Source: Ewingella sp. CoE-038-23 (GTDB taxonomy: Bacteria; Pseudomonadota; Gammaproteobacteria; Enterobacterales; Enterobacteriaceae). From it: a DNA stretch of 64,000 nt. Under the pieces are notes generated by a model, which was given only the letters and a program-made list of their open reading frames with translations, made no database searches and was not told where the DNA came from. This document shows, piece by piece, positions 1 to 64,000 of this stretch. The stretch is taken from NCBI RefSeq assembly GCF_040419245.1, contig NZ_JAZHOH010000001.1, positions 4,402,001 to 4,466,000 of the forward strand. The letters run 5' to 3'. The position numbers and the translations under genes were made by a program. The number at the start of each line of letters is the position of its first letter. Position 1 is the stretch's first letter.

Positions 1-554
1 TCGACAATCCACTCGCTGAAGGTTTCAACCGTCACTTCCAGCGGATCCGTGGTGCCCGCCGCAGCCGGAGGCACGATACGGTCAACGGCGGAGTCAACGA
101 AACCAACGTGGGCTTCAACCCAAGCTTTCTCATCTTCTGGCAGCGCGTTGAACACGTGCTGTTTGAACTGGCTGGTGCCACGCACCATGTTTTCACAGGC
201 GATAATGTTCAGCGGAGACTCATTGCCCTGCTGGTGACGCAGAACCAGACCTTTCGCCACGTTCGGCGCGATTTTCTCCAGCACGGTTGGGCCAACGGCG
301 GTGGTCACTAGGTCGACTTTAGCGATCAGGTCGATAGCTTCCTGACCTGCGCTGTTGACCGCGTTAACGTTTTTCACTGGCTCGACGCTGGCCTTCTCGC
401 CAACCACGTGCACGTCGTAACCATGACGGCTGTTTAAGGCTTCCAGCAGCACAGGGCTGACGTCAGCGAAGGTTAATTCAACTTGCGCATCGGCCAACAG
501 TTTACCGATAAATCCACGGCCAATATTGCCCGCGCCAAAATGTAGTGCTTTCAT
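1..554 (-). CDS. mtlD: Mannitol-1-phosphate 5-dehydrogenase, N-terminal part (runs off left edge)
   Basis: The reverse strand opens at an ATG at 552-554 and stays open to the window edge, so only about 184 N-terminal residues are visible. The protein begins [17 protein letters not shown], the GxGxxGRG NAD-binding Rossmann motif of MtlD, and continues with the family's conserved N-terminal domain. MtlD oxidises cytoplasmic mannitol-1-phosphate to fructose-6-phosphate. It lies 87 bp downstream of mtlA on the same strand, the usual mtlA-mtlD operon order, so the two steps of mannitol uptake and oxidation are co-transcribed. The C-terminal half lies outside the window. Identification is firm from sequence and neighbour. 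Confidence 0.95.
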
Positions 555-583
555 AACAATATTTCCTTCGAGTCCGAATCAAC

Positions 584-607
584 AAGCGGGTCTCGAAAGA
601 CCCGCTT
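584..607 (-). promoter_or_regulatory. Intercistronic hairpin between mtlA and mtlD
   Basis: A perfect 10-bp inverted repeat (AAGCGGGTCT, loop CGAA, AGACCCGCTT) sits in the 87-bp gap between mtlA and mtlD. It has no T-run on the reverse strand, so it looks like a stabilising or processing hairpin, or a weak attenuator, not a full terminator. The role is inferred. Confidence 0.5.
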
Positions 608-641
608 AGTAATACTCTCGACCGTTTCCCTTGTTGGCTGA

Positions 642-2555
642 TTAGCCGCGAAGGATGGTCAGAACCTCTTCAACGCTGGTGGTGTTGGCCAGACGGTCAA
701 TCACGCCATCTTCGTCCAGCGCCGTGGTCAGCTTGGTGATCACGTTGATGTGCTCATTATTACGCGCCGCGATACCAATAACCAGACGGGCTGAGTCATC
801 TTCGTCATCGCCCCAGCGAATGCCCGCCGGGTACTGGCAGAACACGATACCGGTTTTCAGCACGCGGTCTTTCGCTTCGATAGTCCCGTGCGGTACTGCG
901 ATAGATTCGCCGAGGTAAGTCGAGGTCAGCTGCTCACGAGCCAGCATCGCTTCAACGTACTCCTGCTGAACGTAGCCGCCTTTCACCAGTTGCTCACCCG
1001 CGAAGCGGATCGCGTCTTCTTTGTTGCTCGCCTGCAAGCCGAGGAAGATGTTGCTTTCGCTCAGGCGGAACAGGTGTTCGTTCTCTTGCTCACTCACCAG
1101 GCTGTCGCTCAGCGTGGTGTTCACTTTCTCTTTGTACTGGCTGGTTTTATTCACTTCAACCAGACGGGCAGTCAGATCAGTGTACAGGCCGCTGTCGAGG
1201 AAGTTAGTCAGTGAAATGTGCTGTGCGTGTGGCACTTGGCGCATTGCACGTTCGGTCAGGTCACGGTGGGTGATAACCAAGTCAACGTCGTCCGGCAGGC
1301 TGTTAATTGCGCTGTTGGTGACGCTGATGTTAGTCAGGCCAGCATCCTGCACTTTCTTACGCAGCACGCCTGCACCCATGGCACTTGAACCCATACCTGC
1401 GTCACAAGCTACGATGATTTTACGCACGGTAGACAAGTCGCCAGCCACGCCAGCGGTAGAAGCTTTGCCGCCTTTAGACTGTGCTTTCATGTCTTGAACG
1501 CGGCGAGTGGCTTCGTCCAGATCGTCGCCCTCTTTCACTTTGCTGGTTTTCAGCAGGAAAGCAGACACGATGAAGGAGACCGCGAACGCCGCCACGATTG
1601 CCGCGATGTTAGCGAAGTAAGTGCCTTTTGGCGTCATCGCCAGAACCGCGAGGATAGAGCCCGGAGATGCAGGAGAAACCAGGCCGCCGTTCAATACGGT
1701 CAGGGTGAACACGCCAGTCATACCGCCCAGAATTACCGCCAGCAGCAGGCGCGGGTTCATCAGAACGTATGGGAAGTAAATTTCGTGGATACCACCGAAG
1801 AAGTGGATGATTGCCGCGCCGCCAGCTGACTGTTTAGCGCTGCCACGACCGAAGAACATATAGGCCATCAGTACGCCCATACCCGGACCTGGGTTAGCTT
1901 CGATCAGGAAGAAGATTGATTTACCGGTTTCAGTCGCCTGCTGGATACCCAGTGGAGAGAAGATACCGTGGTTGATGGCGTTGTTGAGGAACAGGATTTT
2001 CGCTGGTTCAACAAAGATAGAAGCCAGTGGCAGCAGGTTATGGATAACCATGATATGCACGCCAGCCGCCAACACTTTGGACAGCGCTTCCACCAGCGGG
2101 CCGATAGCTAAGAAGGCGAGGATCGCCAGCAGCATACCGATGATACCGGCTGAGAAGTTGTTAACCAGCATCTCGAAGCCGCTTTTGATTTTGCCGTCAA
2201 CCAGACGGTCAAAGCGCTTGATACACCAGCCGCCCAGCGGACCTGCAATCATCGCACCGAGGAACATCGGCATGTCTGCACCGACGATAACGCCCATGGT
2301 GGTGATAGCACCCACCACGCCGCCACGGTCGCCGCCAACCAGACGTCCACCGGTGAAACCGATCAACAATGGCAGCAGGTAAGTGATCATCGGGCCAACC
2401 AGCTTCGCTAACGTTTCGTTAGGCAACCAACCCGTTGGGATGAACAGCGCCGTGATGATACCCCAGGCAATAAATGCCCCGATGTTAGGCATCACCATGT
2501 TACTCAGGAAGCGGCCAAAGTTTTGAACTCCGACCTTAACGTCTGGTGAAAACAT
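642..2555 (-). CDS. mtlA: PTS mannitol transporter EIICBA
   Basis: Inner-membrane permease that imports mannitol and phosphorylates it to mannitol-1-phosphate. Domain order is EIIC (hydrophobic, about residues 1-340, including GGIHEIYFPYVLMNP), EIIB with the phospho-cysteine loop CDAGMGSSAMG near residue 385, and EIIA with the phospho-histidine motif SIAVPHGT near residue 555. Length (637 aa) equals that of E. coli MtlA. I start at the ATG at 2555 because AGGGG lies about 8 bases upstream and the protein then begins MFSPDVKVGV, aligning with the family; a GTG three codons earlier is possible but less likely. Followed by mtlD; four CRP-like sites lie upstream, consistent with catabolite control. 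Confidence 0.96.
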   Translation of the reverse strand: MFSPDVKVGVQNFGRFLSNMVMPNIGAFIAWGIITALFIPTGWLPNETLAKLVGPMITYLLPLLIGFTGGRLVGGDRGGVVGAITTMGVIVGADMPMFLGAMIAGPLGGWCIKRFDRLVDGKIKSGFEMLVNNFSAGIIGMLLAILAFLAIGPLVEALSKVLAAGVHIMVIHNLLPLASIFVEPAKILFLNNAINHGIFSPLGIQQATETGKSIFFLIEANPGPGMGVLMAYMFFGRGSAKQSAGGAAIIHFFGGIHEIYFPYVLMNPRLLLAVILGGMTGVFTLTVLNGGLVSPASPGSILAVLAMTPKGTYFANIAAIVAAFAVSFIVSAFLLKTSKVKEGDDLDEATRRVQDMKAQSKGGKASTAGVAGDLSTVRKIIVACDAGMGSSAMGAGVLRKKVQDAGLTNISVTNSAINSLPDDVDLVITHRDLTERAMRQVPHAQHISLTNFLDSGLYTDLTARLVEVNKTSQYKEKVNTTLSDSLVSEQENEHLFRLSESNIFLGLQASNKEDAIRFAGEQLVKGGYVQQEYVEAMLAREQLTSTYLGESIAVPHGTIEAKDRVLKTGIVFCQYPAGIRWGDDEDDSARLVIGIAARNNEHINVITKLTTALDEDGVIDRLANTTSVEEVLTILRG

Positions 2556-2728
2556 AAAACGCACCCCTATTGATACGCGCTAACAATAAGAGCGCGTGAT
2601 ATCTGTTAATTATCGGTGACGGTTAATACGGTTTTCGTGCCACTGCTTTAAAAATCCGTCCGTCGAATTGCTGTCTGCGAGGCGGACTCTACCACGTGAT
2701 TATGGCACCGCGTAGACGCTGCGCATTA

Positions 2729-2744
2729 CGTGAGCAAGATCACG
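2729..2744. promoter_or_regulatory. CRP-like site 1, mtl promoter region
   Basis: CGTGA-N6-TCACG, a symmetric 16-bp match to the CRP consensus TGTGA-N6-TCACA with one mismatch in each arm. It lies about 175 bp upstream of the mtlA start. Confidence 0.5.
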
Positions 2745-2772
2745 CAGCCCACCCCGTCACACCCCACTTTTT

Positions 2773-2788
2773 AGTGACTTTCATCACA
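2773..2788. promoter_or_regulatory. CRP-like site 2, mtl promoter region
   Basis: AGTGA-N6-TCACA, a single mismatch from the CRP consensus. Confidence 0.6.
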
Positions 2789-2845
2789 AAAAACCCCTGA
2801 AACTTAGGTACAACGAATAATTTTTGCGCGTTATCGCCCTTAAAA

Positions 2846-2861
2846 TGTGATTAAAATCACA
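2846..2861. promoter_or_regulatory. CRP site 3, mtl promoter region (perfect arms)
   Basis: TGTGA-TTAAAA-TCACA, both arms matching the CRP consensus exactly, in a 540-bp AT-rich gene-free stretch upstream of mtlA. The E. coli mtl promoter also has several CRP sites. Confidence 0.75.
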
Positions 2862-2889
2862 CTTTTACTTTGTCGCTTTGTTATTAAAA

Positions 2890-2905
2890 TGTGACATTCA
2901 TCACA
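2890..2905. promoter_or_regulatory. CRP site 4, mtl promoter region (perfect arms)
   Basis: TGTGA-CATTCA-TCACA, both arms matching the CRP consensus exactly, 44 bp (about four helical turns) from site 3, so the two would face the same side of the helix. Confidence 0.75.
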
Positions 2906-3053
2906 ATTTATTTTTCGATGACGACAAAAAATCTGTATAAAAAGCGGCCAGCTGTATGAGCGCCGTCAATGAACCGGTTTACGAGGGGAAGGTTGAAAGA
3001 AAATTACGGTTGGGGAGAGGTGAAGAAAAGAGGTCGGGCAACTCACGAGATGC

Positions 3054-3088
3054 GAAAAAATATCAGGCCCCCCAATCGAGGAGCCTGA
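3054..3088 (-). terminator. Rho-independent terminator of the DsbA-like gene
   Basis: Reading the reverse strand, TCAGGC and GCCTGA form a G/C-rich stem followed by ATATTTTTTCGC. It lies 17 bp past the stop codon at 3105. Confidence 0.7.
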
Positions 3089-3104
3089 AGGTGTGGCTAG
3101 CGGG

Positions 3105-3896
3105 TTATTTACCCTGAGCTTTGACGATGGCGGCCTGTAACTCCTCGGCAGACACGGCACCTGGCAATACGGTGGTGTTTGCAGCGGTGGCGCCAGAGGT
3201 TGGCATCACGACGAAGCCCGGCGTGCCGCCGAAGCCTAAAGTACGCGCCAATTCGTCATTGGATGCCAGAGCTTCATGGGTCGCTTTCAGCTGTTCTGCG
3301 CTTGGCGTGCTGGCTTTCGCTGCTTTCACCGCGGCGGCAATATCCGCGTTGGTCAGCTTACCTTCGTCATGGCCAGTGCGATAAAGGCTGTTGTGATAGT
3401 CGAAGTAAGCCTGAGAGCCCTTCTCTTTCCACACTGCCATGCCGGTTTCAGCGGCCGTGATCGACTCTTTCCAACGATCGCCGAAGATTGGCCACTCTTT
3501 AAACACGAAACGCACCGTTGGGTTGGCCTTCACCGTTTGCTCTACCAGCGGGGCCATACGGCTGCAATACAGGCATTGGTAATCGAAGAACTCCACAAAC
3601 GCGACTTTGGCATCTTTCGGGCCATAGCTTGGCGTCGCCGGGTCATTCACCAGCGCTTTGGCGTTAGCCAGCACGGCATCCTGAGCCTGTTGCTGCTGCT
3701 GGTCAGCCTGCTGGGCCTGCAACTTCTGGCTCACCTGCACCAAAATTTCTGGGTGCGCGACCATGTAATCGGCCGCAATCTTGCCAATCGCTTCTTGCTG
3801 AGCCGGGGTGAAATCGGCGGTGGTGGCATCAGCCGCCATCGCTAGCGTCGGGGTCATTACCAGTGCGGCCAGCAAAGTCATCGTCTGACGTTTCAT
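3105..3896 (-). CDS. Periplasmic DsbA-family thiol:disulfide protein with Q-rich N-terminal extension
   Basis: A secreted thioredoxin-fold protein of 263 aa. Residues 1-21 form a Sec signal peptide ending AMA before ADATTADF. Residues about 30-80 are helical and glutamine-rich (ADQQQQQAQDA), then the thioredoxin domain carries the redox pair C108-L-Y-C111 in FFDYQCLYC and the cis-proline region GGTPGFVV. The layout resembles Com1/ScsC-type DsbA relatives, in which an N-terminal helical stalk makes dimers or trimers, often isomerases, instead of the monomeric oxidase DsbA (about 208 aa). No DsbB-like partner is adjacent, so oxidase versus isomerase or copper-resistance roles cannot be decided. 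The ATG at 3896 puts the signal peptide at residue 1; residue 6 is another possible start. Confidence 0.85.
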   Translation of the reverse strand: MKRQTMTLLAALVMTPTLAMAADATTADFTPAQQEAIGKIAADYMVAHPEILVQVSQKLQAQQADQQQQQAQDAVLANAKALVNDPATPSYGPKDAKVAFVEFFDYQCLYCSRMAPLVEQTVKANPTVRFVFKEWPIFGDRWKESITAAETGMAVWKEKGSQAYFDYHNSLYRTGHDEGKLTNADIAAAVKAAKASTPSAEQLKATHEALASNDELARTLGFGGTPGFVVMPTSGATAANTTVLPGAVSAEELQAAIVKAQGK

Positions 3897-4030
3897 TCAT
3901 AGATCCTTAATCGATAAAGTCGGGAAAGAGGAAAATGTATTGCTGAAAAGTAGAGTAAATCGCAGCCAGTTGCAGGTGAGAAATTGTTATTTTTTATAAA
4001 TTTACAGATCCTGACGCTGGCGCGAGAGAC

Positions 4031-4059
4031 AAAAAAGCCACGAGGTTTCCCACGTGGCT
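4031..4059 (-). terminator. Rho-independent terminator of yiaF
   Basis: AGCCACG and CGTGGCT arms, followed on the reverse strand by TTTTTT, 37 bp after the yiaF stop. Confidence 0.75.
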
Positions 4060-4095
4060 CGATTATTTAACAATAATTCAGCGAGTTACCAGAAA

Positions 4096-4818
4096 TTAAT
4101 GGCTGTAATCGCCTTGCGCGACTTTCTGCGCGCTGAGCAGCGTCTGCTGTTTGCCCACCAGATTCGACATCATGGTGTTGTACTGCGTTGCCTGCTGCTG
4201 AGTCGGGAATTGCACGCCGCCATTGGCGAAAGCCACCTGATTGCCCTGCTGTTGCAGGTAATCGCCCACGGCAATGATGTCCTGAGTGAAGCTGCTGAGC
4301 GCAGGCACCAGCGGTGTCAGCACGTTAGCAGGTTCGGTCACGACATTGGAATAAACCTGACCATAAACCGCTTTCAAATCGTCCGGCTGCTTCAGCGCGG
4401 CCATCGCGGTATCCGCTTTGTTCTTCGAATCACGAATTTGCGCACTCAGAAGATTTAACGAACCCGCCGCCTGTTGCAGCGCAGAGCGTTGCGTCATGTA
4501 GTCCTGCGGAGCACGAATCTGACCAATGGCGCTAACCGCCGGCACCAGACCGCCTTCAACCGATGACTTCAGCTGACGCGAGAACGACAGAATGATGCCG
4601 TAATCATTAGCGTAATTGCCGAACTTCTGTTTTTGATCTTCGCTCAGCGACGGCAGATTCTGCCCGCTGCGCATCACGGTATTTTGCAAATAATCGATAA
4701 AAGCTTTGCGTTGCTCCGGCTCTTTATCGCCGCATGCCGTGAGTTGAAACACGACCAGCAATGCCACAAACGGCGCTAACCAACGCCCGAATGCCCTGCT
4801 TCTGATCCCTACAGCCAT
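4096..4818 (-). CDS. yiaF: DUF3053 lipoprotein YiaF
   Basis: A 240-aa lipoprotein. The N-terminus has basic residues (GIRSRAFGRW), a hydrophobic segment and the lipobox LTAC, so Cys29 would be lipidated after signal peptidase II cleavage. The remainder is helical and matches my recollection of E. coli YiaF (DUF3053), an envelope protein of unsettled function. It stands alone on the reverse strand with its own terminator. In E. coli yiaF lies near ghrB, cspA and glyS; glyS is also close here, which supports the assignment. Confidence 0.85.
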   Translation of the reverse strand: MAVGIRSRAFGRWLAPFVALLVVFQLTACGDKEPEQRKAFIDYLQNTVMRSGQNLPSLSEDQKQKFGNYANDYGIILSFSRQLKSSVEGGLVPAVSAIGQIRAPQDYMTQRSALQQAAGSLNLLSAQIRDSKNKADTAMAALKQPDDLKAVYGQVYSNVVTEPANVLTPLVPALSSFTQDIIAVGDYLQQQGNQVAFANGGVQFPTQQQATQYNTMMSNLVGKQQTLLSAQKVAQGDYSH

Positions 4819-5067
4819 GAGTCCTGACTCCTGATTTCAATGTTCTTTTTACCGGCCAGTTCCGTGCCGATCTGGGCTTTCCATGCGAGTAATAGAATAG
4901 AACATCTGGGGGGAATGCGATACAAACAACAACTTGGCGGTTAAAAAAATGTGATACAGCCTTAAGAGGCGTTATTGTCGAAAAAATAGGCCTGCACAAA
5001 AAATTAAAAAGGCTTAAATCTTATTAAAGAAATAAGCCCAGAGGTTATATAAAAACTATCAACAAAA

Positions 5068-5391
5068 TTATTTAGACAGGGTCATCCTAATTTGGTCACC
5101 TGTTTTTAATTTATAGTCACAATAGGTTAACCCATTATTTTTCGTCGGCTCCCCATTAGGGTTTAAGAGAGTCTCAACCTCACTCCCTTTTTCAGCCATA
5201 GGGTCATACCCTTTCCACTTACAATCATCTGCAGATGGAGAGCAATAAACCATACTCATGACTTTATCACTATCTTCTTCTTGCTTTGTGGCTACGACCG
5301 TTTCAGGTTTTGGGCATTGCTCCGCCGCCGCCGCAATACCGGCAAAGGAAGTTAACCCGATAAAAACAGATAATATAATTGTTTTATTCAT
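5068..5391 (-). CDS. Small secreted cysteine-rich protein, DUF3757-like
   Basis: A 107-aa protein with a clear signal peptide (MNKTIILSVFIGLTSFAGIAAAA) before EQCPKPETVV. Four cysteines remain in the mature part (in EQCPKP, VYCSPS, DDCKWK and TYCDYK), enough for two disulfide bonds. The mature N-terminus starting with a CP dipeptide resembles DUF3757 proteins, short secreted proteins of unknown function, but this is a weak match. The gene is AT-rich compared with yiaF and glyS and lies next to the gtr-like cluster, suggesting a shared horizontally acquired segment. No function can be assigned. Confidence 0.6.
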   Translation of the reverse strand: MNKTIILSVFIGLTSFAGIAAAAEQCPKPETVVATKQEEDSDKVMSMVYCSPSADDCKWKGYDPMAEKGSEVETLLNPNGEPTKNNGLTYCDYKLKTGDQIRMTLSK

Positions 5392-5826
5392 AATAGTTCT
5401 CTCTCTTTGTTTACTTGACTTAACCCAAATTAAAAGTAGCCCAGCCTTTTGAATCCTTCCATCTTAATATATAGATTATACCTATCACTTCGAGTTAACG
5501 TAAAAGGTGGAGTGGTAGATAGCGAATATGAATCATTAACAGACTAACTTATTAAATTAAATTAGCCCGCAACTTACTATTAAATCAGGGGATTATTTTT
5601 AGCTCTATCTTTAACCAGAATCATATATATACAAAGGTAAAATAAAATTTAGTGACTCCATATCTTGAAAGATTTTCTTCCAAAATTTAGTGAGTGCCTC
5701 TTTTCATTAGTAAGGTTGAGCATATGCGAGGCGACAACTACGCTTGTTAAAGCTTTACTTCGCAAGATATGTAGATAGCCACTGGCAAAGCCCTGTTTTC
5801 GTCGTGCGCGACAAGGAGTTCATCCA
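5392..5826. other. AT-rich intergenic region before the gtr-like cluster
   Basis: About 435 bp of AT-rich sequence between the divergent small secreted gene and the gtr-like cluster. I see no convincing gene, and no promoter or operator strong enough to place. It probably carries the promoters of both flanking transcripts. The low GC contrasts with the flanking chromosome. Confidence 0.4.
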
Positions 5827-6742
5827 ATGGAATCAGATAATAAGACCATCAGCCGGCGCGCCAACCTTTTCATTGTTTCTTTGCTTGCTCTTGGCTGCTG
5901 CATTTTCTTTTCCTGGTATTTCAATCCAGGATTTATGTCGGTGGATAGCCTGTCGCAATATCGTCAAGCTGCCGGTTTGCAATCTATCAACGACGCCCAT
6001 CCCGTCATCATGGTTTACCTTTGGCGAGGCTTACTTAACATCACGGGCTTCATCGGCAGCATGCTGATGTTTCATCAGTTTATTTATTGGCTTTCGCTGC
6101 TAATGCTGGTCACGCAGCTCACGCGAAGTCTTGCTGCGCGTTTGATATTACTATTAGTGATAGGTCTTTGCCCGCCATTGATTATAACGTCTCTGCATGT
6201 CTGGAAAGACGTCGGCATGATGAGTGCCTTGGTATTATGTGTCGCCGCACTGCTTGGCTATGGTAACCATGCTCACTGGGGATGGATCACCGTCGCGCTA
6301 ATTGCACTATTCTATGCCATTTCAGTACGCATCAATGGGTTCATTCCCGGTGTGATATTACTGCTATTTTTGAGTTTCCAATTCAGCAAGAAATTAACGC
6401 AATCACTCCGCCGCCTCTGGGCCTTAACTCTGACCTATTGTTTCATCGTGCTGATAGCAATGACCGCTGTCAGCTCATTGATAAAACATAAAACTGTACG
6501 CATATATTCGACCGGCACCCTGTTAATTTGGGACATGGCCGCCATTTCTATTGCCGAAAATAAAAACTTGCTGCCGGATTATCTACCAAGAATAGATCCT
6601 CAACGCGATATGTTCAGTTATCTGCAGGAAAGGTATTCACCCAATGTCAATACCACCACCTTTGAGGTGGTTTCACCCTATCTCGAGAAAAAGGAGCAAT
6701 CGGCCCTCTTTCATGATTGGTTAACACTGGTATTGGCACATC

Positions 6743-6751
6743 CCGGTGACT
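6743..6751 (+). repeat. Left 9-bp target duplication of IS1 (copy 1)
   Basis: CCGGTGACT immediately left of IS1; the same nine bases recur at 7520-7528 on the other side, marking simple transposition. Confidence 0.95.
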
Positions 6752-6766
6752 GGTAATGACTCCAAC

Positions 6767-7270
6767 TTACTGATAGTGTTTTATGTTCAGATAATGCCCG
6801 ATGACCTTGTCATGCAGCTCCACCGATTTTGAGAACGACAGTGACTTCCGTCCCAGCCTTGCCAGATGTTGTCTCAGATTCAGGTTATGTCGCCCAATGC
6901 GCTGAGTGTAACGCTTGCTGATAACGTGCAGCTTTCCCTTCAGGCGGGGTTCATACAGCGGCCAGCCATCCGTCATCCATACCACGACCTCAAAGGCCGA
7001 CAGCAGGCTCAGAAGACGCTCCAGTGTGGCCAGAGTGCGTTCACCGAAGACGTGCGCCACAACCGTCCTCCGTATCCTGTCATACGCGTAAAACAGCCAG
7101 CGCTGACGTGATTTAGCACCGACGTAGCCCCACTGTTCGTCCATTTCAGCGCAGACAATCACATCACTGCCCGGTTGTATGCGTGAGTTTACCGACTGCG
7201 GCCTGAGTTTTTTAAGTGTCGTAAAATCGTGTTGAGGCCAACGCCCATAATGCGTGCACTGGCGCGACAT
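6767..7270 (-). CDS. insB: IS1 InsB transposase part
   Basis: 167-aa InsB ([11 protein letters not shown]...), the catalytic DDE part of IS1 transposase. It overlaps insA and is normally made as the fusion InsAB' by a -1 frameshift. Confidence 0.95.
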
Positions 7271-7464
7271 CCGACGCCATTCATGGCCATATCAATAATT
7301 TTCTGGTGTGTACCGGGCTGAGAGGCGGTGTAAGTGAACTGTAGCTGCCATGTTTTACGGCAGTGAGAGCAGAGATAGCGCTGATGTCCGGCAGTACTTT
7401 TACCGTTACGCACCACGCCTTCAGTAGCTGAGCAGGAGGGACAACTGATGGAGATGGAAGCCAC
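7189..7464 (-). CDS. insA: IS1 InsA
   Basis: 91-aa InsA with the CPSC...CSHC zinc-binding residues and a helix-turn-helix. It binds IS1 ends, represses the element and supplies the N-terminus of InsAB'. Confidence 0.95.
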
Positions 7465-7519
7465 GGGAGCACCTCAAAAACACCATCGTACACTAAATCA
7501 GTAAGTTGGCACCATTACC

Positions 7520-7528
7520 CCGGTGACT
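7520..7528 (+). repeat. Right 9-bp target duplication of IS1 (copy 1)
   Basis: CCGGTGACT, identical to 6743-6751. Confidence 0.95.
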
Positions 7529-7970
7529 ATCTGCAACACCGGCTCTATATATTTACGCGACTTTTAGGTGCTGATCGCGAGCCGGTTTATAATCCCTATC
7601 AACCAGGTAATCGCGCTGAATATATGGGTATCAATTTCACTCATCTCTCCATGGAGGATGTGGGAAAGTTATTAACTATTTTTGATACTTTTACTTCGTC
7701 GATTATTTACCGAGCGTGGCTCTATACTCTGCTGGCTATTATTGCACTGTTAATATCAGTGCGTCGAGCTCTCAACCATGATGATAATAAAGGCCGGTGT
7801 GGGTTAGTTATTGCGGTCAGTTTAAGTGGCTTAGTTAATACAGCTTCGCTCTTTTTTATCGCTACTGCTGCAGATTTCCGCTACATGGTCTGGAGTCTTT
7901 GCTCAGCCTTAATAGCAACCTTAATTCTGCTAAATGATAGACAGCAATATAAGAAAAAGGGGAGCCAAGA

Positions 7971-8957
7971 GTGATACCGAACATAGCCGTCATTATTCCC
8001 TGCTACAAAGTCAGGGAGCACATTCTTCAGGTAATTGCTGCTATTGGGCCTGAGGTGAAGCTTATTTTTGTTGTGGATGACTGTTGTCCAGAGCAGAGCG
8101 GGGATTACGTTCGGGAAAATACCCGCGATCCGCGTATTCACATTGTCCGACACCCGGAAAATAAAGGGGTCGGCGGAGCCGTGATGACCGGCTATCGTCT
8201 GGCGATTGAGCAGAAAATGGAGATATTGGTAAAGATAGACGGTGACGGGCAAATGGATCCTGCACTGTTAATGGACTTTGTTAAACCCATTCTGCGCGGC
8301 GAGGCAGATTATACCAAAGGTAATCGATTTCATAATCTGGAAAATCTCCTCACTATGCCGCGAATTAGGCTTGCCGGTAATGCCGTACTTTCCTTTATGA
8401 CCAAACTCTCGTCTGGATATTGGAATATTTTTGACCCTACAAATGGTTATACCGCGCTGCATCGCGATGTGGCCATTCAGCTCCCTTTAGACAAAATCAG
8501 CAACCGCTACTTCTTCGAAACAGATATGCTGTTTCACCTCAATATATTACGAGCAGTAGTGATGGATGTCCCCATGCACTCGAAATATGGGAATGAAATA
8601 AGTAATCTAAAAATTCCCGCTATCATTGGTGGTTTTTTGGCTAAGCACTGCCGCAATTTTATAAAGCGTATTTTTTATAATTATTATCTTCGAGACATGT
8701 CGCTTGCCTCTGTCGAGCTACCTATTGGGATAATCTTTCTATTATTTGGTGTGATTTTTGGTTCGATTAAATGGATAAGCGCTGAGGACACTGGCCTACC
8801 CACGCCCGCCGGTACGGTGATGTTGGCAGCGATGCCCATCATTATAGGTATTCAGTTTATTTTGGCCTTTATCGGCCACGATACCACCTCCATCCCGACG
8901 CGGGTTTTACATCAGCGGGATAGCCTCCCCTCCCACTCAATAGAGGATAAATCGTGA
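7971..8957 (+). CDS. GtrB-like family 2 glycosyltransferase
   Basis: A 328-aa GT2 enzyme. The N-terminal GT-A domain begins NIAVIIPCYKV and has the nucleotide-sugar and metal-binding acids in VVDDCCPE and IDGDGQMDP; the C-terminus holds two membrane helices (GIIFLLFGVIFGS and MPIIIGIQFILAFIG). This is the architecture of GtrB/DPM1-type transferases that load a sugar onto undecaprenyl phosphate at the inner membrane. It starts with GTG, overlapping the previous stop by four bases (GTGA), so translation is coupled. The donor and the final glycan target cannot be read from sequence. Confidence 0.85.
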   Translation: MIPNIAVIIPCYKVREHILQVIAAIGPEVKLIFVVDDCCPEQSGDYVRENTRDPRIHIVRHPENKGVGGAVMTGYRLAIEQKMEILVKIDGDGQMDPALLMDFVKPILRGEADYTKGNRFHNLENLLTMPRIRLAGNAVLSFMTKLSSGYWNIFDPTNGYTALHRDVAIQLPLDKISNRYFFETDMLFHLNILRAVVMDVPMHSKYGNEISNLKIPAIIGGFLAKHCRNFIKRIFYNYYLRDMSLASVELPIGIIFLLFGVIFGSIKWISAEDTGLPTPAGTVMLAAMPIIIGIQFILAFIGHDTTSIPTRVLHQRDSLPSHSIEDKS

Positions 8958-9292
8958 CGTACTTCGTGGCATTGCTGTGCGTTTTGGGTATTTCGGCTGG
9001 GCAAATACTGTTCAAACTCAGCGCGATGAGCTTCCATCATGCTGGCTCATATACCTCTGTTCGCGGACTGCTTATCCTGACGGCAGCTTTAGCTCTCTAT
9101 GGGGTAACAACGCTGGCCTGGGTATGGGTTTTACAAAAAATAGCCCTAGGGCATGCATATCCTTTGATGGCACTGGCGTTTATTTTAGTCCCTCTGGCGA
9201 GCTATTTTATTTTTCAGGAGCGTTTTACTGCGCAATACGCCATTGGCGTGATCTTAATTATTCTGGGCGTAATAACCGTTTTCTCCCGCTAA
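8954..9292 (+). CDS. Small four-helix EamA/SMR-like membrane protein, putative lipid-sugar flippase
   Basis: A 112-aa protein made almost wholly of four hydrophobic helices, resembling small EamA/SMR-type transporters such as ArnE/ArnF. Its GTG start overlaps the stop of the glycosyltransferase (GTGA). In gtr clusters a small membrane protein (GtrA) flips the undecaprenyl-linked sugar to the periplasm; by position and size this protein probably does that job even though its fold is SMR-like. The flippase role is inferred. Confidence 0.7.
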   Translation: MTYFVALLCVLGISAGQILFKLSAMSFHHAGSYTSVRGLLILTAALALYGVTTLAWVWVLQKIALGHAYPLMALAFILVPLASYFIFQERFTAQYAIGVILIILGVITVFSR

Positions 9293-9302
9293 GTTTTTCG
9301 CC

Positions 9303-9335
9303 AAAAAAGAGGGGGCAACGATTGTTGCCCCCTCT
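9303..9335 (-). terminator. Strong terminator downstream of glyS
   Basis: A 12-bp stem (AGAGGGGGCAAC / GTTGCCCCCTCT) with a GATT loop. On the reverse strand it is followed by TTTTTTGG, so it ends the glyQ-glyS transcript; it may also slow transcription from the gtr-like cluster. Confidence 0.85.
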
Positions 9336-9380
9336 GGTGCTATGGGCTGAAACCCATGCAGCATGGTGATAAATAGCTTT

Positions 9381-11450
9381 TTACTGCAGCAGAGAAATAT
9401 CCGCGACTTGCAGGAACAGCTCACGCAGTTTGGACAGCAGCGTCAGGCGGTTCACACGAATAGCTTCATTCTCATCCATAACCATCACGGTATCGAAGAA
9501 GCTGTCGACGGTTTCACGCAGCGCGGCTAACTCCACCAGCGCTTCCTGATACTGGCCTGCTGCGAACAGCGGTTCCAGTTTGTCGCGCAACACCACCAGA
9601 TGGGTCGCCAGCTTCAGCTCTGCCGCTTCTTTCAAGACTGAAGCGTGAACGTGGTCCAGCAGGGTGTCGGTAGACTTAGCAAGGATGTTGGAAACGCGTT
9701 TGTTGGCAGCGGCCAGCGTCGCGGCTTCATCCAGCGTACGGAAGTGACTCACGGCTTTCACACGGGCGTCGAAATCAGCTGGTTTGGTCGGACGGCGCGC
9801 CAATACGGCCTGAATAGTGTCGACCGCGTGACCTTCTTCCTGATACCACGCGCGGAAACGGCCGAGCATGAAATCAACCACTTCATCCACAGCCTTGGCG
9901 TTAGTCAGCTTGTCGCCGTACAGGCGAACGGCTTCTTCGGTCAGGGTTTGCAGGTCGAGAGGCAGGTTTTTCTCAACGATAATGCGCAGCACGCCCAGCG
10001 CAGCACGGCGCAGAGCGAATGGGTCTTTATCGCCTTTTGGATGTTGGCCAATCCCGAAGATACCGGCCAGCGTGTCCATTTTGTCGGCGATCGCCAGCGC
10101 ACAGGCCACCAGCGATTCTGGAAGTTGGTCGCCAGCAAAGCGCGGCTGATACTGCTCGTTCAGCGCCACGGCCACTTCTTCCGCTTCGCCGTCATGACGC
10201 GCATAGTGCATGCCCATCACGCCCTGAGTGTCGGTGAACTCAAACACCATGTTGGTCATCAGGTCGCACTTAGACAGCAGGCCAGCGCGCTTGGCGTTCT
10301 CAACGTTGGCACCGATTTTATCGGCGATCCAACCTGACAGCTCTTCGATACGGTTGGTCTTGTCACGCAAAGTGCCGAGCTGTTTCTGGAACAGAACGGT
10401 TTCCAGACGCGGCAAGTTATCTTCCAAACGCTTTTTCAGGTCAGTATTGAAGAAGAACTCGGCATCGGCCAGACGCGGACGAACCACTTTCTCGTTACCG
10501 GAAATGATTTGCTGCGGGTCTTTCGACTCAATGTTGGTCACGAAGATAAAGTTCGGCAGCAGTTTGCCCGCGGCGTCGTACACCGGGAAATACTTCTGGT
10601 CGCCCTTCATGGTGTAAACCAGCGCTTCGGCAGGCACCTTGAGGAATTTCTCTTCGAACTTGGCGGTCAGCACGACCGGCCACTCCACCAGCGAGGCCAC
10701 TTCTTCCAGCAGGCTTTCGCTCAGGTCAGCAATACCGCCAATCTCTTTGGCAGCTTTCTCGGCATCTTGCTTGATGAGGGCTTTACGCTGCTCATAATCG
10801 GCAACCACTTTGCCGCGTTCCAGCAAGATTTGCGGGTACTGGTCAGCATTGTCGATGGTGAATTCAGCTTCACCCATGAAGCGGTGGCCGCGAAGCGTGC
10901 GCGCAGACTCGATGCCCAGAATGGTGCCTGGGATCAGCTCATCGCCCAGCAGCAGGGTTACGGTGTGAACCGGACGCACAAACTGCACGTCGGAGTCGCC
11001 CCAGTGCATCAGTTTAGGGATTGGCAGCTTGGCCAGCGAGTTAGCGACCATCGGTGCCAGCAGGTGTTGCGCGCTTTCGCCTTTGACGTGCGCACGGTAA
11101 ACCAGCCATTCACCTTTGTCAGTCACCAGACGCTCGGCCTGATCGACAGTAATGCCGCAACCGCGCGCCCAGCCTTCGGCCGCTTTGCTCGGTTTGCCTT
11201 CGGCATCGAAAGCCTGAGACACGGCCGGGCCGCGTTTTTCGACTTCGCGATCGGCCTGAGTGGCGCTCAGATTGGAGACTTTCAGCGCCAGACGGCGCGG
11301 TGCTGCGAACCATTTTACGTCGCCGTGTGGCAGATTTGCCGCATCCAGCTCCGCAGTCAGGTTAGCCGCAAAAGATTCAGCAAGGCTACGCAGAGCCTTC
11401 GGTGGCAGTTCTTCAGTACCGATTTCCACCAGAAAAGTTTTTTCAGTCAT
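9381..11450 (-). CDS. glyS: Glycyl-tRNA synthetase beta subunit
   Basis: 689 aa, the same length as E. coli GlyS and similar throughout, starting [20 protein letters not shown] and ending [12 protein letters not shown]. With GlyQ it forms the alpha2-beta2 enzyme charging tRNA-Gly; the beta subunit mainly binds tRNA. An HD-like region ([11 protein letters not shown]) and a C-terminal anticodon-binding-like domain are visible. Start: a GTG precedes the ATG at 11450, but the ATG matches family length. It follows glyQ after 9 bp and ends before a strong terminator. Confidence 0.98.
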
Positions 11451-11459
11451 CACTGTTTC

Positions 11460-12374
11460 TCACTTCTCGTTCTTTTTGCACATCGGGAAGCCCAGCACTT
11501 CGCGGGAAGCGTAATACGCCTCAGCAACCGCTTTAGTCAGGGTACGGATGCGCAGAATGTAGCGCTGGCGTTCAGTCACGGAGATGGCTTTACGCGCGTC
11601 CAGCAGGTTAAAACAATGCGCCGCTTTCAGAATGCGTTCGTAAGCAGGCAGTGCCAGCGGCTTCTCAAGAGCCAACAGGGTTTGCGCTTCTTTCTCATGC
11701 TGCTCGAAACAGGTGAACAGGAAATCAACGTCGGCGTATTCGAAGTTATAAGTCGATTGCTCAACTTCGTTCTGGTGGAACACGTCGCCGTAGGTGGTTT
11801 TACCCAGCGGGCCGTCGCTCCAGACCAGGTCGTAAACGCTGTCTACGCCCTGAATGTACATCGCCAGACGCTCCAGACCGTAGGTAATTTCGCCGGTCAC
11901 AGGCTTACATTCCAGACCGCCAACCTGCTGGAAGTAAGTGAACTGCGTCACTTCCATGCCGTTCAGCCACACTTCCCAACCCAGACCCCATGCGCCAAGC
12001 GTTGGGTTTTCCCAGTTGTCTTCAACGAAGCGGATGTCGTGGATCAGCGGGTCAATACCCAGCTCTTTCAGCGAGCCGAGGTACAGCTCCTGTATGTTGT
12101 CCGGGGAAGGTTTGATCATCACCTGGAACTGGTAATAGTGTTGCAGGCGGTTTGGGTTCTCACCGTAGCGACCGTCAGTCGGGCGGCGTGACGGCTGGAC
12201 ATAGGCTGCCGCAAAAGGCTCAGGGCCGAGTGCGCGCAGGCTGGTCATCGGGTGCGAGGTACCCGCGCCGACTTCCATATCCAGTGGTTGAACAATGGTG
12301 CAGCCCTGCTGCGCCCAATAATCCTGAAGTGTCAGGATCAGGCCCTGAAAGGTCTTGGTATCAAACTTTTGCAT
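11460..12374 (-). CDS. glyQ: Glycyl-tRNA synthetase alpha subunit
   Basis: 304 aa with the class II synthetase motifs, starting [20 protein letters not shown]. GlyQ holds the catalytic site that activates glycine with ATP. It is the first gene of glyQ-glyS; a good -10 box (TATACT on the reverse strand, 12417-12422) lies about 43 bp upstream of the start. Confidence 0.98.
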
Positions 12375-12494
12375 GTTGGTTTCGCACGCGAGACAGTGAG
12401 TTTAAAAGAGTCGGACAGTATACCCGCTGAGCGGAAGATAATCAGCCAGAATGACACAACAGATCGGTTGCAGTCGGTTTCGGCCTCTCTGCGC

Positions 12495-12779
12495 TCATCG
12501 ACTGGCGGCTAATCGGCAGGCTGCATCGCCTTCCCGCTTGCCTATCGCCACCACCACGACCACTATTTGCTGGTCTTCCACCTGATAAACCAACCGATAA
12601 CCCAGACTTTTGAGTTTAATTTTATATCGATTGGCTTTTGGCCCGGATAAGCGAGCTGAAGGGACATGGGGGTTTTCCAGCCGCTCGGCCAGTTTTTTCT
12701 TGAATTGCTCTTTGATGGGGGGAGCCAGCGCCTTCCATTCCTTGAGCGCCGACTTTAAAAAATCGAGTTTATAGGTCAT
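12495..12779 (-). CDS. RelE/StbE-type toxin
   Basis: A 94-aa basic protein of the RelE/ParE fold (MTYKLDFLKSALKEWKAL, then NRYKIKLKSLGYRLVYQV and AIGKREGD). RelE toxins cut mRNA in the ribosomal A site. It overlaps the upstream antitoxin by 11 bp, so the pair is translated together. The partner looks like StbD, so RelE/StbE is the closest label; the exact target is unproven. Placement between glyQ and an autotransporter suggests insertion into core DNA. Confidence 0.85.
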   Translation of the reverse strand: MTYKLDFLKSALKEWKALAPPIKEQFKKKLAERLENPHVPSARLSGPKANRYKIKLKSLGYRLVYQVEDQQIVVVVVAIGKREGDAACRLAASR

Positions 12780-13017
12780 CCAGAGTCAGCCTTATCCTTT
12801 CTTCACCCTGCCGCTTATCCATAATGCGGTTCAGTTCAACGTCTTCCGCCAAACTCATGAGGTAGGCATAGACGTCAGGCGGGACACAGTAAAAAGCCGG
12901 CTCGTTGCGATTGAGAATCGCCACGGCTTCGCCTTCTCCTGCGCTAAACGTCCCCATCGGGTCACGTTTTAATTCAGTAATGCTGGCAGCTGATGAGGTG
13001 AGTATTTCAAACGGCAT
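12769..13017 (-). CDS. StbD/Phd-YefM-type antitoxin
   Basis: An 82-aa protein (MPFEILTSSAASITELKRDP) typical of the StbD branch of Phd/YefM antitoxins: an N-terminal DNA-binding part and an acidic C-terminal tail (IRLTLDDL) that would wrap the toxin. Upstream lies a TATAAT -10 box beside a 30-bp perfect palindrome, the probable operator for autorepression. Confidence 0.85.
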   Translation of the reverse strand: MPFEILTSSAASITELKRDPMGTFSAGEGEAVAILNRNEPAFYCVPPDVYAYLMSLAEDVELNRIMDKRQGEERIRLTLDDL

Positions 13018-13045
13018 AGTTTTTCTCCTGTCAGACTATGCCGTA

Positions 13046-13084
13046 ATTATAGCCTTTAAAGGTGCTTTTAAAAGCACCTTTAAA
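13046..13084 (-). promoter_or_regulatory. Toxin-antitoxin promoter with 30-bp perfect palindrome operator
   Basis: Reverse strand reads TATAAT at 13046-13051, next to a perfect 15+15 bp palindrome at 13055-13084 (half TTTAAAGGTGCTTTT). The palindrome covers the -12 to -40 region and should bind the antitoxin complex. It also lies just past the stop of the next gene, so it may double as that gene's terminator. Confidence 0.6.
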
Positions 13085-13091
13085 GATTCTT

Positions 13092-15104
13092 TTAGAACCT
13101 TGCACTGATACCCGCGTTGTAAGAGGTCTGTTCGCCTGAATCCAGTCCAGTGGTCTGGGAAACGGCGGCGAAGGCCGCGACGCTGTCGGTTATCTGGACG
13201 TTGGCGCCGAGGGTCATATCCACCCAGTCTTTATCCTGATCTTCCGTGGTGCGGCTAAAGCGCGTGCGGGTCGATTTAATCGCGCCGGTGGCGGTGTAGT
13301 TGTTATCACCGAACTGACGGTCATAGGTGACCTGCGCATACGGGTTGACGATGCCCAGCTGTGCGTTCAGACGCCAGCCCAGCGCACCAATCTGCGAGTG
13401 GGAGGTCTGGTCGCCAAAGCGCATCGAGGTGCTGGTGTTGTCCTTCTCGGCGTAGCCGTTAACGCTGCTGTAATCCCAGCTGTATTGCGCCACCGGGCCG
13501 GTAGTCAGCACCGGCAGGACGGGGATATCCCAACCGGCGGTCACGCGCCCGCCGATGTTTTTACCGTCGGTATCGCCCTGCTCGGTGCGGGTCGCCGGGC
13601 CGAGGGTGATGCTGCGCTTGATGTCGTCATAGTTCAGCGAGCCATAGTGGAAATCGCCGTTTATCCAGCCGTTTTCGGCGATTTTCACTCCGGTGAAGGC
13701 CGTCGCCATCCAGCCACGCGTGCGATAGCTGTAGTTGTCGGTCGGGTACTGCTTGTCGCTGGAGCCGGAGATCATCAGGCCCATCATCCAGTTGTCGGTC
13801 AGCTGATAATCCAGCCCGATATTGCCGGAGTTGGTAGTGGTATCGCCATTACTCAAGGACGAATTCGCTTTATTATCAAAGTGCTGCCCGGCATAACCGC
13901 CGAACATGCCGAAGGTACCGGCTTTGTTATCCTGCGTGCGCAGCTGCTGGTAGCGGCTGTCGAGCAGCCCTTGGGTATTACGCGCTAAGGCCAGTGAACC
14001 TTGGTTCAGGGCAGTAACTTCCAGCGGGCCGTTGATCACCGACTGCATATACTGCGCGATCAGCGCGTGGGCCTGCGGCGTTGGGTGGAAGTGGTCGGCA
14101 AACAGGAAGTTTTTGCTGCTGTCGAAGCCCGGCAGGTTCGAGGTACATTCTGACGCCGAGGTGCCGACCGGACAGGCGGTGCCCGCTGTGTTAGCGAAGC
14201 CGTACATCGCCGGGTTGGCGATCACTTCGTTGAACAGGCCGTTGATGTCCACGCGCGCGATGTTGCCGCCGGTCTGGGCCAGCGCGATATCTTCGGTGGT
14301 GTTGTAGGTTTCAGTCAGTCCCTCCGCCACGCCTCGCAGCGCGTCGTAGGCGGCAATCATCCCCTTCGACACCAAGTCCTGCACGATCTCTAAGTCTAAT
14401 CCTGCGGTGGTCGAGGCTTTTAAGGCGTCGTGAATCGCCTGAGTACGAGCATCGGTGCTCGGCGTATTTTGCGCATTGAGGTACTTATAGGCCGCCTCCA
14501 GCGCTTTTTGCTGCACTGGCAGCATACCGACCTGAATAATGCCTTCCATTAATACCGGCGTCAGGCCGATGTTTGGCACCGTCGGCACCACCACGGTTCC
14601 TGCTCCGGCTTTCAGCAAATCATTGACCTGCGACGCGGCCTGAGTTGCGCTGTTGGTTGCAATATCCAAGGCTTTGAGGGGGTTTAGCGCCGCAGCTGCC
14701 AGGTCATTACCGCCAATCCAGTGGATATACAGGCCATTCGGGTCAGCTTTCCCGCCGGTCGATGCCAAATAGCTTTTTACCTGATCCTGCGTGGTGTAGT
14801 CCGAATCCAGCCCCGGCACGGCCACGCCGCCGCCTTCGGCATAGTTCAACCCGCCTTTGGAAGAAGGGCTTAAGGTGGTGCCGATATTGCCAGCCAAAAT
14901 TTCGTCATACAGCTGATGGGTGTTGCTGTCGAAGGTCCAGCGGCCGATGTTGCCGGTGTCACTCAGGCTGTCGCCGAAGACGTAGAGCTGGTCATAAGCA
15001 TGGGCAGAGGCGCTAGTACCTAACAAAATGGCGGTAGCCAGCGCGCATAGGCTCAGGCGCGAAAGAGGTTTTTTCTTCTTATCCATCAGAGGTTTGCTCA
15101 TCAT
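13092..15104 (-). CDS. GDSL esterase autotransporter (EstA/ApeE type)
   Basis: About 670 aa. After a basic leader (MDKKKKPLSRLSL) and a signal peptide ending SASAHA, the passenger starts YDQLYVFGDSLSDTGN, the GDSL block I with the nucleophilic serine. Block III-like GGNDLAA and block V DHFHPTPQAHA supply the rest of the active site. The last roughly 280 residues form the autotransporter beta-barrel, ending in phenylalanine (AGISARF). Such esterases stay on the outer surface and hydrolyse short esters. Several ATGs cluster at the start; I use 15104, which has GGAAAAT upstream, but 15140 or 15086 are possible. Confidence 0.88.
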   Translation of the reverse strand: MMSKPLMDKKKKPLSRLSLCALATAILLGTSASAHAYDQLYVFGDSLSDTGNIGRWTFDSNTHQLYDEILAGNIGTTLSPSSKGGLNYAEGGGVAVPGLDSDYTTQDQVKSYLASTGGKADPNGLYIHWIGGNDLAAAALNPLKALDIATNSATQAASQVNDLLKAGAGTVVVPTVPNIGLTPVLMEGIIQVGMLPVQQKALEAAYKYLNAQNTPSTDARTQAIHDALKASTTAGLDLEIVQDLVSKGMIAAYDALRGVAEGLTETYNTTEDIALAQTGGNIARVDINGLFNEVIANPAMYGFANTAGTACPVGTSASECTSNLPGFDSSKNFLFADHFHPTPQAHALIAQYMQSVINGPLEVTALNQGSLALARNTQGLLDSRYQQLRTQDNKAGTFGMFGGYAGQHFDNKANSSLSNGDTTTNSGNIGLDYQLTDNWMMGLMISGSSDKQYPTDNYSYRTRGWMATAFTGVKIAENGWINGDFHYGSLNYDDIKRSITLGPATRTEQGDTDGKNIGGRVTAGWDIPVLPVLTTGPVAQYSWDYSSVNGYAEKDNTSTSMRFGDQTSHSQIGALGWRLNAQLGIVNPYAQVTYDRQFGDNNYTATGAIKSTRTRFSRTTEDQDKDWVDMTLGANVQITDSVAAFAAVSQTTGLDSGEQTSYNAGISARF

Positions 15105-15304
15105 ATTTTCCATCATTAACGAGAGGTCGAATTCAATCAATATGTAAGGATTGCGTAATTTGTGGTTTTGACTATGGTTCAGAATGCCGGGGAGTCAAGG
15201 AAGAGAACGCAAAAGCGGGAAGTTGCAGAGTAGTCTCATGAAGTTGCAGACTCGCCCCATTAGTAGGACTATGGGCCACCGCCATGACGATAAGGATTAA
15301 CGTA

Positions 15305-15871
15305 ATGACACGTTGTAGTTGGGTATCAAAAGAGCCCATTTATCTGGAGTATCACGACAAAGAATGGGGCGTTCCGGTGAAAGATGGCCGCGAACTGTTC
15401 GAAATGCTGTGTCTTGAGGGCCAGCAGGCCGGTCTTTCCTGGATAACCGTGTTGCGTAAACGTGATAATTATCGCCGCTGTTTTCACCAATTCGACCCGG
15501 TTCGCATCGCAAAAATGACTGATGAAGATGTGGAAACGCTGGTCCTAGACGCGGGCATCATTCGCCATCGCGGTAAAATCAAAGCCATCATCTCCAATGC
15601 GCAGGCGTATTTAGCAATGCAAGCCGGCGGCGAAGAGTTCTCCGCGTTCATCTGGCAGTTTGTCGATAACCAACCGGTCATCAATAACCCCCTCGGCCCA
15701 GAAGGCATTCCGGCCAAAACCGCGGTGTCCGACAGCATGTCCAAGGCTTTGAAGAAGAAGGGCTTTAAGTTTATCGGCTCAACAATTTGCTATGCCTTTA
15801 TGCAAGCTGCCGGGCTGGTGAACGATCATCAATCTTACTGCTTCTGCCACCCTAAAAACCGCCCGGCATGA
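15305..15871 (+). CDS. tag: DNA-3-methyladenine glycosylase I
   Basis: 188 aa, starting MTRCSWVSKEPIYLEYHDKEWG. The N-terminal Cys4 and the C-terminal HQSYCFCH set form the zinc site known in Tag; LEGQQAGLSWITVLRKR matches the family's conserved helix. It removes 3-methyladenine from DNA as the first step of base excision repair. The ATG at 15305 has AAGGA 8 bases upstream. Its stop overlaps the yiaC start by four bases (ATGA), as in the tag-yiaC order of E. coli. Confidence 0.95.
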   Translation: MTRCSWVSKEPIYLEYHDKEWGVPVKDGRELFEMLCLEGQQAGLSWITVLRKRDNYRRCFHQFDPVRIAKMTDEDVETLVLDAGIIRHRGKIKAIISNAQAYLAMQAGGEEFSAFIWQFVDNQPVINNPLGPEGIPAKTAVSDSMSKALKKKGFKFIGSTICYAFMQAAGLVNDHQSYCFCHPKNRPA

Positions 15872-16311
15872 TCCGCCTCGCCGCGCTCGACGACACGCAA
15901 GCCATTATGCTGCTATGGCTGAAAAGCACCCTCGCCGCCCACCCCTTTATCGAGGAGTCGTACTGGTTCGAGAGTGCCGCGATGGTGCGCGAAGAGTTCT
16001 TACCTAAAGCAATAACCTGGGTTTCTTGCGACGCGGCGGGAGAGATTGAGGGCTTTATCAGCGTGCTTAACAAGCAGTTTATTGGCGCGCTGTTCATCAA
16101 GGAAAGCCTTTATGGTCAAGGTGTTGCTCAACAGTTGATGCAGCAAGCCAAGGCTAATTTCCCACTGCTGCTGTTAGAGGTTTACCAACAAAATCACCGC
16201 GCGGTGGCGTTTTATCGCAAAGAGGGTTTTTTGGTGGTCAATGAAACAACTCATCCCGGTACTTCTCTCCCCACTTGGGTACTGCGCTGGCAAAAGCCTT
16301 TAGCGCCGTAG
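15868..16311 (+). CDS. yiaC: GNAT N-acetyltransferase YiaC
   Basis: 147 aa with a GNAT fold. The acetyl-CoA-binding stretch lies around YGQGVAQQLMQQAK, followed by LLLEVYQQNHRAVAFYRKEGF, the usual beta5-alpha4 motif. It resembles E. coli YiaC, reported as a lysine acetyltransferase that affects motility. Translationally coupled to tag. Confidence 0.88.
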   Translation: MIRLAALDDTQAIMLLWLKSTLAAHPFIEESYWFESAAMVREEFLPKAITWVSCDAAGEIEGFISVLNKQFIGALFIKESLYGQGVAQQLMQQAKANFPLLLLEVYQQNHRAVAFYRKEGFLVVNETTHPGTSLPTWVLRWQKPLAP

Positions 16312-16549
16312 TAAGTTTTAAAAAGTTCCGTAAAAATCCGCAGAAGTGACAAAAAAAGAGAACCAGAATTCTCCTACTGCTTAACGCAGCAAAATTCCGC
16401 ATAAAGAGCGCCAGAACGCCGAAATCCCTATGACAGCCGGTTTCATTTCTTTATGTTTTGACACCTTTTTATGTGCAACTTATGACGAATTGCGGCGTCA
16501 TAATCAAAACGATTCGGCTTGAAATAAAACATCCCTAAAGGAAATTAAG

Positions 16550-17212
16550 ATGAACAGAAGACTTCTTGTGGTCGCGGGCGCACTTTGCGTCACTATGGGC
16601 CTGTCAGCCTGTACCACCAACCCGTACACCGGCGAATCTGAAGCAGGAAAATCAGGCATCGGCGCGGGTCTTGGGGCCGCACTGGGCGCGGGCGTAGGGA
16701 TGCTTTCATCATCTAAACATGACCGCGGCAAAGGCGCCCTGATCGGTGCGGCGGCAGGCGCAGCACTGGGCGGCGGCGCGGGTTATTACATGGATGTGCA
16801 GGAATCCAAACTGCGTGACAAAATGCGCGGTACCGGCGTTAGCGTGACCCGTCAGGGCGACAACATCGTGCTGAACATGCCAAATAACGTCACTTTTGAC
16901 TCCAACAGCAGCACCCTGAAACCGGCCGGTGCCAACACCCTGACCGGCGTGGCGATGGTACTTAAAGAATATCCGAAAACTGCCGTTAACGTCGTCGGCT
17001 ACACCGACAGCACCGGCACTCGCGCGCTGAACATGAAACTGTCCCAGCAGCGTGCTGACGGCGTGGGCAGCGCGTTGATCACCCAAGGCGTGGCTGGTAG
17101 CCGCGTGCGCACTCAGGGCGCAGGCCCGGATAACCCAATCGCCAGCAACAGCACCGAACAGGGCAAAGCGCAGAACCGTCGCGTAGAAATCACCCTCAGT
17201 CCGTTGCAGTAA
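16550..17212 (+). CDS. yiaD: OmpA-family lipoprotein YiaD
   Basis: A 220-aa lipoprotein. Signal and lipobox LSAC (Cys21), a glycine-zipper segment (GIGAGLGAALGAGVGML and GALIGAAAGAALGGGAGYY), then a C-terminal OmpA peptidoglycan-binding domain with FDSNSSTLKP and GYTDSTGTRALN. It likely tethers the outer membrane to the wall. RBS AAAGGAAATTAAG precedes the ATG, and a terminator follows. Confidence 0.93.
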   Translation: MNRRLLVVAGALCVTMGLSACTTNPYTGESEAGKSGIGAGLGAALGAGVGMLSSSKHDRGKGALIGAAAGAALGGGAGYYMDVQESKLRDKMRGTGVSVTRQGDNIVLNMPNNVTFDSNSSTLKPAGANTLTGVAMVLKEYPKTAVNVVGYTDSTGTRALNMKLSQQRADGVGSALITQGVAGSRVRTQGAGPDNPIASNSTEQGKAQNRRVEITLSPLQ

Positions 17213-17233
17213 GTCGCGTCGATTTGGTAATTA

Positions 17234-17257
17234 CGGGGCCTAATGGCCCCGTTTTTT
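17234..17257 (+). terminator. Terminator after yiaD
   Basis: CGGGGCC-TAAT-GGCCCCG followed by TTTTTT, 21 bp past the yiaD stop. Confidence 0.9.
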
Positions 17258-17297
17258 ATGCTAGTCTCCTGTGGTTATGCATTTTGAGGATAAGGTT

Positions 17298-18335
17298 GTG
17301 AGCAGAAAAAAGGAGCCGGGCAACGCCGTCCGCCCCACGATACGTGATGTTGCCAGTGCGGCTAAAACCGGTAAAACCAGCGTTTCACGCTATCTGAATG
17401 GCGAAAAGAATCTGCTTTCCGACGATCTGAAAGAAAGGATTGAGCGGGCCATTACCTTATTGGATTATCAGCCAAGCCAGATGGCGCGCAGCCTGAAAAG
17501 TGGGCAAACGCGCTTAATCGGCCTGATTCTGGCGGATATCACCAACCCCTATTCTGTCGAAGTGATGCGCGGCGTCGAAGCCGCCTGCCGCCAGCAGGGC
17601 CTGACGTTGCTGGTGTGTAATACCAACAATCAGCTCGATCAAGAAAAGCACTATCTTCAGCTGCTCAGCAGCTATCGGGTCGATGGCATGGTGGTTAACG
17701 CGGTGGGTATGCGCGAAGCGGCGATTTCGACGCTGCAACAGGCCCAACTGCCGATGGTACTGATTGACCGCAAAGTGGAGAACTTCTCCTGCGACGTCAT
17801 AGGCCTAAACAATGCTCAGGCCACCAGCGAAGTCACCGAACATCTGCTAGAGCAAGGCTTCGAGGCTATTTTGTTCCTCAGCGAGCCGATGACGGTCAAC
17901 ACTCGTCTTGACCGTCTACACACCTTTCTCAAACGCATGCAGCGCGAGCCGGACCGCATTGCCGAACAGGGCGAAGTGGAGCTTAGCGACACCGCCGGTC
18001 TGGAAGCTTTGTTGCACGATTTCGTCTCCCGCCACCCGCACAAATGCAAAGCCGTGCTGGCCGCCAACGGCGCCATGACGCTGCTGGTCGCCCGCGCCAT
18101 GCGCCGGATGGAGCTGGTGTGGGGTCAGGACATTGGCCTGTTGGGCTTCGACGAACTGGAATGGGCCGAGCTGGCTGGCGTGGGCATCACCACCCTGAAG
18201 CAACCCACCTATGACATGGGCGTCGCGGCGCTAGAGCAGTTGGTCACCCGCATTCAGGGCAGCCAAGACCCCATCCGCGAGCAAGCCTTCGCCGGAGAAC
18301 TGATTGTGCGTGGTTCGACATTAGGAATGAATTGA
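17298..18335 (+). CDS. LacI-family regulator of the ketogluconate operon (PtxS/KguR-like)
   Basis: About 345 aa. N-terminal helix-turn-helix (TIRDVASAAKTGKTSVSRYLNG), hinge helix (QMARSLKSGQTRLIG) and a periplasmic-binding-like ligand domain (LILADITNPYS, then GFDELEWAELAGVGITTLKQP). I choose the GTG at 17298 with AGGATAAGG upstream; an ATG at 17277 and a GTG at 17271 are alternatives lacking an RBS. It lies directly before kguE-kguK-kguT-kguD on the same strand, so it probably represses them and is released by 2-ketogluconate or its phosphate, as PtxS is in Pseudomonas. The effector is inferred. Confidence 0.85.
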   Translation: MSRKKEPGNAVRPTIRDVASAAKTGKTSVSRYLNGEKNLLSDDLKERIERAITLLDYQPSQMARSLKSGQTRLIGLILADITNPYSVEVMRGVEAACRQQGLTLLVCNTNNQLDQEKHYLQLLSSYRVDGMVVNAVGMREAAISTLQQAQLPMVLIDRKVENFSCDVIGLNNAQATSEVTEHLLEQGFEAILFLSEPMTVNTRLDRLHTFLKRMQREPDRIAEQGEVELSDTAGLEALLHDFVSRHPHKCKAVLAANGAMTLLVARAMRRMELVWGQDIGLLGFDELEWAELAGVGITTLKQPTYDMGVAALEQLVTRIQGSQDPIREQAFAGELIVRGSTLGMN

Positions 18336-18369
18336 TTAGCCGAATAGCTTACCCACCCCGCGCGGTAGG

Positions 18370-18591
18370 CTATTTCTCTTTATGACTCTCGATTTCCGCC
18401 GTTTCTTTCAATGCCGTCTTCATACTCTCAGACGGATATCTCCTGACTTCAAATGGCAGCCCTCCTGACTTAACCACTTGTTCGAGAAACAGCCTGATTG
18501 CCGTGCTCACGTTCAGCCCACAATCATGCAGAACCTCGGCCGCTTCGCGCTTAAGCTCCTCTGACACGCGGGCTTTGATACTGGTTTCCAT
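18370..18591 (-). CDS. Lone RelB/DinJ-family antitoxin
   Basis: 73 aa, starting METSIKARVSEELKREAAEVL, a ribbon-helix-helix antitoxin of the RelB/DinJ group, followed by NVSTAIRLFLEQVVKSGGLPF. The ATG at 18591 has a strong GGAGGCGTT RBS. Normally the toxin gene (YafQ/RelE type) follows immediately, but here the next sequence is the 3' end of the LacI gene, so no toxin is present. It may be a remnant, or a stand-alone regulator or anti-addiction factor. Confidence 0.85.
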   Translation of the reverse strand: METSIKARVSEELKREAAEVLHDCGLNVSTAIRLFLEQVVKSGGLPFEVRRYPSESMKTALKETAEIESHKEK

Positions 18592-18854
18592 AACGCCTCC
18601 GGTTATTTGTGGGCACAATGAGTCCACATATAGTGTTGAGCATATACCCTATTGCCGTGAAATCCAGTTTTTACTTCGTGAGCGGGATCATACTTTTCAG
18701 CCTTACGGCTTTCGAATGGTACCGGTCCCAATTACTGTGGAAAAGGCGTTAAAAAGGTACAGCAAGTGCTTAACAAAAAACGGCACTGCGTTTAACCGTC
18801 TAAAATTGAACGTTGACCCACGTGACTGGGCCATTTCTAACAAGGATCATCAAG

Positions 18855-19604
18855 ATGAAAAGAGACATTGTGGTAGTGATGGCGGCCTATGGGAACGACG
18901 ACGTGAAGGCGCTGGGCGGCCAGGCGGAGCTGCTATCGGTGGTTGCCGACGCCGGTGCCGATGGCGTAGAAATTCGTCGCGAACTGTTTGATGACGCCGA
19001 CTTTAATTCACTGTCCGAATTGGCCGAAAAGATCCGCCAGAAAAATTTATTTACGGTTTATTCGGTACCGGAATCCCTGTTTGTCGAGGGTGGAAGAGTG
19101 AACCCGTCGCTGCCGACCTTTTTAAAAGAAGCCGAAACGCTAGGCGCGCGCAGCTTGAAATTGGCACTGGGCCATTTCAACGTGGGCGCAGACCTGACGC
19201 CGCTGAAAGTCACGCTGGACGCCAGTCCGGTGAAACTGGTGGTGGAAAATGACCAGACGTCGGATTGCGGCATTTTGTCATTGATGAACTCGTTTATGTT
19301 TGCCGCCGAGTCCCGCCATTTACCTCTGGCGATGACGTTCGACATGGCTAACTGGCTGTGGGTCGGGCAAGACCCGATGGCCGCCGCCGATCGTCTGGCA
19401 AGCCATGTGGGCTATGTCCACGTCAAAGCCGCCGAAAAACGCGGTGACAAGTGGCACGCCGTGGCCCTCGACGACAGCGATGGCAGCTGGAAACCTCTGC
19501 TGGCGAAGCTACCGCAGGACGCGCCGCGCGGCATCGAATTCCCACTGGTGGGCGAAGATCTGACCGCCGTGACGCGCCACTATGTGGATTTACTCCGCGA
19601 CTAA
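18855..19604 (+). CDS. kguE: TIM-barrel sugar phosphate isomerase/epimerase-like protein KguE
   Basis: 249 aa, an AP-endonuclease-2-type TIM barrel (xylose isomerase-like) with metal-binding acids and histidines in ADGVEIRREL, VVENDQTSD, TFDMANWLW and YVHVKAAEK. KguE accompanies 2-ketogluconate catabolism in Pseudomonas, where its exact reaction is not firmly established. The ATG at 18855 has AAGGATC upstream. First structural gene of the kguE-K-T-D set. Confidence 0.8.
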   Translation: MKRDIVVVMAAYGNDDVKALGGQAELLSVVADAGADGVEIRRELFDDADFNSLSELAEKIRQKNLFTVYSVPESLFVEGGRVNPSLPTFLKEAETLGARSLKLALGHFNVGADLTPLKVTLDASPVKLVVENDQTSDCGILSLMNSFMFAAESRHLPLAMTFDMANWLWVGQDPMAAADRLASHVGYVHVKAAEKRGDKWHAVALDDSDGSWKPLLAKLPQDAPRGIEFPLVGEDLTAVTRHYVDLLRD

Positions 19605-19620
19605 GCCAAGGAGCAATAAG

Positions 19621-20577
19621 ATGTCGAAACTGTCGCAACCCGACGCGCTGGATGTGGTCACCGTCGGCGAAGCTATGGCGATGTTTGTCGCTTGTGAAAC
19701 CGGTCCTTTAGAGGACGTCAGCCAGTTTACTCGTCAGGTGGCGGGGGCGGAGTTGAACGTGGCGATCGGCCTGTCGCGCCTCGGGCTGAAGGTCGGCTGG
19801 GCCAGCCGCGTGGGTGATGACGTATTTGGCCGCTTTGTGCTTAAACAGCTGGAAAAAGAGCAGATTAACGCCGGGCAGGTGACGGTGGATAAGCGTTTTC
19901 CGACCGGCTTCCAGCTCAAATCCAAAGAGCTGGGCGGTAAAGATCCGCGCGTCGAGTATTTCCGCAAAGGCTCGGCGGCCAGCCATCTGTCGGTCGCAGA
20001 CTTCAATCCGGACTACTTCGGCGCTGCGCGACATTTGCACCTGTCCGGCGTCGCCGCTGCGCTGTCGGATACCTCTCTGGCACTGTCGAAATTCGCCGCC
20101 AGCGAGATGCGTAAAGCAGGCAAAACTATCTCGTTTGACCCCAATCTGCGCCCAATACTGTGGAGCAGCGAGGAGACAATGCGCAAAGAAATTAATGCCT
20201 TAGCCTTTGCCGCAGACTGGGTTCTGCCCGGCCTTGGTGAAGGCCAGCTGCTGACTGGTCAACAAACGCCAGAGGGCATCGCCGACTTCTACCTCGAGCA
20301 AGGCGTGAAAGCCGTGATCATCAAAACCGGCGCGGACGGCGCGTGGTTTAAAAGCGCCGGCGGCGAGCAGGCAGACGTTGCGGCCTGCAAAGTGGAAAAC
20401 GTGGTGGATACCGTCGGCGCTGGCGACGGTTTCGCGGTTGGGCTGATTAGCGCCCTGCTGGAAGGATTAAGCCTTGAGCAAGCCGTGAAGCGCGGCAATA
20501 AGATTGGCAGCCTGGCGGTGCAGGCGGTGGGCGATAGCGAAGGATTGCCGACCCGCGAGCAACTGGGCCAAGCCTAA
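19621..20577 (+). CDS. kguK: 2-ketogluconate kinase (PfkB family)
   Basis: 318 aa, ribokinase/PfkB fold. N-terminal sugar-binding region (VTVGEAMAMF) and C-terminal signature VDTVGAGDGFAVGLISALL with the catalytic aspartate in GAGD. In this operon it should phosphorylate 2-ketogluconate to 2-keto-6-phosphogluconate. KdgK (2-keto-3-deoxygluconate kinase) is a close relative and the alternative, but the neighbours favour KguK. RBS AAGGAG lies 16 bp after the kguE stop. Confidence 0.85.
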   Translation: MSKLSQPDALDVVTVGEAMAMFVACETGPLEDVSQFTRQVAGAELNVAIGLSRLGLKVGWASRVGDDVFGRFVLKQLEKEQINAGQVTVDKRFPTGFQLKSKELGGKDPRVEYFRKGSAASHLSVADFNPDYFGAARHLHLSGVAAALSDTSLALSKFAASEMRKAGKTISFDPNLRPILWSSEETMRKEINALAFAADWVLPGLGEGQLLTGQQTPEGIADFYLEQGVKAVIIKTGADGAWFKSAGGEQADVAACKVENVVDTVGAGDGFAVGLISALLEGLSLEQAVKRGNKIGSLAVQAVGDSEGLPTREQLGQA

Positions 20578-20659
20578 AATACCCTGTTTGCTACACTTAG
20601 TTAGCACCCTATATAACATCAAATAATACTAATCAGTCGCGAAACTGAGGATAAAAGTC

Positions 20660-21928
20660 ATGAACGAAGCCAAAATTGCCATCAGACGATGGTGGTATAT
20701 CATGCCCATCGTTTTTATTACCTACAGTCTGGCCTATGTAGATCGCTCGAACTTCAGCTTTGCCTCGGCCGCGGGCATCAATGACGACCTTGGCATCACC
20801 AAAGGCATGTCTTCCCTGCTCGGCGCACTGTTTTTCCTCGGTTATTTCTTCTTCCAAATCCCCGGCACGATTTACGCCGAACGGCGTAGCGTCAAAAAAC
20901 TGATCTTCTGGTGCCTGCTGCTGTGGGGCGGTTTTGCCTCGCTGACCGGCGTGGTCAACAACATTCCGATGCTGGCGGTGATCCGTTTCGCCCTCGGCGT
21001 GGTAGAAGCCGCCGTGATGCCCGCCATGCTGGTGTATATCAGTAACTGGTTCACCAAATCCGAACGTTCGCGGGCCAACACCTTCCTGATTTTGGGTAAT
21101 CCGGTCACCGTGCTGTGGATGTCAGTGCTCTCCGGCTATCTGATCCACGCCTTCGGCTGGCGCGAAATGTTCATCTTCGAGGGCATTCCGGCGGTGATCT
21201 GGGCCTTCTGCTGGTGGTTCCTGGTGAAGGACAAACCGGAGCAAGTGAGCTGGCTGTCGCAGGACGAAAAACAGGCGCTGGCCGCGCAGTTGGCCAAGGA
21301 GCAGGAGGACATCAAGGCCGTGCATAACTACGCGGAAGCCTTTAAGTCGCGCAATGTGATTTTACTCTGCATGCAATATTTTGCGTGGAGTATCGGGGTT
21401 TACGGCTTCGTGCTGTGGCTGCCGTCGATTTTGCGCAGTGGCATGCAGATGGGCATGGTGGAAGCCGGCTGGCTCTCCTCGGTGCCTTACCTGGCGGCGA
21501 CCATCGCCATGATCCTGGTGTCATGGGCGTCGGATAAAATGCAAAACCGCAAAATTTTCGTCTGGCCGCTGTTGCTGATTGGCGCGCTGGCGTTCTTCGC
21601 GTCGTGGGCGATTGGGCCGAATAATTTCTGGATCTCCTACTCGCTGCTGGTGGTCGCCGCCGCCGCGATGTATGCGCCTTATGGCCCGTTCTTCGCCATC
21701 ATCCCTGAGATGCTGCCGAAAAACGTTGCGGGTGGCGCGATGGCCTTAATTAACAGCCTCGGCGCGCTCGGCTCTTTCTTCGGCTCCTGGTTCGTCGGCT
21801 ACCTCAACGGCAACACCGGCAGTCCGGCGGCCTCTTTCATTTTCATGGCCGTCTCCCTGCTGGTGTCCGTGATACTGACCCTGATGGTGAAGCCGGAACG
21901 CGATGCCGCCAAGCCGCAGTCGGCCTAA
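20660..21928 (+). CDS. kguT: MFS 2-ketogluconate transporter
   Basis: 422 aa with 12 predicted membrane helices and the anion:cation symporter signature (ITYSLAYVDRSNFSFA). Family members import sugar acids with protons. Between kinase and reductase genes it fits KguT, the 2-ketogluconate permease. RBS GAGGATAAAAG; 82 bp after kguK. Confidence 0.85.
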   Translation: MNEAKIAIRRWWYIMPIVFITYSLAYVDRSNFSFASAAGINDDLGITKGMSSLLGALFFLGYFFFQIPGTIYAERRSVKKLIFWCLLLWGGFASLTGVVNNIPMLAVIRFALGVVEAAVMPAMLVYISNWFTKSERSRANTFLILGNPVTVLWMSVLSGYLIHAFGWREMFIFEGIPAVIWAFCWWFLVKDKPEQVSWLSQDEKQALAAQLAKEQEDIKAVHNYAEAFKSRNVILLCMQYFAWSIGVYGFVLWLPSILRSGMQMGMVEAGWLSSVPYLAATIAMILVSWASDKMQNRKIFVWPLLLIGALAFFASWAIGPNNFWISYSLLVVAAAAMYAPYGPFFAIIPEMLPKNVAGGAMALINSLGALGSFFGSWFVGYLNGNTGSPAASFIFMAVSLLVSVILTLMVKPERDAAKPQSA

Positions 21929-22016
21929 GCCTGTGCTATGTTTAGACATTACCTTTAAATCGCTATCCCAGCCATTTCAATAAGTTGGGTACATTCATTC
22001 GTTTCTGGAGTCCGTA

Positions 22017-22994
22017 ATGAAGCCGTCTATCGTTTTATACAAAAAACTACCTGCCGACCTGCATCAACGTCTGGAAGAGCATTTTTCAATTGTCGAATTC
22101 GACGGAATTAATGAAGGAAACCGCGCCAAGGTGTTCGATGCCCTGCAACAGGCTGAAGGGCTGATTGGCTCGGGCGGCGCGGTAAACAAGGAGCTGCTGG
22201 ACCACGCTCCGCGCTTGCGCGGCGTATCCACCATTTCCGTGGGTTACGACAATTTCGACGTGGACGAGCTGACTCGCCGCGAAATCCCGCTGATGCACAC
22301 CCCGACCGTGCTGACCGACACCGTGGCCGACACCGTGATGGCGCTGGTGCTCTCCACCGCGCGCCGCGTGGTCAACGTTGCCGAGCGCGTCAAAGCGGGC
22401 GAATGGACCAGCAACATCGGCGCAGACTGGTTTGGCGTTGACGTGCACCACAAAACTATCGGCATTATCGGCATGGGCCGCATCGGCATGGCGCTGGCCC
22501 AGCGCGCCCACTTCGGCTTCGACATGCCGGTGCTGTACAACGCCCGCAGCCAGCATAAAGCGGCGGAAGAGCGTTTTGGCGCGAAAAAGTGCGAGCTGGA
22601 CGAACTGCTGGCTAAATCTGATTTCGTCTGCGTGCTGCTGCCGCTGACTGACCAGACCTTCCACACCATCGGCAAAGAGCAGCTGGCGAAGATGAAATCC
22701 AGCGCGATTCTGATCAGCGCCGGTCGCGGCCCGGTCATTGATGAAAAGGCGCTGATCGCCGCGCTCAAGGACGGCACCATTCACGCCGCAGGTATGGACG
22801 TGTTCGAAACTGAGCCGCTACCGAAAGATTCTCCACTGCTTAGCCTGCCGAACGTTGTCGCGCTGCCACACATTGGCTCTGCCACTCATGAAACCCGCTA
22901 CGGCATGGCCGCCTGCGCGGTGGACAACCTGATTGCCGCCCTGACCGGCGATGTGAAAGAGAATTGCGTCAACCCGCAGGTTCTAAATAAGTAA
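22017..22994 (+). CDS. ghrB: D-isomer 2-hydroxyacid dehydrogenase, GhrB/KguD
   Basis: 325 aa. NAD(P)-binding motif [16 protein letters not shown] and the catalytic Arg/Glu/His set of the family ([28 protein letters not shown]). It closely resembles E. coli GhrB, which reduces glyoxylate, hydroxypyruvate and 2-ketogluconate; at the end of a kgu operon it also fits KguD, which reduces 2-keto-6-phosphogluconate to 6-phosphogluconate. Its place beside yiaD echoes E. coli. One gene may serve both roles here. Confidence 0.93.
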
Positions 22995-23035
22995 TTTTCT
23001 TCCGCCTTTTCTGCTGTAAAAACCGCGCCACTTCA

Positions 23036-23064
23036 CCTCTCCCTTCGCCTTGCGCGGGGAGAGG
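23036..23064. repeat. Imperfect hairpin downstream of ghrB
   Basis: CCTCTCCC and GGGAGAGG arms around TTCGCCTTGCGCG. No T-run follows, so it is more like a dispersed intergenic hairpin than a terminator. Confidence 0.45.
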
Positions 23065-23151
23065 AATTCATGCAAAAACCTGCACCTGATTGCACTGTTT
23101 TAAAGCAAGCGTTAAGGTGGTCATCACATTCTGATAACACAAAGTTTGACT

Positions 23152-24411
23152 ATGACGTTTTCTGTTTTCGGCGATAAATTTACCCGTTCCACAGGCATTA
23201 GCCGCCTGATGGGTGATATGAACGAAGGTCTGCGCACGCCGGGCGCTGTGATGCTCGGCGGGGGGAATCCTGCGCAAATACCTGAAATGCAGGACTATTT
23301 CCAGACGCTGTTTACCGAGATGTTAAGCGAAGGCAAGCTGACAGAGGCCTTGTGCAACTATGACGGCCCGCAGGGTAAAGACGTGCTGCGCCACTCGCTG
23401 GCGGCGCTATTGAAGAAAGAGCTGGGCTGGGAGTTAGATGCAAAAAACATTGCGTTAACCAATGGCAGCCAGAGCGCGTTTTTCTATTTATTCAATCTGT
23501 TCGCCGGTCGTCGCGCAGACGGTTCAATGTCCAAAGTGCTGTTCCCGCTGGCCCCAGAGTATCTGGGCTATGCCGACGCCGGATTGGACGAGAGCCTGTT
23601 TATCTCCGCCAAACCAAACATTGAGCTGCTGCCCGAAGGGCAGTTTAAGTATCACGTTGATTTCGACCATCTGAACATCAATGAAGAAGTTGGCTTGATC
23701 TGCGTTTCACGCCCGACCAATCCGACCGGCAATGTGATAACCGATCAGGAATTACAGCGCCTCGACGCTCTCGCCCAGCAGCACGACGTGCCATTGCTGA
23801 TCGACAACGCCTATGGGGTGCCTTTCCCGAGCATTATCTTTAGCGAAGCCACGCCGCTGTGGAATCCGAACATCATTCTGTGCATGAGTCTGTCCAAGCT
23901 CGGCCTGCCGGGTTCGCGCTGCGGTATTGTCATCGCGGATGAGAAAATCATTACGGCAATTAGCAACATGAACGGCATTATCAGCCTCGCGCCGGGCAGC
24001 GTAGGGCCAGCCATCGCCAATGAAATGATTGCTCGCGGCGATCTGCTGCGCCTCTCCGAGGAAGTCATTAAACCGTTTTACTATCAGCGCGTGCAGGAAA
24101 CCATTGCCACTTTACGCCGCTATTTGCCGGAAGATCGCTGCTTAATTCATAAACCCGAAGGGGCGATTTTCCTCTGGCTGTGGTTCAAAGATTTGCCGAT
24201 CAGCACTGAAACGCTCTATCAGCGCCTAAAACAGCGCGGCGTGCTGATGGTGCCGGGGCATTTCTTCTTCCCCGGCCTTGAGCACCCGTGGCCGCACACT
24301 CACCAGTGTATGCGCATGAACTACGTGCCGGACGCCGAGCAGATCGAACGCGGGGTGAAGATTCTGGCGGAAGAAGTCGAGCGAGCACACGCCGAAGGGC
24401 TGATTCGCTAA
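23152..24411 (+). CDS. avtA: Valine-pyruvate aminotransferase
   Basis: 419 aa, close to E. coli AvtA along its length. PLP lysine in CMSLSKLGLPGSRCG and the conserved SRPTNPTGNV and DNAYGVPFP motifs are present. It makes valine from 2-ketoisovalerate using alanine. The ATG at 23152 matches the family start (MTFSVFGDKFTR); a TTG two codons earlier is unlikely. Confidence 0.97.
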   Translation: MTFSVFGDKFTRSTGISRLMGDMNEGLRTPGAVMLGGGNPAQIPEMQDYFQTLFTEMLSEGKLTEALCNYDGPQGKDVLRHSLAALLKKELGWELDAKNIALTNGSQSAFFYLFNLFAGRRADGSMSKVLFPLAPEYLGYADAGLDESLFISAKPNIELLPEGQFKYHVDFDHLNINEEVGLICVSRPTNPTGNVITDQELQRLDALAQQHDVPLLIDNAYGVPFPSIIFSEATPLWNPNIILCMSLSKLGLPGSRCGIVIADEKIITAISNMNGIISLAPGSVGPAIANEMIARGDLLRLSEEVIKPFYYQRVQETIATLRRYLPEDRCLIHKPEGAIFLWLWFKDLPISTETLYQRLKQRGVLMVPGHFFFPGLEHPWPHTHQCMRMNYVPDAEQIERGVKILAEEVERAHAEGLIR

Positions 24412-24430
24412 CTGCTGGAAAACGCACATA

Positions 24431-24459
24431 AAAAAGGAGGACGTGATGTCCTCCTTTTT
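24431..24459. terminator. Bidirectional terminator between avtA and ibpB
   Basis: AAAAAGGAGGAC / GTCCTCCTTTTT, a 12-bp stem with T-runs on both strands; it serves both convergent genes. Confidence 0.92.
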
Positions 24460-24480
24460 CATTTCTGCTGCTTTTGGCTG

Positions 24481-24918
24481 TTATTCAGCCGATTGATTCT
24501 CTAACGCAGGCTTCTCAGTGCCGATGGCGATTTTCTGCGGTTGCAGCGCCTGCGGAACATCGCGCACCAGACTGATATGCAGCAGGCCGTTGACGAACTC
24601 GGCCGCCGATACGTGCATATGTTCGGCCAGCGTGAAGCTCAGGCTGAAAGGCTTAATCACCAGCCCCTGATGCAGATATTCCACTTTTTTATCCGCCTCA
24701 GCCGGGGTGCCGCTGACGGTCAAGCGCGGGCCTTCGACTTCAATATTCAGTTCGCTCTGCTGGAAACCGGCCAGCGCCAGTGAGATGCGATAATGGTTAT
24801 CGTCTGATTTCTCAATGTTATATGGCGGGAAGCCTTGTTCAGCGCCCTGCATGGAGCTGGCGAGTTTGTCGAAGCCAATCCACTGACGCAGTAATGGGGA
24901 AAGATCGTAGTTACGCAT
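24481..24918 (-). CDS. ibpB: Small heat-shock protein IbpB
   Basis: 145 aa, alpha-crystallin domain ([20 protein letters not shown]) flanked by short tails, with the C-terminal I-x-I-like segment (QKIAIG). It binds unfolded proteins in aggregates for later rescue by DnaK and ClpB. Second gene after ibpA, separated by 121 bp that hold a thermometer-like leader. Confidence 0.95.
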
Positions 24919-25039
24919 ATTTAAAACTCCTTCTGTGAAGCGAGATAATGTTTATTCATCAAGCGCCACGTTATTCATCGGCGTGACGCTGCTGCTCCCT
25001 GACGGCGAGCAAGGTGGAAAATTTAAAATTCGTTAGAAA
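24919..25039 (-). promoter_or_regulatory. ROSE-like RNA thermometer upstream of ibpB
   Basis: The transcript just before ibpB reads CUCGCU about ten bases before AAGGAG. The UYGCU motif pairing with the Shine-Dalgarno sequence is the hallmark of ROSE thermometers. The element is inferred from this motif; no folding was run. Confidence 0.6.
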
Positions 25040-25450
25040 TTAGCGAATGTCTATCCGACGCGGTTTTGAGGACTCGGGGACCACGCGTTCGAGATCGATA
25101 TACAGCAGACCATTCGCCAAATTGGCGGATTTAATTTGAATATGTTCTGCTAACTGGAATTTGCGCTCGAAATTACGCTCAGCGATACCCTGATATAAAT
25201 AGGTACGCTCTGCGGCTGCATCTTTATGCGCGCCCTTGACCAGCAACATATTATCTTGAGCAGTAATATCCAGCTCAGACTCAGCAAAACCGGCGACCGC
25301 TATCGCGATGCGATAGTGATTTTCATCTACCAGTTCAACATTATAAGGAGGGTAGCCGCCACCCTGATTTTGACCAGATTCAATCAAATTAAACAGGCGA
25401 TCAAAACCAATAGCGGAACGGTATAGAGGGGATAAATCAAAATTACGCAT
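25040..25450 (-). CDS. ibpA: Small heat-shock protein IbpA
   Basis: 136 aa, starting [20 protein letters not shown], with the alpha-crystallin domain ([17 protein letters not shown]) and C-terminal RRIDIR. With IbpB it coats aggregating proteins in heat-stressed cells. A sigma-32-like promoter and a ROSE-type leader lie upstream. Confidence 0.96.
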
Positions 25451-25553
25451 TTATTACTTCTCCTGATTATGCAGCGAGTCGGTTAAACGACCTTCCTCAT
25501 GGACAGGTCTGCGACGCTTCATACCCTGTCGGCGTATGCTTTTCCTGCGTCGT
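25451..25553 (-). promoter_or_regulatory. ROSE-type RNA thermometer in the ibpA leader
   Basis: The roughly 100-base leader between the sigma-32-like promoter and ibpA contains CUCGCU shortly before AGGAG, the U-Y-G-C-U anti-Shine-Dalgarno motif, plus several potential stems upstream. This matches known ibpA thermometers, which open at heat-shock temperature. Confidence 0.7.
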
Positions 25554-25560
25554 ATGATAA

Positions 25561-25588
25561 AAATGGCGACGGAAAAAAGATTTTCAAG
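25561..25588 (-). promoter_or_regulatory. Sigma-32-like heat-shock promoter of ibpA
   Basis: Reverse strand: CTTGAAA, a 13-bp spacer, then CGCCATTT. Consensus is CTTGAAA-N(11-15)-CCCCATNT, so there is a single mismatch. Confidence 0.75.
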
Positions 25589-25928
25589 TCAGGGAAAGAA
25601 AAGTTTTTTATCAGTGCATGTCAGCAGGGAGCTATAGATGTCTAAACAAAGCTTAAACCCTATAAAAATTGACATTGGGCGGCAGGATCTCAGTTATCTC
25701 TTACACTATAACTAACGCTGTAATTTTGTGACAAAGCCAAAACAGATAACCCAGCGAAATAATTAGGACAGATCGCTGCGACATTTATAAACACGATTCA
25801 AGGATGAAAAAGATAAATTGGGATGGCTAGCACAGAGCCGCGCTTTGCTTTGTTAAATCTTTTAGCTGAATGATATAAATCAACGTTGACGAAATATCCT
25901 CAGCCCGACAGCATGAGATGAGTTCTAC

Positions 25929-26300
25929 ATGATGAAATCAGTTTTATTACCGCTCGTGACGGGATGCGCGTTTTTATCGGTTAGCGGTTGCTCTAGCGTA
26001 ATGAGTCATACCGGCGGCCATCAGGGTTATTATCCGGGCACACGCGCCGACGTATCGATGATTTCAAGCGACGACACCAGCTGGGCCATGACGCCACTGC
26101 TGATTGTCGATCTGCCTTTTAGTGCATTACTTGATACCCTGCTGCTGCCTTATGACTATTACCGCCAGGACAAACTCAACACGCGGGATCGTATAAAAGC
26201 CAGCGAGGAGCAGAATTTAGCGATCAGCCACGGCATTGATATTGACCACGTGCCGCCAATGACTGAGTCGACGAAGCAGAAAAAGCGGGCGTCACATTAA
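25929..26300 (+). CDS. yidQ: YceK/YidQ-family lipoprotein
   Basis: 123-aa lipoprotein of the DUF1375 (YceK/YidQ) family: signal, lipobox VSGC, then YYPGTRADV and LLIVDLPFSALLDTLLLPYD. Function unknown. It is divergent from ibpA as in E. coli. The start is ATGATG; the first is used. The roughly 340 bp between the ibpA promoter and this gene show no other gene. Confidence 0.88.
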   Translation: MMKSVLLPLVTGCAFLSVSGCSSVMSHTGGHQGYYPGTRADVSMISSDDTSWAMTPLLIVDLPFSALLDTLLLPYDYYRQDKLNTRDRIKASEEQNLAISHGIDIDHVPPMTESTKQKKRASH

Positions 26301-26334
26301 TATTCCCCACCTCAGCCTCTTTTATTAAAAACAG

Positions 26335-26362
26335 ACCGGCCCATTCATCAGGCCGGTTTTTT
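26335..26362. terminator. Bidirectional terminator between yidQ and yidR
   Basis: ACCGGCC / GGCCGGT stem with a T-run on the plus strand and, less ideally, on the minus strand. Confidence 0.85.
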
Positions 26363-26389
26363 GCTTTTTATGCAGCCAAGCTTCTTTAT

Positions 26390-27670
26390 TTAGCCTACAT
26401 TCTGCGCCACAAAAAGCTGGGCAAACTGGCCGCACTGGCGCATATAGGCGACTTTCGCCCCGTCGGGTGAAAACACCACCGCGTCGCCGCAGGGCGCGAT
26501 TTCGCTGCGCTCGGTCAGGCGGCGCATCTCGCCACTCGCCACGTCCAGCACCATCACGCTGTTATCGCAAACCAGTGCTAACGCATTGCCATTGGGGTGC
26601 CAGCTAAATGCCGACTGAATTCCGGTGGTGGTTCGGCTGATTTGCTGCGCCTGGCCGCCGTTCGGCGAAACCGTCCACAGTTGAACTACGCCGTTGTTAT
26701 CCTTCATCAAAAAGGCGATTTTTGAGCCGTCCGGGGAAGCACGCAGCCAGTGGCGCGGCTGCAAGGCGACGCCGGGGAAAGCCTGCTGCGCGGTGAAGGT
26801 TATGCGGCGTTGGCGCACTCCCTTGGGCGGCGCGGGAAGCGAAGCAGCAGTGCCCTGTAACGGCAACTCTCCGGCCTGCCGATAGCTGGCGTCATCTTCT
26901 GGTAAATCAACCACAAAGACTTCCGGTAGCTTCTCGCCGCTGGCCGACAGTGTGTCGCCGATAAACGCCAGCGCCCAGCGTTGGCGGCTGCCGTCCGGCT
27001 TGAGATAGCCCTCGGTGCCAATCCAGCCCTCTTCATAGGCGCGGGTAATATCATCGCTGCCCGGCTGAGGGTCCGGCGTGGTGTGGCTCACCAGCACGCT
27101 GAAGTGGCTGCCGTTATATTCACGCGGATGATGTTTAGGAGAAACTACGCCCGAGGAAGAGAGCGCGATGCCGACATTACGCTGATCGAGCCGCAAATCC
27201 AGCTCGTGCAAAACGTGGTCGTTATAGGTAAAGCTCAGGCGGCTGCCGTCGGGGCTGAAGACGTGAACGTGGGTGCCGCCGCGCAGCGCGCCGGGGGTGA
27301 AAGGTGCCGTAATATCAAGGGCATCGAGAGTAACTGCTTCAGCTTCTGGCTCAGTGACAATCACCCCACGGCGATGATGAAAATCATATTGCCACTGTGC
27401 ATCTGGGTTTTCTGGCCCGTGGATGAAGGCATAACGCACCGGCAGCTGCGCGCTGGTCGTGACCACGCCGACGTGCGCCGCCTGCCTGGCCTGATAAATC
27501 ACCTGCACTTCGCCGGTTTCGACATTCACCCGCTCAATGGTTGAGCCGGTAAATGAACCGCCGTGCGGCCGGACATCATAGACCAGCCACTGGCCGTCCG
27601 GCGTCCAGACGTTAATGTTGGTCAGCTGATGCCCGCGAGCATCGTCGGTTAACTGCTTTTCACCCACCAC
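26390..27670 (-). CDS. yidR: DUF3748 beta-propeller protein YidR
   Basis: 426 aa, like E. coli YidR. Repeated TolB/PD40-type beta-propeller blades are visible (TPDGQWLVYDVRP, FSPDGSRLSFTYN, ASPDGSKIAFLMKD, FSPDGAKVAYMRQ). There is no signal peptide. Function unknown; relatives include oligogalacturonate lyase-like propellers. It starts at GTG with GAGGAAG upstream. Next to yidQ and ibpA as in E. coli. Confidence 0.88.
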   Translation of the reverse strand: MVGEKQLTDDARGHQLTNINVWTPDGQWLVYDVRPHGGSFTGSTIERVNVETGEVQVIYQARQAAHVGVVTTSAQLPVRYAFIHGPENPDAQWQYDFHHRRGVIVTEPEAEAVTLDALDITAPFTPGALRGGTHVHVFSPDGSRLSFTYNDHVLHELDLRLDQRNVGIALSSSGVVSPKHHPREYNGSHFSVLVSHTTPDPQPGSDDITRAYEEGWIGTEGYLKPDGSRQRWALAFIGDTLSASGEKLPEVFVVDLPEDDASYRQAGELPLQGTAASLPAPPKGVRQRRITFTAQQAFPGVALQPRHWLRASPDGSKIAFLMKDNNGVVQLWTVSPNGGQAQQISRTTTGIQSAFSWHPNGNALALVCDNSVMVLDVASGEMRRLTERSEIAPCGDAVVFSPDGAKVAYMRQCGQFAQLFVAQNVG

Positions 27671-27740
27671 GTTTGCTTCCTCTTATTCTCTGCCCCTGTG
27701 CGGCCTTGTTTAAGAGTAAACGTTTTTGTTTATGGGAACA

Positions 27741-28232
27741 CTATTTGGCGGCGGGCATGGCCCCTTTGCCCGCATTCACCAGCATGGAGCGTTTGCGGCC
27801 CAGAACCAGCCCCAGCAGACCGCCCAGGATCAGCGCGGCGGCCACGGCAATCAGCGCCGCGTCGTAGCTGTGAGTCACGTCTTTGATGCGTCCCATAATC
27901 GGCGGGAAGGTTAACCCGGCAATGTTCGCCACCGCGTTAATCAGCGCAATCGAGGCGGCACCCGCCACGCCCGCCACCGTCTCAGTGGTCACCGCCCAGA
28001 AGATGGGGGTGATGGCCCAGTTCAGCCCAACGGTCAGCACCAGCATGATGTAAGCCAGAACCAAGTTATGGGTGAAAATCGCCCCGAGCAGTAAGAAGCC
28101 CGACACAATCAGTGGCAGCCCAAGGTGCAGGGCGCGCTCTTTGGTGCGGTCCGAGTGGCGACCATTCAAATACATGAAAATACAGGCGAAAAGGAAAGGT
28201 ACCGCCGACAGCAGGCTGACAATCAAATTACT
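27741..28232 (-). pseudogene. MFS transporter, C-terminal half only
   Basis: About 163 residues covering roughly helices 7-12 of an MFS permease (SAVPFLFACIFMYLNGRHSDRTKE, the loop motif between helices). The N-terminal half is missing: the reading frame runs into the IS1 end at 28233. An apparent start codon at 28337 lies inside IS1 and is not genuine. This is the last recognisable chromosomal gene before the plasmid-like block, so it marks the left breakpoint. Confidence 0.85.
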
Positions 28233-28771
28233 GGTAATGCTACCAACTTGCTGATTTAGTGTATGATGGTGGTTTTGAGGTGCTCCAGTGGCTTCCATCT
28301 CCATCAGCTGTCCCTCCTGCTCAGCTACTGAAGGCATGGTGCGTAACGGTAAAAGTACTGCCGGACATCAGCGCTATATCTGCTCTCACTGCCGTAAAAC
28401 ATGGCAGCTACAGTTCACTTACACCGCCTCTCAGGCAGCAGTCGGTAAACTCACGCATACAACCGGGCAGTGACGTCATTGTCTGCGCTGAAATGGATGA
28501 ACAGTGGGGCTACGTCGGCGCTAAATCACGCAAGCGCTGGTTGTTTTACGCGTATGACAGGATACGGAGGACGGTTGTGGCGCACGTATTCGGTGAACGC
28601 ACGTTGGCCACGCTGGAGCGTCTTCCGGGCCTGCTGTCGGCCTTTGAGGTCGTGGTATGGATGACGGATGACTGGCCGCTTTATGAATCACGCCTGAAGG
28701 GAGAACTACATGACAAAGTCATTGGACATTATCTGAACATAAAACACTACCAGTAAGTTGGAGTCATTACC
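28233..28771 (+). mobile_element. Internally deleted IS1 (539 bp)
   Basis: Both IS1 ends are present (GGTAATGCTACCAACTTGC... and ...GGAGTCATTACC), but 229 bp are missing. One deletion joins the end of insA to the middle of insB (after ACCGCCTCTCAG), the other removes the insB 3' part (GGAGAACTACATG). No target duplication: flanks are CAAATTACT and CCTCAATCA. It cannot make transposase but could move in trans. It joins chromosomal to plasmid-type DNA. Confidence 0.9.
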
Positions 28772-28958
28772 CCTCAATCAAACGTGAGAAGTCGTCACCT
28801 TTAAAACTGGTCACATTTTCAATACCCAGATCGGAAGCAGACTGGTTGATAGTCTCTACCGCATAGAACTTTGCACCAGTCAGGCGCGGGGCTAACAGGT
28901 AAGATGAAATTAAGGTTTTACGAACACTGCCACTGTAATTAATTACCGCTACTTTCAT
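28772..28958 (-). pseudogene. stbB: StbB-like plasmid stability ATPase, N-terminal fragment
   Basis: About 62 residues (MKVAVINYSGSVRKTLISSYLLAPRL) resembling the start of StbB, a P-loop protein of the R388-type stb operon; the rest is cut off by IS1. The P-loop reads SGSVRKTL where SGNVGKTT would be expected, losing a conserved glycine. It follows stbA after 8 bp on the same strand. Confidence 0.65.
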
Positions 28959-28966
28959 AAATCACC

Positions 28967-29353
28967 TCAGAATTTTTTGTTGAACTTCTTAGGGTCGAAA
29001 TTCTCACCGATTTTCTTGAAGAATTCTTTATCAATAATGCCGGGACTCTCTGCTTTTTTACTTTCCTGCGCTTCAGGCTCAGACGGTTGTGTATTGTGCA
29101 ATACACTTTCCGCTGCACCCTTCGCGCTACTCTTATCATGTGTATTGTGCAATACATTTTTTCGGTTTTGCCGCGTTCTATACAGTGCCATCTCAAGCCC
29201 TTTGGCTGTTACCGAAAAGCTGTATTCGCTGTCGAGGATTTCAGCAATTTCATGCCGCGTTAGCCCTCTGTCCAGCCAGTTCTCGATTTCATTTAGGCGC
29301 AATCTGACAGCAGCCGATAAGTTGCGGGGTTTCAGATCTGCTGGTTTATTCAT
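28967..29353 (-). CDS. stbA: StbA-like plasmid stability DNA-binding protein
   Basis: 128 aa, starting MNKPADLKPRNLSAAVRLRLNEIENW, with an N-terminal helix-turn-helix (HEIAEILDSEYSFSVTAKGLEMAL) and a lysine-rich C-terminus. Size, order before stbB and the 11-bp repeat array directly upstream match StbA of R388-like plasmids, which binds such repeats and keeps low-copy plasmids stable. The family match is from memory of the operon pattern, not a search. Confidence 0.6.
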   Translation of the reverse strand: MNKPADLKPRNLSAAVRLRLNEIENWLDRGLTRHEIAEILDSEYSFSVTAKGLEMALYRTRQNRKNVLHNTHDKSSAKGAAESVLHNTQPSEPEAQESKKAESPGIIDKEFFKKIGENFDPKKFNKKF

Positions 29354-29415
29354 AACCCCCTCCGTTGTATGAAAATGACTCTACAACACTCGTAAGAAGG
29401 GGTCAATCGAGTTTT

Positions 29416-29560
29416 GTAGTTTATCTGTAGTTTTATTGTAGTCTATTTGTAGTCTGTCACGTTTTTTGTAGTTTATTTGTAGTTTTATTGTAGTCTATTT
29501 GTAGTCTTACAACACTAAGGCAAAACGTTTTTTGTAGTTTATCTGTAGTTTATCTGTAGT
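29416..29560 (-). repeat. Eleven GTAGT boxes at 11-bp spacing (stb centromere-like array)
   Basis: GTAGT occurs at 29416, 29427, 29438 and 29449; at 29468, 29479, 29490 and 29501; and at 29534, 29545 and 29556. Each group has an exact 11-bp period (unit like TTTGTAGTTTA), giving a 4+4+3 arrangement. This phased array upstream of stbA is the layout of StbA-binding direct repeats. Confidence 0.8.
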
Positions 29561-29573
29561 TTTTGGTTGCTCA

Positions 29574-29717
29574 GATGGTCATGCAAGCATGACCATCAAA
29601 GAATAGGACGCTTTTTAGCCAAATGCCCCTTAACCTACGGAGATCGCCCTACCAAAAAAAGATGATTTTTTATCCCTTAACCTGCTATACACCTAACGCA
29701 GCGTGATAAATCACGCT
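29574..29717. other. Two perfect inverted repeats beside the stb array, possible oriT remnant
   Basis: GATGGTCATGC-AA-GCATGACCATC at 29574-29597 and AGCGTGAT-AA-ATCACGCT at 29700-29717. In R388-type plasmids the transfer origin lies next to stb. No relaxase gene is present here and I could not identify a nic site. The remaining stretch to 29901 is AT-rich with no gene. Confidence 0.35.
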
Positions 29718-29901
29718 ATCACACTGATTTAAAAGGAAAAAAACAAAATTTAGCCATGCTGCGGTATTACCCAGGTATTACAAATCCAATCTAAATTACT
29801 GATTTAAATAACTTTTTATTTATTACTTTGGTAATACTATGATTTCACCGTATTAGACACCCTTTTTTCGTTTAAAAAATGCACAAATTGAGGACTGAAT
29901 G

Positions 29902-30290
29902 GGCTTTGTTGAATAAATCGAACTTTTGCTGAGTTGAAGGATCAGATCACGCATCTTCCCGACAACGCAGACCGTTCCGTGGCAAAGCAAAAGTTCAAAA
30001 TCACCAACTGGCCCACCTACAATAAAGCCCTCATCAACCGTGGCTCCATAACTTTCTGGCTGGATGATGAAGCTATTCAGGCCTGGTATGAGTCAGCAAC
30101 ACCTTCTTCACGAGGCAGACCTCAGCGCTATTCTGACCTTGCCATCACGACTGTGCTGGTCATTAAACGCGTATTCAGGCTGACCCTGCGCGCTGCGCAG
30201 GGCTTTATTGATTCCATTTTTTCTCTGATGAACGTTCCGCTACGCTGCCCGGATTACAGCTGTGTCAGCAGGCGGGCAAAGTCGGTTAAT
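29902..30290 (+). mobile_element. IS903-type (IS5 family) element, left fragment
   Basis: Starts with the terminal GGCTTTGTTGAATAAATC and encodes the first roughly 115 residues of the IS903-type transposase ([15 protein letters not shown]...), identical in sequence to the copy at 60469. It stops abruptly after AAGTCGGTTAA, where unrelated DNA begins. The remaining two thirds are lost. Confidence 0.9.
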
Positions 30291-31796
<1,506 letters not shown>

Positions 31797-31804
31797 CCAC
31801 TACA

Positions 31805-32425
31805 GTACGTGGGGGTATCAATAAAGTGGCTGACCTGAAAGGGAAAACCATCAGTGTCGATGCACCAGGAACCTCCTCCTATTTTCTGCTGGCCTGGATC
31901 CTCGATAAAAACGGCATGACGATGAAAGACGTCAAACTGGCAACCCTGGGGCCGGATGCCGCCGCTCATGCCTTTATTGCCGGGCAGAACGATGCCGCTG
32001 TGACGTACGAGCCGTATCTCTCCACCATCCGCCAAAGCCCGGACAAAGGCAAAATTCTGACCACCACACTGGATTATCCCATGGTGATGGACACCCTGGG
32101 TTGTACGCCATCCTGGCTGGATAAAAACCCCAAAGCGGCTCAGGCACTGGTAAATAGCTACTTTGAAGCCCTGGATATGATCAAAAAAGATCCGGATAAA
32201 GCCAATGAGATTATGGGGGCGGCGGTCAAAGAAACCGGCAAACAGTTTGCTGAAGAGTCCAGCTATCTGCGCTGGCAAGACCGTGATGCGAACAAGAAGT
32301 TCTTCAGTGGCGAGATTGTCACCTTTACCAACGAAGCGGCGCGTTTGCTGACGGAAATGAAAATCCTGCATAAAACGCCGGATATTAATACGTTGTATGA
32401 CGCGAAGTATGTGACTCAGCCATGA
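31805..32425 (+). pseudogene. ABC transporter substrate-binding protein, 5' end lost
   Basis: The last 206 residues of a periplasmic binding protein of the SsuA/TauA/ThiY type (VADLKGKTISVDAPGTSSYFLLAWIL ... AGQNDAAVTYEPYLS). The signal peptide and first lobe are missing, replaced by the IS3-family end. It heads a permease-ATPase set, so this importer is probably inactive unless another binding protein serves it. Substrate unknown; the neighbouring hut-like genes suggest an imidazole compound. Confidence 0.85.
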
Positions 32426-32436
32426 AGGACCACAAG

Positions 32437-33318
32437 ATGAACAGTCCTGTCAGTCAGGCCGCGGAATTTCCCGCCAGTACGCAGTCAGTTTTACGTGAGC
32501 CGGCGCCTCTGCCGGCAAGTAAAAAGGTCTGGCACAACCCGATGATGGTGCCACTGCGCCCCGTGGCGTCCCGTCATCGCTGGTTTTTGGGCTTCTGCTT
32601 TTTTGTGCTGTTTTTCGCGCTGTGGGCGCTGGTGACTTTTACCGGGCTGGTGTCGCCGACATTCCTTGCCAGTCCGGCCAGTATGTTGCAGGAAGGGGGG
32701 CTGTTATTTACCGATTTTGATTTCACAACAGATATCGGTATGACGGTAATGCGTGTACTGGGCGGCTTTATTCTGGCGTGCATTATCGCCGTGCCGCTGG
32801 GTATTCTGATGGGCTCATACAAACTGATCGAAGCGTTTTTTGAGCCCTTCGTTTCGTTTTGCCGCTACCTGCCCGCATCGGCGTTTGTCCCCCTGCTTAT
32901 TCTGTGGGCAGGGATTGGCGAAATGCAAAAAATACTGGTGATCTTTATCGGTTCGTTCTTTCAGATAACCCTGATGGTTGCGGTGGCTGTCGGCGCGGCG
33001 CGGCGCGATCTGGTGGAAGCGGCGTATACCCTTGGCGCGACCAACAAGAGCGTGGTGCGTCGGGTGATAATCCCCGGGGCGGCGCCGGAAATTGCGGAAC
33101 TGCTGCGCCTGGTGCTGGGCTGGGCATGGACCTATGTCATCGTGGCGGAACTGATTGGTTCATCCAGCGGGATAGGTCACATGATTGTCAATAGCCAGGC
33201 GTTACTCAATACCGGGCAAATGATTTTCGGCATTATCGTGATTGGCTGCATTGGATTGCTGTCTGATCTGTTGTTTAAAGCGGTGAATCGCCGCCTGTTT
33301 GTATGGAGTTCGCTGTGA
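32437..33318 (+). CDS. ABC transporter permease (SsuC/TauC type)
   Basis: 293 aa with about six membrane helices and the EAA loop region (DLVEAAYTLGATNKSVVRRVIIPGAAPEI) that contacts the ATPase. The ATG at 32437 has AAGGACC upstream and gives a plausible cytosolic N-terminus; an ATG five codons earlier is possible. It overlaps the ATPase start by one base (ATGA). Confidence 0.88.
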   Translation: MNSPVSQAAEFPASTQSVLREPAPLPASKKVWHNPMMVPLRPVASRHRWFLGFCFFVLFFALWALVTFTGLVSPTFLASPASMLQEGGLLFTDFDFTTDIGMTVMRVLGGFILACIIAVPLGILMGSYKLIEAFFEPFVSFCRYLPASAFVPLLILWAGIGEMQKILVIFIGSFFQITLMVAVAVGAARRDLVEAAYTLGATNKSVVRRVIIPGAAPEIAELLRLVLGWAWTYVIVAELIGSSSGIGHMIVNSQALLNTGQMIFGIIVIGCIGLLSDLLFKAVNRRLFVWSSL

Positions 33319-34103
33319 TGAGCTATCCGAAGCTGAGTGTTCGCCAGGTGGAACGCGTCTTCAGTGGCCCGAAAGGCGAGAAGACCCAGGCATTACTGCC
33401 CGTGGATTATCAGGTCAATGAGAACGACTTTATTACCATTCTCGGGCCTTCCGGGTGCGGTAAATCCACACTTTTACGCATTGTTGCCGGGCTGGATCAG
33501 CCCACCCGCGGCGAGGTCTGGCTGGATGGCGTGCTGGTCGATGGTCCGGGCGCGGATCGCGGCATGGTATTCCAGAGTTACACACTGTTCCCCTGGTTGA
33601 CGGTTGAGCAGAATATCTGCTTTGGCCTACAGGAACGCGGCGTGAGTAAAGCGGCACAAAAAGAGCGCAGCGACTACTTTATTAATAAGGTCGGTTTACG
33701 TGGGTTTGAGCAGCATTTCCCCCGTCAGTTGTCCGGCGGTATGCAACAGCGCACAGCCATTGCCCGCGCCCTGGCCAACGACCCGAAAATTCTGCTGATG
33801 GATGAACCTTTCGGCGCACTGGATAACCAGACGCGCGTCATGATGCAGGAACTGTTGTTGTCGATATGGGAATCTTCCCGCAAAACAGTCCTGTTTGTGA
33901 CCCACGATATTGATGAGGCCATTTTTATGGCCAATAAAGTGGCGATTTTCAGTGCGCGCCCCGGGCGAATCAAAACGGAAGTGGCGGTAGATTTTCCGCA
34001 CCCGCGTGATTATACCCTGAAAACATCACCAGAATTTATGGCATTGAAGGCGCGTATCACGGAAGAAATTCGTACGGAAACCCTGCAAACCATCGATCAC
34101 TAA
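33318..34103 (+). CDS. ABC transporter ATP-binding protein (SsuB/TauB type)
   Basis: 261 aa. Walker A GPSGCGKSTLL, signature LSGGMQQRTAIARAL, Walker B ILLMDEPFGALD and the switch histidine FVTHDID are all intact. It energises uptake through the preceding permease. Start ATG at 33318 coupled to the permease stop. Confidence 0.92.
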   Translation: MSYPKLSVRQVERVFSGPKGEKTQALLPVDYQVNENDFITILGPSGCGKSTLLRIVAGLDQPTRGEVWLDGVLVDGPGADRGMVFQSYTLFPWLTVEQNICFGLQERGVSKAAQKERSDYFINKVGLRGFEQHFPRQLSGGMQQRTAIARALANDPKILLMDEPFGALDNQTRVMMQELLLSIWESSRKTVLFVTHDIDEAIFMANKVAIFSARPGRIKTEVAVDFPHPRDYTLKTSPEFMALKARITEEIRTETLQTIDH

Positions 34104-34161
34104 GTTCGCGGTATGCAGCGCAGTTAATCATGTTTTAGCGTGAGTCAGGTTGTGCATAAAC

Positions 34162-34184
34162 ACCCGGTGTTACACCGGGTTTAC
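34162..34184 (+). terminator. Hairpin between the ABC genes and hutH
   Basis: ACCCGGTG-TTA-CACCGGGT followed by TTACTT, a weak T-rich tail. It may partly terminate the ABC operon before hutH. Confidence 0.5.
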
Positions 34185-34217
34185 TTCCCGTTTTACTTGT
34201 ATATACAGGAATAGATT

Positions 34218-35768
34218 ATGGCTGCTTCATCCACCGATTACACCCTTTGCCGCCTGCAACCCGGGCATGTCCATTTGCCCATGTTGCGACAAATATACCA
34301 GGGTAATGTCCGCCTTGCGCTGGCCGAAGAGGCCCGTGCCGATGTGCTGGCCTCCCAGGAAACAGTCACCCGCATTGTGGCATCGGGAAACGTGGTGTAC
34401 GGCATTAATACCGGGTTTGGCAAACTGGCGCAAACCCGTATTCCGGCGGAACGTCTGACCGAACTGCAACGAAACCTGGTGCTGTCCCACAGTGTGGGCA
34501 CAGGCAAAAACCTGGCGGATAACGTTGTTCGCCTGGTGATGGCGACGAAAATTCTCAGCCTCTCCCGGGGTCATTCCGGTATTCGTATTGAGGTGATTGA
34601 TGCACTGATAACGTTATTTAATGCGGGTGTGTACCCCTGTATTCCGGAAAAAGGATCCGTCGGCGCTTCGGGCGACCTGGCGCCGCTGGCGCATTTGTCA
34701 TTGATGCTGATTGGCGAAGGGCAGGTGACACTGGGTGGCGAAACGATGTCCGCGGTTGAAGGCCTGGCTGCCGCAGGGCTGAGCCCCTTTGAACTTGGGC
34801 CGAAAGAAGGTCTGGCATTACTTAACGGCACCCAGGTATCGACATCCCTCGCGTTGTCAGGTTTGTTTGAAGCAGAACGGGTGTTTTCCGCAGGCCTGGT
34901 GGCCGGGGCATTATCACTGGAAGCGATTAAAGGCTCAGTTAAACCGCTTGACCCGCGTATTCATGAAGCACGCGGCCAGGAAGGCCAGATTGCTGTCGCC
35001 GCTGCGCTGACGGCGATCCTGGCCGGTAGCGATATTGTGACATCCCATGCTAACTGCGGCCGGGTTCAGGACCCTTATTCCATTCGTTGTGTCCCTCAGG
35101 TTATGGGTGCCTGCCTTGATAACCTGCGACATGCGGCCCGCATTCTACGTATTGAAGCAAACGCAGCATCCGATAACCCTCTGGTTTTTGCCGAAAATGG
35201 CGACGTGATTTCTGGCGGGAATTTCCACGCAGAACCCGTGGCTTTCGCCGCGGACATCATTGCGCTGGCGGTTGCCGAAGTGGGGGCGATTTCTGAACGC
35301 AGAATGGCCTTATTGTTGGACAGCGGTTTGTCCGGCTTGCCGCCTTTCCTGGTAAACGATGGCGGCGTTAACTCCGGCTTTATGATTGCGCAGGTCACGG
35401 CCGCCGCGCTGGCATCAGAAAATAAATCGCTGGCACATCCGGGCAGTGTCGACAGCCTGCCCACCTCCGCCAATCAGGAAGATCACGTTTCAATGGCGAC
35501 CTATGCCGCCCGCCGTCTGGGCAATATGTGTTTTAACACCAGTGTGGTTGTCGGTATCGAAGCCATGGCCGCTGCCCAGGGACTTGATTTTCATCGTCCG
35601 TTGCAAAGTTCCGCCACACTGGAAAGCGAAATGAAGGCGATTCGGCAACATGTCGCTTTTCTCGAAAAAGATCGTCTGATGGCGCCGGATGTCGAAATGA
35701 TGCGTTTGTGGGCGTCCCGTGAACACTGGCCTGCGGCCATTGAAGCATTACTGCCGAGCTTTGCCTGA
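34218..35768 (+). CDS. hutH: Histidine ammonia-lyase
   Basis: 516 aa. The MIO cofactor triad Ala150-Ser151-Gly152 lies in [17 protein letters not shown], and the catalytic tyrosine is in [17 protein letters not shown]. It removes ammonia from histidine to give urocanate. Length matches the family (about 510 aa). It leads a run hutH-hutU-aminotransferase-hydroxyacid dehydrogenase-HcxA-like gene; hutI, hutG and the hutC repressor are absent here. Confidence 0.95.
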
Positions 35769-35811
35769 TAACGCTTTACATAAATTTCATTTTTTATAGA
35801 AGGATATGACC

Positions 35812-37494
35812 ATGAACGCGCCACAGAAAAATGCCGCCGCCCATGTCGTTCGCGCTCCCCAGGGAACAGCGCTGAGTTGTCAAAACTGGTTGATCGAAGC
35901 GGCTTATCGCATGATCCAAAACAACCTTGACCCCGATGTTGCCGAACGCCCGGAAGACCTGGTGGTCTATGGCGGTATTGGTAAAGCCGCCCGCAACTGG
36001 CCTGCCTTCGAAGCCATTCTGGACAGCCTGCGGGCGTTGCGTGAAGACGAAACCCTGCTGGTACAGTCCGGTAAGCCGGTCGGTGTTTTTCGCACCCATA
36101 CCAATGCGCCGCGCGTGTTGATTGCTAACTCCAATATTGTGCCGCACTGGGCCCACTGGGACCACTTTCACGAACTGGATAAAGCGGGCCTGATGATGTA
36201 CGGCCAGATGACAGCAGGCTCCTGGATTTACATTGGTGCGCAGGGCATTGTGCAGGGGACGTATGAAACTTTTGCCGAAGCGGGCCGACAGCACTACAAC
36301 GGCGACCTGCGGGGCAAATGGATTCTGACGGCAGGGCTTGGTGGTATGGGCGGCGCCCAACCGCTGGCTGGCGTGCTGGCAGGGGCCTGCGTCCTGGCCA
36401 TTGAATGCCAGGAATCCCACATTGATTTCCGTCTGCGTACCCGTTATGTGGACTATAAGACCCGCAGCCTCGATGAGGCGCTGGCGATGATTGAAAAAGC
36501 CTGTGCGGAGAAAAAAGCCATCTCTGTCGGCCTGCTGGGCAATGCCGCTGAGTTGATGCCGCAACTGGCGGCGCGGGCAAAAGCGGGTGGCCTGCGTCCG
36601 GATATTGTGACCGATCAGACCTCCGCTCATGATCCGCTTAATGGCTATCTGCCGGAAGGCTGGAGCCTGGAAAAATGGCAGGCCGCCCGTCAGTCAGATC
36701 CGCAATCCGTGGTGAAAGCCGCCCGCGCTTCTATGGCAAAACATGTCCAGGCCATGCTCGATTTTCACCATATGGGGATCCCCACCGTCGATTACGGCAA
36801 CAATATCCGCCAGGTCGCCAAAGAAGAGGGCGTTGAAAACGCCTTTGATTTCCCGGGTTTTGTCCCGGCCTACATCCGCCCGCTGTTCTGTGAAGGCAAA
36901 GGGCCATTCCGTTGGGTTGCCCTTTCCGGCGACCCGGAAGATATCTATAAGACCGACGCGAAACTCAAAGAACTCTTCCCGGACAACACCAATCTGATCA
37001 ACTGGCTGGACATGGCGCGTGAGCGCATTGCCTTCCAGGGGCTGCCTGCGCGTATTTGCTGGCTGGGCCTGGGTGAACGTCACCGCGCCGGGCTGGCGTT
37101 TAACGAAATGGTGCGTAACTGCGAACTGAAAGCGCCGATTGTTATTGGCCGTGATCATCTGGATACGGGGTCAGTGGCATCGCCGAACCGTGAAACCGAA
37201 GCGATGAAAGATGGCTCTGATGCGGTATCCGACTGGCCATTACTCAATGCATTGCTCAATACCGCCGGGGGTGCCACCTGGGTCAGTCTGCACCATGGTG
37301 GCGGTGTTGGCATGGGCTTTTCACAACATGCCGGGATGGTGATTGTGTGCGATGGCACTGAAGATGCCGATGCCCGACTGGCGCGTGTGCTGTGGAACGA
37401 CCCTGCCACCGGGGTGATGCGCCATGCGGATGCTGGCTATGAACAGGCAAAAGCCTGTGCTGAACGTCATCATTTGAATTTGCCGATGATCTGA
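35812..37494 (+). CDS. hutU: Urocanate hydratase
   Basis: 560 aa, the usual size, with the NAD-binding glycine-rich stretch [17 protein letters not shown] and the conserved [23 protein letters not shown] region. It converts urocanate to 4-imidazolone-5-propionate. The ATG at 35812 has AGGAT eight bases upstream; one at 35806 is closer to the RBS and less likely. Product should pass to HutI, which is not encoded in this window. Confidence 0.95.
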
Positions 37495-37552
37495 TGCCTG
37501 AATGCCGGATGGCCTGGTGTTGTGCCTCCGGCGTTTTTTTGAGGGATATGCA

Positions 37553-38719
37553 ATGGCTTCTGATGTAGCAGTTTCCAGTTCACTTGTTGATTCACAACAG
37601 CAGATACTGAAAAACCTCGCCAGGCCCACAGCGCGGTCATTAAGCCTGTATAACGCCGGGTTGTCGGCGGAAGCGGTACGACAGCAATATGGGTTGAGCC
37701 ATATCGCCAAACTGGCCAGTAATGAAAATCCGCTGGGCGCCAGCCCGCAGGTCATCGCGGCACTGCAGGCGGATGCCGGTTTCAGCGCAGTCTATTCGGA
37801 TGCTGCCAGTACAGCGCTGCGCGATGCGCTGGCAACGTATACCGGTGTGCAGGCCGGGAATATTGTTATCGGGAATGGTTCAGAAGATATCCTGCATATG
37901 CTGGCACTGGCCTTTCTCAACCCCGGGGACCGCGTGGTCACATTGCGACCTTCATTTGGTCTGCATGAGATTTTCCCGCGCATGATGGGCGCGGACGTCA
38001 CCCTGGTTGACGTGAATAAGCAGCATCAGTTCGATATCGCCGCCTGGACTCAGGCACTTTCGATGCCCGCCAAAATGGTGATTTTCAGCAACCCGTCGAA
38101 TCCCGTGGGCTGCATGCTCGACAATGCAGGTTTTGAGCGCATCATCGCCGCGGCACCTCAGGACTGTGTGCTGGTGATTGATGAGGCCTATTTCGAATAT
38201 TGCCGGAACAACCCGGATTATCCGGACAGCCAGCGTGTGCTGGCCGCGCAGTCGCGCCCCTGGATTGTGCTGCGTACTTTTTCGAAAGCCTACGGCCTGG
38301 CGGGATTGCGGGTGGGCTATGGCTTAGCCAGTCACCCTGAACTGGTCAATCTGCTCAATCGCGTTCGCACACCGTTTAATATTAACCGTTCGGCACAAGC
38401 GGCGGCCGTGGTAGCTCTGGGGGATCAGCAACATGTTAATGACAGCATTGCGCTGGTCAGTGCGCAGCGCGACATGATGTCGGCGCAGCTCACGGCGCTG
38501 GGTTTCCGCGTTGCGCCATCCTGCGCCAACTTCCTGTTTTTTGACTGCGGGCAGCCTGCGGCAGAACTGGCGCAGCGTCTGCTGTGCGATGGCGTCATTA
38601 TCAAGCCATGGCGGGAGAAGGGGTATGAACACTGGATCCGGGTGTCTGTGGGGAATGAACAGGATAACCAGCAGTTTATTCGGAGCCTGAAACGTATCCT
38701 GGCGGAGGATGCCGCGTGA
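37553..38719 (+). CDS. HisC-like PLP aminotransferase
   Basis: 388 aa, fold-type I aminotransferase of the histidinol-phosphate aminotransferase group. Motifs: KLASNENPLG, YSDAAS (where YPD is typical), NPSNPVG, VIDEAYFEY and the PLP lysine in RTFSKAYGLAGLRVGYG. Next to hutH it most plausibly interconverts imidazole-pyruvate and histidine; biosynthetic HisC activity is an alternative but his biosynthesis genes are absent. The ATG at 37553 has GAGGGATATGCA upstream. The next gene overlaps by four bases. Confidence 0.8.
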   Translation: MASDVAVSSSLVDSQQQILKNLARPTARSLSLYNAGLSAEAVRQQYGLSHIAKLASNENPLGASPQVIAALQADAGFSAVYSDAASTALRDALATYTGVQAGNIVIGNGSEDILHMLALAFLNPGDRVVTLRPSFGLHEIFPRMMGADVTLVDVNKQHQFDIAAWTQALSMPAKMVIFSNPSNPVGCMLDNAGFERIIAAAPQDCVLVIDEAYFEYCRNNPDYPDSQRVLAAQSRPWIVLRTFSKAYGLAGLRVGYGLASHPELVNLLNRVRTPFNINRSAQAAAVVALGDQQHVNDSIALVSAQRDMMSAQLTALGFRVAPSCANFLFFDCGQPAAELAQRLLCDGVIIKPWREKGYEHWIRVSVGNEQDNQQFIRSLKRILAEDAA

Positions 38720-39873
38720 CAGTGTTGAACATTGATGATTTACGTCGGCAGGCAAAGCGCACGCTTCCCCGTTTTGCTTTCAGTTATCTGGAGGGTGGGG
38801 CCGATGATGAACAAACGTTACAGGATAATCGCCGTGTTTTCGGCCGCTGGCGCTTTATTCCCCCTGTGCTGACAGATGCTACGCAACGGGATTTATCCGT
38901 CACGCTGTGTGGACAGAAGCTGGCTGCGCCCTTGTTTATCGCCCCGACAGGCTACAACGGCATGCTGCGGTTTGGCGCAGATGTGATGCTGGCGCGGGCC
39001 GCCAGAGAGGCGGGCATCGGCTATATACAGAGTACGGTTTCGACGGCCTCCATTGAAGAGATCGCCGCAGAAAACATTCCCCGACACTGGTTCCAGCTCT
39101 ATGTGCTGAAAGACCGCGCCGTCACGACAGGGTTACTGACCCGGGCCCGGGCGGCGGGTTGTACGACCCTGGTGGTTTCTGTGGATGCGGTGCACTTTGG
39201 CAACCGTGAAAAGGACAAACGGAATTACCGACGGCCCATGGAACTATCTCTGCCGAGCATGCTGGACATTGCGATGCATCCCGGCTGGGTGTGGCGAGCC
39301 ATCAGGCCCGCAGGCATCCCTGGCTTTGGCAACCTGAAATCTTATGTTCCGGCTGACAAACAACGAGGCGCAGGTGGCGCGAGCTATTTTGCCGAACAGA
39401 TGGATACCCACCTGGACTGGGCCACACTGCACTGGATCCGCACACAGTGGTCAGGTCCCCTGTTAATTAAAGGTATCCTGGCGCCTGAAGATGCCCGGCG
39501 CGCTTTTGCCGCGGGCGTGGATGGCATTGTGTTATCAAACCATGGCGGGCGACAACTGGACGGTTCAGTCAGCCCCATGGAAGTACTGCAGGAGATTCGT
39601 CAGTGCTGCGGTCCTGATGCTGTCATCCTTATCGACAGTGGATTTCGCCGTGGCACCGATGTGGTGAAAGCACTGGCGCTGGGCGCGAATGGCGTGCTGA
39701 TTGGCCGACCTGTGCTCTATGGCGTCGCTGCCTTTGGTGAGGCGGGTGCGAAACAAGCGCTGAACATTATTTTGCAGGAGATGGATCGCACGCTGGCGCA
39801 ACTGGGATGCACTTCGATTGCCCAGTTAGGGCCGCATTTGCTGCGTTTTCAGCCTGCTATGGCGGGGTTTTAA
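38716..39873 (+). CDS. FMN-dependent 2-hydroxyacid dehydrogenase/oxidase
   Basis: 385 aa, (S)-2-hydroxyacid oxidase family (LldD/glycolate oxidase fold). FMN- and substrate-binding residues are in SYLEGGADDEQT, FIAPTGYNGML, FQLYVLKDR and the active-site histidine/arginine motif SNHGGRQLDG, with DSGFRRGTDVVKAL near the end. It starts with GTG overlapping the aminotransferase stop (GTGA), implying a linked role. Lactate is the best-known substrate; in this context imidazole-lactate is a reasonable alternative, giving imidazole-pyruvate for the aminotransferase. Confidence 0.85.
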   Translation: MTVLNIDDLRRQAKRTLPRFAFSYLEGGADDEQTLQDNRRVFGRWRFIPPVLTDATQRDLSVTLCGQKLAAPLFIAPTGYNGMLRFGADVMLARAAREAGIGYIQSTVSTASIEEIAAENIPRHWFQLYVLKDRAVTTGLLTRARAAGCTTLVVSVDAVHFGNREKDKRNYRRPMELSLPSMLDIAMHPGWVWRAIRPAGIPGFGNLKSYVPADKQRGAGGASYFAEQMDTHLDWATLHWIRTQWSGPLLIKGILAPEDARRAFAAGVDGIVLSNHGGRQLDGSVSPMEVLQEIRQCCGPDAVILIDSGFRRGTDVVKALALGANGVLIGRPVLYGVAAFGEAGAKQALNIILQEMDRTLAQLGCTSIAQLGPHLLRFQPAMAGF

Positions 39874-39906
39874 TATGTACACCATCGTTATCACGGAGCA
39901 TCAGTT

Positions 39907-40992
39907 ATGCAGGCACAAAATATTATCTTCCCGGCGCAGATCCTGCGTGGCGCAGGTGCGGTTTCGCGTATCGGTGAGGTCTGCGGATTATTGGGTTCAC
40001 GGGCGCTGATTATCGGCGGCCATAGTGGCCTGGCGGCGGTGGAAGCGCATATCCGCTATCAACTGGCGGCATCATCGGTGACGGTGGTTGGCCGGGAGTG
40101 GTTTGGCGGCGTGTGCAGCGAAAGCCATATTCATCGTCTGGCGCAAGTGGTGCAGGCCACCGGCGCAGACCTGGTCATTGGCGTGGGTGGGGGAAAAGCC
40201 CTGGATACCAGTAAAGCCGTGGGCGTGGGGACCCGTGTCCCGGTGGTCACCGTGCCAACCATTGCGGCAACCTGCGCGGCGGTGACGCCACTCACTGTCC
40301 GTTATCACGATGACGGCCATTTTCGGGATCTCTTTCCACTGAATCAGGCGCCTGCTGTGGTGATTATTGACACAGAAATCATAGCCGCCGCGCCGCTGCG
40401 CTGGTTGGCGGCAGGCCTTGGCGATACACTGGCGAAATGGTACGAGTTTCGCGCTATCAGCGCCGGGCTGGACAATCACAGCGGTATCGCCCGGGCGTCC
40501 ATTGCCAACAGCCGTATCTGCTATGACCTGATCAATACCCACGGCCCCGCCGCCTGCGATGCAGTTCGCAAAGGGGTGCCCGATGCTGCGCTGGAGCAAG
40601 TACTGGATGCGATATTTATGTTTGCCGGACTGACCTCATTAATGAGCAGTGGGGCACATGCTGCTGCCGCTCATGCAATTTATGAGGGGTTTACCGTATG
40701 CGATAAAACCCGCGAATTTGGTCATGGCTTATTGGTGGGATTTGGCAACCTTTGCCTGCTGGCGCTGGAGAACCGCAGCGATGAGGAATTGCTGGAGGCC
40801 ATTGGCCTGGCCCGCGCGTGCGCTATCCCGCTCAGCCTGCGGGAAATTGCTGAACTGGACAGCACGGAACTGGCGGGGATTATTGATATGGCATTGCATG
40901 CGCCGGATATGGCGAACATGCCGGCTCCGGTCACAGCGGGCGCACTGTATAGCGCCATTGCGCGTGTGGAACATCAGGCCGGGTTGTTGTAG
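39907..40992 (+). CDS. HcxA/YbdH-like hydroxycarboxylate dehydrogenase (iron-alcohol dehydrogenase family)
   Basis: 361 aa of the glycerol dehydrogenase-like family. NAD-binding GVGGGKALDTSKAV, then VPTIAATCAAVTPLTVRY and LAAGLGDTLAKWYE with the metal-binding aspartate; later histidines (AAAHAIYEG and EFGHGLLVGF) complete the metal site. It most resembles E. coli YbdH/HcxA, which reduces 2-oxoacids to 2-hydroxyacids and lies next to a methionine/histidine-type aminotransferase. Here it would interconvert a 2-hydroxyacid and 2-oxoacid, possibly of opposite stereochemistry or direction to the FMN enzyme. Confidence 0.8.
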   Translation: MQAQNIIFPAQILRGAGAVSRIGEVCGLLGSRALIIGGHSGLAAVEAHIRYQLAASSVTVVGREWFGGVCSESHIHRLAQVVQATGADLVIGVGGGKALDTSKAVGVGTRVPVVTVPTIAATCAAVTPLTVRYHDDGHFRDLFPLNQAPAVVIIDTEIIAAAPLRWLAAGLGDTLAKWYEFRAISAGLDNHSGIARASIANSRICYDLINTHGPAACDAVRKGVPDAALEQVLDAIFMFAGLTSLMSSGAHAAAAHAIYEGFTVCDKTREFGHGLLVGFGNLCLLALENRSDEELLEAIGLARACAIPLSLREIAELDSTELAGIIDMALHAPDMANMPAPVTAGALYSAIARVEHQAGLL

Positions 40993-41081
40993 TACCCTCA
41001 GCAGCGTATCCCGATGGTGGAAAACGTGAATACGCTGTTTCCCTGTTGTCGGTCTTCGTTCGCGCAGGTGCCCATTGTGAG

Positions 41082-41378
41082 TCAGTGAAACGCATAACGC
41101 CCTTCGCCCACCAAAATGGTTTGACCCTTGAGCGCCGCCGTGTCGGTGAGAAAATCGAGTTGCACCAGCGCGTTGCTGTTCCCTTGATTGAACTGGAAAT
41201 ACTTATCGCCAATACGCAGCGCCGGATTGCCCGCGCGCGTTGTCATCGGGAGGTCGAAGAGCGCGCTCCAGCGCCTGGCTGTGGCGTACGGGTTCTCCAC
41301 TTCAAACTCGGCGGCGGACAGAGCAACCTCACCGGCAGGATGGGGCTGGATAATCCCTTGTTGGTGGAGGTGCTCCAG
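41082..41378 (-). pseudogene. VOC-family protein, C-terminal fragment
   Basis: About 98 residues (SAAEFEVENPYATARRWSALFDLP ... IGDKYFQFNQG) like the second half of a glyoxalase/VOC domain. The N-terminus is cut by the IS5-family end at 41379. Convergent to the HcxA-like gene; it may belong to the same source segment. Confidence 0.65.
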
Positions 41379-42896
<1,518 letters not shown>

Positions 42897-43701
42897 CGGC
42901 ACATTACGAGATTCCATTTTTGTGCTGGAAGGCCTTCTGGAGCAGCAGACAGGGCTGAATCCGGTTGAGATCATGACAGACACAGCCGGTACCAGCGACA
43001 TTATTTTTGGCCTCTTCTGGCTGCTGGGATACCAGTTTTCCCCCCGGCTTGCCGATGCCGGTGAAGCGGTATTCTGGCGAGTGGATAAATCGGCAAATTA
43101 CGGTGCACTGGACGAACTGGCACGTGGTTGTGCCGATCTGTCGAAAGCCGAGGATCAGTGGGATGAGATGATGCGAACCGCCGGTTCGCTGAAACTGGGC
43201 ACCATTCATGCTTCAGAACTCATTCGCTCTTTGCTGAAAAGCTCGCGCCCATCAGGGCTGGCACAGGCGATCATGGAAGTGGGGCGCGTCAACAAGACGC
43301 TGTACCTTCTTAATTATATTGATGATGAGGATTATCGTCGGCGGATCCTGACGCAGCTAAACCGGGGGGAAGGCCGCCATGCTGTGGCGAGGGCGATCTG
43401 CTACGGGCAGCGCGGTGAGATCAGAAAGCGCTATCGTGAAGGTCAGGAAGATCAGCTGGGGGCACTGGGCCTGGTCACTAACGCAGTGGTACTGTGGAAC
43501 ACACTTTATATGCAGGAAGCCCTGAGCTGGATACGCAGTAATGGAGAAGAAATCGGGGTTGAAGATATCGCCCGGTTGTCCCCACTGATGCACGGGCATA
43601 TCAATATGCTGGGGCATTATACGTTTACGCTACCGGAGGATATTTTGAAGGGGGAACTGAGAGAACTAAATTTCAATTTAAACAATGAATTAACTTCTTA
43701 G
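42897..43701 (+). pseudogene. Tn3-family transposase, C-terminal fragment
   Basis: About 267 residues (TLRDSIFVLEGLLEQQTG ... MTDTAGTSDIIFGLFWLLGYQFSPRLAD ... LPEDILKGELRELNFN) of a Tn3-type DDE transposase. The N-terminal three quarters are removed by IS26. It ends inside the transposon's terminal repeat, normal for this family. The repeat resembles Tn1000 (gamma-delta). Confidence 0.92.
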
Positions 43702-43734
43702 CGTACGTTTTCGTTCCATTGGCCCTCAAACCCC
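43697..43734 (-). repeat. 38-bp terminal inverted repeat of a Tn3-family (Tn1000-like) transposon
   Basis: Reverse strand begins GGGGTTTGAGGGCCAATGGA and ends ACGCTAAG, 38 bp, resembling the gamma-delta/Tn1000 repeat. The other end is lost. It abuts IS903 sequence, so the transposon had inserted into IS903. Confidence 0.85.
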
Positions 43735-45427
<1,693 letters not shown>

Positions 45428-45453
45428 CTAAATCAGTAAGTTGGCAGCATCAC
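45428..45453. mobile_element. IS1 end remnant
   Basis: CTAAATCAGTAAGTTGGCAG..., matching the IS1 terminus except for its last bases. IS5 inserted into an older IS1 here, leaving only this tip. Confidence 0.7.
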
Positions 45454-45477
45454 CCACATTTAGGTAATGACTCCAAC

Positions 45478-45981
45478 TTACTGATAGTGTTTTATGTTCA
45501 GATAATGCCCGATGACTTTGTCATGCAGCTCCACCGATTTTGAGAACGACAGTGACTTCCTGCCCAGCCTTGACAGATGCTGCCTCAGATTCAGGTTATG
45601 CCGCTCAATGCGCTGCGTATATCGCTTGCTGATAACGTGCAGTTCTCCCTTCAGGCGTGATTCATACAGCGGCCAGCCATCCGTCATCCATACCACGACC
45701 TCAAAGGCCGACAGCAGGCTCAGAAGACGCTCCAGCGTGGCCAACGTGCGTTCACCGAATACGTGCGCCACAACCGTCCTCCGTATCCTGTCATACGCGT
45801 AAAACAACCAGCGCTGGCGTGATTTAGCGCCGACGTAACCCCACTGTTCGTCCATTTCCGCGCAGACAATCACATCACTGCCCGGTTGTATGCGCGAGGT
45901 TACCGACTGCGGCCTGAGTTTTTTAAGTGTCGTAAAACCGTGTTGAGGCCAACGCCCATAATGCGTGCACTGGCGCGACAT
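45478..45981 (-). CDS. insB: IS1 InsB
   Basis: 167 aa; differs from the other complete copies at a few positions (for example HGFTTLKK and VTSRIQPG). Confidence 0.95.
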
Positions 45982-46175
45982 CCGACGCCATTCATGGCCA
46001 TATCAATGATTTTCTGATGCGTACCGGGTTGAGAAGCGGTGTAAGTGAACTGTAGCTGCCATGTTTTACGGCAGTGAGAGCAGAGATAGCGCTGATGTCC
46101 GGCAGTACTTTTACCGTTACGCACCACGCCTTCAGTAGCTGAACAGGAGGGACAGCTGATAGAAACAGAAGCCAC
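45900..46175 (-). CDS. insA: IS1 InsA
   Basis: 91 aa, [16 protein letters not shown], zinc-finger/HTH N-terminus of InsAB'. Confidence 0.95.
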
Positions 46176-46230
46176 TGGAGCACCTCAAAAACACCATCAT
46201 ACACTAAATCAGTAAGTTGGCACCATTACC

Positions 46231-46518
46231 CGCTTCTCTGCTGCGTGATAACAGACATATGAAAGATCAGGTCGTGCCGTTTAACGTTGTCACCAATACC
46301 CATCACTACCGGAAACAGAAATCGGGCGTAAAAATTCACCCTTTACGGGCCATGGCGAAAAGGGCTACCCGTATTGTTATGATGTCAGATGCAAAAGCCG
46401 ATGAGTGACTGCCTGGCAGGCGAGCCGCATGATCCTTATCTGCGCGATGATGAAAACCAGCGGCTGTGGTGATGCTTACCAGGCCCGACAGATTAACCGG
46501 CCGGGCGAGGGGAACGTG
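46231..46518. other. Unassigned segment between IS1 and codA
   Basis: About 290 bp. A plus-strand frame (ASLLRDNRHMKDQVVPF ... VMMSDAKADE, stop at 46408) could be the tail of a gene cut by IS1, but I do not recognise it. No hairpin terminator for codA is obvious. Confidence 0.35.
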
Positions 46519-47757
46519 TCAGACCGGGTAGCAAATCTCTTCCGGCTGGCGCTGCATGATGACTTTACCGTGACGAACAGAGGTCAGCACTTTGGCCTGG
46601 CGGCACACCGCATCGTAGTCATTTTCCGCATCTAGGATAAGCAGGTTCGCCGGGCGCCCTTCGGCAATGCCGTAGTTATCACCTAAGCACAGCGCACGGG
46701 CACTGTTATCAGTAATCAGATCGAGGCAGCGCTGCAAATCCTCATATCCCAGCATGTGGCAAATATGCAGACCGGCATCGAGAATACGCATGATGTTGCC
46801 GTTGCCCACCGGATACCACGGATCCTGAATGGAGTCCTGCGCAAAACAGACGTTGATCCCGGCGCGGTCCAGCTCTGCCACCCGTGTTACGCCGCGACGT
46901 TTCGGCCAGGTGTCGAAGCGTCCTTGCAGGTGAATGCTTTCGGTTGGACAAGAGATAAAGTTGATGCCCGACGCTTTAAGCAGGCGGAACAGCTTCGAGC
47001 AGTAGGCGTTATCGTAAGAGCCCATGGCGCAGGTATGGCTGGCGGTGACCTGTGCGCCCATCCCACGCACCCGGGCTTCTTCCGCCAGCACTTCCAGGAA
47101 GCGTGATTGTGGGTCGTCGATTTCATCGCAATGCACATCGACCAGACAGCCATGGCGCTGGGCCAGATCCATCAAAAAGCCCAGCGAACTGACGCCTTTA
47201 TCGCGGGTATTTTCGTAGTGCGGAATGCCGCCCACCACGTCGGCGCCCATCTCGATAGCGCGCGTCATCAGCTCTCGGCCACCGGGGAAGGATTCAATGC
47301 CTTCTTGCGGAAAGGCGACGATTTGCAGGTCGATAAGCTGGGCCGCCTCCTTTTTCACTGCCAGCATCGCCTCAAGCGCCGTCAGGGAAGGATCGGTCAC
47401 ATCAATATGGGTGCGCACGTGCTGCACGCCGTTATCGCGTAACATACCGATGGTTTTCAGCGCCCGCTGGCGCGTATCTTCAACCGTTACGCTCGCTTTG
47501 CGCTGGCTCCAGCGGGCGATACCCTCAAACAGTGTGCCGCTCATATTCCACTCCGGCTCGCCCGCGGTCAGGGTGGCATCAAGATGGATATGCGGCTCGA
47601 CGAACGGCGGGATAACCAGCTTTTGTTGCGCGTCGATATCGCTGGCGTCAGCCGTCTGCACGGCGGCCTGCGGAGTGATGCTCTTGATCACGCCGTCATC
47701 TAAGTCGAGGGTATAAAGCGATTCTTTATGGCGCAGGCGTGCGTTGATAATTTTCAT
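46519..47757 (-). CDS. codA: Cytosine deaminase-like amidohydrolase
   Basis: 412 aa, similar to CodA. Metal ligands: HIH in VEPHIHLDATL, histidine in DVHCDEIDD and aspartate in CFAQDSIQDPW; substrate glutamine in VAFPQEGI and the catalytic Glu in HCDEIDD are kept. E. coli CodA reads HDD where this reads QDS, so the residue after the metal aspartate (Asp314 in CodA, which contacts the base) is serine. It may therefore prefer another amino-pyrimidine or related ring. It overlaps pucR by four bases and shares an operon with a CodB-like permease. Confidence 0.85.
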   Translation of the reverse strand: MKIINARLRHKESLYTLDLDDGVIKSITPQAAVQTADASDIDAQQKLVIPPFVEPHIHLDATLTAGEPEWNMSGTLFEGIARWSQRKASVTVEDTRQRALKTIGMLRDNGVQHVRTHIDVTDPSLTALEAMLAVKKEAAQLIDLQIVAFPQEGIESFPGGRELMTRAIEMGADVVGGIPHYENTRDKGVSSLGFLMDLAQRHGCLVDVHCDEIDDPQSRFLEVLAEEARVRGMGAQVTASHTCAMGSYDNAYCSKLFRLLKASGINFISCPTESIHLQGRFDTWPKRRGVTRVAELDRAGINVCFAQDSIQDPWYPVGNGNIMRILDAGLHICHMLGYEDLQRCLDLITDNSARALCLGDNYGIAEGRPANLLILDAENDYDAVCRQAKVLTSVRHGKVIMQRQPEEICYPV

Positions 47758-48989
47758 GAGTATTCCCGTAAATGGTTTTGTGACATACGCCAGATCGTTA
47801 ACGCGACCGAGGCGTTGAGGTGGAATTGCGGATGGCTAATCAGATAGCTGGTCAGCTTTTCAATACGTTGGATGCGTTGATGTAACGTGTTGCGGTGAAT
47901 GCCAAGCCGCTCGGCTGCTCTGACCACGTTCCCGTTCTCCTGGAGCAGTGTTTCCAGCGTCTCCATCAATAGCCACGGACTTTTGCGATCGCGTTCTATC
48001 AGGCAGCCAAGGGTGTCGTGCATAAAATCGCTCAGCAGCGCAGGGTCGCCGATGGCAGAGAGGAGCTTGATAAATCCCAGTTGTTGATAGTCGGTAATGC
48101 GCTGGGCCGGGCGCAGAGTATCGCTAAGATCCAGGGCCTGACGCGCCTGCGACAGCGCGCGCTGATAGTCCTGTAATTGCTGCACCCGAGCGGAAAGGCC
48201 ACACAGTAGCGACAGCCTGTCGTCACCTTCCGCCAGCGCGAGCAGCCACTGTGCTAACCACTTTTTCTGCTGATAAAACTCACCGTCCTCATCCGGCAGC
48301 AGGAAGATAAACATATTGCTGCGCTCGACCAGCGGAAAGGGGTTCTCCTGTTGATTGAGCTGCTGCTGCAATCGCTGACGGATGGTACGTCGCGCCTGCT
48401 GTAACCAGGCCTCGGCCTGCCCGGGTGGAAACTGGCGAAACAGGTTTTGTATCCCCTCAAGACGCAATGCCACTACCCGCAGGGGGCGGCTAAAATCCAG
48501 TTGTTGGTGGATAGCTCGTTGCTGCAGGATGTGCAGATCGGGAAAATCGCCGGTTAACAGTTGCAACAGAATATCGCGCTGCGATTGCAGGGCATTTTCA
48601 CTGCGCACCAGCGCAGTGCCGATGCGTTCGGTGACAATCACCATCTTTAGCAGATAGGGCTGTTCGATCAGCGGAATGCCCAGCTCGTCGGCCAGTGCGA
48701 TCAGGCGAGGGGGGATCGCCTGAATATACGCATCGCCGGTGAGGATCACCATCCCGGCTATCCCGCGCTGTTTGCCTTCCATCAGTAAATGGATCAGGTT
48801 GTCTTCATCGCGGGGATGGTTGATGCCGGTGATAAAGACCAGCTCCCCGCCCATGATCCATTCGGCGATATTTTCATTTTCCGCCACGTAGTACCAGCGA
48901 ACCGCCAGTTGCAGCCCCTGTTTACCGGCACGCAGGCGCATGGGGGAGAGTTCCTCCAGGGCGAGGATTTCGCTGACCGTCAGGCTCAT
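47754..48989 (-). CDS. PucR-family transcriptional regulator
   Basis: 411 aa. N-terminal PucR domain (TVSEILALEELSPMRLRAGKQG ... GGELVFITGINHPRD) and C-terminal PucR HTH (LLQENGNVVRAAERLGIHRNTLHQRIQRIEKL). PucR regulators control purine, allantoin and nucleobase catabolism. It lies between codB and codA, 2 bp after the codB stop, so it likely controls its own operon in response to the transported base; two palindromes upstream of codB are candidate sites. Confidence 0.88.
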   Translation of the reverse strand: MSLTVSEILALEELSPMRLRAGKQGLQLAVRWYYVAENENIAEWIMGGELVFITGINHPRDEDNLIHLLMEGKQRGIAGMVILTGDAYIQAIPPRLIALADELGIPLIEQPYLLKMVIVTERIGTALVRSENALQSQRDILLQLLTGDFPDLHILQQRAIHQQLDFSRPLRVVALRLEGIQNLFRQFPPGQAEAWLQQARRTIRQRLQQQLNQQENPFPLVERSNMFIFLLPDEDGEFYQQKKWLAQWLLALAEGDDRLSLLCGLSARVQQLQDYQRALSQARQALDLSDTLRPAQRITDYQQLGFIKLLSAIGDPALLSDFMHDTLGCLIERDRKSPWLLMETLETLLQENGNVVRAAERLGIHRNTLHQRIQRIEKLTSYLISHPQFHLNASVALTIWRMSQNHLREYS

Positions 48990-48991
48990 AA

Positions 48992-50254
48992 CTACTGCTC
49001 CGCGACCGAATCAGCGGCGGGCTGACGTTTGCTCAGACGCGTCAGGGCGATGTAGAGCAGCGCGGAGACGGTAATGCCGACCAATGGGGCGATCCACGGC
49101 GACAGATACGCCACCACTGCGCCCACGGCATAGGCGCCCAGTCCCAACCAGTTGAAGCGCGGCAAACGGGCCGTTTGCAGCAGAGGATAACGACCGCCGC
49201 GATAAAACCAGTAGTCGGCAAGGATCACGCCGCCAATGGGCGGAATGATACTGCCCAGGAGAACGAGGAATGGGATTAGCATTTCATACATACCGCCAAT
49301 CGCCAGCACAATGCCGACGCCAGCGGCGACCACGGTTAGGGTACGGCGGCGCTCGCTGCGCAGCAGATGGCAGGCGGCGGCCGAGACGTTGTAAATCGTC
49401 GGCCCCTGAATAGTCAGCAGGTTAAGGCACAGCATTACCACCGCGGCGATCGACAACCCCTGCAAAATCAGCACTTCCACAATATCGGCCTGCTGATAGA
49501 CGATAGCGCACCACGCTCCGGCAACAATCATCAGCCCGTTACCGATGAGAAAGCTACTCATACTGGCAACGATAGCGGTGCGGCTGGAATTGGCCAACCG
49601 GGTCCAGTTTGTTGCCTGGGTCGCGCCGCTGGCGAAGGTGCCAAAGACCATGGTGATAGCCGCAGACCAGGTCATGGTTTCGCCCGGTTCAATTTTGGTC
49701 ATCGCCTGCCAGCCACCGGCGTGATTGGCGGCCAGGTACATCGACACCACCAGCAGAATAAACATCAGCGGCACCGACACGCGAGACAGCGCGTCCAGCC
49801 CTTTGTAACCCACCAGCGCAGTGACGCAGAACAGGATGCCGAACAGGATCATCAGCGGGATGGTCATGGCGGCGGGCAGGGCGAGGATTTTGACCAGTGA
49901 GATGGCGACCGTTGCGGTCCCCCAGGCGTACCAGCCCAGTTCGGCAAAGCCGAGAATAAAATCGGCGAGTTTGCTGCCGATTTCTCCGAAGCAAAAGCGG
50001 CCCATCAGTACGGTATTCAGCCCGCTACGGGCGGCAATCCAGCCGAGCGAAGCGGCGTAGAGGGCCAGCAAAAAGTTACCGATAACCGCAATCCATAAAA
50101 GATTGACGATAGAAAAGGAGACGCCAAGTTTGCCGCCTGCGAACATCGTGCCGGTAAAAAAAGTAAAGCTGAACAAAACCATGGAGATCGAAAATACGCC
50201 TTTACGTCCGGAGGCGGGCGCTTCGACGAGCGGAAAATCATTGCTGTTTGACAT
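48992..50254 (-). CDS. codB: NCS1-family CodB-like nucleobase permease
   Basis: 420 aa with about 12 membrane helices, NCS1 family (RKGVFSISMVLFSFTFFTGTM, FAELGWYAWGTATVAI, IPPIGGVILADYWFYR). It resembles cytosine permease CodB but is clearly diverged. First gene of the codB-pucR-codA operon, bringing in the substrate of the deaminase. Confidence 0.85.
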   Translation of the reverse strand: MSNSNDFPLVEAPASGRKGVFSISMVLFSFTFFTGTMFAGGKLGVSFSIVNLLWIAVIGNFLLALYAASLGWIAARSGLNTVLMGRFCFGEIGSKLADFILGFAELGWYAWGTATVAISLVKILALPAAMTIPLMILFGILFCVTALVGYKGLDALSRVSVPLMFILLVVSMYLAANHAGGWQAMTKIEPGETMTWSAAITMVFGTFASGATQATNWTRLANSSRTAIVASMSSFLIGNGLMIVAGAWCAIVYQQADIVEVLILQGLSIAAVVMLCLNLLTIQGPTIYNVSAAACHLLRSERRRTLTVVAAGVGIVLAIGGMYEMLIPFLVLLGSIIPPIGGVILADYWFYRGGRYPLLQTARLPRFNWLGLGAYAVGAVVAYLSPWIAPLVGITVSALLYIALTRLSKRQPAADSVAEQ

Positions 50255-50344
50255 TGTGAAACCTCTGAGTGGCTATCTGAATGGCTATGCAAGAAATAGC
50301 AAGAGGTATGCCAAAAATAGCCGGGCAGAGTTAACACAACGAAG

Positions 50345-50423
50345 TGTGCACATTGCACATAAACCTTGAGTAATCGGCAGGTCATTGTCAGGAGAGTGTG
50401 CATGGTGCAATTTTTCGCACCAT
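50345..50423. promoter_or_regulatory. Palindromic operator candidates upstream of codB
   Basis: TGTGCA-CAT-TGCACA at 50345-50359 is a perfect palindrome; a related imperfect copy TGTGCA-TGG-TGCAAT is at 50397-50411, 52 bp away, and overlaps ATGGTGC/GCACCAT arms at 50402-50423. Probable regulator sites for the codB operon. The rest of the 460-bp gap to the LysR gene shows no gene. Confidence 0.5.
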
Positions 50424-50714
50424 AACAGAGCAGCGCCGCAGATACCTGTTTCGCTGTATATCCACCTGGTAGAGAGATAGGGGGTGCGCCCGGAAACGGG
50501 GACATTTTCATCTCCGGGCTGTGATTCAGGCTGTGGTGAGTATCACATTCACGGTTTGAAGCTGTTCATACTAATGATCAAAGCAATACGTAAATTGAGG
50601 TGTCTTAATCAACGGGACAGAACGGTTAAAAGGCGGCGCCGACATCATCCTGTTCGGGGCGAACTCAAGCCCGCCATTACGGTCAACAGCAGCGCGGCAA
50701 TCGCGACGGGATTG

Positions 50715-51635
50715 TTACATACCTGCATTATTGATATATGTCTGTAAGCCCGCGGCGAGAATATCGAACACCGTTTTACAGGCTTTACTGTGGCGCAAGT
50801 CCTCATGCATAACCAGCCAGGTGTCGAGATGATAGGCAAAGAAACCAGGCATCACTCGCTCCAACGGAACAGGGAAATATGCCAGTTGAACCTGACACAT
50901 TCCTATACCCGCACCTGCGCGGATAAGGTTCAATTGCGCCACATCGCTGTCAGTGCGTACGGTAAAGCGTTCACGATTCAACTGAGGAAAGTGTTTCAGT
51001 GCCTGTAAAATAAAGGGCGTCGTTTTATCAAAGCCCACAAGCGTATGGGTGAACAACGCGTCAATACTCTCCGGCGTACCGTGGCGTGCCAGATAAGACG
51101 GCGAGGCATGCAAACCAATTTCAATACTGCCCAACCGACGCGCAATCAGTTGTTCCTGCACCGGTGTGCTCATGCGTACCGCAATATCCGCTTCCCGGTT
51201 CAATAAATCCTGCATTCGGTTAGAGATCACCAGTTCCAGGGTAAGCTGCGGATAATCTTCTTTAATTCGTGCAAACAGAGGTGGCAGCACCTCAGTGCCG
51301 ATGATTTCACTCGCCGATACGCGAACCACGCCATGTAACCCGGCGGAGTGGGCACTGAAGCTGGCAGCCGAACGCTCAATCATACTGGCCGTGTTTTCCA
51401 TCGCTTGCGCATGGCCTTGCAGCGCGACTGCCGCATCCGTAGGCTGCAGGCCCGTTTGCGAACGTGTAAACAAAACCAGGCCAAGGGCGGATTCCAGCGC
51501 TGCTATGTGTCGCCCCGCAGTGGGCTGGGTGATGGCAAGCATGCGTGCTGCCCCCGAGAGGGAACCTTCTTTCATCACCGCCAGGAAGGTTCGATACCAT
51601 TCCCATGGAATATTTAGATTCATACAAAAATGCAT
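50715..51635 (-). CDS. LysR-family transcriptional regulator
   Basis: About 306 aa. N-terminal winged HTH (TFLAVMKEGSLSGAARMLAITQPTAGRHIAALE) and a LysR effector domain. It faces a truncated SDR gene at 51718, the usual divergent LysR-target layout, so that gene was probably its target. The start may instead be the ATG at 51623. Confidence 0.88.
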   Translation of the reverse strand: MHFCMNLNIPWEWYRTFLAVMKEGSLSGAARMLAITQPTAGRHIAALESALGLVLFTRSQTGLQPTDAAVALQGHAQAMENTASMIERSAASFSAHSAGLHGVVRVSASEIIGTEVLPPLFARIKEDYPQLTLELVISNRMQDLLNREADIAVRMSTPVQEQLIARRLGSIEIGLHASPSYLARHGTPESIDALFTHTLVGFDKTTPFILQALKHFPQLNRERFTVRTDSDVAQLNLIRAGAGIGMCQVQLAYFPVPLERVMPGFFAYHLDTWLVMHEDLRHSKACKTVFDILAAGLQTYINNAGM

Positions 51636-51717
51636 ACCTGCTGCCTGATGTCATGCAATTACATTTAGCTCGCACAGACACTACGATGTCAAGCAGACAT
51701 CCGGCAGAGGTAAGACA

Positions 51718-51804
51718 ATGAAAAACACAAACAAGGTACTCATCCTGGGCGCAACAGGCGGAATCGGTGGCGAAATCGCCCGTAAACTCATCCGCGAAAA
51801 ATGG
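51718..51804 (+). pseudogene. NAD(P)-binding (SDR-like) protein, first 29 residues
   Basis: MKNTNKVLILGATGGIGGE begins a Rossmann GATGGIG motif and the gene is cut off by IS1 after about 29 codons. Divergent from the LysR gene. The remainder is not in this window. Confidence 0.8.
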
Positions 51805-51819
51805 GGTAATGACTCCAAC

Positions 51820-52323
51820 TTACTGATAGTGTTTTATGTTCAGATAATGCCCGATGACCTTGTCATGCAGCTCCACCGATTTTGAGAACGACAGTGACTT
51901 CCGTCCCAGCCTTGCCAGATGTTGTCTCAGATTCAGGTTATGTCGCCCAATGCGCTGAGTGTAACGCTTGCTGATAACGTGCAGCTTTCCCTTCAGGCGG
52001 GGTTCATACAGCGGCCAGCCATCCGTCATCCATACCACGACCTCAAAGGCCGACAGCAGGCTCAGAAGACGCTCCAGTGTGGCCAGAGTGCGTTCACCGA
52101 AGACGTGCGCCACAACCGTCCTCCGTATCCTGTCATACGCGTAAAACAGCCAGCGCTGACGTGATTTAGCACCGACGTAGCCCCACTGTTCGTCCATTTC
52201 AGCGCAGACAATCACATCACTGCCCGGTTGTATGCGTGAGTTTACCGACTGCGGCCTGAGTTTTTTAAGTGTCGTAAAATCGTGTTGAGGCCAACGCCCA
52301 TAATGCGTGCACTGGCGCGACAT
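51820..52323 (-). CDS. insB: IS1 InsB
   Basis: 167 aa, identical to copy 1. Confidence 0.95.
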
Positions 52324-52517
52324 CCGACGCCATTCATGGCCATATCAATAATTTTCTGGTGTGTACCGGGCTGAGAGGCGGTGTAAGTGAACTGTAGCTG
52401 CCATGTTTTACGGCAGTGAGAGCAGAGATAGCGCTGATGTCCGGCAGTACTTTTACCGTTACGCACCACGCCTTCAGTAGCTGAGCAGGAGGGACAACTG
52501 ATGGAGATGGAAGCCAC
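52242..52517 (-). CDS. insA: IS1 InsA
   Basis: 91 aa, identical to copy 1. Confidence 0.95.
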
Positions 52518-52610
52518 GGGAGCACCTCAAAAACACCATCGTACACTAAATCAGTAAGTTGGCACCATTACCCGGCAGGCGATCTGGATTATCGTCACGC
52601 TGTTAAATAT

Positions 52611-54508
52611 GTCGCCCGTTACCGGATACCCCCCGCACAGATCCCGGCGTGCGCGATTTACGCACCGGGCTCCTGCCTCGGGTGTCTGGCGGTGAACCGC
52701 TCCACAGGCCATGGATGAAGAACCCGAACCCTTGGTAGCCATGCGGCTGCCAGTTTGTTTGCTTTCGTCCAGGTCGTATCATCCTTCTGGCTCCTGCGCC
52801 TGAGCGCCCGGCGCCAGAGGTTTGTTACGTGTGTCCTGAACTTCTGCATGGTGGGGAAGTTGCCCGGTACCGAGTGATAGTTCAGGTATCCCTGAACCAC
52901 TCTCCTGAGCCATTTTCCCTGTTCGGGGATTGAGTAATGCCAGCGCCTTCGCAGACCGTCTTTGATGGCTTTCAGAGTTGCCGTCATCCGATCCCGGCGG
53001 GTCTTTCGTATCAGCATGAACCTGCCGTTGCGATCTTTCCCGCTGATGTGCGTGAACCCGAGGAAGTTGAACGTTTCTGGTTTGCCTTTTCCCCTGATGG
53101 CACGGTTTTCGGCAGCGAAGCGGCCGAACTCCATCAGACGGGTTTTCTCCGGGTGAACCGTGAGTCCGAACTTCCTCAGTCTGCGCTGCATGGCTATACG
53201 GAAGCGCCGGGCATCGTATCGTTTGTCGAACCCGATGACGATGTCATCGGCGTATCTGACCATTACCACATTGCCTGTGGCATAGCGACGTCGCCACTGA
53301 TGCGCCCACAGATCGAAGACGTAGTGGAGGTATATGTTTGCCAGCAGCGGTGAGATGACCGCACCCTGTGGGGTGCCTTCCTCCGTTGCTCGCCATTGAC
53401 CCTCCTCCGACGTCCCGGCTGTGAGCCACTTACGTATGAGCCTGATTACCCTCCGGTCGCCGATCCGATGCTCTGTGAACCTGATCAGCCATTCGTGGCT
53501 CACCCTGTCGAAGAACTGACTGATGTCGGCATCCAGTACCCAGTTTACGTTAGTGCGTACCAGCCCTGTGGCCAGTGCGTCCAGTGCATCGTGCTGGCTT
53601 CGCCCGGGTCTGAACCCGTATGAGAACCCCATAAAGTCGTTTTCATAGACTGCGTTCAGGATTTTCACCAGCGCATACTGGACGATCTTGTCCTCCAGCG
53701 AGGCGATGCCGAGCGGGCGTTGTTTTCCATCCGCTTTTGGGATGTAGTGACGCCTGCCGGGCTGCGCCCTGTAGCTGCCCTGATGTAGCCTCCGGTGCAG
53801 ATCTGTTATGTTGTTCTTCATGTTTCCGGCGTAGTCCATCCACCTGATGCCATCCACTCCCGCGGCCGCTTTCCTGCTCAGGGAGAGGAATGCGGCTTCC
53901 AGTGCTTCTACTGTCAGCAGGTGGAACAATGCTGTAAACCGTTCTTTCTTCCGCTGCTTCGCAGCTTCCCGCACGCGTGACAGCCTCTGTGACATGCTTT
54001 CCCGGCTCTGTGTCCGGCGCATGTGTGGCTGTTCCGCGTTCCCCTTGGCCCCGCTCCTTCGCTCCACTGACTCCGCTCCTTTCGGGTTGTTCGCCTGCTT
54101 CGCCGCTACTATGAGCGAGTCCGACTTCTCCTCTCCGTACATCACCGGCTATGACTCCTCGTCTTCCCGGTGCGGGCCATCTCCGCCACTGGCAGATGGT
54201 CAGAGGGGAGATCTCCCGGTTCCCGCGTAGAGATCGTATTGACATGCCAGGGTCTCAGACCCCGCCGGGTCCATGTGGCACTCGCAGTATCGCACCCTAT
54301 GATTTTGCCTTCCGTTAACAGTACAACGTCGGCACCCGGTAATTTAATATACATTTCGTGGCTCAATGGCTGGCCTGTCAACACCCCTGTCAACGCTTCG
54401 CCCCATACCTCGCGGTATGCAACGCATGACTCGGGGACCTTGTGGATTGCTGGTCCTTCAATGGTCGGGGACTTTCACCCCTTGATCTCTACCGGTCTCC
54501 CGGCGCAC
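52611..54508 (-). mobile_element. Group II intron
   Basis: Reverse strand begins GTGCGCCGGGAGACC at 54508, a typical group II 5' end, contains a reverse transcriptase ORF and has a 34-nt domain V hairpin at 52639-52672 (GAGCCCGGTGCG ... GCACGCCGGGATCT). Domain VI after it looks shortened, and the 3' boundary (about 52611) is uncertain. The 5' end abuts the LexA box of umuD. Confidence 0.85.
52658..54145 (-). CDS. ltrA: Group II intron reverse transcriptase/maturase
   Basis: Up to 495 aa. RT domains 0-7 with the catalytic YADD in VVMVRYADDIVIGF and the FSYGFRPGRSQHDAL motif, followed by a maturase X domain (NFLGFTHISG ... VVQGYLNYHSVPGN). The C-terminus is short, so an HNH endonuclease is absent, as in group IIC-like introns. 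The stop codon lies inside domain V. The true start may be downstream of 54145. Confidence 0.9.
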   Translation of the reverse strand: MMYGEEKSDSLIVAAKQANNPKGAESVERRSGAKGNAEQPHMRRTQSRESMSQRLSRVREAAKQRKKERFTALFHLLTVEALEAAFLSLSRKAAAGVDGIRWMDYAGNMKNNITDLHRRLHQGSYRAQPGRRHYIPKADGKQRPLGIASLEDKIVQYALVKILNAVYENDFMGFSYGFRPGRSQHDALDALATGLVRTNVNWVLDADISQFFDRVSHEWLIRFTEHRIGDRRVIRLIRKWLTAGTSEEGQWRATEEGTPQGAVISPLLANIYLHYVFDLWAHQWRRRYATGNVVMVRYADDIVIGFDKRYDARRFRIAMQRRLRKFGLTVHPEKTRLMEFGRFAAENRAIRGKGKPETFNFLGFTHISGKDRNGRFMLIRKTRRDRMTATLKAIKDGLRRRWHYSIPEQGKWLRRVVQGYLNYHSVPGNFPTMQKFRTHVTNLWRRALRRRSQKDDTTWTKANKLAAAWLPRVRVLHPWPVERFTARHPRQEPGA

Positions 54509-54509
54509 A

Positions 54510-54525
54510 CTGTATGCATAACCAG
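54510..54525 (+). promoter_or_regulatory. LexA (SOS) box of umuDC
   Basis: CTGTATGCATAACCAG matches CTG-N10-CAG, 25 bp before the umuD start. The group II intron ends one base upstream, so any promoter element further upstream is displaced. Confidence 0.85.
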
Positions 54526-54550
54526 TAAAATTAGAGTATCAGGAGGAAAG

Positions 54551-54982
54551 ATGAAGCTACAGCTTTTCAGCACCGGGAAAGAACACCCGCCACAGGCCCA
54601 TCCATTGTTTGCCGATCTGGCCAGCTGCGGTTTTCCCAGCCCTGCCGCTGACTATGTCGAGTCCGATCTGGATCTCCATGATTACTGCATACGGCATCCG
54701 AGCGCGACGTACTACCTGCGTGCCAGCGGAGACAGCATGGCGGACGGTAGTCTGTACAATGGCGATCTGCTGGTTGTGGACAGTGCTGAAAAGCCGCGGC
54801 ACGGCGATATCGTTGTCGCCAGCGTACAGGGGGAGTTTACGGTTAAACGGCTTCTGCTGACGCCTCGACTGACGCTGCAGCCCATGAATGCCTCCTGGTC
54901 GCCGATTTATCCTGACCCCGACGAGCTGGATATCTTTGGCGTCGTCACGCATATCATCCACCGCCCGAGGGAGATGTACTGA
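54551..54982 (+). CDS. umuD: UmuD/MucA-like polymerase V accessory protein
   Basis: 143 aa. Self-cleavage site Cys26-Gly27 (LASCGFPSP), catalytic Ser62 in RASGDSMAD and Lys99 in FTVKRLL. RecA-stimulated cleavage gives UmuD', which joins UmuC in Pol V. RBS AGGAGGAAAG. Overlaps umuC by one base (TGATG). Plasmid-borne umuDC homologues are common and raise mutation rate. Confidence 0.94.
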
Positions 54983-56253
54983 TGTTTGCCCTGGCCGATG
55001 TGAACAGCTTCTATGCCAGCTGTGAACGTGTTTTCCGACCGGATTTGAAAGGAAAGCCGATAGTCGTCCTGAGCAACAACGACGGGAACGTAATCGCTCG
55101 CAGTGCCGAGGCGAAGCCCTGGATCAAAATGGGAACTCCGTGGTTTCAGATAAAAAACGAAAGGTACCCGGAAAAAATATATTCGTTTTCAAGTAACTAT
55201 GAACTTTACGCCTCGATGTCGGCGCGCGTGATGAACTGCCTGGAGGAACTGGCCCCCAGAGTGGAACAGTATTCAATTGATGAGATGTTCCTCGATTTGA
55301 CCGGCGTGGAGCACTGTATGGAGCTTGAGGACTTCGGCCGGCAGCTGCGTCAGCACGTGTATGACTGTACCCACCTGACCATTGGCGTGGGCGCCGGACC
55401 AACGAAGACCCTTGCAAAATCAGCCCAGTGGGCCTCAAAAGAGTGGAAACAGCTTCGTGGCGTACTTGCTCTGACCAGGGGAAATCCGCAGAGAACGCGG
55501 AAACTGCTTTCACTGCAGCCGGTTAAAGAAATCTGGGGGGTGGGTAACCGTATTGCACGCAAGCTGAATGTGCTGGGCATTAAGACCGCGCTCGATCTCG
55601 CCCTGACGAACCCGGCCTTCATCCGCAAAAATTTTTCTGTGGTCCTTGAGCGAACGGTACGTGAACTGAACGGGGAAAGCTGCCTTTCGCTTGAGGAAGC
55701 CCCTCCGACGAAACAGCAAATTGTCTGCAGCCGCAGTTTTGGCGTGAAGATCACGGAGTACGAGTCACTCCGTCAGGCTATCTGTCAGCACGCAGAGCGG
55801 GCCTCTGAAAAGCTGCGTAAAGAGCACCAGTATTGCCGGCATATTTCCGTTTTCATCAAAACGTCTCCGTTCGCCGTTAAAGAACCTTACTACGGCAACG
55901 TGGCTACGGAAAAACTTCTTACACCCACTCAGGACACCAGGGACATCATTGCAGCCGCCACAACGGCTCTGGAGCGTATCTGGAGGGATGGACACCGGTA
56001 TGCCAAAGCCGGAGTTATGCTGAATGACTTCACCGGCTCCGGCGTTTCGCAGCTGCAGCTGTTCGACGAACGCCCGCCACGCCCTTACAGTGCTGAGCTG
56101 ATGAAGGTTCTGGACGGGATCAACAACTCAGGGCTGGGTAAAGTATGGTTTGCGGGGCGGGGTATTGCCCCGGAATGGCAAATGAAACGGGAGATGCTTT
56201 CTCCTGCTTATACGACACGATGGTCAGATATTCCTGCAGCGAAACTGGCGTAA
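54982..56253 (+). CDS. umuC: DNA polymerase V catalytic subunit UmuC
   Basis: 423 aa Y-family polymerase. Catalytic acids in [18 protein letters not shown] and [12 protein letters not shown]; helix-hairpin-helix thumb ([24 protein letters not shown]); little-finger domain and C-terminal [10 protein letters not shown] region. Copies damaged DNA with UmuD'. Full length. Confidence 0.96.
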
Positions 56254-56258
56254 AACTT

Positions 56259-56335
56259 TGGCGATTTCACCTTGAAATTCTCAGCCTAAACTGCCTAATT
56301 ACAATAAGTTAGATGTGAAATCGCCATGGCGAAAT
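56259..56335. other. parS: P1-type parS centromere
   Basis: TGGCGATTTCACCTTGAAAT near the left and GTGAAATCGCCATGGCGAAA near the right form the box A (ATTTCACC/GTGAAAT) and box B (TCGCCA) pattern of P1/P7 parS, separated by an AT-rich IHF-like spacer. It lies immediately downstream of parB, as in P1. Confidence 0.85.
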
Positions 56336-57312
56336 TATTGACTCAAATTTCTGTCAAGGACCTCGTTGATAGCCTTGTCCAGTTCATCCTGAATCACTTT
56401 TGACATACGGCTAAACTCATAAGTCAGCGTACGCCCTTTCACACGCTTACGCGCGAACTTGTCCTTTTCTTCAAAAGACCAGAGTGGGGAAACCACTGAC
56501 TTTTCCTTGGGAGATGGATCTATCAATGCCTGAGATGCCTGAGAAATCAGCTTCAGTATACTGGCTTTCTGTTCGTCTTCTGGTCGCTCGCCTTCACTCA
56601 AAATTGCATCGAGCTGAGCTGATACAGACTGAATGAGTTCTTCAGGCGTTAATCCCTTTTCACTGAGTTTTTCATTAACTTCTAAAAGAAGTTTATAGTC
56701 ACTAAACGATAGCTCCGACTGAACCGGGAACAGAGAAATCAAGTCTTGCGGTACGGCCGCCGCCTGCAGCGCCCTGGTAACTTTAGCTTGAGATAACCCC
56801 TCCAGTTCAGCAATTTCCTTTTGATTAAATCCGGACTCTTTAAGAGCGATCAATCTCAGGCCAATCTCCCGAAGATTATGTTCTTTAGCTGTCTGGATAT
56901 CTTTAGCCAGTTGGCGAGCTTCATCAGCTGATAAATGCTCTTCGGTAACCATTACATCAAGGCCTGTACGGACAAAAATTGCTGAGGCTCGCCGTCTTGA
57001 ACCATCCAGTATCTCAATCCTTTCACTTTGCTTAATACCAATACAGGGAAAGAACTGCTGAAACTTAATCGTCTGGATAATGGATTTCAGGGACTCCCTG
57101 GTCAGTGCCAGTTGATCTCTTCCGTTGTTTTCCTGGTTTACGAAGGTCTTACTTTCAACTTCAGATGCAGGCACCCGAACAAACCTGAACGTTACCTTCC
57201 TGCCGGTTTTTAAGGTAAATACCTGGCTTCTACCGGTGTCCGTCATTTCCGCAATTGACGCCTGGGTATTTAACTGTCTGCCGATGGTTTTTCTTTTCTC
57301 ATTCGACATCAC
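56335..57312 (-). CDS. parB: P1-type partition protein ParB
   Basis: 325 aa. ParB/Spo0J N-terminal region, central HTH (ESGFNQKEIAELEGLSQAKVTRALQAA) and a C-terminal dimer/box-B-binding domain. It binds parS and recruits ParA. Overlaps parA by four bases (57309-57312). Confidence 0.92.
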   Translation of the reverse strand: MMSNEKRKTIGRQLNTQASIAEMTDTGRSQVFTLKTGRKVTFRFVRVPASEVESKTFVNQENNGRDQLALTRESLKSIIQTIKFQQFFPCIGIKQSERIEILDGSRRRASAIFVRTGLDVMVTEEHLSADEARQLAKDIQTAKEHNLREIGLRLIALKESGFNQKEIAELEGLSQAKVTRALQAAAVPQDLISLFPVQSELSFSDYKLLLEVNEKLSEKGLTPEELIQSVSAQLDAILSEGERPEDEQKASILKLISQASQALIDPSPKEKSVVSPLWSFEEKDKFARKRVKGRTLTYEFSRMSKVIQDELDKAINEVLDRNLSQ

Positions 57313-58514
57313 ATACCTCCGTTAGTACGAATGAACTCGATGCGATCAAAGACTGCCTTCGCAAAGTCTTCCGCTGCTGATTTTGCGCTTTTTAGTGCCT
57401 CTGTACTTCCATCATAGGTTGCTGGATTTGCTGAAATAACTGTGTCAAAAGTCTCCCCACAGCGTTCGAAACCATCCAGTCTCGGCAGAACCATGTCTAG
57501 CATATCGGCACCGAAAACCTCTTTGGCCTGACTATGGCAAATTTTGTGATCAGACTTGTTCAGGATCTTGGACATGAAGCCGACATTACCGATGAGATTG
57601 CAGGTGTGCCCATCCATTTCAATGGAATCTATGAGGGCAGGGAGGCTGGCCACAAACTTCAGGGAAGAATGAAAATCAACCGTAGCCGGTGGAAGAGGGG
57701 TCAACATCAGGTCTGCCGCCCCAATACAGTTTTTCAGGAACGCATCAAGGTGAGGACCACTATCAAGGAAAATAAAGTCGTAGTCATGCTGGAGCTTATC
57801 GATAATGTTATCTTTAAGCACAGCATGAATATTTTTCCCTGGAAGATGTTCTTCACACAATCCCTTCCAGCCTTCAGCAAGGAATGCATCGTCAATGGAA
57901 GCGGGGATTACATCAACACCAGGGATAATAGACGGTACTATAAAATCGGAAAGTAATTCTTCACGAGACACGTTCTGGAGCATGGCCTGAGCAGCCGTAT
58001 TTTCAACCAGGCCCACTGAATTTTCATGGCTCAGGAACATTGTCAGAGATGCCTGCGGATCGAAATCGATGGCCAGAATACGTAGGTCTTCGAACAGAAG
58101 CTGAGGATGAGCTCGAAAAGCATGTGATAATGAAGCGGTAGAAACTGTCTTGGAACCACCACCTTTAAGATTACATACAAAAATCGTAAAGGCTTTATCA
58201 AAGCGATCCCTGTACTTGGGTACTTTACGGTGGTTATACAGATCGATGACATTCTGAATCGTCATCGCGTATTTCATCGTATTACCAGAAGGTTTCTTTT
58301 TGAAAATGTAGCCACCGGCTTCCATTTCGGCCACAGCATACTCAACACTGCCTTTACTGAGCTTAGGCAGCTTATACAGAGCGGCTTTGCTGTATTCCTG
58401 ATAGAACTCGGTAAGCTTCAATTCCTCTTTTTGCTGGCGGATACTCTCGCTCAAAGATGTCAGAAGCTTACCTGCACGTGTAGCAACTTTCCGTAACTGC
58501 TCAATATTGTTCAT
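57309..58514 (-). CDS. parA: P1-type partition ATPase ParA
   Basis: 401 aa. N-terminal HTH-containing region (GSVEYAVAEMEAGGYIFKKKP) and a deviant Walker A reading LKGGGSKTVSTASL, where P1 ParA has KGGVSKTV. Walker A' FDPQASL and switch regions follow. Large type Ia ParA, which also represses its own promoter; an inverted repeat upstream is the likely operator. Confidence 0.93.
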   Translation of the reverse strand: MNNIEQLRKVATRAGKLLTSLSESIRQQKEELKLTEFYQEYSKAALYKLPKLSKGSVEYAVAEMEAGGYIFKKKPSGNTMKYAMTIQNVIDLYNHRKVPKYRDRFDKAFTIFVCNLKGGGSKTVSTASLSHAFRAHPQLLFEDLRILAIDFDPQASLTMFLSHENSVGLVENTAAQAMLQNVSREELLSDFIVPSIIPGVDVIPASIDDAFLAEGWKGLCEEHLPGKNIHAVLKDNIIDKLQHDYDFIFLDSGPHLDAFLKNCIGAADLMLTPLPPATVDFHSSLKFVASLPALIDSIEMDGHTCNLIGNVGFMSKILNKSDHKICHSQAKEVFGADMLDMVLPRLDGFERCGETFDTVISANPATYDGSTEALKSAKSAAEDFAKAVFDRIEFIRTNGGM

Positions 58515-58523
58515 TTATCACCT

Positions 58524-58561
58524 CATGACGTTTTTTGTCATTTTGAACAAAAAGAGTCATG
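58524..58561 (-). promoter_or_regulatory. Inverted-repeat operator upstream of parA
   Basis: CATGAC ... GTCATG arms (26-bp centre) with an inner TGAC-GTTTTTT-GTCA pair, 10 bp upstream of parA. Typical position for ParA autorepression. Confidence 0.5.
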
Positions 58562-58829
58562 TTTCAAGCAAAAAATCATATTGTTTTGATTTCGCTCTCA
58601 ACAGGAGGGGGGAGAAGTTCGACGGGCGTGCCACTCAATCACAGTGCCGCAACACGCAGACGCACTTATGACCATCACACAACAAGTCGTACAAAAGGGT
58701 ATAGAGAAAGGTATCAGCGCTCGCCGCAGCCATGTAACCGAGCGTAGCGAGCGAACTGGCGAGGAAGCGAAGAGGAACCGTTCCGGCAGATAGCTCTTAC
58801 GCTCAGCACAAGAAGAGTTTTCCATCCTC

Positions 58830-59333
58830 TGTGGGAAACAGGTCAACTTTATGGACGCTCAGGACTATGGGAAACAGGTCAACTTCGCGGACGGCCCGGA
58901 CTATGGGAAACAGGTCAACTTCACGGACGGCCCGGACTATGGGAAACAGGTCAACTTCACGGATGGCCGGGAGTGTGGGAAACAAGTCAACTCCGCGGAC
59001 GGCCCGGACTGTGGGAAACAGGTCAACTCCGCGGACGGCCAGGACTGTGGAAAACAGGTCAACTTTACAGACATCCGGGACTGTGGGAAACAGGTCAACT
59101 TTGCAGACGTCCGGGACTGTGGGAAACAGGTCAACTTTGCAGACGTCCGGGACTGTGGGAAACAGGTCAACTACGCGGACAGCCGGGATTGCGGGAAACA
59201 AGTCAACTCCGCGGACGGCCCGGACTGTGGGAAACAGGTCAACTCCGCGGACGGCCAGGACTGTGGGAAACAGGTCAACTCCGCGGACGGCCAGGACTGT
59301 GGAAAACAGGTCAACTTTGCAGACGTCCGGGAC
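58830..59333. repeat. Tandem array of 14 x 36-bp repeats
   Basis: Units start at 58830 and recur every 36 bp to 59298. Core TGTGGGAAACAGGTCAACT is nearly invariant; the last part alternates between GCGGACGGCC and GCAGACGTCC types. Because 36 is a multiple of three and the unit lacks stops, long frames open on both strands (for example a 12-residue repeat YGKQVNFADGPD); there is no RBS or codon signal, so I treat it as noncoding. It separates the parA promoter from vapBC and looks like an iteron or incompatibility array. Confidence 0.9.
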
Positions 59334-59372
59334 TGGGAGTTTTCGGATCTGCGGTGGAAAAATGAGAAAGCA

Positions 59373-59493
59373 GGATATGCACAGCATATCCATATGCCGC
59401 GCATCTGCATAGGGCAGACATACGCATATGCCAGTCATCTGCATATGTTACACCTATACAAACCCATCCGGCAGGCATATACTGCACATATGC
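59373..59493. promoter_or_regulatory. vapBC operator region with repeated GCATAT half-sites
   Basis: Perfect GGATATGC-ACA-GCATATCC at 59373-59391; GCATATG at 59424-59430 and 59441-59447; GCATAT ... ATATGC at 59475-59493, about 38 bp before vapB. These fit VapBC autoregulatory operators. Confidence 0.6.
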
Positions 59494-59530
59494 ACTCATA
59501 CATCATGCATGATCAGCCGGAGGAACATCC

Positions 59531-59761
59531 ATGCGCACAGTATCGATATTTAAAAACGGCAATAACCGCGCCATCCGTCTGCCCCGGGACCTGGATTTTG
59601 ACGGCGTCAGCGAGCTGGAGATCGTCCGGGAAGGGGACAGCATCATTCTGCGTCCCGTCCGGCCGACCTGGGGCTCGTTCGCGCAGCTAGACAGGGCCGA
59701 TCCGGACTTTATGGCGCAGCGTGAGGATGTGGTCAGCGACGAAGGACGCTTTGATCCATGA
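59531..59761 (+). CDS. vapB: VapB antitoxin
   Basis: 76 aa AbrB/MazE-fold swapped-hairpin protein (MRTVSIFKNGNNRAIRLPRDL), with an acidic C-terminus binding VapC. RBS GGAGGAAC. Overlaps vapC by four bases. Confidence 0.93.
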   Translation: MRTVSIFKNGNNRAIRLPRDLDFDGVSELEIVREGDSIILRPVRPTWGSFAQLDRADPDFMAQREDVVSDEGRFDP

Positions 59762-60174
59762 AGAAAACCTGGATGCTCGACACTAACATCTGCTCGTTCA
59801 TCATGCGCGAGCAGCCGGCAGCGGTGCTGAAGCGCCTGGAGCAGGTGGTGCTGCGCGGTGATCGCATCGTGGTCTCGGCCGTGACGTATGCCGAGATGCG
59901 CTTCGGCGCCACCGGCCCGAAGGCCTCGCCGCGCCATATTCAGCTGGTCGACGCGTTCTGCGCGCGCCTCGATGCCATCCTGCCCTGGGACCGGGCTGCG
60001 GTGGACGCCACGACGGACATCCGGGTGGCGCTGCGCCTCGCCGGGACGCCGATCGGCCCGAACGACACCGCCATTGCCGGACACGCCATCGCGGCGGGCG
60101 CCATCCTGGTGACGAATAATACAAGAGAGTTTGAGCGGGTGCCGGATCTGGTTCTGGAAGACTGGGTTAAGTAA
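59758..60174 (+). CDS. vapC: VapC toxin, PIN-domain ribonuclease
   Basis: 138 aa. PIN acids in MLDTNICSFI (Asp8), VTYAEMRFG and GPNDTAIAGHA, with the final ILVTNNTREF strand. In enterobacteria VapC cuts initiator tRNA. Complete pair for plasmid maintenance. Confidence 0.94.
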   Translation: MKKTWMLDTNICSFIMREQPAAVLKRLEQVVLRGDRIVVSAVTYAEMRFGATGPKASPRHIQLVDAFCARLDAILPWDRAAVDATTDIRVALRLAGTPIGPNDTAIAGHAIAAGAILVTNNTREFERVPDLVLEDWVK

Positions 60175-60219
60175 CGTAGTCAGGCCGCTATCCATCGGCC
60201 TGACAGTTTCTCTGCGATG

Positions 60220-60468
60220 TTATTTGTATTCCTTTTCACCGTTACTGAATGGCTCTACACGGATACGTGTTCTCTCATGTGTGAGTTTTGTCGGCCTGAT
60301 GAATTTAGATATCCCCAGCTGGACGGCCAGAGTCCACATTTCGTCTGAATAAACGATACTGCGGTGATGCTTCTCAATGAGGAAAGCGTCATAATCATGA
60401 TGACGGAACGTCTGTAACACCGACCTGACAAATGCCTGTGATGCCCAGCCTTCTTTCAGGCACTGGAT
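60220..60468 (-). pseudogene. Unrecognised protein, C-terminal fragment cut by IS903
   Basis: The last 82 codons (GWASQAFVRSVLQTFRHHDYDAF ... RTRIRVEPFSNGEKEYK) remain; the 5' side is replaced by IS903. I do not recognise the family. Confidence 0.55.
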
Positions 60469-61525
60469 GGCTTTGTTGAATAAATCAGATTTCGGGTAAG
60501 TCTCCCCCGTAGCGGGTTGTGTTTTCAGGCAATACGCACGCTTTCAGGCATACCTGCTTTCGTCATTTTGTTCAGCGCTCGTACCAGGGCCATAGCCTCC
60601 GCAACCTGACCATCGTAGTCACGCAGCGTCAGTGAACCCCCGAACAGCTGTTTTACCCGGTACATCGCCGTTTCCGCTATCGAGCGACGATTGTAATCTG
60701 TTGTCCATTTCCACCGCGCATTACTCCCGGTCATTCGCTGATTAGCCACTGCACGGTTACGGTCTGCATATTCACCGGGCCAGTAACCCGCACCTTTTCG
60801 GGGAGGGATAAGCGCGCTGATTTTCTTACGCCGCAGTTCATCGTGACATAGCCGGGTATCGTAAGCGCCATCGGCGGCGGCTGACCTGATTTTCCGGTGG
60901 GTTTGCCGGATTAACCCGGGGAAGGCCTCTGAGTCCGTAACGTTGTTCAGCGACAGGTCAGCGCAGATGATTTCATGTGTTTTACTGTCAACGGCGAGAT
61001 GCAGCTTACGCCAGATACGGCGGCGTTCCTGGCCATGCTTTTTGACTTTCCACTTTCCTTCACCGAAGACCTTCAGCCCGGTGGAATCAATTACCAGGTG
61101 TGCGATTTCACCCCGGGTGGGCATTTTGAAACTGACGTTAACCGACTTTGCCCGCCTGCTGACACAGCTGTAATCCGGGCAGCGTAGCGGAACGTTCATC
61201 AGAGAAAAAATGGAATCAATAAAGCCCTGCGCAGCGCGCAGGGTCAGCCTGAATACGCGTTTAATGACCAGCACAGTCGTGATGGCAAGGTCAGAATAGC
61301 GCTGAGGTCTGCCTCGTGAAGAAGGTGTTGCTGACTCATACCAGGCCTGAATAGCTTCATCATCCAGCCAGAAAGTTATGGAGCCACGGTTGATGAGGGC
61401 TTTATTGTAGGTGGGCCAGTTGGTGATTTTGAACTTTTGCTTTGCCACGGAACGGTCTGCGTTGTCGGGAAGATGCGTGATCTGATCCTTCAACTCAGCA
61501 AAAGTTCGATTTATTCAACAAAGCC
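60469..61525 (-). mobile_element. IS903: IS903-type element (IS5 family), complete 1057 bp
   Basis: GGCTTTGTTGAATAAATC at the left and its exact complement at the right, 1057 bp apart. Flanks GCACTGGAT and CGTCAGGCC do not match, so it sits at a rearranged junction. Confidence 0.95.
60525..61493 (-). CDS. IS903-type transposase
   Basis: Up to 322 aa; the conserved protein starts [18 protein letters not shown] regions in LVIDSTGLKVFG, AADGAYDTRLCHD and SIAETAMYRVKQLFGG. Confidence 0.95.
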   Translation of the reverse strand: MKDQITHLPDNADRSVAKQKFKITNWPTYNKALINRGSITFWLDDEAIQAWYESATPSSRGRPQRYSDLAITTVLVIKRVFRLTLRAAQGFIDSIFSLMNVPLRCPDYSCVSRRAKSVNVSFKMPTRGEIAHLVIDSTGLKVFGEGKWKVKKHGQERRRIWRKLHLAVDSKTHEIICADLSLNNVTDSEAFPGLIRQTHRKIRSAAADGAYDTRLCHDELRRKKISALIPPRKGAGYWPGEYADRNRAVANQRMTGSNARWKWTTDYNRRSIAETAMYRVKQLFGGSLTLRDYDGQVAEAMALVRALNKMTKAGMPESVRIA

Positions 61526-61681
61526 CGTCAGGCCGGAGTGCGACCAAAATCAGACCGACTTTTGCCTATGGTGGTTGCGATGAGGGCCGAGGGACGCAGC
61601 TATCGCTGGATCGCACGCGAGCTCGGTATCAGCAAGAATACCGTCGCTGACATCGTGCAACGACACAGAGCTAACGCTTAG
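61526..61681 (+). pseudogene. Serine recombinase (resolvase) C-terminal tail
   Basis: The frame RQAGVRPKSDRLLPMVVAM and EGRSYRWIARELGISKNTV to a stop at 61681 is the HTH end of a Tn3-type resolvase/invertase. The catalytic domain is missing because of IS903. Confidence 0.65.
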
Positions 61682-61719
61682 GGTGTCATTTCGCCCTCAG
61701 CCGGAACCGACCCCTCACT

Positions 61720-61791
61720 TGTGCTCTGGCAAACAAGCTGGCCAGAATAGCCTGGGCCCTAACGGCACGACAGCAAACTTATGTAGCATAA
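61720..61791 (+). pseudogene. IS110-family transposase tail
   Basis: CALANKLARIAWALTARQQ before a stop at 61791 matches the usual end of IS110-type transposases. No other part survives. Confidence 0.5.
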
Positions 61792-62066
61792 CGGCAGAAA
61801 TACACCGGTTTAAAGAATTACTGATCTGGTTTTGCGAATACTGATATTGATGATACTAACGGCCCACCGGCCTGTTGAGGAACCTGTAAAACGGAAAGGC
61901 TCATTGAAGCCGTATATTTTCTGGAGGTTCATCAGGCGCGGAACTCATCAAGGCGCGGGAATAAAATCCCATTCAGACGCCGGATAGATTCAAGCAAGCC
62001 AACTTGTCGTCAAAATCGGTGTTGCAAAAACGGGAGTGACCATAGATTCCGTTTTCCAAGCGGACC
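61792..62066. other. Unassigned remnant DNA
   Basis: About 275 bp between the IS110-like tail and the IS5 element; no gene or clear signal seen. It may be the noncoding end of the IS110-like element. Confidence 0.4.
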
Positions 62067-63162
<1,096 letters not shown>

Positions 63163-63618
63163 TTACCCCAACGCGTCAGACAAAATCTTGCCACCTCCGG
63201 ATTGCCGGTCCATCGATGCCAAATAGAGGTCACCGAAACGTCACCGCTGTACGACAGTCAGATTGCGGCTAAAAATATGACGGAATTAAAGGCGATAGGG
63301 GTCAAGCTTGCGCTTGATGATTTTGGAACCGGTCATGCTAATCTTAATTACCTGTTGAAATATCCTTTTGATACCTTAAAAATTGATAAGGAATTTGTCA
63401 CCGCTATTGAGCCCGACACCCGATCGACAAAGATTGTTGAGGGTATTATTTCACTGGCGCATAATTTTGGTATCGAAGTTCTTGCCGAAGGGGTGGAAAC
63501 CCAGTCCCAACTGGACCGGTTGATGCAGATTGGTTGTGACAAAATTCAAGGCTTTTTCATTTCTCCCCCGGTGCAGGCACAAGAGATCCCTTCACTCTTA
63601 GCGCAATATAATCGTTAA
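63163..63618 (+). pseudogene. EAL-domain (c-di-GMP phosphodiesterase) protein, C-terminal fragment
   Basis: About 150 residues including CQIEVTETSPLYD, LALDDFGTGHANLNYLLKYPFDTLKIDKEFV, EGIISLAHNFGIEVLAEGVET and CDKIQGFFISPPV: the later EAL motifs, with the EAL tripeptide and earlier regions lost to the IS5 element. The first codons before QIEVTE are frame continuation from the junction. Without its N-terminal half it should be inactive. Confidence 0.88.
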
Positions 63619-63722
63619 TCCTTCCGTATTTACGTTTCCCAATCCCTTGATTGTTCCACGTTGCTGGTAAGTCTGTAGGCCTGATACGCGTCGCGCATCA
63701 GCCACCCCTGTAATACTATAAG

Positions 63723-63753
63723 CAAAAAAAAGCCCCCTGCTAAGCAGGAGGCT
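63723..63753 (-). terminator. Terminator of the autotransporter gene
   Basis: AGCCCCCTGC-TAA-GCAGGAGGCT with TTTTTTT following on the reverse strand. Confidence 0.85.
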
Positions 63754-63770
63754 GGCGAGTTTATGTCAGC

Positions 63771-64000
63771 TTAGAACGATTTCTTAAAGCCGATAGAGGC
63801 ATTGACCGGCGCTTCGATCTGCGACTTACTGCCGCCGTTGCTGAATTGCGTACCCAGCTCACCGTAGACCTGCAGGTTTCTGTCGATAGACCATGACAGG
63901 CCGGCTGCAACTTCAGTGCTGGAGTACTGCTGTGAAGATTCCAGCGTAGTGGTGGCTACCGCATTGCTAAAGTGCGTTTTGTCTTTTGAACCCAGACCCT
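63771..64000 (-). CDS. Autotransporter outer-membrane beta-barrel, C-terminus (runs off right edge)
   Basis: The last 75 residues show alternating barrel strands (STEVAAGLSWSIDRNLQVYGELGTQF) and end IGFKKSF, the terminal phenylalanine recognised by the BAM complex. The passenger is outside the window. Confidence 0.8.
   Translation of the reverse strand, partial: GLGSKDKTHFSNAVATTTLESSQQYSSTEVAAGLSWSIDRNLQVYGELGTQFSNGGSKSQIEAPVNASIGFKKSF

Follow-up and report, generated by a model that had tools for sequence, protein, structure and literature searches.

An extended histidine utilisation cluster of plasmid origin, truncated by an IS3-family element in Ewingella sp. CoE-038-23, and its putative role in imidazole-lactate breakdown

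The window analysed here, a stretch of 64,000 nt from Ewingella sp. CoE-038-23, holds a histidine utilisation (hut) cluster besides the second, ordinary hut locus of the chromosome. An ABC permease gene (32437..33318, +; PF00528) and an ABC ATPase gene (33318..34103, +; PF00005), both 100% identical to their counterparts on plasmid L005, are followed by hutH, encoding histidine ammonia-lyase (34218..35768, +; TIGR01225, 685 bits, cut-off 539), and hutU, encoding urocanate hydratase (35812..37494, +; TIGR01228, 957 bits, cut-off 375). Next come a HisC-like aminotransferase gene (37553..38719, +; TIGR01141, 298.5 bits, cut-off 276.55; PRK05166, 528 bits, cut-off 540), proposed to encode an imidazole-pyruvate/histidine aminotransferase, a gene for an FMN 2-hydroxyacid dehydrogenase (hereafter FMN dehydrogenase; 38716..39873, +; PF01070, 443 bits), proposed to be an L-imidazole-lactate dehydrogenase, and a gene for a GldA-like dehydrogenase of the iron-containing ADH family (39907..40992, +; PF00465). 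Profile matches and coordinates agree with the initial annotation on the order of these five genes from hutH onwards, and the overlap that it described between the FMN dehydrogenase start and the aminotransferase stop is 4 bases long. A small hypothetical gene (41085..41393, -; tblastn with L005 'hyp', 100%) lies downstream and is also present 3' of the plasmid clusters. A predicted HutC-type operator, CTTGTATATACAGG (34196..34209, +), is located 8 bases 5' of hutH; scored against a HutC consensus, it has 1 mismatch and is the only site in the window with two mismatches or fewer. A promoter scan of positions 31500-41500 gave no consensus promoter at hutH and returned 2 sites, at 38118 and 40856, a smaller number than shuffled sequences gave (7.1).

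In its intact form, found on plasmids, the cluster has the order hutG-hutI-hutC, then hutF-hutD-SBP-permease-ATPase-hutH-hutU-hisC-like-FMN-GldA-like dehydrogenase, where SBP is the ABC substrate-binding protein gene, and at least 80% of it is present in 54 of 72,556 PLSDB records. The plasmid copies are 99.8-100% identical to the rest of the window cluster and add hutG, hutI, hutC, hutF, and hutD. Thus hutI, hutG, and hutC stand in one cluster in the plasmid form and are missing from the window copy; none of the three was found by tblastn within the window. Their place, together with that of hutF, hutD, and the 5' portion of the gene for the SBP, is occupied by an IS3-family element (30547..31804, +; transposase ORF 31026-31796, NF033516, 269 bits, cut-off 160), both ends of which begin with TGTAGTGG. 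Comparison with L005 puts the junction of the element and the SBP gene at 31804/31805, leaving a 3' part of that gene without a signal peptide (31805..32425, +; tblastn with the L005 SBP, 100%). On the other side of the element, 30287..30546 (+) is left over from the DNA that separates a CMD-family gene from hutG in the intact cluster (30287-30549 matches L005 5883-6145 at 100% identity), and 28233..30289 (+) is a plasmid-backbone remnant, 99.85% identical to L005 2528-4583, where stbA and a partial IS903-type element are located. Close to where the plasmid-derived stretch ends on the right lies an IS6-family transposase gene (42122..42844, +; NF033587, 275.5 bits, cut-off 125), and positions 42077-42896 are 100% identical to an IS26-bearing stretch of L006. 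Judged by these alignments, the window cluster came from a plasmid and is what an IS3-family element has left of an extended hut cluster. The lack of hutI and hutG, which the initial annotation took for a trait of the cluster, reflects a local deletion, since the plasmid copies carry both genes past the break, and a natural hut operon without hutI/hutG was rejected on the same comparison. Nor does the placement of the cluster behind an ABC importer hold: the importer is broken, with no more than residues 123-328 of the 328 still encoded by the SBP gene. In the window strain, chromosomal hutI and hutG would serve the later steps and another transporter would serve import.

As outlined in parts of Leyn et al. 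2016 (PMC5343134), the HutC-controlled histidine utilisation operon shares hutH, hutU, hutI, hutG, hutF, hutD, hutC, an ABC importer, and HutC-type boxes with the intact plasmid form; the plasmid cluster adds the hisC-like, FMN dehydrogenase, and GldA-like genes, whereas the window copy is without hutI, hutG, hutC, hutF, and hutD. Neither section 12 nor term counts of the main text of that paper brought up a hydroxyacid dehydrogenase, an aminotransferase, or a histidinol gene.

The FMN dehydrogenase has the PF01070 fold family, catalytic residues, and a membrane-type insert in common with (S)-mandelate dehydrogenase and LldD. Its nearest solved chain is (S)-mandelate dehydrogenase 6bfg, its insert is LldD-like, and Tyr24, Tyr129, Asp157, Arg164, Lys252, His276, and Arg279, the catalytic residues of FMN alpha-hydroxyacid dehydrogenases, are identical in 15 aligned rows. 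It differs from LldD in scoring below the family cut-offs (LldD model NF033901, 288 bits vs 550; PRK11197, 316 bits vs 376) and in belonging to a clade separate from (S)-mandelate dehydrogenase/LldD (support 100/99). The GldA-like dehydrogenase keeps the metal-ligand motifs. It had been labelled HcxA-like, an identity rejected because it scores 168 bits with PRK10586 (presumably YbdH/HcxA), whose cut-off is 429; the glycerol dehydrogenase model PRK09423 scored higher, at 273 bits against 336, and neither cut-off was reached. Breakdown of ergothioneine/thiourocanate was rejected because HutU is below the thiourocanate hydratase cut-off (690 vs 930 bits). Like biosynthetic HisC, the HisC-like aminotransferase passes TIGR01141. 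Another HisC-family gene elsewhere in the same genome, 28% identical to it, has neighbours that resemble hisD and hisB when read by eye, and the two differ at the C-terminus (GIILRDQ..CLRITVG in the other gene, VIIKPW..WIRVSVG in the HisC-like aminotransferase). The presence of this other gene makes histidinol phosphate a disfavoured candidate for the substrate of the HisC-like enzyme.

A search for the gene order in other genomes, as the initial annotation had suggested, found that 7 of 13 diverged Enterobacterales loci retain hutU-hisC-FMN (FMN dehydrogenase 61-84% identical), a recurrence that speaks against a chance arrangement; the genome samples surveyed overlap, and each takes in the window's own genome. 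HutU is present in 12 of the 13 genomes with the FMN dehydrogenase, the exception being G471 (L036), which is also without HutC and box. No HisC-like match was obtained at E 1e-60 in G509, G564, and G638, where the FMN dehydrogenase is present. G455, chosen for its kinase and outside the 13 loci, has the hisC and ADH genes and no FMN dehydrogenase match at E 1e-100. Three ORFs lie between its GldA-like gene and second module (sucrose-6-phosphate hydrolase, a sugar permease, and one without a family match); the substitute hydroxyacid dehydrogenase expected among them was not found. A scan of genome contigs with P0002 confirmed a single relative (40%), and the 11.9 kb covered there contain no hut gene next to it.

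The 13 loci contain 27 HutC-type sites with two mismatches or fewer, against 0.25 expected. Where hutH/hutU are not upstream, a predicted HutC-type box heads the FMN dehydrogenase or hisC-FMN genes in 5 of 6 loci in the clade and 0 of 6 outside it; L039, a non-clade locus, has two box-like sites away from the FMN dehydrogenase gene. G834 has boxes, yet a search at E 1e-60 gave no match to HutC there. In G509 and G604 the FMN dehydrogenase gene has a second HutC gene (57-59%) beside it, whose product in G509 passes TIGR02018 (289 bits, cut-off 220). With the order conserved and predicted HutC-type operators before the FMN dehydrogenase gene even where hutH/hutU are elsewhere, the assignment of the aminotransferase and FMN dehydrogenase to histidine breakdown, already made in the initial annotation, is well supported by comparative genomics. 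The window copy decays among IS elements and E. coli plasmids carry still shorter cluster pieces, as might passenger genes unrelated to hut (e.g., for lactate oxidation) that came to lie beside it by chance; this is highly improbable, however, given that diverged genomes keep the order, the boxes, and the catalytic residues, that the second HutC gene adjoins that of the FMN dehydrogenase, and that the latter enzyme fails the LldD model (288 vs 550 bits).

In 8 of the 13 loci, the FMN dehydrogenase gene adjoins a second module with an ABC importer, a HisD-like dehydrogenase, a kinase-fold protein, and an SDR. Among 295 genomes, the FMN dehydrogenase is found in 13, the kinase in 8, and both in 7 (hypergeometric 3.8e-10, with no kinship correction). 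HutC-type boxes with two mismatches or fewer stand at 6 of 7 module heads and one with 3 mismatches at the seventh; 7 of the 8 second-importer heads were scored, that of L030 lying beyond the part of the locus that was analysed. Because of this linkage, the substrate of the FMN dehydrogenase may come from the module, which may supply related imidazole alcohols. The adjacency, the co-occurrence, and the predicted boxes, along with the vicinal diols that are common substrates of GldA-like enzymes, would also suit extra enzymes that use another imidazole compound from the module (a histidinol-like alcohol or imidazole diol), with imidazole-lactate an intermediate or uninvolved. We consider this rather unlikely; in the stretches read, the plasmid cluster, L025, L026, and L028 have the FMN dehydrogenase, hisC, and ADH genes without the HisD/kinase module.

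Our preferred reading, held with moderate confidence, is that the intact cluster feeds an imidazole hydroxy acid into histidine breakdown and that the window holds its plasmid-derived, IS3-truncated copy. Imidazole-lactate is the most likely substrate, and full-length relatives probably use it as food. At the membrane, the FMN dehydrogenase would oxidise L-imidazole-lactate; the imidazole-pyruvate so formed would be aminated to histidine by the HisC-like enzyme, and HutH then HutU would convert histidine to urocanate and imidazolone propionate. The GldA-like enzyme would take the opposite enantiomer or some related alcohol, and HutC repression of the whole set would be lifted by urocanate. Two points favour flow towards histidine: the FMN dehydrogenase is of the LldD/mandelate class, and regulation is common with hutH. 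Aminotransferase reactions are reversible and an ADH-family enzyme of the NAD(P) type could supply the step that reduces the keto acid, so that histidine overflow to imidazole-pyruvate and imidazole-lactate can be envisaged; the chance of this is very slim, since FMN enzymes of the LldD/mandelate class give electrons to quinones and act as oxidases or dehydrogenases, and the set would be regulated together with hutH, a competitor for histidine.

Pseudomonas testosteroni reportedly degrades imidazolyl-L-lactate via imidazole-pyruvate and histidine (Coote & Hassall 1973). A route via these two compounds is likewise proposed here, in another organism; no gene or protein of the Pseudomonas route was found for comparison. 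The titles and abstract starts searched held no description of this gene set and no paper assigning these genes. The imidazole-lactate route is old biochemistry. Bean root exudates contain both beta-imidazolelactate and histidinol according to a metabolite table (PMC4192682), in keeping with an origin among plant-associated bacteria.

More tentatively, and with some doubt, the HutC regulon of plant-associated Enterobacterales and some Vibrio-type relatives may serve wider imidazole scavenging, with two ABC importers, an FMN imidazole-lactate dehydrogenase, the HisC-like and GldA-like enzymes, and a module oxidising imidazole alcohols such as histidinol (HisD-like dehydrogenase, Zn-ADH, SDR, and a kinase-fold protein that matches no Pfam family); the part on plasmids would equip hut-less hosts, E. 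coli among them, with the whole path that leads from imidazole hydroxy acids to glutamate. If the proposed function is true, candidate genes would be at hand for a pathway that bacterial biochemistry has known since 1973, whole enzyme sets would be added to the HutC regulon, and the labels 'lactate/mandelate dehydrogenase' and 'HisC' in such clusters would need correcting. Plasmids would then spread a nutrient trait in clinical and environmental Enterobacteriaceae.

The genes named in the initial annotation were all found in the window: an ABC substrate-binding protein (SBP, as a fragment), a permease, and an ATPase ahead of hutH (34218-35768), then hutU (35812-37494), a HisC-like aminotransferase (37553-38719), an FMN 2-hydroxyacid dehydrogenase (38716-39873), and a GldA-like dehydrogenase of the iron-containing ADH family (39907-40992). 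The host genome is 5.16 Mb in 14 contigs, and the window lies within the 4.66-Mb contig. Rightwards of 31805, its DNA is 99.8-100% identical to plasmids. The intact cluster is carried by pMCR10_090065 (L005) and pECO-cbb3 (L006), where one strand encodes a CMD-family gene, hutG, hutI, and hutC, and the opposite strand hutF, hutD, SBP, permease, ATPase, hutH, hutU, hisC, FMN dehydrogenase, and ADH. L005 5883-6145 is retained at window 30287-30549, L005 12001 onward picks up at 31805, and the gap is filled by an IS3-family element, both ends of which start TGTAGTGG. Missing from the window are hutG, hutI, hutC, hutF, hutD, and SBP residues 1-122; the importer named in the initial annotation therefore cannot be complete. 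The cluster had also been described as lacking hutI and hutG, which are present in the plasmid copies and replaced by the IS3-family element here. The window copy is a cut-down, degraded plasmid import. A cytosine deaminase-like amidohydrolase (PRK09230, 598 bits, cut-off 483) is encoded at 46519-47757 on the minus strand and is followed by a 411-residue ORF (47754-48989).

Plasmid matches to the 15.9-kb cluster were found in 121 of 72,556 PLSDB records, with at least 80% of it in one place in 54, and at least 80% of the window's 10-kb query was present in 11 of 5,426 E. coli genomes. A shorter piece (hutU 3' end, hisC, FMN dehydrogenase, and ADH; L007 10001-13808) occurs on E. coli plasmids, where it is cut by a Tn3-type element and has resistance genes close by. 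On the Enterobacter roggenkampii plasmid, mcr-10.1 (L005 25874-27493) lies a few kilobases from the intact cluster. A second hut locus on the Ewingella chromosome (L053 6263-14890) is of the ordinary kind, comprising hutG, hutI, hutC, hutF, hutD, hutH, and hutU; its proteins share 50-91% identity with the plasmid counterparts, and it has HutC-type boxes ahead of hutI, hutF, and hutH. Within the 17 kb surrounding it, no match to the hisC-like, FMN dehydrogenase, or ADH genes was found.

At E 1e-100, the FMN dehydrogenase was matched in 13 of 295 genomes of the family sample, 2 of 394 of the order, and 5 of 369 of the class; in the phylum sample, at E 1e-98, it was matched in 3 of 398. The host's own genome is in each count, and the samples overlap. 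Neighborhoods of 20 kb were compared around 13 Enterobacterales relatives (L025-L037, 61-84% identity; 12 from the family sample, one from another), as were more distant ones (L038-L041, 47-51%, 12-20 kb; L054 and L055, 44-46%, 16-20 kb). The window protein and the 13 relatives form one group, with support 100/99, when 23 proteins are placed in a maximum-likelihood tree. The gene order proposed for the window recurs: hutU-hisC-FMN dehydrogenase is kept in seven of the 13 (L025-L031) and ADH in five (L025-L028 and L030). L034 has hutC with hisC-FMN dehydrogenase and L032 has hutC with FMN dehydrogenase, neither with hutH or hutU nearby; in L033, L035, and L037 the gene is accompanied by a second module, and in L036 it stands without hut genes, hisC, or that module. 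No hut genes were matched in the 12-20 kb around the six more distant relatives.

Boxes were scored against a palindrome consensus that we take to be that of HutC. The sole window site with at most two mismatches lies 8 bases ahead of hutH, where a promoter scan of 31500-41500 found no consensus promoter. Six clade loci have no hutH/hutU ahead of the FMN dehydrogenase, and in five of these a box lies no more than 250 bases from the head; outside the clade, none of six FMN dehydrogenase heads has one (best, 5-6 mismatches). Boxes at other ORF heads (7/224) belong to four hutC heads and three ORFs overlapping or facing counted heads. The 13 clade loci hold 27 sites versus 0.25 expected from Markov shuffles, and the six non-clade loci hold two, both in L039 and away from the FMN dehydrogenase. 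L036 has no box, and its genome, G471, gave no match to HutC (E 1e-60) or HutU (E 1e-100); in G834, boxes and HutU are present, with no HutC match at E 1e-60. In G509 and G604, a second HutC gene (L032 11212-11946; L034 7593-8324; 57-59% to plasmid HutC) adjoins FMN dehydrogenase or hisC-FMN dehydrogenase, with another HutC elsewhere in these genomes; that of G509 passed the HutC model. Judged by sequence, the extended cluster is real and conserved, with predicted HutC-type operators ahead of it.

The second module adjoins the FMN dehydrogenase in eight of 13 loci (L027 12555-18572, L029 11611-16955, L030 50-6004, L031 3126-9400, L032 2621-9620, L033 10586-17591, L035 2464-9472, and L037 10721-17655) and also occurs in G455 (L074-L075). 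It encodes an NMT1-type importer, a HisD-family dehydrogenase, a protein of ~440 residues, and an SDR, with a Zn-ADH in four of eight. Boxes with at most two mismatches precede six of seven module heads, the seventh having three; G455 has them too. The ~440-residue protein had no match in Pfam or NCBIfam and bears an HGDAHNAN motif; against the PDB, its predicted structure (mean pLDDT 90.5) matched kinases of the phosphotransferase type (best E 9e-6; query-based TM 0.29-0.46 over the 50 matches listed), a putative kinase likeness of fold only. Among the 295 family genomes, 13 have the FMN dehydrogenase, eight the kinase-fold protein, and seven both (hypergeometric 3.8e-10, kinship ignored). 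By eye, 19 of the 120 FMN dehydrogenase matches listed share their longest-contig size with a kinase-fold match among the 120 listed, three of these contigs being 9-24 kb; some of the matches listed were named Vibrio or Celerinatantimonas. The module perhaps takes up an imidazole alcohol and oxidizes it.

The FMN dehydrogenase belongs to PF01070, with (S)-mandelate dehydrogenase 6bfg as the nearest solved chain. Seven catalytic residues are identical across 15 aligned rows. The protein also has an insert around HPGW that can be aligned with LldD paralogues of the host, which by analogy suggests membrane-bound, quinone-linked oxidation. The HisC-like aminotransferase passed TIGR01141 and narrowly missed PRK05166; another host HisC-family gene has 28% identity to it and a different C-terminal signature. 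The Arg altered in the HisC-like signature contacts phosphate in HisC, which is a weak hint. For the ADH, glycerol dehydrogenase is nearest and the metal-ligand motifs are retained.

The cluster parts are separable from one another. G455 has hisC and ADH, with no FMN dehydrogenase match found; G509, G564, and G638 have the FMN dehydrogenase and no HisC-like match, and the route in these genomes would require a different aminotransferase. In the intact cluster, imidazole-lactate would be converted to histidine and histidine to urocanate, and, with the separations just described counting against it, the balance tips slightly toward this channelling as the most likely role. The route's chemistry is old, reportedly described by Coote and Hassall in 1973. 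The gene assignment was not found in the literature searched, most subscription papers being outside its reach.
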